Source: a virus
Direction: 5' to 3' (one strand)
Length of the DNA stretch: 41,857 bases
IMG/VR virus record: IMGVR_UViG_3300034018_000439
Coordinates: 1-41,857 of that record
Positions 1-41,857 of this stretch are shown piece after piece. Position numbers and translations under genes: made by a program. Positions within the stretch are counted from its first letter, which is position 1, and the number at the start of each line of letters is the position of its first letter. Below the pieces are notes generated by a model, which made no database searches, was not told where the DNA came from, and saw only the letters and a program-made list of their open reading frames with translations.

Positions 1-40
1 CTCACACGGACCAAGATGAAGTTAAAGCGCAGCACGATTC
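1..40. repeat. Left copy of the 40-bp terminal overlap
   Basis: Bases 1-40 match 41818-41857 at 39 of 40 positions. The single difference is T at 22 versus C at 41839, which changes a portal codon from Val (GTT) to Ala (GCT). The repeat lies inside the portal gene and keeps its frame. It is best read as the overlap left when a circular or permuted genome is assembled, not as a biological terminal repeat. Confidence 0.9.
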
Positions 41-914
41 CATCCGGGATTATACTGCCTTCGCGACTCTTCCTCCCATCAAAGTTGTTAAACGAATTGG
101 AGCCATCAACCGAATTGGCCCCGGAGTATCTTTGCCGGTTGTAAATCAGAGCGATTATTCGTTCATGGAACCACCGGCCCGCGAGCCTGGTGTGGCGTTT
201 AACTTGATTAATCGAGTTGAAGCCAGTCATGCGTCTTACTTTGGAACAATCAATCCAGGGGCAGATCCGCGTAAGACGCAGCTTACTCAGCAGATGATTG
301 TTAACACTTGGCTGTTAACTTGGCGGACCATATTTAGGCAGATGTTCAGCCTGTGCTGTCAGTACATGTCGCCTGCTGAAATACAACGCATCACTGGTGG
401 ACAGTTGCCGCAAAGCCTGTCTGAAATCCATAACGAGTTTGATCTTACGGTCAAGTTTGACGTGATGGATTTAGACAAGGACTACATTGCACAGAAAATT
501 GATTTCCTTACTAAAGTTGCTCAACTCGATACTGGTGGAGTGTTAAACAGAAACAAGCTTACCGAGATGATGATTCAGGCTATTGCTCCAGAGGTAGCAA
601 AAGACTTGATCCTTAATCCGCAGGATGCAAGCAAGCAGATGTTTAAAGACGTGCAGTCTGACATTGGCAACATGCTGCTTGGTAATGAGGCGCTGTATCA
701 AGAGAACGATCCTACGGCACAGACTAAGTTGCAGTACGCACAACAGATTATGCAGGCTAATCCAAAGGCTCAAGCCGCTCTTCAACAAGATCAAAACTTT
801 AAGGCGCTGTTTGAGAATTATGTTAAGAGCCTTCAGATGTCTGTTATGCAACAGCAAAACGCGCAGATTGGCCGGATTGGCGTAACTCCAGTGGCTCAAC
901 AGGCGCAACAGTAA
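1..914 (+). CDS. Portal protein, C-terminal part (continues from 40614-41857)
   Basis: This is the 3' part of the portal gene. The first full codon starts at base 3, and the open frame runs with no stop from the left edge to TAA at 912-914. It joins the frame that starts at 40614 when bases 1-40 are overlaid on 41818-41857, giving a protein of about 705 residues. Portals form the dodecameric ring at one capsid vertex, through which DNA is pumped in and out. This part has the alpha/beta clip and stem-like region and ends in a Gln-rich helical tail (many QQ, AQ and MQ steps), as in the C-terminal barrel or crown of podovirus portals. The scaffold and capsid genes follow directly. Role is inferred from position, length and overall character. 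Confidence 0.85.
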   Translation, partial: HTDQDEVKAQHDSIRDYTAFATLPPIKVVKRIGAINRIGPGVSLPVVNQSDYSFMEPPAREPGVAFNLINRVEASHASYFGTINPGADPRKTQLTQQMIVNTWLLTWRTIFRQMFSLCCQYMSPAEIQRITGGQLPQSLSEIHNEFDLTVKFDVMDLDKDYIAQKIDFLTKVAQLDTGGVLNRNKLTEMMIQAIAPEVAKDLILNPQDASKQMFKDVQSDIGNMLLGNEALYQENDPTAQTKLQYAQQIMQANPKAQAALQQDQNFKALFENYVKSLQMSVMQQQNAQIGRIGVTPVAQQAQQ

Positions 915-915
915 T

Positions 916-1167
916 ATGACGGATAATCAAAAGAACGCTTTTGGCTTTTCAGGGAAAAACATTATTTGGTCAGAAATCTGCCAACTTATTGAGCAGCTAC
1001 AAGAGCAGCATTGGATGCTTGCTATAAGTAAAGACTGCAAAGGAGAAGATAGAATACATACAGCAGGGCAAGCTGATGGGATTAATTTAGTTTTAAGCGC
1101 ACTTATTGAATTAAGAAGACAAGCAAGAGAATTAAATGGCTTGACTCCTGAAGAAGATTTGGCATAA
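916..1167 (+). CDS. Small conserved-type protein between portal and scaffold (unknown)
   Basis: An 83-residue protein that starts one base after the portal stop codon. It is helical and mixed-charge, with a Trp/Gln-rich N-terminal half and the segment GQADGINLVLSALIELRRQ. It has no signal peptide, membrane segment or metal motif. Its place between portal and scaffold suggests a head-assembly accessory role, but that is only inference from position. Function unknown. Confidence 0.75.
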   Translation: MTDNQKNAFGFSGKNIIWSEICQLIEQLQEQHWMLAISKDCKGEDRIHTAGQADGINLVLSALIELRRQARELNGLTPEEDLA

Positions 1168-1231
1168 AGCCACTAACGGGCCTTCCAGCGTTACTGGATT
1201 GATTAAATAAAGGGCTTGCTACCGTTATAGC

Positions 1232-2227
1232 ATGAATAACACAAACTCACAGCCTGACGCCGGGAGTCAGGAGGCAGACAGTACACCCGTTGCAAATAAC
1301 CTCGGAAGACTTGATGAAAACAGCCTGGCTGATTTTGTTAAATCCAATTTCCTAAACGAGGAGGAGGCGGCTCCAGCCAAAGAGGAGCAGGCAGAACCTG
1401 AAGTAGAAACTCAAGAGCCAATTACGGACTCGGAAGTGGAAGCTGAAGCGGAAGCCGATCAGTCCACCGATGAAGAAGGTGAGCCTGAAGAGAGTTCTTT
1501 GAGCCGAGGCGTACAGAAGCGCATCAACAAATTAGTTGCTGCGAAAAAGGCCGCTCAGGCACAACTTGAAGAGAGAGAATCCAGATTAGCGCAAATGGAG
1601 CGCGAGCTGCAGGCATTAAAGTCTGTTCCGCAAACCAGTGCGCCAACCGTATCTGACGCTATTGAGGCGCTTAGTTCCGTTCAGGAAGTAAATGCTGAAT
1701 ATCAGCGAGCATTATATGTGTTGGATTGGTGCGAAGATAATCCAGATGGCGGTGTAATTACTGATCCGCAAGGTAATCAGGTTGAATTAGACAACCATCA
1801 GGTTCGCGACATGAGAAAACTGGCTAGACGTAGAAAGGAAATTGAGTTGCCAGCTAGGCTTCAATATTTGAACCAAAAGTCTCAAATTGAACCAGTGCTG
1901 ACAGCTAAACATCCTTGGATGCGTAAGCCGGAAAGCGAAGAATACAGGGTAGCACAGCAAGTATTGCGTGATTTCCCTGAAGTAAAACGCCGCCCGGATC
2001 ACATGCATCTGGTTGCTGCATTGATTGAAGGACTAAAGGTATTTGCAGAACGAGATTCTGGAAAGGCCAAAGTCGCACCAATTAAGCGAGCACCAGCACA
2101 GCCAAGCGTCAAAGCTCCTCCTAAAGTTGATAAAGATGACTCTTCTCGCGCACAAAAGTCCTTTCTTAAGGATACTTCAAGCAGAGATGGATTGAGTGAC
2201 CTAGTAAAAGCAATGGGGTTTGTGTAA
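1232..2227 (+). CDS. Capsid scaffolding protein (predicted)
   Basis: A 331-residue protein directly upstream of the major capsid gene. The first 90 or so residues are strongly acidic and disordered (runs of Glu with Pro/Ala), followed by a Lys/Arg/Glu coiled coil (about 95-130) and a basic C-terminal tail rich in Lys, Ala and Pro. This acidic, coiled-coil, basic-tail layout and the portal-scaffold-capsid gene order are typical of podovirus scaffolds, which guide procapsid assembly and then leave. No protease gene is seen nearby, so removal by exit rather than cleavage is more likely. The start ATG at 1232 follows a 64-bp gap and has no Shine-Dalgarno sequence. The assignment rests on position and composition. 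Confidence 0.8.
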   Translation: MNNTNSQPDAGSQEADSTPVANNLGRLDENSLADFVKSNFLNEEEAAPAKEEQAEPEVETQEPITDSEVEAEAEADQSTDEEGEPEESSLSRGVQKRINKLVAAKKAAQAQLEERESRLAQMERELQALKSVPQTSAPTVSDAIEALSSVQEVNAEYQRALYVLDWCEDNPDGGVITDPQGNQVELDNHQVRDMRKLARRRKEIELPARLQYLNQKSQIEPVLTAKHPWMRKPESEEYRVAQQVLRDFPEVKRRPDHMHLVAALIEGLKVFAERDSGKAKVAPIKRAPAQPSVKAPPKVDKDDSSRAQKSFLKDTSSRDGLSDLVKAMGFV

Positions 2228-2232
2228 GCCCC
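2215..2232 (+). promoter_or_regulatory. Short hairpin across the scaffold stop codon
   Basis: GGGGTTT (2215-2221) can pair with AAGCCCC (2226-2232), with one G-T pair, around a GTGT tetraloop. It overlaps the end of the scaffold gene and lies about 40 bp before the capsid start. There is no T tract beyond AATTT, so it is more likely an mRNA processing, stability or attenuation hairpin than a full terminator. Confidence 0.3.
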
Positions 2233-2270
2233 AATTTAACTCAGTAACCTAACTCAACCTATTTAGTATT

Positions 2271-3323
2271 ATGGCACTTCTAACTGAACCTAATCTTAGC
2301 GGTCGCGGTAAACGCGAAGACCTCATGGACATGATTGCGCTTGTCGATGCAAAAGACACGCCGTTCACTTCTATGGCTCGTAAAGGCAGCAAGCCCGGAA
2401 ATATGTTTTTCCGCTGGCAGGCTGATAGCAATCCTGCTCCTCAAGTGGGTGGAACTGTTGACGGCACGGACGTCAGCACCTACACCAACTGGGATGTGGG
2501 CTACCGCGCCGAGCTAGCAAACTACGCTCAGGTGTTTCGTATGCCTGCTGTTCGTGTATCCAAGCTCTCCACTGACATCGCCCAGGTGGCCGGTGTGCGT
2601 GATGAGTTGGCATACAACGTCAGCAAGTCCATCCTTCAGTGCAAGCGTTCGATTGAGACGACTCTCTGCTCGAACCAGACTGCACAGCAGGACAACGGAT
2701 CTGTTCCTTACCTCACGGCAGGGATTCAGACATGGATTAGCACCGCTGGTACGGGCACCCCTACTCCCGGCGATGTTCCTTCACAGTTTCGCACTCCTTC
2801 AACCTCGATCTTGACTGGTGCATCCAGCGCATTGACCGACGTTGCTGTGCAGGGAATGCTTAAGAGCATCTACGATCAGACTGGCCAGTACCGCTCGTTC
2901 GACGCCATTGTTGGCACCGATCTGAAGCGTGCATTCACCAGCCTGCTTGGGACAACTCAGTTGACCACGACTTCCACTGCTGGAGTTCTTGGCGCTGGCG
3001 CAACCAAAGTGCAGACCTTCCAACGCGACGCTGCGGCTGAAACGTATGTTCAGTCGGTCGATGTGTTTCAAGGTGACTTTGGCACTGTAAAATTGCACCC
3101 CACGGTGTTTCTCGGGACTATTGCTGGTGGCGCATGGACGGTTACCCCGTACAAAGGTCTTGTCCTGAACATGGACTTGATCGAAGTTCGTTACGGCGGA
3201 AACGTCGCCGCTGTCCAGTCGCTGCCTGACTTCGGTGGCGGTCCTGCTCGCGTCGTAGAAGCCGTCTGCGGTCTTGTTGTCGGGAACCCATTGGGTCTTG
3301 GCAAGTTTGACTTCAGCTCGTAG
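2271..3323 (+). CDS. Major capsid protein, SU10-like family
   Basis: A 350-residue protein resembling the SU10-type major capsid family (formerly DUF5309). Typical features are an N-terminal segment of the type GKREDLMDMIALVDAKDTPF, then a Trp-containing strand (FFRWQAD, about 45-51), a central helix with R...K...E residues, and a C-terminal strand LIEVRYGGNVAAVQSLP. These proteins adopt the HK97 fold and build the icosahedral shell. Length is normal for the family. Codon use is more GC-rich than in neighbouring genes, as often seen in highly expressed capsid genes. The start has no Shine-Dalgarno sequence; ATG follows TATTTAGTATT. A gap of about 100 bp follows the gene. Confidence 0.88.
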   Translation: MALLTEPNLSGRGKREDLMDMIALVDAKDTPFTSMARKGSKPGNMFFRWQADSNPAPQVGGTVDGTDVSTYTNWDVGYRAELANYAQVFRMPAVRVSKLSTDIAQVAGVRDELAYNVSKSILQCKRSIETTLCSNQTAQQDNGSVPYLTAGIQTWISTAGTGTPTPGDVPSQFRTPSTSILTGASSALTDVAVQGMLKSIYDQTGQYRSFDAIVGTDLKRAFTSLLGTTQLTTTSTAGVLGAGATKVQTFQRDAAAETYVQSVDVFQGDFGTVKLHPTVFLGTIAGGAWTVTPYKGLVLNMDLIEVRYGGNVAAVQSLPDFGGGPARVVEAVCGLVVGNPLGLGKFDFSS

Positions 3324-3424
3324 GCTTGATTGCTGACTGTGTGCCCGTTCCCGCAGTATACTAGGACGGATCGAACGCCGGAAGCCCGCTAGGCGTGACA
3401 CTCTGGAGAGACAGAGACAATTTT

Positions 3425-3772
3425 ATGATTGATATTGACCCTAGCTTAATTCCCGCAATGGAAGCCGAGTTTCGGCGCGGCTGGCAGATGAACCGTATTC
3501 AAGCTGAGATTGACTCCAAGAACTCTGCCAAGTTTACAAAGATGCGCCACAAGTCGATTGACGGGATTGGGCAAAAAGTTGGCAGCATTCCCGGACAAGC
3601 GTACCACTTCTGGGGGCATAAGCTCGGGTATCAATGTTGGGATGACGAAAAGTTTCTTGCTGAATTTTGGAGAGATAATCCTCAGTGCAAAGTTAACTCT
3701 GGCGGTACAAAAGAAATTAGTGTAGGTTGGGTTCCATCCACTAACGTAAGATCCCGCACTGTTTACGCATGA
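3425..3772 (+). CDS. Unknown late protein after the capsid gene
   Basis: A 115-residue protein starting at ATG 3425; a GTG 30 bases upstream is also in frame, but the ATG is preferred. The sequence is rich in Trp, Lys and Arg (motifs RRGWQMN, YHFWGHKLGYQCWDDE and FLAEFWRDNP). It has no membrane segment. It sits between the capsid protein and the adaptor candidate and overlaps the next start by ATGA (3769-3772). A virion or head-completion role is plausible from position, but I do not recognise the family. Confidence 0.7.
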   Translation: MIDIDPSLIPAMEAEFRRGWQMNRIQAEIDSKNSAKFTKMRHKSIDGIGQKVGSIPGQAYHFWGHKLGYQCWDDEKFLAEFWRDNPQCKVNSGGTKEISVGWVPSTNVRSRTVYA

Positions 3773-4977
3773 AAGCTGTTCCATTTAGCGACATCTTGTC
3801 TGAAGTTTGCCAACTCATTGGGTTGGACAGATCGACGCTAAATGACAAGAGTTTTGCTTCTATTCGTGACTTTACGTCCCGTAGAATAGGAACAATATGG
3901 GATCGCGAAGAATGGCCTGACATCAACAGGTTCATTAAGACATTCACGGGCAACCCAGTTAGTGCCGCTGCATTTGTCAATCCGCCTGTTTTGCAGACAG
4001 AGTCTTTGCTGGATTTAACAACTCAAGATCTGCTGCCTCTTTTCCAGCAATTTGAAGAAAATACAATCGGACTAAAGTTGACTTTGGATTCCAACTTTCC
4101 AAGGGTTTACTTGGCTGATTTCTTTGAAGATGCCTACAGGCTTGGAACTATCACGCAAACGGAAGTGGCGTTTGAGAATCCGTTTTATTACAGTTACAAT
4201 AGCGAGCTTGTAAGTCTTTCTGATAGAAAGTACACGTTCACTTATACGTCAGCCACGGACTCAAACGGTGCGTACATCTCGGATATTACGATCAACTTGC
4301 CTTACGAGTCGTCTATTACTTTTCCGACCTATCAAGGCCCTAACGGAAATCTGACAACTACTGTGTTGTTTGACAAGAATCCACAGCGGCTTGTTCAAAT
4401 GCCAACTGGATCTTTACAGGGACTTGCAGCATGGCAGCGGGATCCGCGATTAACGACACGAGTTGTGCCTGTAGATTTTACAGTGGAGGATATAGATGAT
4501 ATTCCGGCCACCACAAAGACTGTAGATGTTACCTACCTTCGCTTTTTGCAGAACGGAGAAAAGCACATACAGTATAGGCTCGATGCTCCAAGGTTGACTG
4601 GCAACCAGTTTGAAAACGCCACTGCATACGCGGTTGGCTCGCAAGTGTATTACGACACGCTTCAGTTGTCTTCAGCATACGAGCCAACAAATGCAGGACG
4701 CGGGACTAAGGCCAATTTCTGGAACTCTGTGGTAGCTTCAAGTTCAGTTGCTCCAGCAGATCCACCTAACCAATATTGGGAAGTTGTTGCAATTCCGTAC
4801 AGATTTAAAGATTTTTTGGTAAACGGAGTTAGCTCAGACTTCCTGAAGTCAGAAGGAAGAACTGATGAGGCTGTTGTCTTTGATCAGATTGCCGAGATGG
4901 CAGTTCAACAGCAGATTGATGTCTTGATTCGCCAGCAAGGACAAGTTCAGAAAATGAACATGGCCTACACATACTAA
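3769..4977 (+). CDS. Structural protein, head-tail adaptor candidate
   Basis: A 402-residue protein overlapping the previous gene by 4 bases (ATGA). The N-terminal 60 or so residues look helical (SDILSEVCQLIGLD...RDFTSRRIGTIWDREEWPD), as in head-tail adaptors that plug into the portal. The middle is beta-rich with Tyr/Phe/Thr-rich strands. The C-terminal 60 residues return to helix and end QQQIDVLIRQQGQVQKMNMAYTY. Its place after the capsid gene and before the fibre genes supports a connector or tail protein. The exact role is inferred; it could also be a tail tubular protein. Confidence 0.55.
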   Translation: MKAVPFSDILSEVCQLIGLDRSTLNDKSFASIRDFTSRRIGTIWDREEWPDINRFIKTFTGNPVSAAAFVNPPVLQTESLLDLTTQDLLPLFQQFEENTIGLKLTLDSNFPRVYLADFFEDAYRLGTITQTEVAFENPFYYSYNSELVSLSDRKYTFTYTSATDSNGAYISDITINLPYESSITFPTYQGPNGNLTTTVLFDKNPQRLVQMPTGSLQGLAAWQRDPRLTTRVVPVDFTVEDIDDIPATTKTVDVTYLRFLQNGEKHIQYRLDAPRLTGNQFENATAYAVGSQVYYDTLQLSSAYEPTNAGRGTKANFWNSVVASSSVAPADPPNQYWEVVAIPYRFKDFLVNGVSSDFLKSEGRTDEAVVFDQIAEMAVQQQIDVLIRQQGQVQKMNMAYTY

Positions 4978-4979
4978 GT

Positions 4980-5195
4980 ATGATTGGAAAATTTCTTATC
5001 AAGAAGAACGGTACGCCAGCAGCTCCAGGCGCAAAGATTGTTGCGCGGATTGGAATTAAAGGAGACAAAGAGACATTTAAGTTTCGCAAGCAAGCGTATG
5101 TTCCGCCAACTCCTCCTGTTACTGAATATCAGATATTGACTGAAGCAGGGGACTACCTTAATAATGAGTTTAGTTATCGCATTACCACGAGTTAA
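4980..5195 (+). CDS. Small beta-rich late protein (unknown)
   Basis: A 71-residue basic protein starting two bases after the previous stop and ending two bases before the first fibre gene. It begins MIGKFLIKKNGTPAAPGAKI, followed by short strands and a Pro-rich linker (YVPPTPPVTEY). It has no membrane segment and no motif I can name. Tight spacing places it in the tail operon, so a small tail-associated protein is likely. Function unknown. Confidence 0.65.
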   Translation: MIGKFLIKKNGTPAAPGAKIVARIGIKGDKETFKFRKQAYVPPTPPVTEYQILTEAGDYLNNEFSYRITTS

Positions 5196-5197
5196 TT

Positions 5198-7189
5198 ATG
5201 CCTAGAATCACAGATTTAACTTCAGCGTCAACGGTTGCGCTCACCGATACGCTTGTTCTTGTTCAGAGTGGGACTACTAAAAAATGCGATGTATCGCAGG
5301 TAAAGACACTCAATGCAGCAGAGCTTACTAGTGGAACGCTAGGTACTGCTCGGTTGCCTGTTGTGCCTGTGGCTAGTGGCGGCACTGGATCAAGCAGCGC
5401 GACGGCTGCTTTAGCGGCACTTAACGCACAGCCTGCTCTAACCTCTGCTTCTCCACTGGCTATTTTAGGAGGAGGAACCGGGGCAACTACAGCCGTTGCC
5501 GCGCTGTCCAATCTCGGTGGTGTTACGTCTGCAAATGTGCCCGCTCTTGTGACTGCGCAGTTGTCTGCGTACACATTGTTGACCACGTCTGCTGCTTTTC
5601 AGAATAGCGCACAAGTTTTGGCGTTAGCATCCACACAAATCGCTGCAATTACACCGGATAGCATTGGAGCAATAGCAACTAGCGCAGCTTCTGGTTTTGC
5701 TACGACCACTCAAATTTCTGGCATTGCTAACACTGCGCAGTTGGCTGCGCTTCAAAACAGCGCACAGGTTAGAGCGTTGACTACAGCTCAACTTAATGCA
5801 ATCAGCATTAACTCTGGCAGTGGGCTAACTGGCGGCGGAACAATTGACACAAGCCGCACGATTGCGCTTCAGACTTCTGGTGTTATATCGGATGTTTACG
5901 GCAGCAACTCTACAATTCCAATCATTAGCGTAGATGCTTTTGGCCGCATCACAGGCGCAACAAGCGTAGGCGTGTCTAGTACCGCTGGCGGAACTGTGAC
6001 TTCTGTAGGAGCCACATCCAGCACGTTGGCTATTTCGAACAGCCCGATAATCTTTTCTGGGGCGCTTCAAATTGACCTTGCAACTACTGGCGTTGCTGCA
6101 ATTACAGCAGGATCTAGCGCACAGTCAGCGGTTATAACGGTAGATGCTTATGGGCGAGTAACCAACTTGGAAACCGCAACAATTGCGGGGCTTTCTCCAA
6201 GTGGAGTAGTCGCAGGAACGTATGGATCAGCAGGGTCTGTTGGAGTATTTGCTGTAAATTCAAACGGCGTTTTAACTGGCGCGACAGAACAAGTTTTGTC
6301 TATTGCTGCAAGCCAAGTTCTAGCAGGGCTAACATCCGCGCAAATAACAGGTTTGTCTGCCGCTCAAGTAGGAGCCGGGATTACTTCAGATCAAATCAAT
6401 ACGCTTCCAACTTCAAAAATAAGTGGTTTAGCAGCGTCAGCAACAACTGACACAACAAATGCCTCAAACATTACGACAGGCACTCTAGCATCTGCTCGTG
6501 TTGGTACTGGGATTACTTCTGCTCAAGTAACTGGATTATCTGCTTCGCAAATTGGAGCTGGAATTACATCAGCGCAGATTACTGGCTTGTCTGCTGCACA
6601 GGTTGGAGCAGGATTAACATCCGCGCAACTTTCGTCAATTTCATCCGCTGCTTTGCCAGCCTCCGGCGCAACTGCCGGATCATACGGAAGCTCTACTCAA
6701 ATTGCCGCACTTACCGTTGACGCAAAAGGTAGAATTACAGCAGTTTCAAATGTTGCTGCTTCTGGCGGTGGAGGTGTAACTGTAGTGTCTGCGCTTAAAG
6801 AAACAATTACCACAAGTGCAACGGCTGCAAGCGCAACCACAATTCAGTTCGATGCATCAACTCAAGGCGTGTTGTATTATACGCTAAATGCAACAGCGGC
6901 ATTTCCTTTAAATGTACGCGGGAATTCAACTACTACACTAAACTCATTTTTGGCTGTAGGGCAGTCAGTGACGATAGTGTTCTTGAATACTACAGGAACA
7001 ACCGGGTTTGGACTAATAGGAAATACCAGCTTTACGATTGATGGATCAACGGCAAACAGAACGCTTAGATGGCTAAATGCAGCACTGCCAGTTGCCTCAT
7101 CAAACTCAATAGATGCTTGGTCTTTTACTATTGTAAAAACAGCAGATAACGTGTTTAGCGTGCTTGGTAGTTTATCGAGCTTTGCGTAA
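5198..7189 (+). CDS. Repetitive tail fibre shaft protein
   Basis: A 663-residue low-complexity protein. The N-terminal part (about 1-40, MPRITDLTSASTVALTDTLV) is an anchor-like domain seen in many phage fibres. Most of the rest is built of degenerate repeats of the kind TSAQITGLSAAQVGAGI and SAQVRALTTAQLNAI, rich in Ser, Thr, Ala, Gly and Gln. A C-terminal beta-rich segment of about 130 residues follows. Such repeats form long beta-structured trimeric shafts. The next gene encodes a separate glycine-rich tip. It starts at ATG 5198, two bases after the preceding stop, with no SD sequence. Fibre function is inferred from composition and the late location. Confidence 0.75.
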   Translation: MPRITDLTSASTVALTDTLVLVQSGTTKKCDVSQVKTLNAAELTSGTLGTARLPVVPVASGGTGSSSATAALAALNAQPALTSASPLAILGGGTGATTAVAALSNLGGVTSANVPALVTAQLSAYTLLTTSAAFQNSAQVLALASTQIAAITPDSIGAIATSAASGFATTTQISGIANTAQLAALQNSAQVRALTTAQLNAISINSGSGLTGGGTIDTSRTIALQTSGVISDVYGSNSTIPIISVDAFGRITGATSVGVSSTAGGTVTSVGATSSTLAISNSPIIFSGALQIDLATTGVAAITAGSSAQSAVITVDAYGRVTNLETATIAGLSPSGVVAGTYGSAGSVGVFAVNSNGVLTGATEQVLSIAASQVLAGLTSAQITGLSAAQVGAGITSDQINTLPTSKISGLAASATTDTTNASNITTGTLASARVGTGITSAQVTGLSASQIGAGITSAQITGLSAAQVGAGLTSAQLSSISSAALPASGATAGSYGSSTQIAALTVDAKGRITAVSNVAASGGGGVTVVSALKETITTSATAASATTIQFDASTQGVLYYTLNATAAFPLNVRGNSTTTLNSFLAVGQSVTIVFLNTTGTTGFGLIGNTSFTIDGSTANRTLRWLNAALPVASSNSIDAWSFTIVKTADNVFSVLGSLSSFA

Positions 7190-7190
7190 T

Positions 7191-8048
7191 ATGGCACTTT
7201 TAAGTACATTTTCAGCCGTTTCATCTAGGCCGTTTAGAAACTTCAGAATTGGATCTGGAAGTTTAACTGTAAATTACACTGTAATTGGCGGAGGTGGCGC
7301 AGGCGGAAGTGGACAAATTGGACAAGCCTTTGGTTATGGTGCTGGCGGAGCTGGCGGTTTGCTGGAAGCAACATCTGTTGTAATAGATAGATTAGCAACT
7401 GTAGTTGTAGGAGCCGGAGGAGCTGCAATTTCTCGTAACCTTGTAGGCCAAAATGGATCTAAAACTACTCTATATAATGGCTACGGCTTAAATGTTGTTG
7501 CGTTAGGTGGAGGAGGAAGTGTTCAGAATGGCGGATCTGGTGGAGGAGCCAACGGAACAACTGGCGGACTTGGAACTGCTGGGCAAGGCAACAACGGTGC
7601 TGGAGCTTCAACTAACGTACATAGCGGCGGCGGGGGCGGAGCTGGATCTGCTGGAATTTTTGCAAACGGAACAGGTGGAGGTGGTGGAGGTGCAGGGCTA
7701 GCATGCGCTGCAACCGATAATGTTGTTAGAGCAGGCGGTGGGGGAGGATATTGGTATGATGGAGTAAACTTTACTAAGGGATTAGGAGGGACAGGCGGCG
7801 GCGGCGATGGAGCAAGTGACTTTAGAAGTTCAGGAGGTTCGTTTACAGTTGCTCAAAGTGGTAGCATTAACACTGGAGGTGGCGGCGGAAACGACCTTGC
7901 ATTTCAAACTCCAATATCCGGCGGATCTGGAATTGTAATTATTCGATACACTAGTCCTACAATTTTAGCTAGAGGCGGAACAATTACTCAAAGCGGCGGT
8001 TTTGTTTACCACACATTTACAACTTCAGGAACATTTGTAATTAATTAA
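7191..8048 (+). CDS. Glycine-rich fibre tip / adhesin-like protein
   Basis: A 285-residue protein starting at ATG 7191, one base after the fibre stop. An in-frame TTG at 7164 exists but would overlap the fibre gene. The centre is full of Gly-rich loops (runs such as GGGGAGGSG and GGAGGLL), ending in a beta tail (GSGIVIIRYTSP ... YHTFTTSGTFVIN). This matches the glycine-rich adhesin-like domains found at phage fibre tips, where poly-Gly helices carry receptor-binding loops. The pairing with the upstream shaft gene is repeated at 14051-16416, and the two parts are fused at 8393-10648. Receptor binding is inferred. Confidence 0.7.
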   Translation: MALLSTFSAVSSRPFRNFRIGSGSLTVNYTVIGGGGAGGSGQIGQAFGYGAGGAGGLLEATSVVIDRLATVVVGAGGAAISRNLVGQNGSKTTLYNGYGLNVVALGGGGSVQNGGSGGGANGTTGGLGTAGQGNNGAGASTNVHSGGGGGAGSAGIFANGTGGGGGGAGLACAATDNVVRAGGGGGYWYDGVNFTKGLGGTGGGGDGASDFRSSGGSFTVAQSGSINTGGGGGNDLAFQTPISGGSGIVIIRYTSPTILARGGTITQSGGFVYHTFTTSGTFVIN

Positions 8049-8049
8049 A

Positions 8050-8388
8050 ATGGCTCACTTTGCTGAAATTAAAGACGGAATCGTTCAACGAGTAATTGTT
8101 GCTGAACAGGACTTTATTGACTCTGGCGTTTTGCCTGGAACATGGGTTCAAACAAGCTACAACACGCACGCTGGACAACATCCAGAAGGGCGTCCGTTGC
8201 GGAAGAACTACGCTGGGATTGGCTTTGTGTACGATGAGGTGCGCGATGCTTTTTACGCTCAACAACCATTTCCTTCATGGGTTTTAAATGAAGAGACTTG
8301 CATCTGGGAAGCTCCTGTGGCATATCCGTCTGACGGCAATAGGTACAATTGGGATGAGTCTTCTTTTTCTTGGGTTTTAATTAGTTAA
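8050..8388 (+). CDS. Small tail-associated protein of a common aquatic-phage type
   Basis: A 112-residue protein that begins MAHFAEIKDGIVQRVIVAEQ and continues with a Gly/Tyr/Trp-rich stretch (PGTWVQTSYNTH, GIGFVYDEVRDAF). From memory this resembles a small protein common next to fibre genes in cyanophages and other aquatic phages. It usually occurs in tail regions, but its function is not known to me. It starts one base after the previous stop and lies between two fibre genes. A tail-fibre accessory role is inferred from position. Confidence 0.7.
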   Translation: MAHFAEIKDGIVQRVIVAEQDFIDSGVLPGTWVQTSYNTHAGQHPEGRPLRKNYAGIGFVYDEVRDAFYAQQPFPSWVLNEETCIWEAPVAYPSDGNRYNWDESSFSWVLIS

Positions 8389-8392
8389 TCGT

Positions 8393-10648
8393 ATGCCTGA
8401 CGTAAAAATCTCTGCACTTCCATCAGCAACCGCAGTTGGCACCGCTGACATCTTTGTCCTCAATCAAGGAGGGATAACCAAAACAGCCTCCAAGTCGTTG
8501 GTGATTGCTGGGCTTGCTACCACCGACCAGATTGGTGGCCTTAACAGCGCACAGGTTCAAGCACTGACGTCAGATCAGATTGCAGCCATTACGCCTGCCA
8601 CTATTGGTGCGCTTTCAACCGATGCGGCATCTGGATTTGCCACTACTCAGCAGATTGTAGGCATTGCGTTTACTTCACAGTTGTCTGGGTTTGCCACAAC
8701 TGAACAAATTAGCGGGTTTACCAACACGGCACAAGTAAGCGCAATTGCCTCCGCTCAGGTTGCGGCTATCACGCCAGCAAGCATTGGAGCTTTTGCTACA
8801 AGTGCAATCATCGGAATTGGCAATGGTGGAACTGGAGCCACAGACGCACCTAGCGCACTTGCTGCATTGGGCGGGATCACTTCAGCTCAAGTGCCAGCTT
8901 TAGACACGGCCCAGTTGTCTGCTTATGTGCTGAAGGCTGGGTCTACGATGGACGGTCGCCTTATCATGGCGGCAACCACGGCTCAGGCTAAAGCCAACAT
9001 TGGAGGATTTATTGGCGCGGCTTCTCCATCAACTATTGTGGCTGGGGATGTGTGGGTTAGTAATCAGAGCAAACTTACATTTTCTCCAAGCACTGGAGTG
9101 AATGTTGGAGTTGCTGGGCTAAATCAAGCAAACACTTTTAACCAGACGCAAACCATTGGCGTGGGTGGAGCAGTAAACGCGCTTACAGTTAGCAATAACG
9201 GCACAGGTCGCGCTGCTACGTTTACGGCTGCTTCTACTTCTGCCGCTGTTTCAATCTTACAGACTGGCGCAGGTGAGGCGTTTCGCGTTGAAGATGACAC
9301 TAGCCCAGACGCAACTGCATTTGTTATTTCTGCTTCTGGCCGAGTGGGGATTGGAGCAACTCCAGATGCAGTGACTGCCCTTGCTGTAGATTCCGGCGGT
9401 ATTAAGTTTGGTGACGGCTCCATTCAAACAAGTGCTGCTGGAGCATTTTCTAGCGCACAGCTTTCTGGTTACGCAACTACCACGGACATTCAAGGTATAG
9501 CATTTACCTCGCAATTGTCTGCGTTTGCAACAACTGATCAGATTTCTGGATTTACCAACAGCGCACAAGTTCAATCTTTAGCTTCGGCACAGATTGCTGC
9601 AATTACCCCGGCTTCCATTGGCGCGGTTTCGACTGCCATTACTATATCAACAGAAAATGGGTTGACTGGTGGAGGCGCTCTTACAACAGACAGAATCTTG
9701 TCGCTTACTACGACTGGCGTGTCTGCGTTGTCTTATGGATCTTCTGCGCAGATTGCTGCTTTCACGGTAGACGCTTACGGAAGGTTGACTGCTGCAAGTA
9801 ATGTAGCAATTCCTCCATCTCCAGACATTCAGATGTTTAGCACGCCGGGAACTGCAACGTGGACAAAGCCAGGCAATGCAAAACAAGTAGTGATTGAGCT
9901 TGTGTCCGGCGGAGGTGGAGGTGGGGCAGGAGGAAAGGCCGCATCTGGAACTGCTGTATATGGCGGTGGGGGTGGAGGCGCAGGTGGATACTCAATGACG
10001 CTTCTTGCAGCAAATGATCTTACAGAATCTAATTACACAGTCACTGTTGGGACTGGAGGAACAGGAGGGATATTTGGCGGTGCAGTAGCAACTATTGGGC
10101 AACCATCTTCGTTTGCTCCATCAAGCTCTCCATCTGCATTCCTTGCTCGCGCACAAAGTGGACAAACTGCTGGTGGCGCTGGTGGGACAACAGCTCCGGC
10201 AACTGGATCTGGAGGCGCACCAAACTCAAACTCTGGTGGTGCTGCAAATATTACAGGAACAGGAGGAGCTGGAAATGCTTCAGCAAACGCGCCTACAGGA
10301 GGAGGAGCTGGAGGCGGATGTTCTACTACTCAGGCATTTAATGGAGGTAATGGAGCAACAAATCCATTTATCAATGTGTTTTCTGCGGGTGCTGGTGGCA
10401 GTTCTGTAGCAAACGGAGGCAACGCAACTCCTGCATCAACTCGTTCTCCTGCAAGTCTTATTATGAATGGAGGAGGAGGCGGAGGTGGTGGAGCATCTAT
10501 ATTTGCTTCTGGAAGTGGTGGAAATGGAGCTAATGGATCTGGATATGGCACAGGAGGCGGTGGAGGCGGTGCAACTCAAGGAAGTGGCAATGGAGGAAAT
10601 GGAGGCAATGGTGCAGGCGGTATTGTAGTGGTTACAACCTACTTTTAA
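8393..10648 (+). CDS. Tail fibre with shaft repeats fused to a glycine-rich tip
   Basis: A 751-residue protein with three parts. The N-terminal anchor (about 1-45) has MPDVKISALPSATAVGTADI and a GGITKTA loop. The shaft (about 45-490) has repeats such as ASAQVAAITPASIGAFAT and a short SGRVGIGATPD block common in trimeric fibres. From about residue 490 the C-terminus is a Gly-rich tip (VELVSGGGGGGAGG ... GGIVVVTTYF). It combines in one gene what the other two cassettes split into a shaft gene and a tip gene. The Gly-rich part resembles adhesin-like domains. Receptor recognition is inferred. Confidence 0.75.
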   Translation: MPDVKISALPSATAVGTADIFVLNQGGITKTASKSLVIAGLATTDQIGGLNSAQVQALTSDQIAAITPATIGALSTDAASGFATTQQIVGIAFTSQLSGFATTEQISGFTNTAQVSAIASAQVAAITPASIGAFATSAIIGIGNGGTGATDAPSALAALGGITSAQVPALDTAQLSAYVLKAGSTMDGRLIMAATTAQAKANIGGFIGAASPSTIVAGDVWVSNQSKLTFSPSTGVNVGVAGLNQANTFNQTQTIGVGGAVNALTVSNNGTGRAATFTAASTSAAVSILQTGAGEAFRVEDDTSPDATAFVISASGRVGIGATPDAVTALAVDSGGIKFGDGSIQTSAAGAFSSAQLSGYATTTDIQGIAFTSQLSAFATTDQISGFTNSAQVQSLASAQIAAITPASIGAVSTAITISTENGLTGGGALTTDRILSLTTTGVSALSYGSSAQIAAFTVDAYGRLTAASNVAIPPSPDIQMFSTPGTATWTKPGNAKQVVIELVSGGGGGGAGGKAASGTAVYGGGGGGAGGYSMTLLAANDLTESNYTVTVGTGGTGGIFGGAVATIGQPSSFAPSSSPSAFLARAQSGQTAGGAGGTTAPATGSGGAPNSNSGGAANITGTGGAGNASANAPTGGGAGGGCSTTQAFNGGNGATNPFINVFSAGAGGSSVANGGNATPASTRSPASLIMNGGGGGGGGASIFASGSGGNGANGSGYGTGGGGGGATQGSGNGGNGGNGAGGIVVVTTYF

Positions 10649-10649
10649 C

Positions 10650-10910
10650 ATGCCAAAGAAATCCACTTCCCTATCCGTTGGGCGAGGCGAGAAGTTGCCT
10701 GTTTCTAAAGGCGCAGGACTTACAGCCAAGGGTCGAGCCAAGTACAACAGGGCCACAGGCAGCAATCTAAAGGCTCCTGCACCTAATCCAAAGACAAAGG
10801 CTGACGCTGGACGCAAGAAGAGCTTCTGCGCTAGAATGGCAGGCGTAGTGCGTAACGCCAAAGGCCCGGCAGAACGAGCCAAGGCAAGTCTTAAACGCTG
10901 GAAGTGCTAA
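10650..10910 (+). CDS. Small basic Cys-containing protein (DUF6321-like)
   Basis: An 86-residue highly basic protein. Features are SLSVGRGEKLPVSKGAGLTA near the N-terminus and KKSFCARMAGVV followed by a C-terminal KRWKC. This pattern matches from memory a small conserved phage family (DUF6321) often found in late regions of aquatic phages. No function is established that I know of. High Lys/Arg content suggests nucleic-acid or capsid contact, but this is inference. It starts one base after the fibre gene and is followed 3 bp later by another tiny basic protein. Confidence 0.75.
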   Translation: MPKKSTSLSVGRGEKLPVSKGAGLTAKGRAKYNRATGSNLKAPAPNPKTKADAGRKKSFCARMAGVVRNAKGPAERAKASLKRWKC

Positions 10911-10913
10911 TCT

Positions 10914-11060
10914 ATGAAGAAGGGACTCTACTCAAACATCCACGCCAAACGCGAGCGTATCGCTGCTGGCAGCAAGGAGAAGATGCGTAAGCCGGGAACT
11001 AAGGGTGCCCCAACGGCAAAAGCGTTTAAACAATCGGCCAAAACAGCTAAAAAGAAGTAA
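10914..11060 (+). CDS. Tiny Lys/Arg-rich protein (48 aa)
   Basis: A 48-residue gene shorter than most annotation cut-offs. It begins MKKGLYSNIHAKRERIAAGS and continues with KEKMRKPGTKGAP and a Lys-rich end (SAKTAKKK). From memory this matches a tiny family that accompanies DUF6321-like genes in many phages. It starts 3 bases after the previous stop and ends one base before the next ATG, so it is well placed in the operon. The function is unknown; the high positive charge suggests DNA or RNA contact. Confidence 0.75.
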   Translation: MKKGLYSNIHAKRERIAAGSKEKMRKPGTKGAPTAKAFKQSAKTAKKK

Positions 11061-11061
11061 C

Positions 11062-11241
11062 ATGGACGAGTTTATTGCCAAGGTTCTTACCCACATTCTG
11101 GAGCAAGGTCTTACAGTATCCCTACTAGCACTTGCACTTTATTACCTTCACAGTAAACTTAATAAGCTGGAAGTTAAGATTTCTGAATGCGAAAATGATC
11201 GGCTTAAACTTTGGGAGCGAATTGCTCAACTACACGACTGA
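11062..11241 (+). CDS. Single-span membrane protein, holin or lysis accessory candidate
   Basis: A 59-residue protein starting at ATG 11062; an upstream in-frame start at 11005 would overlap the previous gene. An N-terminal amphipathic stretch (MDEFIAKVLTHILEQ) is followed by one membrane helix (GLTVSLLALALYYLHS, about 16-31) and a charged coiled tail (KLEVKISECENDRLKLWERI). It sits two genes upstream of the endolysin, so a holin, antiholin or spanin-like role is likely. No lipobox is visible. Confidence 0.6.
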   Translation: MDEFIAKVLTHILEQGLTVSLLALALYYLHSKLNKLEVKISECENDRLKLWERIAQLHD

Positions 11242-11244
11242 ATT

Positions 11245-11400
11245 ATGAAAGACTACCTCAAACAACCATCGACTTGGCTCGGGCTTCTTAAGTGGGTTCT
11301 GGCCGGATTTGGAGTGAAGACTGGCCACGTTGACGCTGTAGGCGCAGCAGCATTGACAATCCTTGGAACCATCGACGTGATTCGCAGCGAAAAGCGATGA
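11245..11400 (+). CDS. Small hydrophobic protein, holin candidate
   Basis: A 51-residue protein below the usual size cut-off, starting at ATG 11245. It has two hydrophobic stretches, WLGLLKWVLAGFG (about 11-23) and VDAVGAAALTILGTIDVI (about 29-46), and ends in a charged tail IRSEKR, as in class II holins. Its stop overlaps the endolysin start (ATGA, 11397-11400), strongly suggesting translational coupling with the lytic enzyme. Holin function is inferred from size, topology and position. Confidence 0.65.
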   Translation: MKDYLKQPSTWLGLLKWVLAGFGVKTGHVDAVGAAALTILGTIDVIRSEKR

Positions 11401-11873
11401 TTGACGAACGGTCAGCTAAACACTTGGACTCGCTACTTCCTGAAGTACGAGATGCTTTTGCTGACTTTTTGATTGAGGCCAAGGAGCTGGTAGCCAAGGA
11501 AGGGTTAGACTACAAGATTATCTGTGGCACTCGTTCTTGGGAGCAACAGGAGGCGCTATACGCCAAGGGGCGCACTGCACCTGGGCCAAAAGTCACCAAT
11601 GCCAAGCCTGGCTCAAGCATGCACAACTTTGGGTTAGCTATCGATTGCGGCGTGTTTAAAGGTAAGGTGTACATGGATGACAGCACTCCTGCTGACAAGA
11701 AAATTGCAGACATGATGCACAAGCACGCTTCAACACTCGCAGCAAAACACAAGTTGCGGTGGGGTGGGAACTTTAAGTCTATTTACGATGCGCCTCATTT
11801 TGAGTACAATACTCTTTACGCTCTTGCTGATCTGTGTGTTCGCAGGGAAAAAGGACAATCTTTAATCGCCTAA
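11397..11873 (+). CDS. Endolysin, VanY/M15 L-alanyl-D-glutamate peptidase type
   Basis: A 158-residue enzyme with hallmarks of zinc M15 peptidases that cut peptidoglycan cross-links. It has GTRSWEQQEALYAKGRT (about 44-60), the metal-binding SMHNFGLAID (His76, Asp83) and DAPHFEY (His134 as third ligand), with WGGNF just before. Length fits a single-domain phage endolysin, with no cell-wall binding domain. There is no signal peptide, so it should need the upstream holin candidates to reach the wall. It starts inside the stop of the small hydrophobic gene. Confidence 0.93.
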   Translation: MIDERSAKHLDSLLPEVRDAFADFLIEAKELVAKEGLDYKIICGTRSWEQQEALYAKGRTAPGPKVTNAKPGSSMHNFGLAIDCGVFKGKVYMDDSTPADKKIADMMHKHASTLAAKHKLRWGGNFKSIYDAPHFEYNTLYALADLCVRREKGQSLIA

Positions 11874-11877
11874 CTAT

Positions 11878-12141
11878 ATGCCTAAGACCGACGCTAAAAC
11901 CTTACTGATGATTCTTGGAAGCCCCATGGGCGGAAAGAGAGGAAAGTCCTGCCCTGAATGCGAGTCTCCACTTGAGTCTGACGGCTGCTGTTCTGAGTGC
12001 GGGTACGGCGAAGAAGAAGACATGGAAGAAGGAGAGTACTCAGAAGAAGAGGGTGGAGAAGACATGCACAATGAGCGCATGATTGAGTTGCGTGACGACC
12101 TTCAGCGAGTTGTAGACAAGCTCAGTAAGCTCATCTCTTAA
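11878..12141 (+). CDS. Small zinc-ribbon-like acidic protein
   Basis: An 87-residue protein with two Cys pairs (CPECESPLESDGCCSECGY, about 25-43) that could bind zinc as a ribbon. A strongly acidic stretch (EEEDMEEGEYSEEEGGEDM) and a helical end (RDDLQRVVDKLSKL) follow. The stop overlaps the next ATG (TAATG). Its location between lysis and tail genes gives little clue to its role. Function unknown. Confidence 0.7.
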   Translation: MPKTDAKTLLMILGSPMGGKRGKSCPECESPLESDGCCSECGYGEEEDMEEGEYSEEEGGEDMHNERMIELRDDLQRVVDKLSKLIS

Positions 12142-14048
12142 TGCCTTCACAGCCACAAGCTGAATCAGACAACAGCTACACTGGCTTTGCTAGTAGGCTT
12201 GATCCTGCTAATTTGCCTCCAGGCATCCTTCAGGCTGCTCAGAACGTAAGGCTACAGCGAGGCATTGCACAGCCTAGAAAGGGCTGTCAGAGGCTTACAG
12301 ACGCCACTCTTAACAACCTGACAATGGTCGGGTCTGGAGTGTGGATTGACTCACTTGGCCGTGACAACATAGTGCTGGTTTTTTCCGATAGGATGTACCT
12401 ATATCGGCCTGCACAGATCGGCTACCCAGAGGCAACTCTTGGCCCATACACTTATCCCACAGGACGATTTGTGTCCGCCAGCATAATTGTGGAGCCTATA
12501 CAGGCTTTAGACAAGATTATCATCTTTCGAGGGCAATATGATGACTTAAGTTATTCTGCAACAATTTCAAATTCTAGCATCGCCAATACAAGCACCGGAA
12601 CAATTACAGTAACCACTTCTGTTTCAAATGGATATGTAACTGGAGATGAAGTAACTGTAAGAAATAACATATTTGCATCACAGTCGGCTGTTGATGGTAA
12701 TTACGTTATTACCGTTATATCTTCTACCGCGTTTACTTTTCAGTGGACGAACACAACTGGCAGCACGTTTCAGGCGCACACCAATCACGGACCAACTACG
12801 ACTACTCGCGGAAAACCGCCGTTAATCTGGGACTCTGCGACAACTCAGTTTACCGCAGCAGACCAAAGGTATCTTGATCCAAGTAGCGGCACTGAGTTGA
12901 CTCAAATTACAAATTCGCTTCCGCCTGCTGAGTTTGGGTTTTACTACCAGAATAGAGTGGTTTCAAAGTACACAAATCATGCATTGGTTGTAAGTGATAT
13001 TCTTAAGTTTCAGACAGATGTTCGTTTTAATGCTTTTACAATAAATCAAGGCGGCAATGATATTATTGTTGGATGCCTGCCATGGATTGAAAACAAGTTT
13101 TTGGTGTTTATGCGAAACTCCATATACATGGCGTTTCTTGATCCAAGATTTGACATTACAGCCGATGACACAAGTGAAGTAACGGTAATTACCACAGAGC
13201 TGGGTTGCTTGGCTAGAAGGACAATCGTAAATGCTGGTCAGTACGTTATGTTCCTTTCGAGCAAGGGAATTTACCTGCTTACTCCGCAGTTAGACCTTAA
13301 AGTCATCGGCAACACAATGCCATTGTCTGAGCCAATTTCTGACTTTTTTGAAGGTTTAGATTACTCAATTGTCAGCAACTCAGTTGCAACGTACTACGAC
13401 AATAGGTTTTTTATAGCACTTCCAATTGATGATCTTGCTAATCCGACAGCAAGAAATAATAGAGTTATAATTTACAATAACCTAAACAAAAACTGGGAAA
13501 GCATAGATGTTTATCCAGCAGGCCTTAACGCAGACAACCTTGTTGTTGCTTCGTACCAGTTTCAAAAGAGGCTATTTATCCTCACCAACTTTACTGGCGC
13601 ATTGCAGTTTGGCGGCGTTTTTTTGACTGAAGAGCTTGAAGATGGAGACTTCTACACCAACGCTTCCGCAGGCGTGACGCTGCCGTTTGCATTACCAGTA
13701 GACCTAAACGTGGGGAGTCAGCTTATTCCGATTAACTCATTTGTACGCACTCGCGAGTTTACGATGGAATCGCTGTCTGAAAAGAGATTTAGCCGTGGAG
13801 AGTTTCAATTCAACAACGTGCAGCAGGACGCAGTTGCTATCTTTGCTAGCGCGCATGATCCAGACGCTACTCAAGAAATCCTTGGGTATCAGTTTTCCGG
13901 CAACTCAGACGGCACATTGCGGCCTCGTGTAGCGATGCGTGGATCGGGGATTGACTTCACAATACAATTTTCTTCTGGCAGACCTGCGTTAAAAGGTGTA
14001 ACAATTTATGGCATTGGCGCGAATCGGCCAATGGTTAGTCAGGAGTAA
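12141..14048 (+). CDS. Tail nozzle / stabilisation protein candidate
   Basis: A 635-residue, largely beta protein without membrane segments. The N-terminus has FASRLDPANLPPGILQAAQN followed by LQRGIAQPRKGCQRL, which resembles from memory the start of tail nozzle or stabilisation proteins of podoviruses (P22 gp10-like and T7 gp12-like). These cap the short tail below the portal-adaptor. Length is in the usual range. The rest has many short strands rich in Asn, Thr and Phe and ends in a Gly/Pro-rich tail. The absence of tape-measure genes supports a short tail. The assignment is moderate and rests on N-terminal similarity and context. Confidence 0.55.
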   Translation: MPSQPQAESDNSYTGFASRLDPANLPPGILQAAQNVRLQRGIAQPRKGCQRLTDATLNNLTMVGSGVWIDSLGRDNIVLVFSDRMYLYRPAQIGYPEATLGPYTYPTGRFVSASIIVEPIQALDKIIIFRGQYDDLSYSATISNSSIANTSTGTITVTTSVSNGYVTGDEVTVRNNIFASQSAVDGNYVITVISSTAFTFQWTNTTGSTFQAHTNHGPTTTTRGKPPLIWDSATTQFTAADQRYLDPSSGTELTQITNSLPPAEFGFYYQNRVVSKYTNHALVVSDILKFQTDVRFNAFTINQGGNDIIVGCLPWIENKFLVFMRNSIYMAFLDPRFDITADDTSEVTVITTELGCLARRTIVNAGQYVMFLSSKGIYLLTPQLDLKVIGNTMPLSEPISDFFEGLDYSIVSNSVATYYDNRFFIALPIDDLANPTARNNRVIIYNNLNKNWESIDVYPAGLNADNLVVASYQFQKRLFILTNFTGALQFGGVFLTEELEDGDFYTNASAGVTLPFALPVDLNVGSQLIPINSFVRTREFTMESLSEKRFSRGEFQFNNVQQDAVAIFASAHDPDATQEILGYQFSGNSDGTLRPRVAMRGSGIDFTIQFSSGRPALKGVTIYGIGANRPMVSQE

Positions 14049-14050
14049 TT

Positions 14051-15538
14051 ATGGCTCAGATCAACAAAGGTACAACTTATTCAACGACCAATTCAACGGT
14101 TTCTGTAACAAACCTAAACGCGCATGTGGACAATGCGACGCTGTTGCCGGGTTCTATATCAGATCAAGTTGACCTTGGTGCTAATGTCGATCCTAGCTTG
14201 CTTCAGATTTCTGTTCTGTCTAGCGGGCTTCTTAGGAAGGCAACCGTATTGCAGGCACTTGGTGGCATTAACACGTCAAGTTTGCTTGTTAAGGCCAACA
14301 ACTTGTCTGATCTTACAGACACAACAGCAGCTCGCACTAATATTGGCCTTAGCAACGTAGAAAACAAGTCTTCTGCCACCATCCGATCCGAGATAACCAG
14401 CGCAAACCTTACGTCGCTGTCTGCCGCAAACGTAACCGCAGCTCTTGGGTATACGCCAGCAGCAGGAGGCGGCACTGTAAGCGCGGCAAATGTACTGCCC
14501 GGATTAACGTCTGCACAGATTACTGGCCTGTCAGCATCTCAGATTGGCCCAGGAATTACGTCTGCACAGGTATCCAGCATTGCTTCTACTGCTCTGCCAG
14601 CTTCTGGTGCTTCTGGTGGTACTTACGGCAGCAATGCTTTAATCCCGCAAATTACGGTTGATGCTCTTGGCCGGATCACCTCAGTAACTAATGTTGGCAT
14701 TTCTGGAGCCGCAGGTGGCACGGTTACTTCAGTTGGAGTAGCTTCAACCACACTTGCTGTCACAAATAGTCCAATTACTAGCAACGGTCAAATAGGCGTA
14801 AACTTGCAGGCTTCCGGTGTGACTGCCGGGACTTACGGGAGCGCAGCCTCGGTGCCTGTAGTGGCTGTAAATGCAAATGGAGTTGTTACTGGGGCAAGTA
14901 GCCAGCCTGTTTTGATTGGGGCAAATCAAATCTTGTCAGGAATTACATCGGCTCAAGTTGTTGGCTTGTCTGCCAATCAAATTAGCTCTGGAATTACAGC
15001 GGGTCAAATTACTGGAATTGCTGCTGCACAAGTTGGAGTTGGGATTGCCGATAGTCAAATTACCACTTTAAGTGTAACCAAGATTAGCGGATTAGGTGCT
15101 AATGTGCCTAACTTTTTACAGACGCCATCTAGCACAACCTTAAGGGATGCACTTGGTGCTAGTAAGACTGGAACTGGGTTAGCCGTCTTTCAGCAAGACC
15201 CAACAATCAATGGGTACACTGAAGGGGTGCAAACAATAGCTGCTGCTGGATCAGCGCAAACGCTAGACATCAGCAGCTCGACCGTGATTGTCGCAACATT
15301 AACGTCTGCCACTTCCTGTACGTTCACCATGCCAACTGTGGCTGCTGGCAAATCATTTACACTGTACCTCAAGCAGCCTTCTGCTGGCGGACCAGCTCCC
15401 TCAGCTACATTTACAAGTGTTTCTTGGCCATCTGGAGTTGCTCCAGTTATAACTCAAACTCTTTCTAGGACTGACATATTCTCTTTTGTGTCTGACGGCA
15501 CAAAGTGGTACGGAAATGTGTCTAAAAATTACGTCTAG
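14051..15538 (+). CDS. Repetitive tail fibre shaft protein, second shaft/tip cassette
   Basis: A 495-residue protein. The anchor (about 1-60) begins MAQINKGTTYSTTNSTVSVT and includes NATLLPGSISDQ, an N-terminus unlike those of the other two fibres. The shaft then has degenerate repeats such as SAQITGLSASQIGPGITSAQ and AGTYGSAASVPVVAVNANG. A C-terminal beta block of about 100 residues follows (QTLDISSSTVIVATLTSATS). The glycine-rich tip is the next gene, two bases downstream. Different anchors may place different fibres on the virion, but this is inferred. Confidence 0.73.
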   Translation: MAQINKGTTYSTTNSTVSVTNLNAHVDNATLLPGSISDQVDLGANVDPSLLQISVLSSGLLRKATVLQALGGINTSSLLVKANNLSDLTDTTAARTNIGLSNVENKSSATIRSEITSANLTSLSAANVTAALGYTPAAGGGTVSAANVLPGLTSAQITGLSASQIGPGITSAQVSSIASTALPASGASGGTYGSNALIPQITVDALGRITSVTNVGISGAAGGTVTSVGVASTTLAVTNSPITSNGQIGVNLQASGVTAGTYGSAASVPVVAVNANGVVTGASSQPVLIGANQILSGITSAQVVGLSANQISSGITAGQITGIAAAQVGVGIADSQITTLSVTKISGLGANVPNFLQTPSSTTLRDALGASKTGTGLAVFQQDPTINGYTEGVQTIAAAGSAQTLDISSSTVIVATLTSATSCTFTMPTVAAGKSFTLYLKQPSAGGPAPSATFTSVSWPSGVAPVITQTLSRTDIFSFVSDGTKWYGNVSKNYV

Positions 15539-15540
15539 TA

Positions 15541-16416
15541 ATGTTTTCTAAAACCTTAAACTTTCTCTCTACATCCTCCTCGTTAAGTGGAGCTGTTAAC
15601 ATTTTACTTGTAGCAGGTGGAGGCGGAGGCGGAGGATTTTACGGCGATGGTGGCGGAGGTGGAGGTGGACTTGTCTCGCAAACTGGAGTTCAATTTGACA
15701 TTGGATTTCCATATCCTGTGACTGTTGGATCTGGGGGAGCTGGAAGCGGAGGCCCAGCGCAAGGAGAAAATGGAACAGATTCTGAGGTTAACGGATATTC
15801 ATCTTCTGGCGGAGGTGGTGGGGGCACATCTAATCGACCGCAAGCGGGGGCAAATGGCTCAAACGGTGGGTGTGGCGGTGGTGGAGGAGTGTCAGACGCT
15901 GGCATTGCTGGAAGTGCTGGGATTGGAAATGTTCCATTTTTAGCTTCAATTCAAGGCTACAATGGTGGCATTGGATTTTATGCTAGCCCTAACTTTTTAG
16001 GCGGCGGCGGTGGCGGAGCTGGGGCTGTTGGAGGAAATGCCACATCTACCGTAGGTGGAACTGGAGGAGCTGGAAGATCCGCCACTGTTGCTGGAGCTTC
16101 TGTAGTTTACTCAGGAGGAGGAGGAGGAGGGAGAAATACAACCGTGAGTGGCCGCGCTGCTGGCGGAACAGGGGGCGGAGGAGGAGGTGGATATGGTAGT
16201 TTCAGTGGAGTAAATGGAACCGTAAATCTTGGTGGAGGAGGAGGAGGCGGAGGATTTTTCACTCTTGGAGGAAATGGCGGCTCTGGTGTGGTAAAGATCT
16301 GGTACGCATCTCCATCTCGGGCTACAATCACTGGCACTGGCAACACAACGGCACCTAGTGGCGCGTTTACTGTCCACACATTTATTAATTCTGGAACGAT
16401 TACGTTTACTTCTTAG
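15541..16416 (+). CDS. Glycine-rich fibre tip / adhesin-like protein, second copy
   Basis: A 291-residue protein made mainly of poly-Gly segments (GGGGGGGFYGDGGGGGGGL and similar) with interspersed loops, ending in a strand-rich tail (GGSGVVKIWYASP ... VHTFINSGTITFTS). Its C-terminal layout parallels the product of 7191-8048, but the loops differ. It follows a shaft gene with a 2-bp gap. Function as a receptor-binding tip is inferred from the Gly-rich adhesin type. The antisense strand shows Pro-rich open frames, which are shadows. Confidence 0.68.
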   Translation: MFSKTLNFLSTSSSLSGAVNILLVAGGGGGGGFYGDGGGGGGGLVSQTGVQFDIGFPYPVTVGSGGAGSGGPAQGENGTDSEVNGYSSSGGGGGGTSNRPQAGANGSNGGCGGGGGVSDAGIAGSAGIGNVPFLASIQGYNGGIGFYASPNFLGGGGGGAGAVGGNATSTVGGTGGAGRSATVAGASVVYSGGGGGGRNTTVSGRAAGGTGGGGGGGYGSFSGVNGTVNLGGGGGGGGFFTLGGNGGSGVVKIWYASPSRATITGTGNTTAPSGAFTVHTFINSGTITFTS

Positions 16417-16434
16417 TTTTAACTGACACGGCAT

Positions 16435-18993
16435 ATGGCTTATTATAATCCCAAAGAGGGCGAATCATCGTATGACGGTAGATATATTTACGACGGCACT
16501 CGATTTGTTACTAAAAAAGAATATACCGACAGACAAGCTGCACTTAACGCAGATGAATCTAGCCGTAAGCTCAAAGAAGAATTTAGTCAGTTAAGACTAG
16601 ATACATTAAGCTCTGAAGACGCAAGAGATGGCGCATTTTTAACGGATTGGAACAATTCGTACATCAACAAAAAGAATAGGCTTAATGCCATTATTGCCGA
16701 TTCTGGAACTTACTCAAAGACGGCCAGAAACGAAGCTGCTGCGTTACTTAAAGGTTTAGAAGCTAAATATGCAACTGGAAGCAAAACGGCGTATGCAGCT
16801 TTAGGGAAGTCCCCAAAAGAAAAAGACGCTGACACTATTGGGAAGCTGGCAATCTACGCTAAGTCACAGCAGCCTCCAGATACCAAAGCCGTTCTACAGG
16901 AAAACGTAGATGCAATGAAGGCCGTCTTGGGAGAGGCGGCAAATCTTGAGCTTCAGTATGCTCCAATGCTGGCTGAAGTTACCGGGCAAGCTCAACGCGA
17001 ACAGATGCTCAAGAACATTCAGGCTGCTACAGACACGCCTGAAATTAGCGCACTTCGCAACAAGCCAGACCTGACTGCTGAAGAGCAGCAAAAGCTATCC
17101 GCTTACGACGCGCAGTTTGAAGGCATGTCTACTGCTGAGTTAGCCGCTCGCACAGATACGCTGTTCAACCAAGCTGTTCAACGTGGAAAGCTCGGTCAGT
17201 TTGAGGAGTTAATGCCTCAGTATAAAGAGCAAATTCTAGGGCAAATGCCTGGGGCAGAAGATACCCTTGGATCTCTTGGATCTCTTGGCGCACAGATGGC
17301 CGCAAGGGCAAATCAAGCTCCAGAACTTACAGCATTTGAAGAACAAGTTGCTGGGCCAACTTACGGGCAAGAATTAGGAAAAGTACAGGGGCCAACGGCG
17401 GGACAGTACATTGGTCAAGTTGAAGGCCCAACATATGGGCAAGAGTTAGGTCAAGTACAAGGTCCAGTTTCTGGTCAATACTTGTCTCAAGTTGCAGGTC
17501 CAACCGCAGACATGTCCCTTGGCGGGATGCAGGCGTACAGGCCCGGCGAATACACTTCAAGCGTTGCTGGCCCTGAGCTGCAATCTGCTCTTGGCAATAT
17601 TGATCAAAATCTTGTATCTCAATACATGGGCGTAATGCCCGGAGTTGAAGAGGGAGCGCGGCGTCTTGGAGAACAGATTAACCTAGACCTATCCCTTGGA
17701 AGATCGCTAACTCCAGAGCAAGAGCGAATGGCAACTCAGGCTGCTCGCCAGGCTTACGCTGACAGAGGAATGGCACTTGGGCCACAGGCTATTACGGCAG
17801 AGGTGCTAGGTCGCGAAGAGCTTTCAGAGCGAAGATATCGCGAGCGGCAGGCTGCTGCCCAGCAGGCTATGGGAACTATTTCTAGCTTGTATCAGCCAGC
17901 ATTGGCGCAGACATACGCTAGACAGGTGGGATCCGAGCAGTACGGTCTTGGAGCGCAAGCTCAGATGTTTGGGCAAGGTATGGCTCAGGAAGACCTGCAA
18001 AGAACTGCTCAAGCTCAAGAGTACCAGCAGCGGCTCGGATTACAACAGTTTGGCCTTGGCCTTCAGGCACAGCAGTATCAGCAGGCACTGGGGCAAGAGC
18101 AGCTTGGGTTGTCAACTCAGGCGCAGCAGTTTGGGCAAGCGGCAACTAAAGAGCAGCAACAGGCCGCAGTTCAGGGTCAGCAATATCAGCAGGCATTAGG
18201 CAAAGAGCAGCTTGGATTAAGTACGCAAGCACAGCAATTTGGCCAGGCTACAACTAGAGAGCAGCAGCAGGCAGCAGTTCAGGGTCAGCAGTTCAATCAA
18301 GCTCTTGCTAGGGGCGATGCGGAGGCCAGCAGATTGCAGGCAGCAAACACGCTGCAAGCTAATCAAGCCCAGATTGCCGCAAGCGTATTTGGGACGCAAC
18401 AGCAAGCACTTTCGCCAGTACTGTCTGCATACTTCAATGTGCCTCCAACTCAAGCGGCTTATGGGACATCCGCAAACCAAGCGCAGAATCAATACTCTCA
18501 AGCTGGGCTTAACATTGCTAATCCAACCAACCCGGTTATTACTGGATTAAACATGCTGCCATATGAAAACAATATGAGCATGTACAGTAACAATGCAAAC
18601 TTTGCAGCTTCTTACCTTCAAGGAAAGGCATCACAACCTGCGCCACAGAAATCGGGAGGGCTTTGCTGTTTCATTATGCTTGAAGCTCGGTACGGCAACG
18701 GCGTGATGGATGAGGTTGTTCGACGCTACAGAGACGAGAATGTCACTCCACACAATAGACGCGGGTATTATAAATTGGCTGAAGTATTTGTTCCCTTGAT
18801 GCGCAAGTCTAAATTGTTTAAGTTTGCAGTGTCTAAGCTGTTTGCTGATCCGTTTGTGTCATACATGAAATGGCACTACGGACAGAACAAGCATGGCTGG
18901 CTATTTAAACCATTTCAGGCATTTTGGATGAAGATGTTTGATTTGCTTGGGCAAGATACACCGTTTATCCGTGAAAGCGGCGAAGTTGTTTAA
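16435..18993 (+). CDS. Large Gln-rich virion protein with repeats and a conserved C-terminal domain
   Basis: An 852-residue protein with three parts. The N-terminal part (about 1-300) is helical and charged. The centre has four 12-residue GPTYGQELGQVQ-like repeats (about 307-354), then a Gln-rich coiled region with 36-residue repeats (about 545-620). The C-terminal 115 residues (from about 737) are a compact basic domain starting GGLCCFIMLEARYGNG, with MDEVVRRYRDENVTPHNRRG and a YKLAEVFVPLMRKS segment. From memory this terminal domain occurs at the ends of various phage structural proteins. A tail or ejected internal protein role is likely; the domain's function is unknown to me. Confidence 0.7.
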   Translation: MAYYNPKEGESSYDGRYIYDGTRFVTKKEYTDRQAALNADESSRKLKEEFSQLRLDTLSSEDARDGAFLTDWNNSYINKKNRLNAIIADSGTYSKTARNEAAALLKGLEAKYATGSKTAYAALGKSPKEKDADTIGKLAIYAKSQQPPDTKAVLQENVDAMKAVLGEAANLELQYAPMLAEVTGQAQREQMLKNIQAATDTPEISALRNKPDLTAEEQQKLSAYDAQFEGMSTAELAARTDTLFNQAVQRGKLGQFEELMPQYKEQILGQMPGAEDTLGSLGSLGAQMAARANQAPELTAFEEQVAGPTYGQELGKVQGPTAGQYIGQVEGPTYGQELGQVQGPVSGQYLSQVAGPTADMSLGGMQAYRPGEYTSSVAGPELQSALGNIDQNLVSQYMGVMPGVEEGARRLGEQINLDLSLGRSLTPEQERMATQAARQAYADRGMALGPQAITAEVLGREELSERRYRERQAAAQQAMGTISSLYQPALAQTYARQVGSEQYGLGAQAQMFGQGMAQEDLQRTAQAQEYQQRLGLQQFGLGLQAQQYQQALGQEQLGLSTQAQQFGQAATKEQQQAAVQGQQYQQALGKEQLGLSTQAQQFGQATTREQQQAAVQGQQFNQALARGDAEASRLQAANTLQANQAQIAASVFGTQQQALSPVLSAYFNVPPTQAAYGTSANQAQNQYSQAGLNIANPTNPVITGLNMLPYENNMSMYSNNANFAASYLQGKASQPAPQKSGGLCCFIMLEARYGNGVMDEVVRRYRDENVTPHNRRGYYKLAEVFVPLMRKSKLFKFAVSKLFADPFVSYMKWHYGQNKHGWLFKPFQAFWMKMFDLLGQDTPFIRESGEVV
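17353..17496 (+). repeat. Four in-frame 36-bp repeats
   Basis: Four 36-bp units start at 17353, 17389, 17425 and 17461, with a partial fifth at 17497. Units 1 and 3 encode GPTYGQELG(K/Q)VQ and units 2 and 4 encode GP(T/V)(A/S)GQY(I/L)(G/S)QV(E/A), so the pattern alternates as an A-B-A-B array. Third-base differences suggest the repeats are old and kept by protein-level selection. Confidence 0.85.
18070..18285 (+). repeat. Two in-frame 108-bp repeats
   Basis: Two 108-bp units start at 18070 and 18178, with a partial third from 18286. Each encodes 36 residues of the type QQYQQALG(Q/K)EQLGLSTQAQ followed by QFGQA(A/T)T(K/R)EQQQAAVQG. The units differ mainly at third codon positions, so the protein sequence is conserved. 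They extend the Gln-rich coiled part of the 852-residue protein. Confidence 0.85.
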
Positions 18994-19005
18994 CCTGTTA
19001 TTTAT

Positions 19006-19983
19006 ATGCAAGGATTCTCAGAAGCTAATCGGCAAAACTACTTTCCACAGCAAACTGCCAATCAAATTGCTAGCGCGTATTCCCGCATGGGTGGAGCGCA
19101 GGCTGAGATTGAATATAAGCGCGAAGAGGAGGAGCGCCGTAAAAAAGAAGAAAAGAAGAGAAAGATCGTAATGGGCGTCATCCTTGGCGCGGCTGCACTT
19201 GCAACTGGTGGCGCCGCATTAGCAGCAGCCCCAGCAGCAGCCGGAGTAGCGGGCGGAGCAGCCGCAGCAGGAGGAGCAGCAGGCGCTGGAGCAGCGGGTG
19301 CAGCAGGAACAGCAGCGGCAGCCGGAGCTGGAACAGCAGCGGCAACTGGCGTAGGCGCAGCCGGAGCGGCTGGTGCGGCAGGTGCAGGAGCGGCTGGCGG
19401 TGGATTCATGTCTGGCCTGTCTACGTTTGGACAGGGAGCATTGAGCGCATTCACTGGCGCTCCAACCGCCGCTACTGGAGCAGGTGGATTTGCTGGTGGA
19501 TTAAACGCGGCTGGCGGTATGCTCGGCCAAATCGGCACAAGTATGTTGACTAGCGGCGGTGGAGGCATGAGTGGAAGTGGAATGTCAAGAGGTGGCAGCG
19601 GAGGCAACATGGATGTCGGTGATGCCGCTATGGGCGCACTTGGCTCATATATGCAGGAAGTACAGGGTGCCAATAAAAGCAGTCGCGTTTTAGAATCTAC
19701 TTTAAAAGATCCATCAGTCCGCAGTGCGCTTTTCCCCGGCATAGATCAGCAACAGACTGATGCTATTTTAAAATACAAAGACACATTAGGCGCTATTGAT
19801 GGAGCAAGGTTCCTGCAAACTGCAATACCGATGCTGTCTAAAACTGCTACCGGCAACGTGGAGTTTGACAGGCAGATGCAGTTGCAACGGTTGAGGAATG
19901 CGCCTGCAATGGAACGTATTGGTGGCGGTGGAGGAGGTGGGATAGATTTTGGTTCTGCGCTTAGTTCATTTTTTAAACCATAG
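19006..19983 (+). CDS. Ala/Gly-rich internal virion protein candidate
   Basis: A 325-residue protein. An N-terminal region (about 1-45) has a charged coil with the basic stretch KREEEERRKKEEKKRK. From about 47 to 145 it is extremely Ala/Gly-rich and hydrophobic (VILGAAALATGGAALAAAPA onward), suggesting one or more membrane-inserting helices. Small Gly/Ser/Met-rich repeats follow, then a helical C-terminal part. Such Ala/Gly-rich proteins in podovirus late clusters often are ejected with the DNA and may form a channel through the cell envelope. It precedes two further large internal-type genes. The role is inferred. Confidence 0.65.
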   Translation: MQGFSEANRQNYFPQQTANQIASAYSRMGGAQAEIEYKREEEERRKKEEKKRKIVMGVILGAAALATGGAALAAAPAAAGVAGGAAAAGGAAGAGAAGAAGTAAAAGAGTAAATGVGAAGAAGAAGAGAAGGGFMSGLSTFGQGALSAFTGAPTAATGAGGFAGGLNAAGGMLGQIGTSMLTSGGGGMSGSGMSRGGSGGNMDVGDAAMGALGSYMQEVQGANKSSRVLESTLKDPSVRSALFPGIDQQQTDAILKYKDTLGAIDGARFLQTAIPMLSKTATGNVEFDRQMQLQRLRNAPAMERIGGGGGGGIDFGSALSSFFKP

Positions 19984-19997
19984 TTTTATTTTATAAA

Positions 19998-21287
19998 ATG
20001 CCATTTTCCGACTATATTCCAGACAATATTGCTACTCGCGGAGTAGCTCGGCCATTGGCTGCTGTGGCTGATTATTTCATGGCAAGCAGACAGCAAGCGC
20101 CTCAGGCTCAGGCACAGCTTGCGTTATCTCAACAGCAACAAGATGAGCTTGCCGACCCAAGAATGGGTTATCCTCTAACTCCGCAGCAGGAGGCCATGTA
20201 TGCACAGGCCTCTCCTAAGCGAGTAATCCAGTTAACTCCAGAAGAGCTTGCTCAATACAACCTGCCAAATGCGCCAATGAGCGCACCGCAACGGGCGCAG
20301 CAATTAACTCCACAGGAGATGGCTAAGTATAATTTGCCAAATGCTCCAATGGACACTAGCTACAGTGGATCTGGTGGAGACTTTGGGGCAGACCAGGAAG
20401 TTATGCCGCCTGTTGCTCAACCGGCCGCTCAGGCACAGCCAACTGCACCGCAAGAAACGGCGCAGCCGGAACAGTCCATAATATATCCAGAGCAGGAACA
20501 TCGCCGTCGCGCCGAGTCTGCGCGTTCCAAAATTGGAAAAGCAACGCAAGCTGCAATGGCAATGATGCAGCAAAATCGTGGAGCAGCAGATGCTATTAGA
20601 TATGGGTTGGAAAAAAACATTGATACTTATATCGACAAAGAAGATCTCAAGCCGTTCTCTGAACTGCCAGAAGGAAAGGCTGCGTTTGAGCGTGTTAAAG
20701 AGCTAAATACAGCAGCATCAAAGTCTGCTAAGCTACTTAGTAATCAGCTTAAAACTTTTGATAACTACATGGCTGCTGGCGATTCGGAAGGAGCAAGGCA
20801 ATACGCCGTTCAGTCTATTACAAGAACGCTTCAATCTCTGACGGGACAAGACGCAGAACAGATGTCTGAGTTTCTAAGAAGAAGTGAAGCCTTGTTAAGT
20901 GTTCCTGAAATTTTAAGGCAGACAAACAGCAACTCTTGGACAAAGGATTCTATTGGCATACTTTTGTCGCGTTTGCAAAAGGGAGACGCTGAACTAATCG
21001 CAGCAAACCCAGAAAGATGGGCGCAATTTGCCAAGTCTGCAGTTAACGATTATGCAAAAACGTACAATCAAGCAATTCAAAGTGACATTATAGATAAGAC
21101 AAGTCCAGAATTTGCAAAGCGAATCCCTGGGTCTGATTTTATGAAGACCTTTGATATGCCATCGCAATCTGTTAACATTACTTCTCGGCAGTCTCAAGAT
21201 AAAATTGCTTTGGCGCAAAGGGCGTTAAATGATCCAAATGCTTCAGCGGCGCACAAGGCTGCTGCTAGAAAGATTTTAGGAAAATAA
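19998..21287 (+). CDS. Internal virion protein candidate with LTPEELAQYNLPNAPM repeat
   Basis: A 429-residue protein, Gln/Ala-rich in its first 170 residues. It has a near-duplicate pair QLTPEELAQYNLPNAPM and QLTPQEMAKYNLPNAPM (about 76-115). The rest is predicted helical with mixed charges. No signal or membrane segment is clear. It lies between the Ala/Gly-rich protein and the 1012-residue protein and abuts the latter (1-bp gap), so they likely act together as ejected or internal proteins. I do not recognise a family. Confidence 0.65.
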   Translation: MPFSDYIPDNIATRGVARPLAAVADYFMASRQQAPQAQAQLALSQQQQDELADPRMGYPLTPQQEAMYAQASPKRVIQLTPEELAQYNLPNAPMSAPQRAQQLTPQEMAKYNLPNAPMDTSYSGSGGDFGADQEVMPPVAQPAAQAQPTAPQETAQPEQSIIYPEQEHRRRAESARSKIGKATQAAMAMMQQNRGAADAIRYGLEKNIDTYIDKEDLKPFSELPEGKAAFERVKELNTAASKSAKLLSNQLKTFDNYMAAGDSEGARQYAVQSITRTLQSLTGQDAEQMSEFLRRSEALLSVPEILRQTNSNSWTKDSIGILLSRLQKGDAELIAANPERWAQFAKSAVNDYAKTYNQAIQSDIIDKTSPEFAKRIPGSDFMKTFDMPSQSVNITSRQSQDKIALAQRALNDPNASAAHKAAARKILGK

Positions 21288-21288
21288 T

Positions 21289-24200
21289 ATGGCAAGTGAA
21301 TACGACGCTTTGTTGAGTGAGCCAGAGCAGCCATCTGAATACGATGCGCTTTTGGAGCAGCCTGCGCCCGGAATGGCTGAAAGCGCACTTCAAGCAGCAG
21401 CGCCTACTATCCGAGGTGCAGCGCCTTATGTCCTTGGAGGGCTTGCTACTTTAGCGTTGGCACCAGAAGCGGCAGCGGCTGGGACAGCCTTCGCAGGTGG
21501 AATGGGCTTAATGGCATTAACAAAATTTGTCGGAGATCCTGCGGTTATTGGAATCAATAGACTGGTTGGCACAAACATGACAACGCCGTCAGAGGCTTGG
21601 GAAAAGTTTTTTGATTACGCTGGCGTTCCTAAAAACGAGTCAGAGTTTGGCCGGATTATTCAATCCGCAACCGAAAGTGGCATGGAGACATTTGCCACAC
21701 TTGGAATCGCTAATGCGCTAAAAATGTTTGGTGGGCCAACACAAAAGGCGGTTGCCGATCAATTGTTAGCAGGTCCAACACAACAACTGGTTGGCGACAT
21801 TGCGGCTGGTGGTGCATCAGAAGCATCAAGGTACGTTGCAGAACAGCTTGGAGGCGGAGAAGTTGCTCAGACTGGCGCGGCAATTACTGGCGGGATTGGC
21901 ACGTCGTTTGTGGCGTCACTGCTTCCGCATATACCTCAAGTATTCAACAGGAAGGCACGGCTTGAAGAGGCCGCTAAAGTGGCGAGAGACGCAACGATAA
22001 GGGGATTAGCAACCGACCCAGAAGCAGCTAGGCAAAAGATTGCAACAGAAACGGCAGAGCTTCAAACGCCAGGTGTTAGACCAACATCTGCTGACATCTC
22101 GGCAGACGAGGGACTGCTTGGCTTGCAGCAGGCTCGCCGGAATGCGTCTAAACTGCTTCGTCCAAGAGACGTTGAAAATGCTGCAAGAATAGCAGAGGAC
22201 ATTGGTCAGGCGCTTGAGCCAACTAAAGCTTCACCCTTGGAAGCGCAGGCTTTTTTTGCTGCAAAAAACCAAGAGCTTACAGATGCTGCTGACCTAGCCT
22301 ACGAGCTGCTTCTTAAAGAAGGTAGAGATGCAGAGGCTTCAATGATGAATGAAGCCATTGCTAAAATGGCAGCAAATGAAAACGCACAAAGAAATAGCCT
22401 TATTGGAGCTGAAGAGGCTTCTGCTAGGGCAAGTAGAATTTTTGCAGAAGCGCAAAGCAAAATAGCAGAAGCTGGTTCGTCGAGAGCAGAACAATCTAAG
22501 ATTGTTTCTGACATTCTAGATGCAAATGAAGTTGAAGTTAAGGCGGCAGCTCAAAAACTGTACACCATTGATCCAAGCATTGAATCTGGATTAGAAAACT
22601 TATCAGCAAAGCTTAATGAGGCTAAGGTAATGTTCTCAAAAGCTGGAAAAACTCCAGGCTTAATTAAGAGTGCTATAAAAAAATATTTTGATGCTGACGG
22701 AAATCCAATGCCTCAAAGTGTGCTTGAGATAAGAAACTTTGATTCAGATTTATCTGATACTATTCGAACATTAAGGGCGGCTGGGAAAAATCCAAAGGCG
22801 CAAAAAGCGCTAGGATTAATTAGAGATGGAATAGCTCAAGACCTAAAAGAACTTGAAGTTTATCCTGTTGTTGCAAAGGCAAACGCAGCTTGGGCTGACT
22901 ATTCAGATAAGTTTACACACGGAGTTTCTGGAAAGGTATTAAAGCAAGCTGGCGCTGTTGATGAGCCAAAGATTATCGGTGAATACTTAAACAAGGGAGT
23001 TGCAGAATCCGAGCGTCTAAAGCGTGCGCTGATGGGCAATGAGGCTGGGTTAAACGCCGTCAATGCTTGGATTGTAAACAAGCTAGACCAAGACTTTTTG
23101 ACCAAGCAGGCCACACCTGAAGCTTTAAATGCATGGATGAATAAGGACATGCACAAGGAATGGTTTAGCGTCTTTCCAGAAGCAAAAGTCCAAGTTCAAA
23201 AGCTTGTAGATAACATCAACACTGCTGCGCAAACGCTGGATTCAACCTTGCTTGACATTAAAAAGCTTAAGGCCACCGGCAGTCAAGAGTCTCTGCTGGC
23301 GGCAGCAAAGCAAGCTGGCAAGCAAATCTTCGAACCAATCCGCGAGCGTGCAAAGAAAAACCTTGCAGCCAAACAAAAGGAAATTGCTGACAATGCCGCA
23401 AGCACGTTTCTTGGTGGTAGACCAATTGAAACGATTGGTGCAGTCCTTCAGAACAAAGACAAAATGGCTGAACTGCTTGCGGGAGCAAATGGAAACGCCG
23501 CTGTAATCGAAGGCATTAAGAATGCCGTTAAGGACTACCTGAATCCAAAGATTCGAAACTTTGGCAAAGTTGTTACCTCTAAAAATACTCGTAAGAAAAT
23601 TGAGTATTCTGACCTTGAGGCATCTCTGACAAAGATGAACAAACTGATGGCGAACAAATCTGATAGCAGAGCTGCTATGGAGATGATCTTTTCGCCGGAA
23701 GAGATCGCTGTTCTCGACACATCTAGAAGGCAACTTGAGGTTACCGCTCGACGTATGCGCGGCGCTGGAGGAGTGTCGCCAACAAGCCTGAATCAAGCGC
23801 AGGAGGCCGCTTATGACATTGGACTAGCCAACAATACACTTGGCGTTATTCAAAGGTTGGCGCGTGGAGTCACGCCATCAGATCTTCGTTTAAGTGGTGC
23901 ACCTGGGCTTGTGTCTGGAGTTGCTGACTCAATCGACAGACTCTGGCGCGGCGACGTCAAGAAAAGGGCACTGGAGCTTTTAGATGATGCCCTGCTTGAT
24001 CCACAGATTGCTGCTGAGGCGTTACGTCCTATTAACTCAAACAACATTTCTCGTGTTAAGAGCTTCTTGAATCTATACACAGCGGCGACGGTCCCCGGTG
24101 TATTTAGGCGAGCGTTGATGCCATTTGCTCTAGGCAATACCAACTCAGAACAACTTGGCGAAGGTGATGTCATTCGAGATTTAAGCTACGGGTATACTGC

Positions 24201-24327
24201 CATTTCTAAAGACGGGAAAAAGTATAGGCTGTATGCGCCAAATCAAAACAAGCCAATTGCAATTGGAAGCTTTAATGAGGTTCAATCTGTTGCGTCTAGA
24301 AAAGTAGCCAAAGACATTTCCAAATAA
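21289..24327 (+). CDS. Large internal virion / ejection protein candidate (1012 aa)
   Basis: The largest gene (1012 residues). The start repeats a SEYDALL motif twice (MASEYDALLSEPEQPSEYDA, about 1-20). A hydrophobic Ala/Gly-rich stretch follows (about 44-75, LGGLATLALAPEAAAAGTAF), then a long, almost entirely helical, charged region (about 180-900) typical of coiled-coil structural proteins. It ends in a basic tail. It is the last gene of the large virion cluster, in the place of podovirus core or ejection proteins. A lytic transglycosylase motif is not seen. Function is inferred from size, position and composition. Confidence 0.65.
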   Translation: MASEYDALLSEPEQPSEYDALLEQPAPGMAESALQAAAPTIRGAAPYVLGGLATLALAPEAAAAGTAFAGGMGLMALTKFVGDPAVIGINRLVGTNMTTPSEAWEKFFDYAGVPKNESEFGRIIQSATESGMETFATLGIANALKMFGGPTQKAVADQLLAGPTQQLVGDIAAGGASEASRYVAEQLGGGEVAQTGAAITGGIGTSFVASLLPHIPQVFNRKARLEEAAKVARDATIRGLATDPEAARQKIATETAELQTPGVRPTSADISADEGLLGLQQARRNASKLLRPRDVENAARIAEDIGQALEPTKASPLEAQAFFAAKNQELTDAADLAYELLLKEGRDAEASMMNEAIAKMAANENAQRNSLIGAEEASARASRIFAEAQSKIAEAGSSRAEQSKIVSDILDANEVEVKAAAQKLYTIDPSIESGLENLSAKLNEAKVMFSKAGKTPGLIKSAIKKYFDADGNPMPQSVLEIRNFDSDLSDTIRTLRAAGKNPKAQKALGLIRDGIAQDLKELEVYPVVAKANAAWADYSDKFTHGVSGKVLKQAGAVDEPKIIGEYLNKGVAESERLKRALMGNEAGLNAVNAWIVNKLDQDFLTKQATPEALNAWMNKDMHKEWFSVFPEAKVQVQKLVDNINTAAQTLDSTLLDIKKLKATGSQESLLAAAKQAGKQIFEPIRERAKKNLAAKQKEIADNAASTFLGGRPIETIGAVLQNKDKMAELLAGANGNAAVIEGIKNAVKDYLNPKIRNFGKVVTSKNTRKKIEYSDLEASLTKMNKLMANKSDSRAAMEMIFSPEEIAVLDTSRRQLEVTARRMRGAGGVSPTSLNQAQEAAYDIGLANNTLGVIQRLARGVTPSDLRLSGAPGLVSGVADSIDRLWRGDVKKRALELLDDALLDPQIAAEALRPINSNNISRVKSFLNLYTAATVPGVFRRALMPFALGNTNSEQLGEGDVIRDLSYGYTAISKDGKKYRLYAPNQNKPIAIGSFNEVQSVASRKVAKDISK

Positions 24328-24331
24328 CCAT

Positions 24332-24484
24332 ATGCCACTCAAGCACTCCGCATCCGACAAAGCGTTCACTGAAAACCTTCGCCGTGAAATCGGCGCTGGC
24401 AAGCCACAGAAGCAGGCTGTAGCCATTGCCTATCGCGTGCAGAAAGACGCCGCTCGTCAACAGGCTGCTCGCAAGCGCAAATAG
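24332..24484 (+). CDS. Tiny basic protein (50 aa)
   Basis: A 50-residue gene below usual length limits. It begins MPLKHSASDKAFTENLRREI and contains GAGKPQKQAVAIAYRVQKDA and an Arg/Lys-rich end. From memory this resembles a widespread small phage protein with the core GKPQKQAVAIA. It lies between the 1012-residue protein and the phosphoesterase with 3- to 4-base gaps on both sides, so it is part of the same operon. The function is unknown. Confidence 0.75.
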   Translation: MPLKHSASDKAFTENLRREIGAGKPQKQAVAIAYRVQKDAARQQAARKRK

Positions 24485-24487
24485 CCT

Positions 24488-25240
24488 ATGGCTAACATAA
24501 CACGGAAGTGGAAACGCTTCCTTGCGGTATCGTGCAGTCACGGCTTTATGGCCGACCAGGCTGTACTGAAGGAAGTGCTCCGCTTTCGTGATCGGTGGAA
24601 GCCGGACACGGTGCTGCATCTTGGCGATGCCATTGACATGACGTGCCTGCGCACCGGCGCACTCACTAACGACAACGCTGATTCTTCCGTTGATCCTGAG
24701 GCTGATCTGAATGATGGCCTAGCATTTATCTCTGCGCTGAGACCACAGCACTATCTGCTCGGCAATCACGAGGCTAGGCTCGTCACGCTGATGAGTCATC
24801 CTAAGGCAATCATCTCTGCGCTGGCGACTCGTGTGTACCATCAGATCCACGACCGGGCTAAGTCGATTAAGTGCAAGGTGTACGACTACAAGCTTAAGAC
24901 TGGTTTTGTTGGCTTGGGCGACGCTCTGTTCCAACACGGCTATCTGCACAGTGAGAATGCTTTACGTGATTCAGCCGAGCGTATGTGCCACGGCAAGTAC
25001 ACCAAGCTTGTCATGGGTCACATACACCGTGTACAAATCGCTGAAGGTCGGCGCATTAAAGGGGTGACTGGCTACTCTGTTGGGTGGCTAGGAGATCCAG
25101 AAATGGCTGGCTATGCGGAGAATAGGATCGCAACTACCGCATGGAGTCGAGGCTGGGCGTGGGGTGAATATACTGACAATGAGACAATTGTATGGCTGAC
25201 AAAAGAATTAAAGGACGGAAGCTTCAAGTTGCCGGTGTAA
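24488..25240 (+). CDS. Calcineurin-like metallophosphoesterase
   Basis: A 250-residue enzyme with the metal-binding motifs of the calcineurin-like phosphoesterase superfamily, in order: VSCSHG (about 14-19), LGDAID (45-50), LGNHEAR (91-97), FQHGYL (148-153) and MGHIHRVQ (176-183). The first motif normally has Asp-x-His; here Cys16 occupies the Asp position. The other metal ligands are present. Such phage enzymes may act on phosphodiesters or phosphates in nucleic acids, but the substrate cannot be told from sequence. The end overlaps the next gene (25192) by 49 bases. Confidence 0.85.
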   Translation: MANITRKWKRFLAVSCSHGFMADQAVLKEVLRFRDRWKPDTVLHLGDAIDMTCLRTGALTNDNADSSVDPEADLNDGLAFISALRPQHYLLGNHEARLVTLMSHPKAIISALATRVYHQIHDRAKSIKCKVYDYKLKTGFVGLGDALFQHGYLHSENALRDSAERMCHGKYTKLVMGHIHRVQIAEGRRIKGVTGYSVGWLGDPEMAGYAENRIATTAWSRGWAWGEYTDNETIVWLTKELKDGSFKLPV

Positions 25241-25449
25241 AGAAGGATTGGCTCACGGAGCTTGCGCAGACCTTGAACATAAGGCCCGCTCCAGCAGGCT
25301 GGTACACCATAACGCAGATTGCTGATCGGCTTGGAATTGGCCGCACCGCTGTGCGCACGATTCTCAGTGAGCGCAAAGCTTCTGCTCAACGCTTTTACCA
25401 AGTGACAAGTGACGGCAGGAAGGTTCTACTCACACACTACCAACTATGA
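25192..25449 (+). CDS. Helix-turn-helix DNA-binding protein
   Basis: An 85-residue basic protein with a predicted helix-turn-helix, ITQIADRLGIGRTAVRTILS (about 39-58). The start ATG at 25192 lies within the phosphoesterase gene and the stop overlaps the next ATG (25446), so the three genes are coupled. It could be a transcriptional regulator of this phage. The operator is not identified; candidate operators are the repeats near 37.1 kb. Confidence 0.7.
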   Translation: MADKRIKGRKLQVAGVKKDWLTELAQTLNIRPAPAGWYTITQIADRLGIGRTAVRTILSERKASAQRFYQVTSDGRKVLLTHYQL

Positions 25450-25718
25450 CACCTGAAGAACGCGAGCGCCAAGCCATCATACAACGAGCCAAAGACATTC
25501 TGTGTGAGTACTTTGAGTGCGGCGAGATCCTAGTCCAGGCTCAAGATGAGCGCGATAATGACAACACAAACCGCTACGAGGCCGGTTGGGGTAATCGGTT
25601 TGCTCGGGACATGCACATTAACCTCATGCACAAAGAACGTGTGCTGGAGCATTCTTGGGCAGAAGAGTGTGATGATGAGGATGATGACGACGACGACGAA
25701 ATTCGTGCAAAAAAGTAG
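25446..25718 (+). CDS. Small acidic protein (unknown)
   Basis: A 90-residue protein, helical in its first half, with a very acidic C-terminus (ECDDEDDDDDDE) and a final basic IRAKK. It starts with an ATGA-type overlap with the HTH gene. Acidic tails of this kind occur in DNA mimics and in partners of basic proteins, but nothing further supports such a role. It is followed by a gap of about 70 bp before the ssDNA-binding gene. Function unknown. Confidence 0.65.
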   Translation: MTPEERERQAIIQRAKDILCEYFECGEILVQAQDERDNDNTNRYEAGWGNRFARDMHINLMHKERVLEHSWAEECDDEDDDDDDEIRAKK

Positions 25719-25789
25719 TTGCGCGTAGAAAAGCAACATGTAGCTTGCTCGTCATTCAGCGGATGGTCCGTTGATGAAACTCAATAAAA

Positions 25790-26431
25790 ATGAAAGTAGC
25801 ACAAATTAGCGACTTAGCAAATTTGGCCGATGGTTCGGTCATTGGCGAGATGCGGGTGACGATCAAAGCGACGTTCCCGCCTAAAACTGGCGAAGGTAAG
25901 TTTGGCCCTTGGCGCGTACAGAACTGCGTCCTTCAGGACTCAACCGGCGAGTGCCGTGCATCCTTTTGGCTTCCAGACGAGATGGGTGACCTCAAGGGCC
26001 AGATGGTGACCCTCAAGAGCCAAGCTGGCAAGAAGGGGCTTCAGGGTATCAGCGTGAAGCACTCGACCCATAGCGGCGAGAACGAGCTTAAGATCACCGA
26101 TCAGTGTGCAATCATCGACGATGCTGGTGGTGCAGTCGCCGCAGCAGGCCCACGCAAGCCTGTGCAAGCCTCGTCGCCAGTCTCTTTGACGGTGGCAGAC
26201 GCTAAGCGTGCCTTGTTTCAGGCAGCTCAATTGATGGCTGAGGCCATCAAAGCCGCTGAATGGGTTGGCAAAGAGGTTAAGGCGCTTTCGCCAGAGCACC
26301 TTCAAGCCATCGCTACCAGCCTGTTCATCAGCGCAGACCGTGCAGGGTACGCTAAGGCGTTCCCATCTGCACAGATTAAACCTGCGAAGGAAGAAGCGCC
26401 TGAACTAGAGGAGGACGATCTCAAATGGTAA
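25790..26431 (+). CDS. OB-fold single-stranded DNA-binding protein candidate
   Basis: A 213-residue protein with an N-terminal OB-like domain (about 1-110). It has strand patterns such as GSVIGEMRVTIKATFPPKTG, WRVQNCVLQDSTGECRASFW, LKGQMVTLKSQAG and NELKITDQCAII, typical of RPA/SSB-type OB folds. An Ala/Pro linker, a helical segment and an acidic end (EEAPELEEDDLKW) follow. The acidic C-terminal tail ending in an aromatic residue resembles the partner-binding tip of SSB. It likely coats ssDNA during replication and recombination, in line with the nearby helicase and nuclease genes. Fold-level assignment. Confidence 0.7.
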   Translation: MKVAQISDLANLADGSVIGEMRVTIKATFPPKTGEGKFGPWRVQNCVLQDSTGECRASFWLPDEMGDLKGQMVTLKSQAGKKGLQGISVKHSTHSGENELKITDQCAIIDDAGGAVAAAGPRKPVQASSPVSLTVADAKRALFQAAQLMAEAIKAAEWVGKEVKALSPEHLQAIATSLFISADRAGYAKAFPSAQIKPAKEEAPELEEDDLKW

Positions 26432-26613
26432 AAGCAAAAGACATTGCCCAACTCGCTAATGTCTCGCTTCAGACAGTGCTGAAGTGGGCACGCGAGAATC
26501 GCATTCCTCATCACCGTATCAGCCCACGCTGCTTGCGGTTCTCACTTGAGGAAGTCAATCACTGGCTTCAGGTCAAACGCGATGCCAATAAACTCAAGAG
26601 CCAAGGGGTGTAG
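26425..26613 (+). CDS. Excisionase/MerR-like helix-turn-helix protein
   Basis: A 62-residue protein with a HTH_17-type domain: AKDIAQLANVSLQTVLKWAR (about 4-23), then IPHHRISPRCLRFSLEEVNHW. Overlapping the ssDNA-binding gene by 7 bases, it is coupled to it. Such small proteins act as DNA-bending excisionases or regulators. No integrase is present, so a regulatory or replication accessory role is more likely. Confidence 0.75.
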   Translation: MVKAKDIAQLANVSLQTVLKWARENRIPHHRISPRCLRFSLEEVNHWLQVKRDANKLKSQGV

Positions 26614-26917
26614 AGGCGAGCGCATGTGGCGCGACGAACTCCGGGCTGCTGGCTTCACCGCGAGGCGTGGTCAGCAGTTTGCCGGAGGGACGGACTCGCC
26701 GGATGTGATCTGCGAGGAACTCAAGAACCTGCATCAAGAAGTGAAGTTCGTCGAGAACCTCAATCTAATTAAGGCCACAGAGCAGGCCGAGCGCGATGGT
26801 GCTGGTAAGGCTTGGATCGTGGCCCATAAAAAGAACCGTACACCTTGGCTAGTCACGATGAACGCTGAGTTGTTCTTCAAACTACTCAGGGATGGGATGG
26901 AAGCAGTTACAAAATAA
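26582..26917 (+). CDS. PDDEXK nuclease, Holliday-junction-resolvase-like
   Basis: A 111-residue protein from ATG 26582, which is preferred over the upstream TTG. It has the layout of small archaeal-type resolvases: RAKGCRGERMWRDEL (Glu13), SPDVI (Asp41) and HQEVKFVE (Glu53, Lys55), followed by AWIVAHKKNRTPWLVTM. These acidic/Lys residues are the PDDEXK catalytic core that binds magnesium. It likely resolves or trims branched DNA during recombination or packaging. It overlaps the HTH gene by 32 bases. Confidence 0.75.
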   Translation: MPINSRAKGCRGERMWRDELRAAGFTARRGQQFAGGTDSPDVICEELKNLHQEVKFVENLNLIKATEQAERDGAGKAWIVAHKKNRTPWLVTMNAELFFKLLRDGMEAVTK

Positions 26918-26935
26918 AACAAACTAAAATACTAT

Positions 26936-27397
26936 ATGAACAAAATTATAAACAGCATAGATGGCAACAATAACGGCAAAATTCGCACAACCATTATCAA
27001 CAACCAAGAGCACTTTGCGATGGAAGACTTGGCGATGGCGATTTGCGATCAGATTAAAAAGATGCCCCGTGAAACTAGGCCATTAGTTTTAGCTGCAGAG
27101 GACGCAAGGACTACGATTGATCAGCTTTTCCTTGGCATTGGGAAAGACATGGATGGCTTCCGTGAGAACATCAAAAAGCATCTTGCGGAACTGCGTGGAC
27201 TGAAGATGAATTACCTTGGCGAGGTTAACGCTATCAAAAAGGAACTGGCAGAATTAAGGACGTTCTTTGTTGGCGCAGATCACGATCGCGAGATTGTAAG
27301 ACTGCGAGAGTTTGTTGAACTCTGCGAGCGTTTGTCTGAGGTCAAGAAGTCTGGCATTTTAGATGCAGTTGCAGACACCATTGTTAAGCTGGCTTAA
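26936..27397 (+). CDS. Coiled-coil protein (unknown)
   Basis: A 153-residue protein rich in Lys, Glu and Leu with predicted long helices (about 55-150), including KHLAELRGLKMNYLGEVNAI and VRLREFVELCERLSEVKKSG. The start ATG follows an A-rich leader (AAACTAAAATACTAT) with no SD sequence. There is no catalytic motif. It sits between the resolvase-like and HNH genes. An assembly or DNA metabolism accessory role is possible, but this is a guess. Confidence 0.65.
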   Translation: MNKIINSIDGNNNGKIRTTIINNQEHFAMEDLAMAICDQIKKMPRETRPLVLAAEDARTTIDQLFLGIGKDMDGFRENIKKHLAELRGLKMNYLGEVNAIKKELAELRTFFVGADHDREIVRLREFVELCERLSEVKKSGILDAVADTIVKLA

Positions 27398-27447
27398 ATA
27401 TTCTGCACAATGCAGGGGTGCGCCTGCACAACGCACACATTTACCAA

Positions 27448-27825
27448 ATGAAAACGTGTCGAATCTGTAAGCAGGAGAAGCCGCTAACAGCATTTGCAAA
27501 ATATGCTAGGCTGTCCGATGGCTTGGAAACTCGCTGTAGGGAATGCAACCGCGCAAGGATCAGAAAGATTCGTGACAACAATCCGGGCTACAATAAAGAG
27601 CACTGCAAGAAGTTTAGGCTGCAAAACCCTGAGAAGCGTAAAGCGCATCGAGCAGTAGAGCGAGCAATGCGAAATGGAGCCTTAGTTAAATCGCCGTGTG
27701 TTGTTTGTGGTAACCTTAATACTGAAACTCATCATGAAGACTACAGCAAACAGTTGGATGTCATCTGGTTTTGCCGGAGACATCATGCGGAACATCACGA
27801 AAAACTCAGAGCAAACAAAATATGA
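27448..27825 (+). CDS. HNH-type zinc-finger endonuclease
   Basis: A 125-residue protein from ATG 27448; an in-frame GTG at 27418 is less likely. A first zinc module has CRIC (Cys4, Cys7) and CREC (Cys30, Cys33). A second has CVVC (Cys84, Cys87), then THHEDYSKQLDVIWFC and RRHHAEHH, which give the His-rich HNH core. Such proteins nick or cut DNA and are common as free-standing homing-like endonucleases near replication genes. It lies two genes upstream of the interrupted helicase, so it should be considered when asking how that gene was broken. The stop overlaps the next ATG (ATGA). Confidence 0.82.
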   Translation: MKTCRICKQEKPLTAFAKYARLSDGLETRCRECNRARIRKIRDNNPGYNKEHCKKFRLQNPEKRKAHRAVERAMRNGALVKSPCVVCGNLNTETHHEDYSKQLDVIWFCRRHHAEHHEKLRANKI

Positions 27826-28367
27826 ACATCAGCATAAACATTACCTACTCATCCGGCACAAAAGTCGAACTGATCGTCCCTCTTGAGGAGCCATGCCAGA
27901 TCGTCAGTGAACCAGAGTCACCTGTGACACCTGAGCCAGTACAGCCTGCGCAGGACTTAGCAGATGCCATGTGCATCGTCACAAACAAAGAGCTTGAGTC
28001 GTCTGGCAAGCGGTACACTTCTGTTAACCAACTTATCGACGATCTCTGCAAAGATCCCGAGTCAGGCAGGACGATGAGCATGTATAACATGACGTTCCAG
28101 ACTCAGGATGGCAAGGACTGGCAAGTGCCGCCAGGCTTGATGAAAGACCTCGTCATCATTTACGGCGAGAAGACCGTCGAGCAGGAACTGCTTAAGGCCC
28201 ACGCCTGGCTTGAGGCGGACACACACAGACGCAAGACTCCTCGCGGCATGGGTCGCTTCCTTAACGGGTGGCTCAGCCGTGCATCGTCGATGGTTCGGAC
28301 ACCGATCAAGACCCTGCTCAAGCGTGACAGTTTAATGTCTACCAATGGAACACAAGAAAGCTGGTAG
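27822..28367 (+). CDS. Replication accessory / helicase-loader-like protein (putative)
   Basis: A 181-residue protein starting in an ATGA overlap with the HNH gene. The C-terminal part (about 115-165) has AHAWLEADTHRRKTPRGMGR followed by FLNGWLSR. From memory this pattern (a WLE.N..RRKT..GM.RFL..WL type) ends many phage replication or primosomal accessory proteins. The N-terminal half is Pro/Glu-rich and flexible. It ends inside the next gene, the helicase N-terminal half (28345), so it may load the helicase or bind origin DNA. Role inferred. Confidence 0.55.
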   Translation: MNISINITYSSGTKVELIVPLEEPCQIVSEPESPVTPEPVQPAQDLADAMCIVTNKELESSGKRYTSVNQLIDDLCKDPESGRTMSMYNMTFQTQDGKDWQVPPGLMKDLVIIYGEKTVEQELLKAHAWLEADTHRRKTPRGMGRFLNGWLSRASSMVRTPIKTLLKRDSLMSTNGTQESW

Positions 28368-29052
28368 GCGTAGGCCGGTGGAGCTGCCACCCGACACGGT
28401 GGTGCCAACGGCGAGTGAAGCTGAGCGTGGTATAGCGTCGATTGCGCTCAACCACCCAGAGGTATTCTTGCATCACATTAGCGAGAAGAACTTCAAGGTG
28501 GGCGACATCTTCGACCCGCTGAGCCATCGGGTATGCGAAATCATCTTGCAGCAGCAGTCTCGCAACGCTTCATCCGAGATCCGCGTGATCTTCGAGAAGG
28601 TCCGCGAGACGCTGCCGGGCACAGAGTTCCACCAGCTTAGCGACTTGTACACACTCATGCCTATTGCGGCGGCGATTGGCGACCTTGTGGACATCGTCAA
28701 GAACACGGCCAAGCGTCGCACATTGCAGCATGTGGCGTATGAGACACTCATGGCGATTGCTGACTCGACCGTGCAGACGCCGGAGCTACTCAGTGATGTG
28801 GTGATGAAAGTCGAAGGACTATCTCGTGAGCTTGCTCCGCCAAAGGTCATGGACACTAAGGCGCTCCTGCTTAACGCACTGACACGCTACGAGACAGGCG
28901 ACGACGAGTCCATGCGGATAAAGACTGGTTATTCTGCTATCGACAACATCTGTCCGATCAGATACGGAGACTTTGTAGTCATCGGTGGCGAAACCAAGTC
29001 AGGCAAGACGATGCTTGCGCTTAATATAATTGCAAACTTAATAAATGAATAA
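28345..29052 (+). CDS. DnaB-family helicase, N-terminal half (ends after Walker A)
   Basis: A 235-residue protein. Residues about 25-130 resemble the DnaB N-terminal domain (SEAERGIASIALNHPEVFLH, then LSHRVCEIILQQ); a linker follows, then the start of the RecA-like motor with TGYSAIDNICPIRYGDFVVI and Walker A GETKSGKT (215-222). The frame stops 13 residues later at NLINE. Walker B and the rest of the ATPase are missing here and are found at 31623-32207. The two parts would rejoin as ...ANLIN-KGILVISLEMP, the normal DnaB order. There is no intein sequence at the break. The split is real in this sequence; whether the halves assemble is inference. Confidence 0.9.
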   Translation: MEHKKAGRRRPVELPPDTVVPTASEAERGIASIALNHPEVFLHHISEKNFKVGDIFDPLSHRVCEIILQQQSRNASSEIRVIFEKVRETLPGTEFHQLSDLYTLMPIAAAIGDLVDIVKNTAKRRTLQHVAYETLMAIADSTVQTPELLSDVVMKVEGLSRELAPPKVMDTKALLLNALTRYETGDDESMRIKTGYSAIDNICPIRYGDFVVIGGETKSGKTMLALNIIANLINE

Positions 29053-29374
29053 GCTTATCAACCTTACACCTCACGACATTATCATCACAGGATATGGCGT
29101 GATCGAGCCGAGTGGATACTCGGTGAAAGTACACTCACACCTGAGTAAAGTGGCAGACGTCGATGGTGTACCCATCATGTGCTGCAAGGACGCTAAGGTG
29201 AGCAACCTGCCGGATCCTGTGGAGGGCGTGCTTTACATTGTGCCTGGCTATGTGCGCACTACACTGCCAAAACGGACGGACTTGGCTAGTCCAACAAAAC
29301 TCATCCGCGACGGAGCTGGCAAAATCGTCGGCTGCGGGGCGCTTGAAATCAACTTTGTAGAATCTTATTCATGA
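29045..29374 (+). CDS. Conserved-type small protein, NLTPH family (unknown)
   Basis: A 109-residue protein whose ATG overlaps the stop of the helicase N-half (AATGAATAAG, 29044-29053). It begins MNKLINLTPHDIIITGYGVI and has SNLPDPVEGVLYIVPGYVR and a GAGKIVGCGALEI end. From memory this resembles a widespread small family with the LTPH start, of unknown function, found in phages and bacteria. It is the first gene inside the helicase interruption. No metal or nuclease motif is evident. Confidence 0.7.
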   Translation: MNKLINLTPHDIIITGYGVIEPSGYSVKVHSHLSKVADVDGVPIMCCKDAKVSNLPDPVEGVLYIVPGYVRTTLPKRTDLASPTKLIRDGAGKIVGCGALEINFVESYS

Positions 29375-29754
29375 AATATTCCCGTAGTCAGGCAAAGGGT
29401 CGCTGTATTGTTCACAGAGACGAAGCGACGATATTAAAAGATGACAAGCTGCCGCGAGGATTAAAGGCCGCCGTCAAGCGAGCCGCAGTTGGAACGGAGC
29501 CAAAAGTGTCTATACACACGCGCAGAAAATGCGTGCGCAAGTCAGTGTTTGATGAACGTAACACAGATCGCCGGAAGAATCTGGAGCGGTGGATTGAGAA
29601 CGCAAACAACAGCATCATTGAGACGCCGGAGAACAAACGGCGCAACCTTATCAAAGCAGCTTGGAGAAACGTAATTAGAAAAGAAAACAATGAAAAACGA
29701 AATACACTACAATTGGGAAATGCAGAAGTATCGGGGAACTCCGGGGCTATCTAA
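29371..29754 (+). CDS. Basic protein (unknown), inside the helicase interruption
   Basis: A 127-residue, highly basic protein (many Arg and Lys), mostly helical, starting in an ATGA overlap with the previous gene. It includes RRKCVRKSVFDERNTDRRKN and ends overlapping the exonuclease start by 65 bases. The long overlap means either this C-terminus or the exonuclease N-terminus is uncertain. Nucleic-acid binding is plausible from charge only. No family recognised. Confidence 0.55.
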   Translation: MKYSRSQAKGRCIVHRDEATILKDDKLPRGLKAAVKRAAVGTEPKVSIHTRRKCVRKSVFDERNTDRRKNLERWIENANNSIIETPENKRRNLIKAAWRNVIRKENNEKRNTLQLGNAEVSGNSGAI

Positions 29755-30469
29755 ACACAGCCTTGACTCGTTTGCAGTCTGCCCGGCGTACTACAAATGG
29801 AAAGAACGTCAAGAGTGGAAGCCGTCCCGCGAGATGGAGCTTGGCACGCTTGTGCACAGTCTTGCTCTTGAGGGCCGCTGTGAGTACGCTATTGCTCCAG
29901 CGTGCGATCGACGCACTAAGGAAGGTAAGCTAACGTGGGAGAACTTCTGCCAAGAGAACATTGGCAAGGTCATCCTCACCGAGGACGAAGGTGCGCGTGT
30001 GGAGGGTGCTTGTGCAGCCGTTGAGCCGCTGCTTCAGATGGTCACAGCTAAAAAGATCATCGAGGCGTCGATGTTCTGGCAACGCGACGGTGTGCAGTGT
30101 AAGGGGCGACCCGACATGATCACGGAGATTAAGGGTCGCGCAGCTATCGTCGACCTAAAGACAACAAGCGACTTCTCGAAATTCGACCACAAGTTCTTCG
30201 GCTTTGGCTACGACAAGCAGGCCGCTTGGTACACCTACGGCCTAGAGCAGATTACCGGCCAAGAGGACATCGATTTCTATTTCCTCGTCGTCGACATGCA
30301 AGCGCCTCACTTGTCGCAGTGGGTAAAGGCGTCCACGGAACTTATCGACATTGCTAACCAGCAGCTTGATGTGACGCTATCGCAGTACAAGTTGTGCCTT
30401 GATCAAGATGTGTGGCCCGGGCCACCAACGATGCGCGTCATGTTGCCAAGAAGATGGGAGGAAGCATGA
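29690..30469 (+). CDS. RecE/YqaJ-like PDDEXK exonuclease
   Basis: A 259-residue protein matching exonuclease VIII-type PDDEXK enzymes (DUF3799-like). It shows LSKHSLDSFAVCPAYYKWK (20-38), ELGTLVHSLALEG (50-62, His56), CKGRPDMI (137-144, Asp142), AIVDLKTTSDF (152-162, Asp155, Lys157) and YDKQAAWYTYGL (174-185). These residues form the metal-binding site of double-strand DNA exonucleases that make 3' overhangs for recombination. No RecT/Beta annealase is seen, so it may pair with the OB-fold protein or host factors. The ATG at 30466 overlaps the end. A later Met (residue 11) is an alternative start. Confidence 0.88.
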   Translation: MKNEIHYNWEMQKYRGTPGLSKHSLDSFAVCPAYYKWKERQEWKPSREMELGTLVHSLALEGRCEYAIAPACDRRTKEGKLTWENFCQENIGKVILTEDEGARVEGACAAVEPLLQMVTAKKIIEASMFWQRDGVQCKGRPDMITEIKGRAAIVDLKTTSDFSKFDHKFFGFGYDKQAAWYTYGLEQITGQEDIDFYFLVVDMQAPHLSQWVKASTELIDIANQQLDVTLSQYKLCLDQDVWPGPPTMRVMLPRRWEEA

Positions 30470-30708
30470 GCGACTGGGTACTTATCCGCCGCACTAACGT
30501 GTTGCAAAACGTGGAGCTGCCACGGCCTAAGAAGACGCAGGACATTATTGCCATCGGCGAGAAGGCTGCACTTGGCTCGAAGATGGAGGCGCTTATGCTT
30601 CTGCCGGAGAATCAATCAACGGATCTTATCGAGGTGAAGTATGTGCTTGAGCCGTACACCGGACAGCACTCACACACGTCTGCAAGGCCAGGTAATGGAA
30701 CGCGCTAA
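30466..30708 (+). CDS. Small protein upstream of the methyltransferase (unknown)
   Basis: An 80-residue protein starting in an ATGA overlap with the exonuclease and preceded by GGGAGGAAGC, a good Shine-Dalgarno. It begins MSDWVLIRRTNVLQNVELPR and has IIAIGEKAALGSKMEALMLL. Its stop overlaps the start of the inner methyltransferase frame (TAATG, 30706-30710), while the outer frame starts 13 bases earlier inside this gene. It may therefore set translation of both methyltransferase frames. Function unknown. Confidence 0.7.
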   Translation: MSDWVLIRRTNVLQNVELPRPKKTQDIIAIGEKAALGSKMEALMLLPENQSTDLIEVKYVLEPYTGQHSHTSARPGNGTR

Positions 30709-31654
30709 TGTGGATACTACCGAAACAATTACACACGTTGGCCTCTGTGCAGGATACGGGGGCATTGAGCTTGGACTTAAACGAGTCCTCCCAGCTTTGC
30801 GCACAGTCGCTCTTTGTGAGATCGAAGCTTTCGCTATTGCGAACTTGGTTGCAAAAATGGAAGCGGGACTCATGGACGCAGCACCTGTTTGGACGGATCT
30901 TAAAACCTTCCCTTGGGAAAGCTTTCGAGATCGAGTGGACCTCCTTACTGGCGGCTATCCCTGTCAGCCATTCAGTGCAGCAGGAAAGCGAGCCGGAAAA
31001 GACGACCCAAGACACTTGTGGCCATGGATTGCAGATGGAATTGCTGCAATGCGACCAAAACTATGTCTCTTTGAAAACGTGGAAGGACATATCTCGTTGG
31101 GGCTGTCCGACGTTATCGAAGACTTGGCAGGAATGGGTTATCGAACGACGTGGGGCATATTCAGCGCGGCTGAATGCGGCGCGCCGCACCAGCGGAAGCG
31201 AGTGTTTATCTTGGCCGTCGCCGGTGGCATCGGAGGTACGACAAGGCTTTCAGGACAGATCACGGGGCATGAAGGGCAGTCAGGAATCTCTGACAACAGT
31301 AGTCATAAAGCATGGCCATCCCGCCCCGGACAACCACAGCGCGCATGGGAGCCGCCCAGAGTCGTGGGCAACGCCAACGGCTCGCGACCACAAGAGCGGC
31401 AGGGGCAAGGAGGATCGGGACTACAAGGAGCTGACTCCGATGGTGGAGAGGACGCAAGCAGGCAAACTCAACCCGCGCTGGGTCGAGACGCTGATGGGAT
31501 TACCGATAGGCTGGACGATGCCGAGTTGTACGTCACCTGTGACTCCCGCGTAGATGAGTTGAGGTTGTTGGGCAACGGCGTTGTGCCAGCCACAGCAGCA
31601 TTAGCTTTTACCACATTACTAAATGAACAAAGGAATCCTCGTCATCTCGCTTGA
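30695..31654 (+). CDS. DNA cytosine-5 methyltransferase, outer frame (catalytic subunit)
   Basis: A 319-residue protein from ATG 30695. C5-methyltransferase motifs are clear: motif I GLCAGYGGIELGL (16-28), motif IV GGYPCQPFSAAGKRAG (86-101, catalytic Cys90), motif VI ENVEGH (127-132), motif VIII QRKRVFILA (166-174) and motif X LRLLGNGVVPATAALAF (289-305). Between VIII and X, where the target recognition domain and motif IX should lie, this frame has only Gly/Ser/Arg/Asp-rich sequence. The motif IX-like part is in the overlapping frame 30708-31553. The 3' end overlaps the helicase C-half by 32 bases. It likely methylates phage or host DNA against restriction. Confidence 0.9.
   Translation: MERANVDTTETITHVGLCAGYGGIELGLKRVLPALRTVALCEIEAFAIANLVAKMEAGLMDAAPVWTDLKTFPWESFRDRVDLLTGGYPCQPFSAAGKRAGKDDPRHLWPWIADGIAAMRPKLCLFENVEGHISLGLSDVIEDLAGMGYRTTWGIFSAAECGAPHQRKRVFILAVAGGIGGTTRLSGQITGHEGQSGISDNSSHKAWPSRPGQPQRAWEPPRVVGNANGSRPQERQGQGGSGLQGADSDGGEDASRQTQPALGRDADGITDRLDDAELYVTCDSRVDELRLLGNGVVPATAALAFTTLLNEQRNPRHLA
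30708..31553 (+). CDS. Nested methyltransferase frame carrying target-recognition-like part (beta subunit)
   Basis: A 281-residue frame that lies wholly within 30695-31654 in another phase. Its ATG sits in TAATG with the previous gene. The C-terminal third has sequences typical of C5-methyltransferases of phages: SWPSPVASEV (168-177), SWATPTARDHKSG (219-231) and KLNPRWVETLMGLPIGWT (253-270), the last resembling motif IX. The N-terminal part is Trp/Ser/Gln-rich (LPKQLHTLASVQDTGALSL, WLQKWKRDSWTQHL) and recalls proteins often predicted beside such methylases. A known precedent is M.EcoHK31I, where a nested alternative frame encodes a second subunit with motif IX. An 846-bp open second frame is very unlikely by chance. 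Confidence 0.75.
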   Translation: MWILPKQLHTLASVQDTGALSLDLNESSQLCAQSLFVRSKLSLLRTWLQKWKRDSWTQHLFGRILKPSLGKAFEIEWTSLLAAIPVSHSVQQESEPEKTTQDTCGHGLQMELLQCDQNYVSLKTWKDISRWGCPTLSKTWQEWVIERRGAYSARLNAARRTSGSECLSWPSPVASEVRQGFQDRSRGMKGSQESLTTVVIKHGHPAPDNHSAHGSRPESWATPTARDHKSGRGKEDRDYKELTPMVERTQAGKLNPRWVETLMGLPIGWTMPSCTSPVTPA

Positions 31655-32207
31655 GATGCCAGCCAACCAAATCATCGACCGTCTCGTCGCTCGGCTAGGC
31701 AACGTCAGCCTGCGTGCGCTCGCTGAAGGTGCGAAGCATGAGCGCGACATCAGGGGCGTCCACAGTGCCATCCAGAAGCTTAATAACAGCCGCTTGGTGG
31801 TGCGCGACGATCTCTATGACATAGCCAACATCTGCGCCACTGCACGAGCTATGGCGAAGAGCCCGGACGGCCTCGGTGTGCTGTTCGTAGACTACATTCA
31901 ACTCGTGCGCTGTGACCTGGGCAAGGATAGCAGCCGTGAGCGTGAGGTCGCCGAGGTCAGCCGGAGCCTGCGGCTGCTTGGCATCGAATTAGGTTGCTTA
32001 GTCATCTCGATTACGCAACTAAATGAACAGGGCAAAGCTCGCGAAAGTCGCGCAATCGGGCAAGACGCTACAGCCGTGATGGTTGTGAAGTTGTCCGATG
32101 ACGCAGAGTTCCGCGAGATTGGCATACCCATACAACGAAATGGCCCGTGTGGTGTGAGTACAAACTTACGCTTTACAGGCAAGACAGCAACATTCCACAA
32201 TGAATAA
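31623..32207 (+). CDS. DnaB-family helicase, C-terminal half (starts before Walker B)
   Basis: A 194-residue protein beginning MNKGILVISLEMPANQIIDR, which is the strand and SLEMP loop that in an intact DnaB directly follows the Walker A helix. It contains Walker B LFVDYIQL (87-94), motif H3 VISITQLNEQG (128-138) with a Gln sensor, SRAIGQDATAVMVV (142-155) and QRNGPCG (171-177). It ends normally for the family. It lacks Walker A, which lies on the product of 28345-29052. Walker B without Walker A cannot hydrolyse ATP alone, so the halves must associate if active. The ATG is preceded by TACTA and no SD. Confidence 0.9.
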   Translation: MNKGILVISLEMPANQIIDRLVARLGNVSLRALAEGAKHERDIRGVHSAIQKLNNSRLVVRDDLYDIANICATARAMAKSPDGLGVLFVDYIQLVRCDLGKDSSREREVAEVSRSLRLLGIELGCLVISITQLNEQGKARESRAIGQDATAVMVVKLSDDAEFREIGIPIQRNGPCGVSTNLRFTGKTATFHNE

Positions 32208-32424
32208 ACACTACCAAAGTTACATGAAGATTGAACCTGACAACACAAACAAAGCACTGCCGTATCTATGGGCATTTGCGTCACTTGCAGTCCTCGACGG
32301 ACTTGCCATCGCTTACTTTGCGCAAGAGCTGTGGGAGGCCATTGTCTTGTTCATCCTGTTTTGGGCGAGCGCACTGTTTGCCGTGTCAGCCATGCAAGAA
32401 TACAACGGAGGTCACAAATGGTAA
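32200..32424 (+). CDS. Two-span membrane protein (unknown)
   Basis: A 74-residue protein whose ATG overlaps the helicase C-half stop (AATGAATAAA, 32199-32208). A second in-frame ATG at 32224 is possible. Two membrane helices are visible: LPYLWAFASLAVLDGLAIAY (about 20-39) and IVLFILFWASALFAVSAM (about 48-65). Its stop overlaps the next ATG. Function unknown; small phage membrane proteins may act in takeover or superinfection control. Confidence 0.65.
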   Translation: MNKHYQSYMKIEPDNTNKALPYLWAFASLAVLDGLAIAYFAQELWEAIVLFILFWASALFAVSAMQEYNGGHKW

Positions 32425-32573
32425 GTACAGGTTACCCAGGTGATAGCGATCCAAGAGATGAGCATCCAGTCTGCTGTGAGTGCCGAGAAGACTTAAGTCA
32501 AGACTTCTGGGGAGACTGGTTCTGCTCAGAGTGTGACGCAAAGAAAAGCCAACAAAATGAAGAATCCGCCTAA
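32418..32573 (+). CDS. Small zinc-ribbon-like protein (51 aa)
   Basis: A 51-residue protein starting at ATG 32418, inside the last codons of the previous gene. It has two Cys pairs, CCEC (19-22) and CSEC (about 36-39), separated by an acidic/aromatic loop with DFWGDW. This is a compact zinc-ribbon pattern. It overlaps the next tiny membrane gene (32557). Too short to place; it may bind a partner protein or nucleic acid. Confidence 0.65.
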   Translation: MVSTGYPGDSDPRDEHPVCCECREDLSQDFWGDWFCSECDAKKSQQNEESA

Positions 32574-32643
32574 AATTCAGGTTGCTATTGTTGTGCTAAG
32601 CATCATAGCTTTGGCGCTGGGATACATTTTAGACAAAGAATGA
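32557..32643 (+). CDS. Tiny single-span membrane peptide (28 aa)
   Basis: A 28-residue gene, far below normal cut-offs. It encodes MKNPPKIQ, a hydrophobic helix VAIVVLSIIALALGYIL and DKE. The ATG overlaps the end of the zinc-ribbon gene and the stop overlaps the next ATG (AATGA). Its good start/stop coupling and membrane helix support a real gene, but expression is unproven. Confidence 0.5.
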   Translation: MKNPPKIQVAIVVLSIIALALGYILDKE

Positions 32644-32918
32644 GCATCCTAATTGACACTCTCATGGAGCGTCTCCATGAATTAACACAAGAAAATAAAC
32701 GACTAACAAATGAGAATCAGAAACAAAAAGAGACAATCGAACGGCTGGGTAGCCAAATTGCGGAAGGTAGATCCACGCGAGTGGAGATCGCGGATTATGG
32801 AACTGCCGGTGAAGGTGCAGGTGTTTGTGGCGCAGATCGTGTGGTGGGACTACTTCGCCGACAAGCTGGTGCCGGACCGTTGGCCGGAGATAGACCTGTG
32901 GCTCCGCGCACATCCTAG
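32640..32918 (+). CDS. Short coiled-coil protein, doubtful 3' part
   Basis: A 92-residue frame beginning with a clear coiled coil (MSILIDTLMERLHELTQENK ... QKQKETIERLGSQIAEG, about 1-43). The second half is Gly/Arg/Ala-rich and lies in another phase of the next gene (32710-33060), so it looks less natural. The start overlaps the tiny membrane gene stop. It may be a real short gene with an overlapping 3' part, or the start of a frame-shifted longer one. Confidence 0.4.
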   Translation: MSILIDTLMERLHELTQENKRLTNENQKQKETIERLGSQIAEGRSTRVEIADYGTAGEGAGVCGADRVVGLLRRQAGAGPLAGDRPVAPRTS

Positions 32919-33060
32919 CACTTTTCGCAAGGAAATGTGGCCCTCAAACGAGGAGATGGTTGAGGCGCTTATGAGCATCGGATACGAAGATAAGACGGCC
33001 CTGCGTCGCATGGGCGTTAACCAAAACACAAAATGGCACAAAGACAGTCAATCCAATTAA
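32710..33060 (+). CDS. Small phage protein with ALMSIGYEDKTALRRM end (unknown)
   Basis: A 116-residue protein whose first 30 residues are basic. It continues MELPVKVQVFVAQIVWWDYF and ends EEMVEALMSIGYEDKTALRR. A later ATG at 32797 (MELPVK...) is an alternative start that would reduce the overlap with 32640-32918. It overlaps the next gene (33033) by 28 bases. I recognise no named family. Confidence 0.6.
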   Translation: MRIRNKKRQSNGWVAKLRKVDPREWRSRIMELPVKVQVFVAQIVWWDYFADKLVPDRWPEIDLWLRAHPSTFRKEMWPSNEEMVEALMSIGYEDKTALRRMGVNQNTKWHKDSQSN

Positions 33061-33296
33061 GCCAGTATATGGACGCGCACAATCGGCAGGCGCAGCTTAT
33101 CGGCAATCTTAAGGCGGAGCTTATCATGCACCGGCATCTTGCCGTGCAGGCTGCATCAGCGATCGAGCAGCTTAAGCATTGCCTACTCAAGCACTACGAT
33201 GCTCACTCAGCGTTTCCGAACGACCGGGCTGCACTGCTCGATGCTGATCTTGTGTTGGCGGAGGCGTATAAGCTGACAACGAAGGAGGCAAAATGA
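33033..33296 (+). CDS. Small helical protein (unknown)
   Basis: An 87-residue protein, mostly helical with His/Gln/Leu-rich segments (QAQLIGNLKAELIMHRHLAV). It overlaps both neighbours, starting in 32710-33060 and ending in an ATGA with the next gene. A strong SD (GAAGGAGG) for the next gene lies at its end. No known motif. Confidence 0.6.
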   Translation: MAQRQSIQLSQYMDAHNRQAQLIGNLKAELIMHRHLAVQAASAIEQLKHCLLKHYDAHSAFPNDRAALLDADLVLAEAYKLTTKEAK

Positions 33297-33691
33297 CTGA
33301 CAACATCGAACAACTCAATTATTTGGTATGCGATCAAAGAAGAGGAGGCACTAAAATGACAGACGGCCAAATCAACGCGGCCATTGCAGAGGCGTGTGGG
33401 TTTATTTGTTTGGATGAATTTCAAGTGGATAAAGACGGCGCAAAATTTCGATTTTGGGATTACCCCAAAAACTGGAAAGGTGCAAACAAGCAGCCTTGGT
33501 GCCTAGATTTTTGCAACGACCTCAACGCTATGCATGAGGCGGAGGCCACGCTGACAGAAGATCAGCTTTGGATAATGGCTCGCCAGATTGAAAGAAATTG
33601 GGAAGACCAATGGTATTTCAGGGCAACCGCCCGTCAACGCGCAGAGGCGTTTCTGCGGACGCTAGGCAAATGGGAGGAGGCGCAGAAGTGA
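33293..33691 (+). CDS. Conserved-type phage protein with CNDLNAMHEAE motif (unknown)
   Basis: A 132-residue protein. Near residues 75-95 it has LDFCNDLNAMHEAEATLTED, and the end has ATARQRAEAFLRTLGKWEEA. From memory this pair of motifs marks a small family common in phages and prophages, of unknown function. Two starts are plausible: ATG 33293 (ATGA overlap, SD GGAGG) and ATG 33356 (SD AGGAGG seven bases upstream). The second matches the typical MTDGQINAAIAEACG start of relatives. The 33293 start adds 21 residues. Confidence 0.7.
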   Translation: MTDNIEQLNYLVCDQRRGGTKMTDGQINAAIAEACGFICLDEFQVDKDGAKFRFWDYPKNWKGANKQPWCLDFCNDLNAMHEAEATLTEDQLWIMARQIERNWEDQWYFRATARQRAEAFLRTLGKWEEAQK

Positions 33692-33993
33692 GCGCATTTG
33701 CAAACCGTCGTAAGTTGTGGGTGTATCGCATGGAGAAGCTGAGTGGCGTAGCGCCGCTCGACTTCAAAATGGCTCGGTACATAGAGAAGCTCAACATCCG
33801 TAGCCCAGAGCAGCTACGCTATGCGCTTGAGCATAACCAAGAGGTGATCTGGGTTGGGTTCAAGGCCATGAACAAGCTGCGGGTGCTTGCCGGTATCCCC
33901 GAGGTACAGAGGAAATACTCTTGGAAAGACGAGGCGCAGCGGTTATACGAGATGCTGGATAAAGCAGGAATAGAGTACATAAAACAAAAATGA
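33688..33993 (+). CDS. Small RNA-polymerase-alpha-CTD-like/HhH-type protein (tentative)
   Basis: A 101-residue protein from GTG 33688 with a GTGA overlap and SD GGAGG upstream. The middle (about 25-75) reads ARYIEKLNIRSPEQLRYALE, HNQEVIWVGFKAMNKLRVLA and GIP. This shape (helix, LNIRSPEQL, GxKxMNKLRxLAGI) resembles the helix-hairpin-helix part of alpha-CTD-like domains that touch DNA or RNA polymerase. The similarity is only by eye. A regulator role is a weak inference. Confidence 0.5.
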   Translation: MSAFANRRKLWVYRMEKLSGVAPLDFKMARYIEKLNIRSPEQLRYALEHNQEVIWVGFKAMNKLRVLAGIPEVQRKYSWKDEAQRLYEMLDKAGIEYIKQK

Positions 33994-34235
33994 CACCAGA
34001 ACATGCCATTGCTACGGAGATGCTCCTACTTCAGGCTGAAGAGGAGATTTCAAAATTGAAAAATGAAATTCAAATTTTGAAAAAGGAACGGGAAGAGGAA
34101 GCTGACATTCAGTTAAGGATTGCCCTCAAGGCGGACCACTACTACATGCAACTCCAGGCTATCCGCGAGGCGGCGTTTGGTGAGGTCCACGGTATCACGG
34201 CGGAGGATCTGTCGTTTATGAGCGAACGAGAATGA
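33990..34235 (+). CDS. Coiled-coil protein containing AT-rich repeat island
   Basis: An 81-residue protein with a strong coiled coil (MLLLQAEEEISKLKNEIQIL, about 11-30). It begins and ends in ATGA overlaps. Part of its coding sequence (34047-34079) is an AT-rich island nearly repeated at 34864-34896 in another gene. Function unknown. Confidence 0.6.
   Translation: MTPEHAIATEMLLLQAEEEISKLKNEIQILKKEREEEADIQLRIALKADHYYMQLQAIREAAFGEVHGITAEDLSFMSERE
34047..34079 (+). repeat. AT-rich direct repeat, copy 1
   Basis: A 33-bp AT-rich stretch that starts ATTTCAAAATTGAAAA and ends ATTCAAATTTTG. It closely matches copy 2 at 34864-34896. It lies in frame inside a coiled-coil gene (encoding ISKLKNEIQIL). 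Confidence 0.75.
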
Positions 34236-34813
34236 GCGAAAAGCCTAAGCGCAAGAAGAGGAACGCCGTGTACCGCTCTCCCGAGAGTAGGGCACGGCAG
34301 CTCGCCGGTCTAGCCAACGTGTCGATAGAGAAGCATGTGCCAGGTGTCGTACAGGAGAAGGTGAACGGGCTCGGTGCGCTTGCGGGCATTCCGCCGGAGA
34401 TACAGAAGAAGGTGCTGGATCTGTTCATCACAGGTCAGCACAGCCGGGCGATAGCCATGCAGCTCGGGATCAGCGAGCGAAGCGTGGATGAGATTAAGGT
34501 ATCGGCGCTGGATATGGATAGCCAGTTCAGGAATGCGTACTTCAACACAAACCTGAAGGCGAAGCTGCAGAGCGTGATTGACGGCGCTGCACAGCGTGTC
34601 ATGGAGTTAATGCCCGAGATGTCCGCGAAGGATGCTGTGCTGGCCTTGGGGATCACGCTGGACAAGTATGCTAACTTGGAGAAGAACAAGACGCCGGATG
34701 CGCTGCATCAGCATGTGCACCTGCACACGAACCAAGACATCTCTGCCGCTTTCATGGCGGCCCTTAAGCCGCCGAAAGCACAAGACCATGTTGGAACGAT
34801 TGAAAACGAGTGA
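34232..34813 (+). CDS. HTH protein, small-terminase candidate
   Basis: A 193-residue protein. The N-terminus is basic; about residues 65-90 carry a helix-turn-helix (FITGQHSRAIAMQLGISERS, then VDEIKVSALD). A helical region then follows (VIDGAAQRVMELMPEMSAKD, AVLALGITLDKYANLEK), as in small terminase subunits that bind DNA near the packaging site and form rings. It lies about 4 kb before the large terminase, with the minus-strand cassette in between, so a regulator is also possible. It is the last large gene of the early (+) block and overlaps its neighbour by ATGA. Confidence 0.5.
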   Translation: MSEKPKRKKRNAVYRSPESRARQLAGLANVSIEKHVPGVVQEKVNGLGALAGIPPEIQKKVLDLFITGQHSRAIAMQLGISERSVDEIKVSALDMDSQFRNAYFNTNLKAKLQSVIDGAAQRVMELMPEMSAKDAVLALGITLDKYANLEKNKTPDALHQHVHLHTNQDISAAFMAALKPPKAQDHVGTIENE

Positions 34814-34817
34814 TGCG

Positions 34818-35042
34818 ATGGCAGATTTGGGATCCAAAATCGAAATTCAAATTTCAAATTCAAATTTCAAAATTGAAAATCAAAATTCAAATTTGGTTTT
34901 ACCGAACGGGATTGACCTGGCCAATGAGGTCCTTGACCTGCGCGATCTGACCGAGCGGTATTGGCGCATCATACAGACGCAGCACGTTAGGATCGCGTTG
35001 CTAGAGAACGACTTACGATGTGTGAAGACTGTGAAGCCCTAG
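34818..35042 (+). CDS. Small protein with repeat-encoded N-terminus (unknown)
   Basis: A 74-residue protein from ATG 34818; ATG 34788 is another in-frame choice. Residues about 7-28 are encoded by an AT-rich repeat (IEIQISNSNFKIENQNSN). The rest (LDLRDLTERYWRIIQTQHVR) looks like a normal helical protein. Such KIEIQISNSNFK-type residues arise when an AT-rich repeat element is captured inside a gene. It overlaps the next gene by 25 bases. Confidence 0.5.
   Translation: MADLGSKIEIQISNSNFKIENQNSNLVLPNGIDLANEVLDLRDLTERYWRIIQTQHVRIALLENDLRCVKTVKP
34837..34896 (+). repeat. AT-rich repeat island, copy 2
   Basis: A 60-bp AT-rich region of short units of the kind AAATTCAAATTTC and AATTGAAAATC. Its 34864-34896 part nearly matches copy 1 at 34047-34079. 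Units are arranged as imperfect direct and inverted repeats, with frequent AAATTT/AAATTC. It is read through by the gene at 34818-35042. Confidence 0.75.
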
Positions 35043-35200
35043 AGGAAGAGGCCGAGTTTTATGCTGAGGAGTGTGCGCGATGGAAGGCGATGTATGAAGT
35101 GTCACATAAGCGGGAGGTGCGGTTAGCGCGTCAACTGGCGACGTTGCTAGCGAGCCTGCGTAGGGTAGCGCGTGAGGTGCGCGGAGTTGGGCAGAATTAG
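35018..35200 (+). CDS. Small helical protein at the end of the early (+) block
   Basis: A 60-residue protein beginning MCEDCEALEEEAEFYAEECA, with a CxxC and two more Cys-bearing helices, and a basic C-terminus (RRVAREVRGVGQN). It overlaps the previous gene and is the last (+) gene before the hairpin at 35213-35234. Function unknown. Confidence 0.55.
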   Translation: MCEDCEALEEEAEFYAEECARWKAMYEVSHKREVRLARQLATLLASLRRVAREVRGVGQN

Positions 35201-35212
35201 GGCAAAAGAAAA

Positions 35213-35234
35213 CCCCTAGGCGCTAACCTAGGGG
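35213..35234. terminator. Hairpin between convergent gene blocks, probable bidirectional terminator
   Basis: A perfect 8-bp stem: CCCCTAGG (35213-35220) with CCTAGGGG (35227-35234) and a 6-base loop CGCTAA. It stands between the last (+) gene (ends 35200) and the first minus gene (ends 35242). On the minus strand the stem is followed by TTTTCTTTTGCCC, which is a T-rich tail; on the (+) strand the tail is weak (CGTTTGG). It thus most clearly ends minus-strand transcription and may also slow (+) transcription. Confidence 0.75.
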
Positions 35235-35241
35235 CGTTTGG

Positions 35242-35454
35242 TTATTCGTAGATGTCGCAATCGGCTGGCATATCGGCTGACACGATGCGCCAATCGTCTG
35301 GCAAGCCGTCGCAGCCATCTAGGATATCTGCAAGCTCTGATTCGGCTTCGGATTTGATTGCGAATGTGCAGGCAACATAGATGTCCGAATCGTTGTCGCA
35401 TTCCTTAAGGTCGGCCCAGCCATAGCAAGCGGCGGTTTGGATTTTGTAATTCAT
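35242..35454 (-). CDS. Small acidic Cys-containing protein (unknown)
   Basis: A 70-residue protein with start ATG at 35454 on the minus strand. It begins MNYKIQTAACYGWADLKECD and continues with an acidic helix (SEAESELADILDGCDGLPDD). The upstream part of the longer frame is not needed. It is the last gene of the minus cassette. Acidic small proteins of this kind are common in phage early regions; no function assigned. Confidence 0.6.
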   Translation of the reverse strand: MNYKIQTAACYGWADLKECDNDSDIYVACTFAIKSEAESELADILDGCDGLPDDWRIVSADMPADCDIYE

Positions 35455-35458
35455 AGGA

Positions 35459-35626
35459 TTATTGTTCAATGAGCGACCAGAGAAGGCCCTCAATTCCTTC
35501 GTGGGCTCTTAGCCATTCCAAAGCTAGCTGGCGCGCCAACTCGTTTGAATCAGCCTCGATAATGTGAGCACCATTGCATTGCGCAGGGCAGTATCGGTCA
35601 GAGTAAAAGAGTTTATAGCGTTTCAT
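35459..35626 (-). CDS. Small minus-strand protein (unknown, 55 aa)
   Basis: A 55-residue protein from ATG at 35626, starting MKRYKLFYSDRYCPAQCNGA and continuing ELARQLALEWLRAHEGIEGL. Four bases separate its end from the next gene's start. The MKRYK beginning also appears in the product of 36320-36484, though the rest differs. Function unknown. Confidence 0.55.
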   Translation of the reverse strand: MKRYKLFYSDRYCPAQCNGAHIIEADSNELARQLALEWLRAHEGIEGLLWSLIEQ

Positions 35627-35630
35627 AAGC

Positions 35631-36236
35631 TTAGTGCAGGCGATAGGTGACAGTCTGTAGGCTACGATCCCAGCAAGCGCGACAATCGCCACACTTGTTG
35701 CCCTGCGTAGGTGCGGGACACGTGCCGTTTGTGGACGAGACTTCGCTTGTCGTGACGCCTAGGCCTTCTGCTAGGCTGTTCGGGCCGGCTTTGTCGACCA
35801 TATAGGCCGAGAGACGCACGGTAAGGTTGCTAGGGAATGAGCCGAATAGCTCAACGTATTCGGAAACGATCCCATACTCTTTAGTTGGCAACCAAAAGCG
35901 AATCTCAGGCAACGCTATAGCAATGCGGACGATTGCTTTCAGCGTCTTGATCGATTGAAGGTCGCCACTATCGAACCAACGAAAGAAGCCGCTCTTTTCG
36001 GTGTCGCGAATCTTAGCGATCATGGCTGGCGCCCATTCAGGCGACTTCATTAGGGCCAAGCGTGCTTGCAACGTGCGTTGGACGTTAGGCATGCGATAAA
36101 AGCCTTTGAGCGCGTAGCATCCGTGACATACAGAGCCTTCAACTTGTGCAAGCTTTGAGCCTGTTTTGCATGCGAGCGCGGGTACAGACCAGCCTTGACA
36201 TGGCATTTTGGAGGGCTGTGATAATGTGATTTGCAT
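35631..36236 (-). CDS. Gp88-like Cys-rich phage protein
   Basis: A 201-residue protein from ATG at 36236. It has KMPCQGWSVPALACKTGSKL (10-29), CHGCYALKGFYRMPNV (37-52), a central FFRWFDSGDLQSI (84-96) and a terminal cluster CPAPTQGNKCGDCRACWD (173-190). These match from memory the phage Gp88-like family, which has an FRxxDSGD motif and paired Cys groups. The Cys sets (Cys13, 23, 37, 40 and Cys173, 182, 185, 188) could hold a metal or iron-sulfur centre. Biochemical function is not known to me. A 14-bp motif precedes its start. Confidence 0.7.
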   Translation of the reverse strand: MQITLSQPSKMPCQGWSVPALACKTGSKLAQVEGSVCHGCYALKGFYRMPNVQRTLQARLALMKSPEWAPAMIAKIRDTEKSGFFRWFDSGDLQSIKTLKAIVRIAIALPEIRFWLPTKEYGIVSEYVELFGSFPSNLTVRLSAYMVDKAGPNSLAEGLGVTTSEVSSTNGTCPAPTQGNKCGDCRACWDRSLQTVTYRLH

Positions 36237-36244
36237 ATGGTTTG

Positions 36245-36508
36245 TTTGTAGTGTGTTAAACGGAGCGTCTTTGCTCCCCTCTGGCCACCCCGCAGGATGA
36301 CCAGCTCGGGAACCTAGGCCTAACGGATAGCCCATCCGCGACGCTTTGCTTCAAACACGCAATCACGCCTTGTGGCCGCTCCAAAGAGACTAAATTCTCC
36401 GTCTGTTAAATGCCATCCATTCAACCCCTTGCATAGTTCTACAACCAAGCAAAATCCGTCTTTGGTAAATTTATATCTTTTCATAAGTGTGTGCTTTGTA
36501 GTGTGTTA
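36245..36508 (-). promoter_or_regulatory. Two identical 14-bp motifs before two minus-strand starts
   Basis: The sequence TTTGTAGTGTGTTA occurs at 36245-36258 and 36495-36508. On the minus strand it reads TAACACACTACAAA and ends 8 to 10 bases before the start codons at 36236 and 36484. Its place relative to the starts suggests a shared translation-leader or promoter element for these two genes. It has no SD core. Confidence 0.5.
36320..36484 (-). CDS. Small minus-strand protein (54 aa)
   Basis: A 54-residue gene between the Gp88-like gene and a small membrane gene, missed by length filters. It starts at ATG 36484 with MKRYKFTKDGFCLVVELCKG and ends RDCVFEAKRRGWAIR, stop TAG at 36320-36322. 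The 14-bp motif precedes it. The beta/helix pattern and normal codon use support coding. Function unknown. Confidence 0.6.
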   Translation of the reverse strand: MKRYKFTKDGFCLVVELCKGLNGWHLTDGEFSLFGAATRRDCVFEAKRRGWAIR

Positions 36509-36520
36509 GGTTGCCTAAGC

Positions 36521-36664
36521 TTACTTACGGTTGCTTTTACGCCAGTCACAAAAGACTGACGCCCAAAGGGAAGCGGTGACGAGCACGCAGCCCGCACATG
36601 CGAGCATGAGTGCAAGGCGTACATATGCAGCGTATTCAAGAGCGTTCATAGATTCGGTGGTCAT
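36521..36664 (-). CDS. Small membrane protein (47 aa)
   Basis: A 47-residue protein with start ATG at 36664. A membrane helix is clear (YVRLALMLACAGCVLVTASL, about 13-32), followed by WASVFCDWRKSNRK. The longer open frame above the start has no signs of being coding. Possible membrane-associated early protein. Function unknown. Confidence 0.5.
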   Translation of the reverse strand: MTTESMNALEYAAYVRLALMLACAGCVLVTASLWASVFCDWRKSNRK

Positions 36665-36686
36665 AGGGTTGTTGAGGGTGGGTTGG

Positions 36687-36941
36687 TTATACTGCGGGAT
36701 TGGTTGCGAAAAGGCGGCGGAAGAATGGTAAAGCGCTGTATGCCGCGCACTTAGCTTCGTGCTTTGCTTTAGCTGCGGCTGCGCGTGCTGCGGAAGCTTC
36801 AGCTTGTTCAAAGCGAGCCACTTCCGCTTGCAAGATTGGAAGGAGCGTCTTTTTCATCGGGTTGTTATCTGTCCATGCAAGCACTTGATCGAGTTGAGCT
36901 TGAACGTCTACTTTGCTGCGGTTGCGATGTTGGTTTGTCAT
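36687..36941 (-). CDS. First gene of the minus-strand cassette, Ala-rich helical protein
   Basis: An 84-residue protein from ATG at 36941. It begins MTNQHRNRSKVDVQAQLDQV and ends with an Ala-rich helix (ASAARAAAAKAKHEAKCAAY) and FFRRLFATNPAV. The open frame extends upstream to 37520 but that part overlaps non-coding features and looks spurious. A promoter-like pair TTGCGT/TACTTT lies just upstream. Function unknown. Confidence 0.55.
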   Translation of the reverse strand: MTNQHRNRSKVDVQAQLDQVLAWTDNNPMKKTLLPILQAEVARFEQAEASAARAAAAKAKHEAKCAAYSALPFFRRLFATNPAV

Positions 36942-36950
36942 ACGTGAGCA

Positions 36951-36979
36951 AAAGTACGGCACTCCGTATAAGTACGCAA
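36951..36979 (-). promoter_or_regulatory. Candidate minus-strand promoter
   Basis: On the minus strand TTGCGT (36979-36974) is followed after 17 bases by TACTTT (36956-36951), 10 to 15 bases upstream of the ATG at 36941. The match to sigma-70 boxes is partial. It would drive the minus cassette with a very short leader. The same TTGCGT box appears in the candidate (+) promoter at 37107. Confidence 0.3.
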
Positions 36980-37081
36980 CAAAAAAGAAACGATAGGCAA
37001 AGAAAAGCGTGCGTGCCTGGCGAGTGCGTACGGCTCGGTGGGTGCACAGGCGACGCGATCGTGGGACGTGGTGCGTGACGG

Positions 37082-37132
37082 AGTGAGTTCGGCAATGCAA
37101 GTGAGTTGCGTTAGCAGGTGCAAGTGAGTTGC
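37082..37132 (+). promoter_or_regulatory. Operator-like repeats AGTGAGTT / GCAAGTGAGTTGC
   Basis: GCAAGTGAGTTGC occurs at 37097-37109 and 37120-37132, and each has GCAA and TTGC as inverted ends around GTGAG. A third AGTGAGTT core lies at 37082-37089. Spacing between core starts is 18 and 23 bp. Repeats overlap the candidate promoter at 37107-37136, so a repressor or initiator protein may bind here. The HTH proteins of this phage are candidates. Confidence 0.5.
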
Positions 37133-37136
37133 AATA
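37107..37136 (+). promoter_or_regulatory. Candidate (+) promoter overlapping repeats
   Basis: TTGCGT (37107-37112) and TGCAAT (37131-37136) are 18 bases apart, a weak sigma-70-like pair. The second operator repeat lies in the spacer and covers the -10 start. Transcription would start near 37143, and the first terminator-like signal is at 37392-37454. Confidence 0.3.
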
Positions 37137-37142
37137 GGGTGA

Positions 37143-37454
37143 GGGAAATGCGTTACGGCCCCCACGCCACAAGCAACGACCGCGCGCGCTCACGGTAGCC
37201 CCGCAGCTCGTGCCCGGCAGCTCGTTCCAGCCCGTCAATCGTGGTCCGCCGAGCATCAAACGGACCATCCCGTCACCCCTCGTTTGACCTACCCTTGCAA
37301 GCTGTTGCGCTTCAGTAGGTTGCCAATAACACAATACAAGACAAGTAGTATGGAATGGGTTTTGACTCTGTAAAATCGGCAGGCAGGGGGGGAGGGGGTT
37401 TGACCTGGTTATACGCCGGAGACTTCGACGCATAGCCCCCCTCAGATTTTTTTT
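37143..37454 (+). ncRNA. Candidate structured non-coding RNA (about 310 nt)
   Basis: Bounded upstream by a promoter-like pair and downstream by a GC hairpin with a T8 tract. It has no good frame. Stems include TGGTCCG/CGGACCA (37242-37248 with 37261-37267) and ACCTAC/GTAGGT (37287-37292 with 37315-37320). It could be a regulatory RNA or a terminated leader for the gene at 37766. No known RNA family is recognised. Confidence 0.35.
37392..37454 (+). terminator. Terminator-like hairpin with T8 tail
   Basis: GAGGGGG (37392-37398) can pair with CCCCCTC (37437-37443). The arms are 38 bases apart, which is longer than a normal terminator loop, but the right arm is followed directly by AGATTTTTTTT ending at 37454. 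No (+) gene lies upstream within this region, so the RNA ended would be non-coding or a leader. Confidence 0.45.
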
Positions 37455-37551
37455 CGCCAACTGGCCCCCTTCGCGCTTGCGCACACCCGTCGCCATGCTA
37501 CATTCCCCTACGTCCTGCAAGACATCCCCAGCCGTGCGCAGCGGTTGGCCT

Positions 37552-37591
37552 AGCCCGTTACGTTGTCGTAAGCGTAGCGGGCTTTCTTCTT
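37552..37591 (+). terminator. Second terminator-like hairpin
   Basis: AGCCCGTTACG (37552-37562) pairs with CGTAGCGGGCT (37573-37583), 11 bp with one G-T pair and a 10-base loop, followed by TTCTTCTT. It precedes the gene at 37766 by about 175 bp. Two terminators in a row upstream of a gene suggest attenuation or protection from read-through. Confidence 0.55.
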
Positions 37592-37765
37592 GCCCTACGT
37601 CTGTAGCTTGGCCTAGCTTGCGTGTGGCAGCGTGTGTACATGCTGTGCCGCTGGGTACGATAGACGAGTTCTGTGGGGATCTCGTCGAGCGGGGGCCCGG
37701 TTAGCTGGCCCTTGTTGGGCGTAAGCTTGCGCTGCCGTTTCTTTTCCGCTACCGTCGCTAGTACT

Positions 37766-38194
37766 ATGACCAAGTACACACTAAGCGAAAAGACCGTTAA
37801 GGCGCATCTAGGGAGCGCGTATAGACCGTTAGCGTATAAGCTGGACGAGGACTACATCGAGCGTAAGGCGTTTAAGGGCATTCGACGTATCTACAGGAGC
37901 GACCTGCTTGATGGTACGCTAGCGTGTGAGGCAGCTGACAAGGAATCCTTGACGGTTGAGCAGCCGGAGCAACCAACAGATGACCATATCGGTGAAGTTA
38001 CCGAGATGGTTACGGAACCTAAGCACATACCGACAAGTGCCGAGGTTACGGAACAAACGATCGTCCAGGTGTATCACAATACTCGGTGGGTAAAGACTGA
38101 CTTGGAGGATAGAGTGTTTGTGGGTGCTAAGGGTGTTAACTTTCGCAGAGGACAGAAGATTCGGGTTAAGAACAAGATCATATGCATAAGATGA
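37766..38194 (+). CDS. Unknown protein with basic C-terminus (142 aa)
   Basis: A 142-residue protein from ATG 37766; the longer frame from 37673 runs through the upstream control region and is not favoured. The N-terminus MTKYTLSEKTVKAHLGSAYR is followed by KAFKGIRRIYRSDLL. The middle is acidic, and the end basic with NFRRGQKIRVKNKIICIR. It lies downstream of two terminator-like hairpins and upstream of a small membrane gene. A regulator or DNA-binding role is possible but unsupported. Confidence 0.6.
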   Translation: MTKYTLSEKTVKAHLGSAYRPLAYKLDEDYIERKAFKGIRRIYRSDLLDGTLACEAADKESLTVEQPEQPTDDHIGEVTEMVTEPKHIPTSAEVTEQTIVQVYHNTRWVKTDLEDRVFVGAKGVNFRRGQKIRVKNKIICIR

Positions 38195-38385
38195 CGCTTA
38201 AGGACAAGTTAGCGGTATACAACAAGCTTGAGCAGCTTAAGAGTAAGCTTAAGTCGCTTATCATAGCACTTAGCGCAGGTTATGTTTTGCATATCGCGCT
38301 TAAGTGGGCGCTAAGCTTGGTGAATGCACAAGAGATGCAGCTTAACACGTTTGAGTTGGCTATACTCTGGATTATCTGTTCTTAA
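38191..38385 (+). CDS. Small membrane protein (64 aa)
   Basis: A 64-residue protein from ATG 38191, overlapping the previous stop (ATGA); ATG 38182 in frame would add three residues. A Lys-rich start (MTLKDKLAVYNKLEQLKSKL) is followed by two hydrophobic stretches (SLIIALSAGYVLHIALKWAL and FELAILWIICS). Five CTTAAG hexamers occur within 190 bases here. Function unknown. Confidence 0.5.
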   Translation: MTLKDKLAVYNKLEQLKSKLKSLIIALSAGYVLHIALKWALSLVNAQEMQLNTFELAILWIICS

Positions 38386-38880
38386 GCTTGAGCTTACTTC
38401 TTACTGCGTAGTTAAAGTTTGGCTTTATCTACTCTCTTACTCTTGCTTCGTGTTGCCGTTCGCACTAGGCTTCGCCCAGATGCTCACTCTCGCAGCTAAC
38501 GCTGCTCACCGGAGGAGATAAACAATCCGGCAAGAAGAGTTGCGAGTGAGCATAGTACCCCCAAGACTCAGCATTACTGCCTATCTTGGGGGAGTACTAT
38601 ACAAAAAAGAGATCAACGATCCGTATAAGTGTCGTCGTTCGTTTCGCAATTACAGTCATGAGTGATGGCTACCCGTTCGGGAAACTCTTGCCCTTCTCGT
38701 AGGCGTGACTGTCAGCACTCTGCAACTTTGAGACCGAAGCAGATGTTTAATCCAGCTCAAGAGGAATAGCTGGAACCATTTAGTCGCTCGTGCGTCCGGT
38801 GTTTCAGGTTGCGCAGAAGGTACACGGTCGTTATTTGACGACACTGAGAATCTAGAGCATCTTCAGGGAAAGTCAACACT
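38386..38880 (+). other. 495-bp non-coding region rich in strong inverted repeats
   Basis: No good gene lies between the small membrane gene and the terminase. Several independent inverted repeats are visible: 38480-38494 with 38541-38553 (13 bp, 2-base bulge), GCAGC/GCTGC (38492-38505), CCGGA/TCCGG (38509-38513 with 38526-38530), 38552-38566 with 38584-38600 (15 bp, 2-base bulge), ACAGTCA/TGACTGT (38652-38658 with 38706-38712) around CCCGTTCGGG, TCCAGCT/AGCTGGA (38751-38757 with 38768-38774), and GACCG/CGGTC (38732-38736 with 38825-38829). They nest and follow each other as in a folded RNA. It could be a long terminase leader, a free RNA or a packaging site. Confidence 0.6.
38835..38863 (+). 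promoter_or_regulatory. Weak candidate promoter before the terminase
   Basis: TTGACG (38835-38840) is a good -35 match, with CATCTT 17 bases later (38858-38863) as a poor -10. The ATG of the large terminase is at 38881, so the leader would be short. No Shine-Dalgarno is seen before the ATG. Confidence 0.25.
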
Positions 38881-40599
38881 ATGAATGAAGAAAAACAGGA
38901 AATTATCGAGAAAGTTTTAGCCTATAAGCTGGAGGAACATCCGACGTTGCCAGCGCCTAATAAGCGGCAGCGCCTGGAGATGATCGAGAACATTGGCCCG
39001 GAGAAGGTGCTCGATTTGTTTCTCATGCGCGAGAACAAGATTAAGGCTGAGCAGAACGATCCTATGCGCTATGGCCACGAGCTGCCGCACTGGCCCGATG
39101 CGGACAAGCTGCTCGATCGCTTTAACGAGATCGTCGTCCTTGGTGGGAACCGGTCAGGCAAGACTGAGTACGCAGCCAAACGTATGGCACAGGCTTTTGT
39201 GGGGACAGATCTCAACGGCCAAGCGCCGTCTTGGGTAAAGGAACGCTACACCAAGCGCAACGTCCGTATCTGGTGCTTTCACACTAACCACATGACAAGT
39301 GTGTCTGCCCAGCAGAACGTCTTCTACAAGTACCTGCCGCCGGAGATTCGCAATATCAAGCGCACCAACCATACGCAGATCAGCTTTAGCCAGAAGAACG
39401 GGTTCAGCGACAATACTGCGGTGTACATGGGCAACCAGATCTGGTTCCTTAACTACGCCCAGGACATCAAGGTCGTCGAAGGTGGCGAGGTAGACTACGT
39501 CTGGTGCGATGAACTTGTCCCGCAGAACTGGCTCGACACCCTGCGCTACCGTCTGGTTACCCGGTCAGGTAAGCTGATCGTCACCTTCACCCCAGTGCAA
39601 GGGTACACCCAGGTCGTGAAGGAGTACATCAACAGTGCCAAAGTTACGGCTACCCGCAAATCTCCATTGTTACCCAATAACAATGTTCTAACGGTCCCTA
39701 AGGGTGAAATGCCCTACCAAGCGGAGAACCTGTACGGTAGACACGCCTGTATCTGGTATCACACCGAGCTTAACCCGTATAACAACTGGGAGCGCATGAA
39801 GCAGGAGTTGTCTGGCCGTTCCAGCCATGACATTAAGATTCGCGCTTATGGTTGGGCTGATCAGACAGCCGGTTCCGAGTTTCCCATGTTTGGTGACCAT
39901 AACCTATGGAAAGGTGACGCGGAAGAGATTATTCCTGACGGAAGTAACTACATGGCGGTTGATCCTGCCGGTGCGCGCAACTGGTTTATGCTTTGGGGTA
40001 GAGTAGATAAGCACGGTATACTATGGATCTACCGTGAGTGGCCGGACCAAAGCTACGGTGAATGGGCGTTGCCAAGTGATAAGCCCGACGGTCGAGCTGG
40101 CCCGGCACAGAAGGCTGGTGCAGGCCGTGGAGTGAACGAGTATACCGAGCTTATCTGGAGCCTTGAGACTGCCGGAGACAAGCGTGAGATGATCGTGGAC
40201 CGCTGGATTGACCCTAGGACGGCTGGCACTGAGACGATCACCAAGGATGGCGGCGTTACTGTGCTAGACTTACTTTATCAGGCTGATAATCCGCTTATGT
40301 TTACGCCTTCAGCAGCCTTACCAATTGAGGAGCGTGTAATGATTATCAATGATCTTTTGTCGTGGGATAGAGAAAAACCAATGGTAATGGGTGTAAACCA
40401 CCCAAAATTAATGGTTCACGAGTCTTGTCAGAACTTAATATACAGTTTAAAGGAATGGTCTGGACAAGACGGACAAAAAGGTGCTAGTAAAGATCCAATT
40501 GACGCCTTAGGGTATATGGTGGTAATGCAGCCACAATATTTTGGAGGCGAACAATGGGAAAAGCAAGTTAAGCAAATGGCTAAGTGCGGTTCCTATTAA
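38881..40599 (+). CDS. terL: Terminase large subunit
   Basis: A 572-residue packaging motor. The ATPase domain has Walker A LGGNRSGKTEYAA (87-99), Walker B VDYVWCDE (204-211) and motif III KLIVTFTPVQGYT (231-243). The nuclease domain begins near YMAVDPAGARNWFML (357-371) with the first Asp at 361 and has a later VDRWIDPRTAG. The enzyme pumps DNA into the head and cuts concatemers. Length fits the family. The portal gene starts 14 bp downstream. The candidate small subunit (34232) is not adjacent. A structured 495-bp region lies directly upstream. Confidence 0.93.
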   Translation: MNEEKQEIIEKVLAYKLEEHPTLPAPNKRQRLEMIENIGPEKVLDLFLMRENKIKAEQNDPMRYGHELPHWPDADKLLDRFNEIVVLGGNRSGKTEYAAKRMAQAFVGTDLNGQAPSWVKERYTKRNVRIWCFHTNHMTSVSAQQNVFYKYLPPEIRNIKRTNHTQISFSQKNGFSDNTAVYMGNQIWFLNYAQDIKVVEGGEVDYVWCDELVPQNWLDTLRYRLVTRSGKLIVTFTPVQGYTQVVKEYINSAKVTATRKSPLLPNNNVLTVPKGEMPYQAENLYGRHACIWYHTELNPYNNWERMKQELSGRSSHDIKIRAYGWADQTAGSEFPMFGDHNLWKGDAEEIIPDGSNYMAVDPAGARNWFMLWGRVDKHGILWIYREWPDQSYGEWALPSDKPDGRAGPAQKAGAGRGVNEYTELIWSLETAGDKREMIVDRWIDPRTAGTETITKDGGVTVLDLLYQADNPLMFTPSAALPIEERVMIINDLLSWDREKPMVMGVNHPKLMVHESCQNLIYSLKEWSGQDGQKGASKDPIDALGYMVVMQPQYFGGEQWEKQVKQMAKCGSY

Positions 40600-40613
40600 A
40601 AGTTTAATTGTCT

Positions 40614-41857
40614 ATGTATTCAGCTTCTTCAGATCCTTTAGCTATTGCAACAGCCGTCCCTGACGTTGGGGATCTGTTGAGTGAGTACAATCGTGCAATG
40701 ATTAACTCGACGCAGGGTAACCTGACGACGAAGTTCGATGATGTGCGTTTTGCTCGGTGGGCTGGACAAAGTGAAGACGGGAAAAAGCATAGCAATTTAC
40801 GTAACGAAGGTGACCCAGCCTGGCCGTTTGAAGGAGCCAGCGACGTTCGCAACCGGCTGATCGACTCTACCTGCAACGAGTTGTCTGCGCTGATGGTGAC
40901 TGCGTTTGAGCGGGCTACGATTCGCACAAGTGGAATCGACATGAATGACATGACGATTAGTGGCATTGCTACTACGTTGCTTCATTGGATTCGCGATAGC
41001 AAGATGCCGCTAGAGCTTCGCCGTGAAGCTGAACTTGGCGCTCAGTACGCTTTCCAATACGGCTGGTCTGCGTTCTTTATTGGCTGGAGACAGAACATCA
41101 GTAAGCGCGACCAGCCGGTGACGATGAATGAGATTATGGCTTTGGCGCAGCAGTCGCAAAGTCCAACGCTTATGCAGTTGCCGGATTTGATCATGCAGCA
41201 GTCTGATGAGGCTGCGGCTATTCTTGAAGCAACTATCCCGAATTTAACTGCCACTGACGCAAAGCGAATGGTCAAGGAATTGGCCGAAACTGGAGCTACG
41301 ACTAGAGATGAAGAATACGTTAGCAAAAACCTTCCTGAGATTATTGCTCTTAAGCCTTGGGATGAAGTTCTTGTTCCGCCTGAGACAGCAGACTTACAGC
41401 GAGCCCGCGTAATCTTCCGCCGGACGTGGATGTCTGAAGTGGAGATTCGCGAAAAGATTACTACTGAAGGCTGGAACGCAGACTGGGTAGAGTTGGCTGT
41501 GCAGATGGCTGGCAAAAGCAGCACGATGTACAACACAAACATCCTGCCTAGCACGGAGCTATTGGTGTACAACGGCATCAACTATCAGAACATGATTGAG
41601 ATCGTGTACTGTTACACCAAGAGCTTGGATGGCAAGGCTCCGTGTATCTACTACACTGTCATTTGTCCACAGGCAGCCGTTGATCACCGTAAAGAACAAA
41701 TCTCTTACGCTATCCATGAAAGACTCGATTACGCGCACGGAGAGTATCCGTTTGTGGAGTTCCGTCGTGAGTGCATTCGCCGTGCCATTATTGATACTCG
41801 CGGCGTCCCTGAGCTTGCTCACACGGACCAAGATGAAGCTAAAGCGCAGCACGATTC
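40614..41857 (+). CDS. Portal protein, N-terminal part (continues at 1-914)
   Basis: The first 414 codons of the portal gene, open to the right edge. It begins MYSASSDPLAIATAVPDVGD with a charged, Trp-containing region (AWPFEGASDVRNRLID) typical of podovirus-like portals. Later it has LRREAELGAQYAFQYGWSAF, LKPWDEVLVPPETADL and HGEYPFVEFRRECIRRAIID. The last pattern fits the conserved portal segment before the clip and stem region. Frame and sequence continue at base 3 after the overlap. Full length is about 705 residues. It directly follows the large terminase. Confidence 0.88.
   Translation, partial: MYSASSDPLAIATAVPDVGDLLSEYNRAMINSTQGNLTTKFDDVRFARWAGQSEDGKKHSNLRNEGDPAWPFEGASDVRNRLIDSTCNELSALMVTAFERATIRTSGIDMNDMTISGIATTLLHWIRDSKMPLELRREAELGAQYAFQYGWSAFFIGWRQNISKRDQPVTMNEIMALAQQSQSPTLMQLPDLIMQQSDEAAAILEATIPNLTATDAKRMVKELAETGATTRDEEYVSKNLPEIIALKPWDEVLVPPETADLQRARVIFRRTWMSEVEIREKITTEGWNADWVELAVQMAGKSSTMYNTNILPSTELLVYNGINYQNMIEIVYCYTKSLDGKAPCIYYTVICPQAAVDHRKEQISYAIHERLDYAHGEYPFVEFRRECIRRAIIDTRGVPELAHTDQDEAKAQHD
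41818..41857. repeat. Right copy of the 40-bp terminal overlap
   Basis: Same 40 bases as 1-40 with C at 41839 in place of T at 22. It indicates that the genome closes on itself here, or is circularly permuted, with a variant in the population or an assembly error at one base. Confidence 0.9.

What the first reader, a model, noticed from the sequence alone, without database searches (positions are those of the whole stretch)
28345..32207. Replicative helicase encoded as two genes split between Walker A and Walker B
Seen: 28345-29052 encodes a DnaB-type N-terminal domain and Walker A (GETKSGKT) and stops 13 residues later. 31623-32207 begins with the next strand (KGILVISLEMP) and has Walker B, the Q-sensor and the rest. 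Placed end to end they make one DnaB-like protein with normal motif order. Neither half has intein residues at the break. Known: fractured helicase (gp41) genes with split inteins and an intervening endonuclease gene have been described from metagenomes. Inference: the halves may reassemble as a two-chain ATPase split at a surface turn of the RecA fold, which would be an unusual motor. Alternatives are RNA-level joining or an inactive remnant.
Basis: partly seen in the sequence, partly recalled or inferred. Interest (0 to 1): 0.9.

Follow-up and report, generated by a model that had tools for sequence, protein, structure and literature searches.

The report
Phage replicative helicase split into two genes
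A group of freshwater phages makes its DNA-unwinding motor from two separate genes, cut through the middle of the ATP-binding core, and both pieces have been kept intact over long evolution, which suggests the motor works as two chains that assemble without being joined.

Summary
The N-half (28345-29052) and C-half (31623-32207) match DnaB residues 11-227 and 233-438. About 100 IMG/VR contigs encode relatives of each half, and 67 non-identical pairs all break at the same place. The C-half always begins with Met 8 residues before SLEM; the N-half ends 11-16 residues after GKT in 64 of 67 (37 after in three). All catalytic motifs are kept. dN/dS is 0.05 and 0.04, and the halves' divergences track each other (r = 0.98). 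Twenty-four virus records beside the window hold only these two halves, no intact helicase.

The gap (1.3-3.8 kb) holds real genes. Intein, Rfam RNA and border-repeat signals are absent, and border nucleotides vary. Single-ORF relatives align straight across the break. This rules out chimera or decay and makes RNA, protein or DNA joining unlikely. Best explanation: non-covalent two-chain assembly of a DnaB-type hexameric ATPase, the N-chain supplying beta1, P-loop and alpha1. Assembly itself is inferred, not shown. Split phage enzymes are known; I found no report of a replicative helicase split like this without inteins.

The parts
28345..29052 (+). Helicase N-half, 235 aa: DnaB N-terminal (collar) domain, linker, beta1, Walker A GETKSGKT, alpha1
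   Evidence: phrog_19 1e-15, Pfam DnaB_C pos 2-44; aligns to DnaB 2r6a 11-227; model matches DnaB N-terminal domain 2r5u, TMt about 0.8
29045..29374 (+). g109, unknown function (phrog_21731 / phrog_30542); start overlaps the N-half stop; present in the gap of essentially every relative
29371..29754 (+). g127, unknown, present in only some relatives
29690..30469 (+). RecE / exonuclease VIII-like PD-(D/E)XK nuclease, always between the halves
   Evidence: phrog_412 1.1e-57, Pfam DUF3799 6e-24
30466..30708 (+). s80, small protein of unknown function; conserved and in many relatives joined to the C-half start by a 4-base ATGA overlap
   Evidence: sequence; relatives
30695..31654 (+). Cytosine-5 DNA methyltransferase (ORF listed from 30641), variable cassette lying between s80 and the C-half; its end overlaps the C-half start
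   Evidence: Pfam DNA_methylase 1.5e-31, phrog_363 8e-59; absent in many relatives
31623..32207 (+). Helicase C-half, 194 aa: catalytic Glu strand (SLEMP), Walker B (FVDYIQL), TQLN/H4 motif, arginine finger (QRNGPCGV)
   Evidence: Pfam DnaB_C 3.7e-31, phrog_19 2.3e-34; aligns to DnaB 2r6a 233-438; fold search top hits all DnaB; motifs in 67/67

Best explanation
The phage makes a DnaB-type replicative helicase as two independently translated proteins that fold together without a covalent bond. Chain 1 carries the DnaB N-terminal collar, linker, beta1, the P-loop and helix alpha1. Chain 2 carries beta2 onward: the catalytic Glu, Walker B, the Gln/H4 motif and the arginine finger. In the RecA fold beta1 lies between beta4 and beta5, so chain 1 would insert the middle strand and the P-loop into a sheet otherwise built by chain 2. 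The cut lies in the alpha1-beta2 turn at the end of the sheet away from the ATP site. Six such pairs would form the ring; each ATP site would use the P-loop of chain 1, the Walker B of chain 2, and the arginine finger of a neighbouring chain 2. Shown: two conserved ORFs with fixed borders, complete motifs, purifying selection, shared inheritance, no intact helicase. Inferred: physical assembly, hexamer, helicase activity.
For: Same break in 67 non-identical pairs; divergence between pairs reaches 54% (N) and 35% (C) of residues. Walker A, SLEMP, Walker B, TQLN...RESR and QRNGPCGV present in 67/67. dN/dS medians 0.052 and 0.039; N versus C protein distances r = 0.976, Mantel p 0.001. The window and 24 related virus records each contain exactly the two half-matches to DnaB_C and no intact one. 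The halves tile DnaB 11-227 and 233-438. Single-ORF relatives L346 (414 aa) and L276 (433 aa) align across the break. Folded alone, the N-half is confident up to about residue 163 but below 50 pLDDT over beta1/P-loop/alpha1, and the C-half is confident up to beta4 but below 50 afterwards, which fits a sheet that needs both chains. C-half ATG overlaps the upstream gene's stop in several relatives, so it is an ordinary operon gene.
Against: No two-chain model and no experiment. The low confidence of the isolated halves may reflect shallow alignments (25-28 sequences). The shared distances show common inheritance, not contact. A 2-chain P-loop ATPase split here might be unstable.
Confidence: 0.83

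Rival explanations
1. The halves are joined at RNA level (self-splicing or trans-splicing intron) or by excision of the intervening DNA during infection.
For: Placed end to end the halves give one normal DnaB reading; phage genes with introns are well known.
Against: No Rfam match in the window or, at relaxed threshold, in the gap. Border nucleotides differ between relatives and always keep a stop and an ATG. No shared word between the two borders beyond chance: median 6, shuffled mean 6.2. The gap changes from 1.3 to 3.8 kb by gain and loss of genes. No recombinase recognised among the gap genes searched.
Confidence: 0.05
2. Protein trans-splicing by a split intein, as in fractured gp41 genes.
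For: Helicase genes are known hosts of split inteins (Dassa et al. 2009, cited in PMC10343443; the paper itself not held).
Against: The N-half ends 11-16 residues after GKT in 64 of 67 pairs (37 in three), the C-half starts at its Met 8 residues before SLEM in all 67: no room for intein halves. No homing endonuclease between the halves in the window.
Confidence: 0.01
3. The halves do not form one enzyme: one or both act alone, for example the N-half binding host DnaB or primase, or each entering a mixed ring with host DnaB.
For: The N-half has a complete collar domain that could bind host partners; no phage primase or DNA polymerase was recognised among the ORFs scanned.
Against: Each half keeps only its own share of one catalytic site, and all shares are kept together in 67/67; the two halves always occur together where the contig allows it.
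Confidence: 0.09
4. Inactive remnant or assembly chimera.
For: Broken genes are common in metagenomic phage contigs.
Against: About 100 independent contigs, low dN/dS, intact motifs, no other helicase.
Confidence: 0.01

Closest known systems
DnaB / phage DnaB-like replicative helicases (phrog_19, PF03796; structures 2r6a, 4esv, 8a3v)
   Same: Full set of DnaB domains and motifs in the same order when the two proteins are read together; collar and RecA-like domains.
   Different: Two genes and two chains, cut between Walker A and the catalytic Glu strand; H4 region shortened relative to bacterial DnaB.
Single-ORF phage DnaB relatives on L346 and L276
   Same: Same KSGKT P-loop and shortened TQLN(E/S)DG..RESR motif; C-part of L346 37% identical to this C-half and 44% to that of L152.
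   Different: One uninterrupted gene of 414 or 433 aa; no g109 or RecE-like gene found on the same fetched stretch.
Genes-in-pieces enzymes: Aeh1 NrdA split by mobE; Aeromonas phage 25 DNA polymerase 43A/43B; T4 topoisomerase gp39/gp60 (PMC2988022, PMC3653736)
   Same: Phage enzyme broken into separately translated, unjoined chains that work together (NrdA and 43A/43B shown by experiment).
   Different: Those splits are tied to a homing endonuclease or untranslated spacer in T4-like phages; here the gap holds recombination and other genes and the enzyme is a hexameric motor cut inside its ATP site.
Jumbo phage split Pol III alpha and split RNA polymerase beta/beta' (PMC7824862)
   Same: Core replication or transcription enzyme made from separate chains encoded apart.
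   Different: Different enzyme; not a P-loop ATPase.
Fractured genes with split inteins (Dassa et al. 2009)
   Same: Helicase gene in two parts with a gene between.
   Different: No intein halves and no endonuclease between the parts.

Membership tests
DnaB-type replicative helicase | RecA-like C-terminal domain with Walker A, catalytic Glu, Walker B, Gln/H4, arginine finger | tested here: met
   motifs are split over two chains
DnaB-type replicative helicase | N-terminal collar domain | tested here: met
   2r6a 11-227 alignment; fold match to 2r5u
DnaB-type replicative helicase | Domains in one polypeptide | tested here: not met
   two ORFs with own start and stop in all 67 pairs
DnaB-type replicative helicase | Hexamer, ATPase and 5'-3' unwinding | not testable with these tools
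   needs biochemistry
Split-intein fractured gene | Intein halves fused to the broken ends | tested here: not met
   no room for intein halves at the borders
Split-intein fractured gene / homing-endonuclease gene-in-pieces | Homing endonuclease gene between the parts | tested here: not met
   none among the gap genes of the window; an HNH gene lies upstream at 27418-27825
Intron-interrupted gene | Group I or II intron RNA in the gap | tested here: not met
Gene-in-pieces enzyme working as separate chains | Both parts conserved, separately translatable, no intact copy | tested here: met
Gene-in-pieces enzyme working as separate chains | Parts shown to co-assemble into active enzyme | not testable with these tools
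   needs co-expression

The most novel reading that the evidence does not exclude
A naturally two-chain hexameric helicase in which the P-loop strand is supplied in trans, so that the motor can be switched on, loaded onto DNA or opened by binding or release of the P-loop chain, or mixed with host DnaB.
Probability: 0.2. Interest if true: 0.88.

Novelty: new variant of a known kind. Interest (0 to 1): 0.72.

Why it matters
P-loop ATPases are nearly always one continuous chain through the nucleotide site. A replicative ring motor conserved as two chains broken between Walker A and Walker B would show that this fold tolerates a cut beside its central strand in nature, give a ready-made split motor for study, and raise the question of whether assembly of the halves is used to control helicase loading. 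It also warns annotators, because each half alone looks like a truncated helicase.

Tried and rejected
Rfam search at gathering and relaxed thresholds: nothing. Border-repeat test for DNA excision: no excess over shuffles. Intein: no space for one. INPHARED: only remote DnaB hits to the N-half and under 60% identity to the C-half, so no cultured phage of this family. Genome collection: one relative, on a Pedosphaera MAG contig, too weak to name the host. One viral pattern scan was wasted on an out-of-frame gap. Joined two-chain structure prediction was not attempted because altered or joined sequences are not accepted. Paper searches found no report of this helicase split; the library is partial, and PMC10343443 mentions a freshwater phage contig with a DnaB and a T4 gp41 helicase near each other, which could be the same arrangement but was not checked.

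Full report
Observation. The window is a 41,857-base IMG/VR virus record. ORFs 28345-29052 and 31623-32207 are present as described. The first matches the start of the DnaB C-terminal domain at its end and the DnaB-like phrog_19 over most of its length; the second matches the rest of both. Profiles built from relatives place the halves on one DnaB chain (2r6a) at residues 11-227 and 233-438. Nothing is missing and nothing is duplicated.

How widespread. Scans of IMG/VR found 99 stretches encoding relatives of the N-half and 106 of the C-half; profile scans gave 120 and 112. Where a locus is long enough, both halves are on it in the same order and strand. After removing identical copies 67 pairs remain. 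In every one the C-half starts with Met eight residues before SLEM; the N-half ends 11-16 residues after GKT in 64 and 37 residues after in three. The stop of the N-half, the start of the C-half and the nucleotides around both differ between relatives, yet the break stays at the same residue.

Function kept. Median dN/dS is 0.052 (N) and 0.039 (C). Protein distances of the halves correlate at 0.976. Walker A, catalytic Glu strand, Walker B, TQLN...RESR and QRNGPCGV are present in all 67. The window and 24 related virus records each contain just these two half-matches to DnaB_C; the twenty-fifth handle searched is the Pedosphaera MAG, which also holds an intact dnaB on another contig. A decaying or redundant gene would not look like this.

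What lies between. In the window: g109, g127, a RecE-like exonuclease, the small gene s80 and a cytosine methyltransferase. g109 and the exonuclease are in the gap of essentially all relatives. s80 abuts the C-half in several relatives with a 4-base ATGA overlap. Divergent relatives add a gene beginning with a GLAGSGKDTAA motif, which I read as a deoxynucleotide kinase-like protein (inference from sequence), and small variable genes. The methyltransferase is a variable cassette: in close relatives without it s80 runs directly into the C-half. The helicase halves are thus ordinary members of a replication/recombination operon.

Intact relatives. Two pattern scans and a profile comparison found single-ORF helicases on L346 (414 aa) and L276 (433 aa) that cover both profiles in order, with the same KSGKT and the shortened RESR region. 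They suggest the split family descends from a one-gene form; the direction of change was not tested with a tree.

Mechanism. In the RecA fold (established knowledge) the sheet order is 3-2-4-1-5..., so beta1 with the P-loop, held by the N-half, sits between the two parts of the sheet held by the C-half. The single-chain models behave accordingly: the collar domain of the N-half is confident while residues 185-235 are not, and the C-half is confident through beta4 and not beyond. Both match DnaB structures. With no intein, no Rfam intron and no border repeats, non-covalent assembly of two chains is the simplest reading. This step is inference. The shallow alignments limit what the model confidence can show.

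Comparison. Split phage enzymes working as separate chains are established: Aeh1 NrdA, phage 25 polymerase 43A/43B, T4 topoisomerase (PMC2988022; PMC3653736), and proposed for jumbo phage Pol III alpha and RNA polymerase (PMC7824862). What is new here, as far as the held literature shows, is a replicative ring helicase broken between Walker A and Walker B, without intein or homing endonuclease, and conserved across a whole phage group.

Noticed in passing
window 30695-31654 and 30708-31553: The cytosine methyltransferase ORF is overlapped almost end to end by a +1-frame ORF of 281 aa that matches another methyltransferase family (phrog_1008, 1e-20). The +1 frame is open for 228-495 aa in 25 of 25 loci listed (window included), while the methyltransferase frame itself is short in two; synonymous shuffles of the methyltransferase frame rarely keep it open (12 of 14 loci p <= 0.003, window p = 0.001). 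This looks like a conserved dual-coding gene pair.
   Followed up: partly
window 29045-29374: g109, always directly after the helicase N-half and usually overlapping its stop, is a conserved protein of unknown function.
   Followed up: no
window 30466-30708: s80, a small conserved protein of unknown function whose stop overlaps the C-half start (ATGA) in relatives lacking the methyltransferase cassette.
   Followed up: partly
window 27418-27825: HNH endonuclease-like gene just upstream of the helicase N-half (phrog_2340), not between the halves.
   Followed up: no
L153: The only bacterial-genome hit is a contig in a Pedosphaera (Verrucomicrobiota) MAG with the same split; possibly a host hint, possibly mis-binning.
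   Followed up: no
L201 and L147 records: The halves lie at opposite ends of these records, as expected for circular or permuted genomes cut inside the gap.
   Followed up: no
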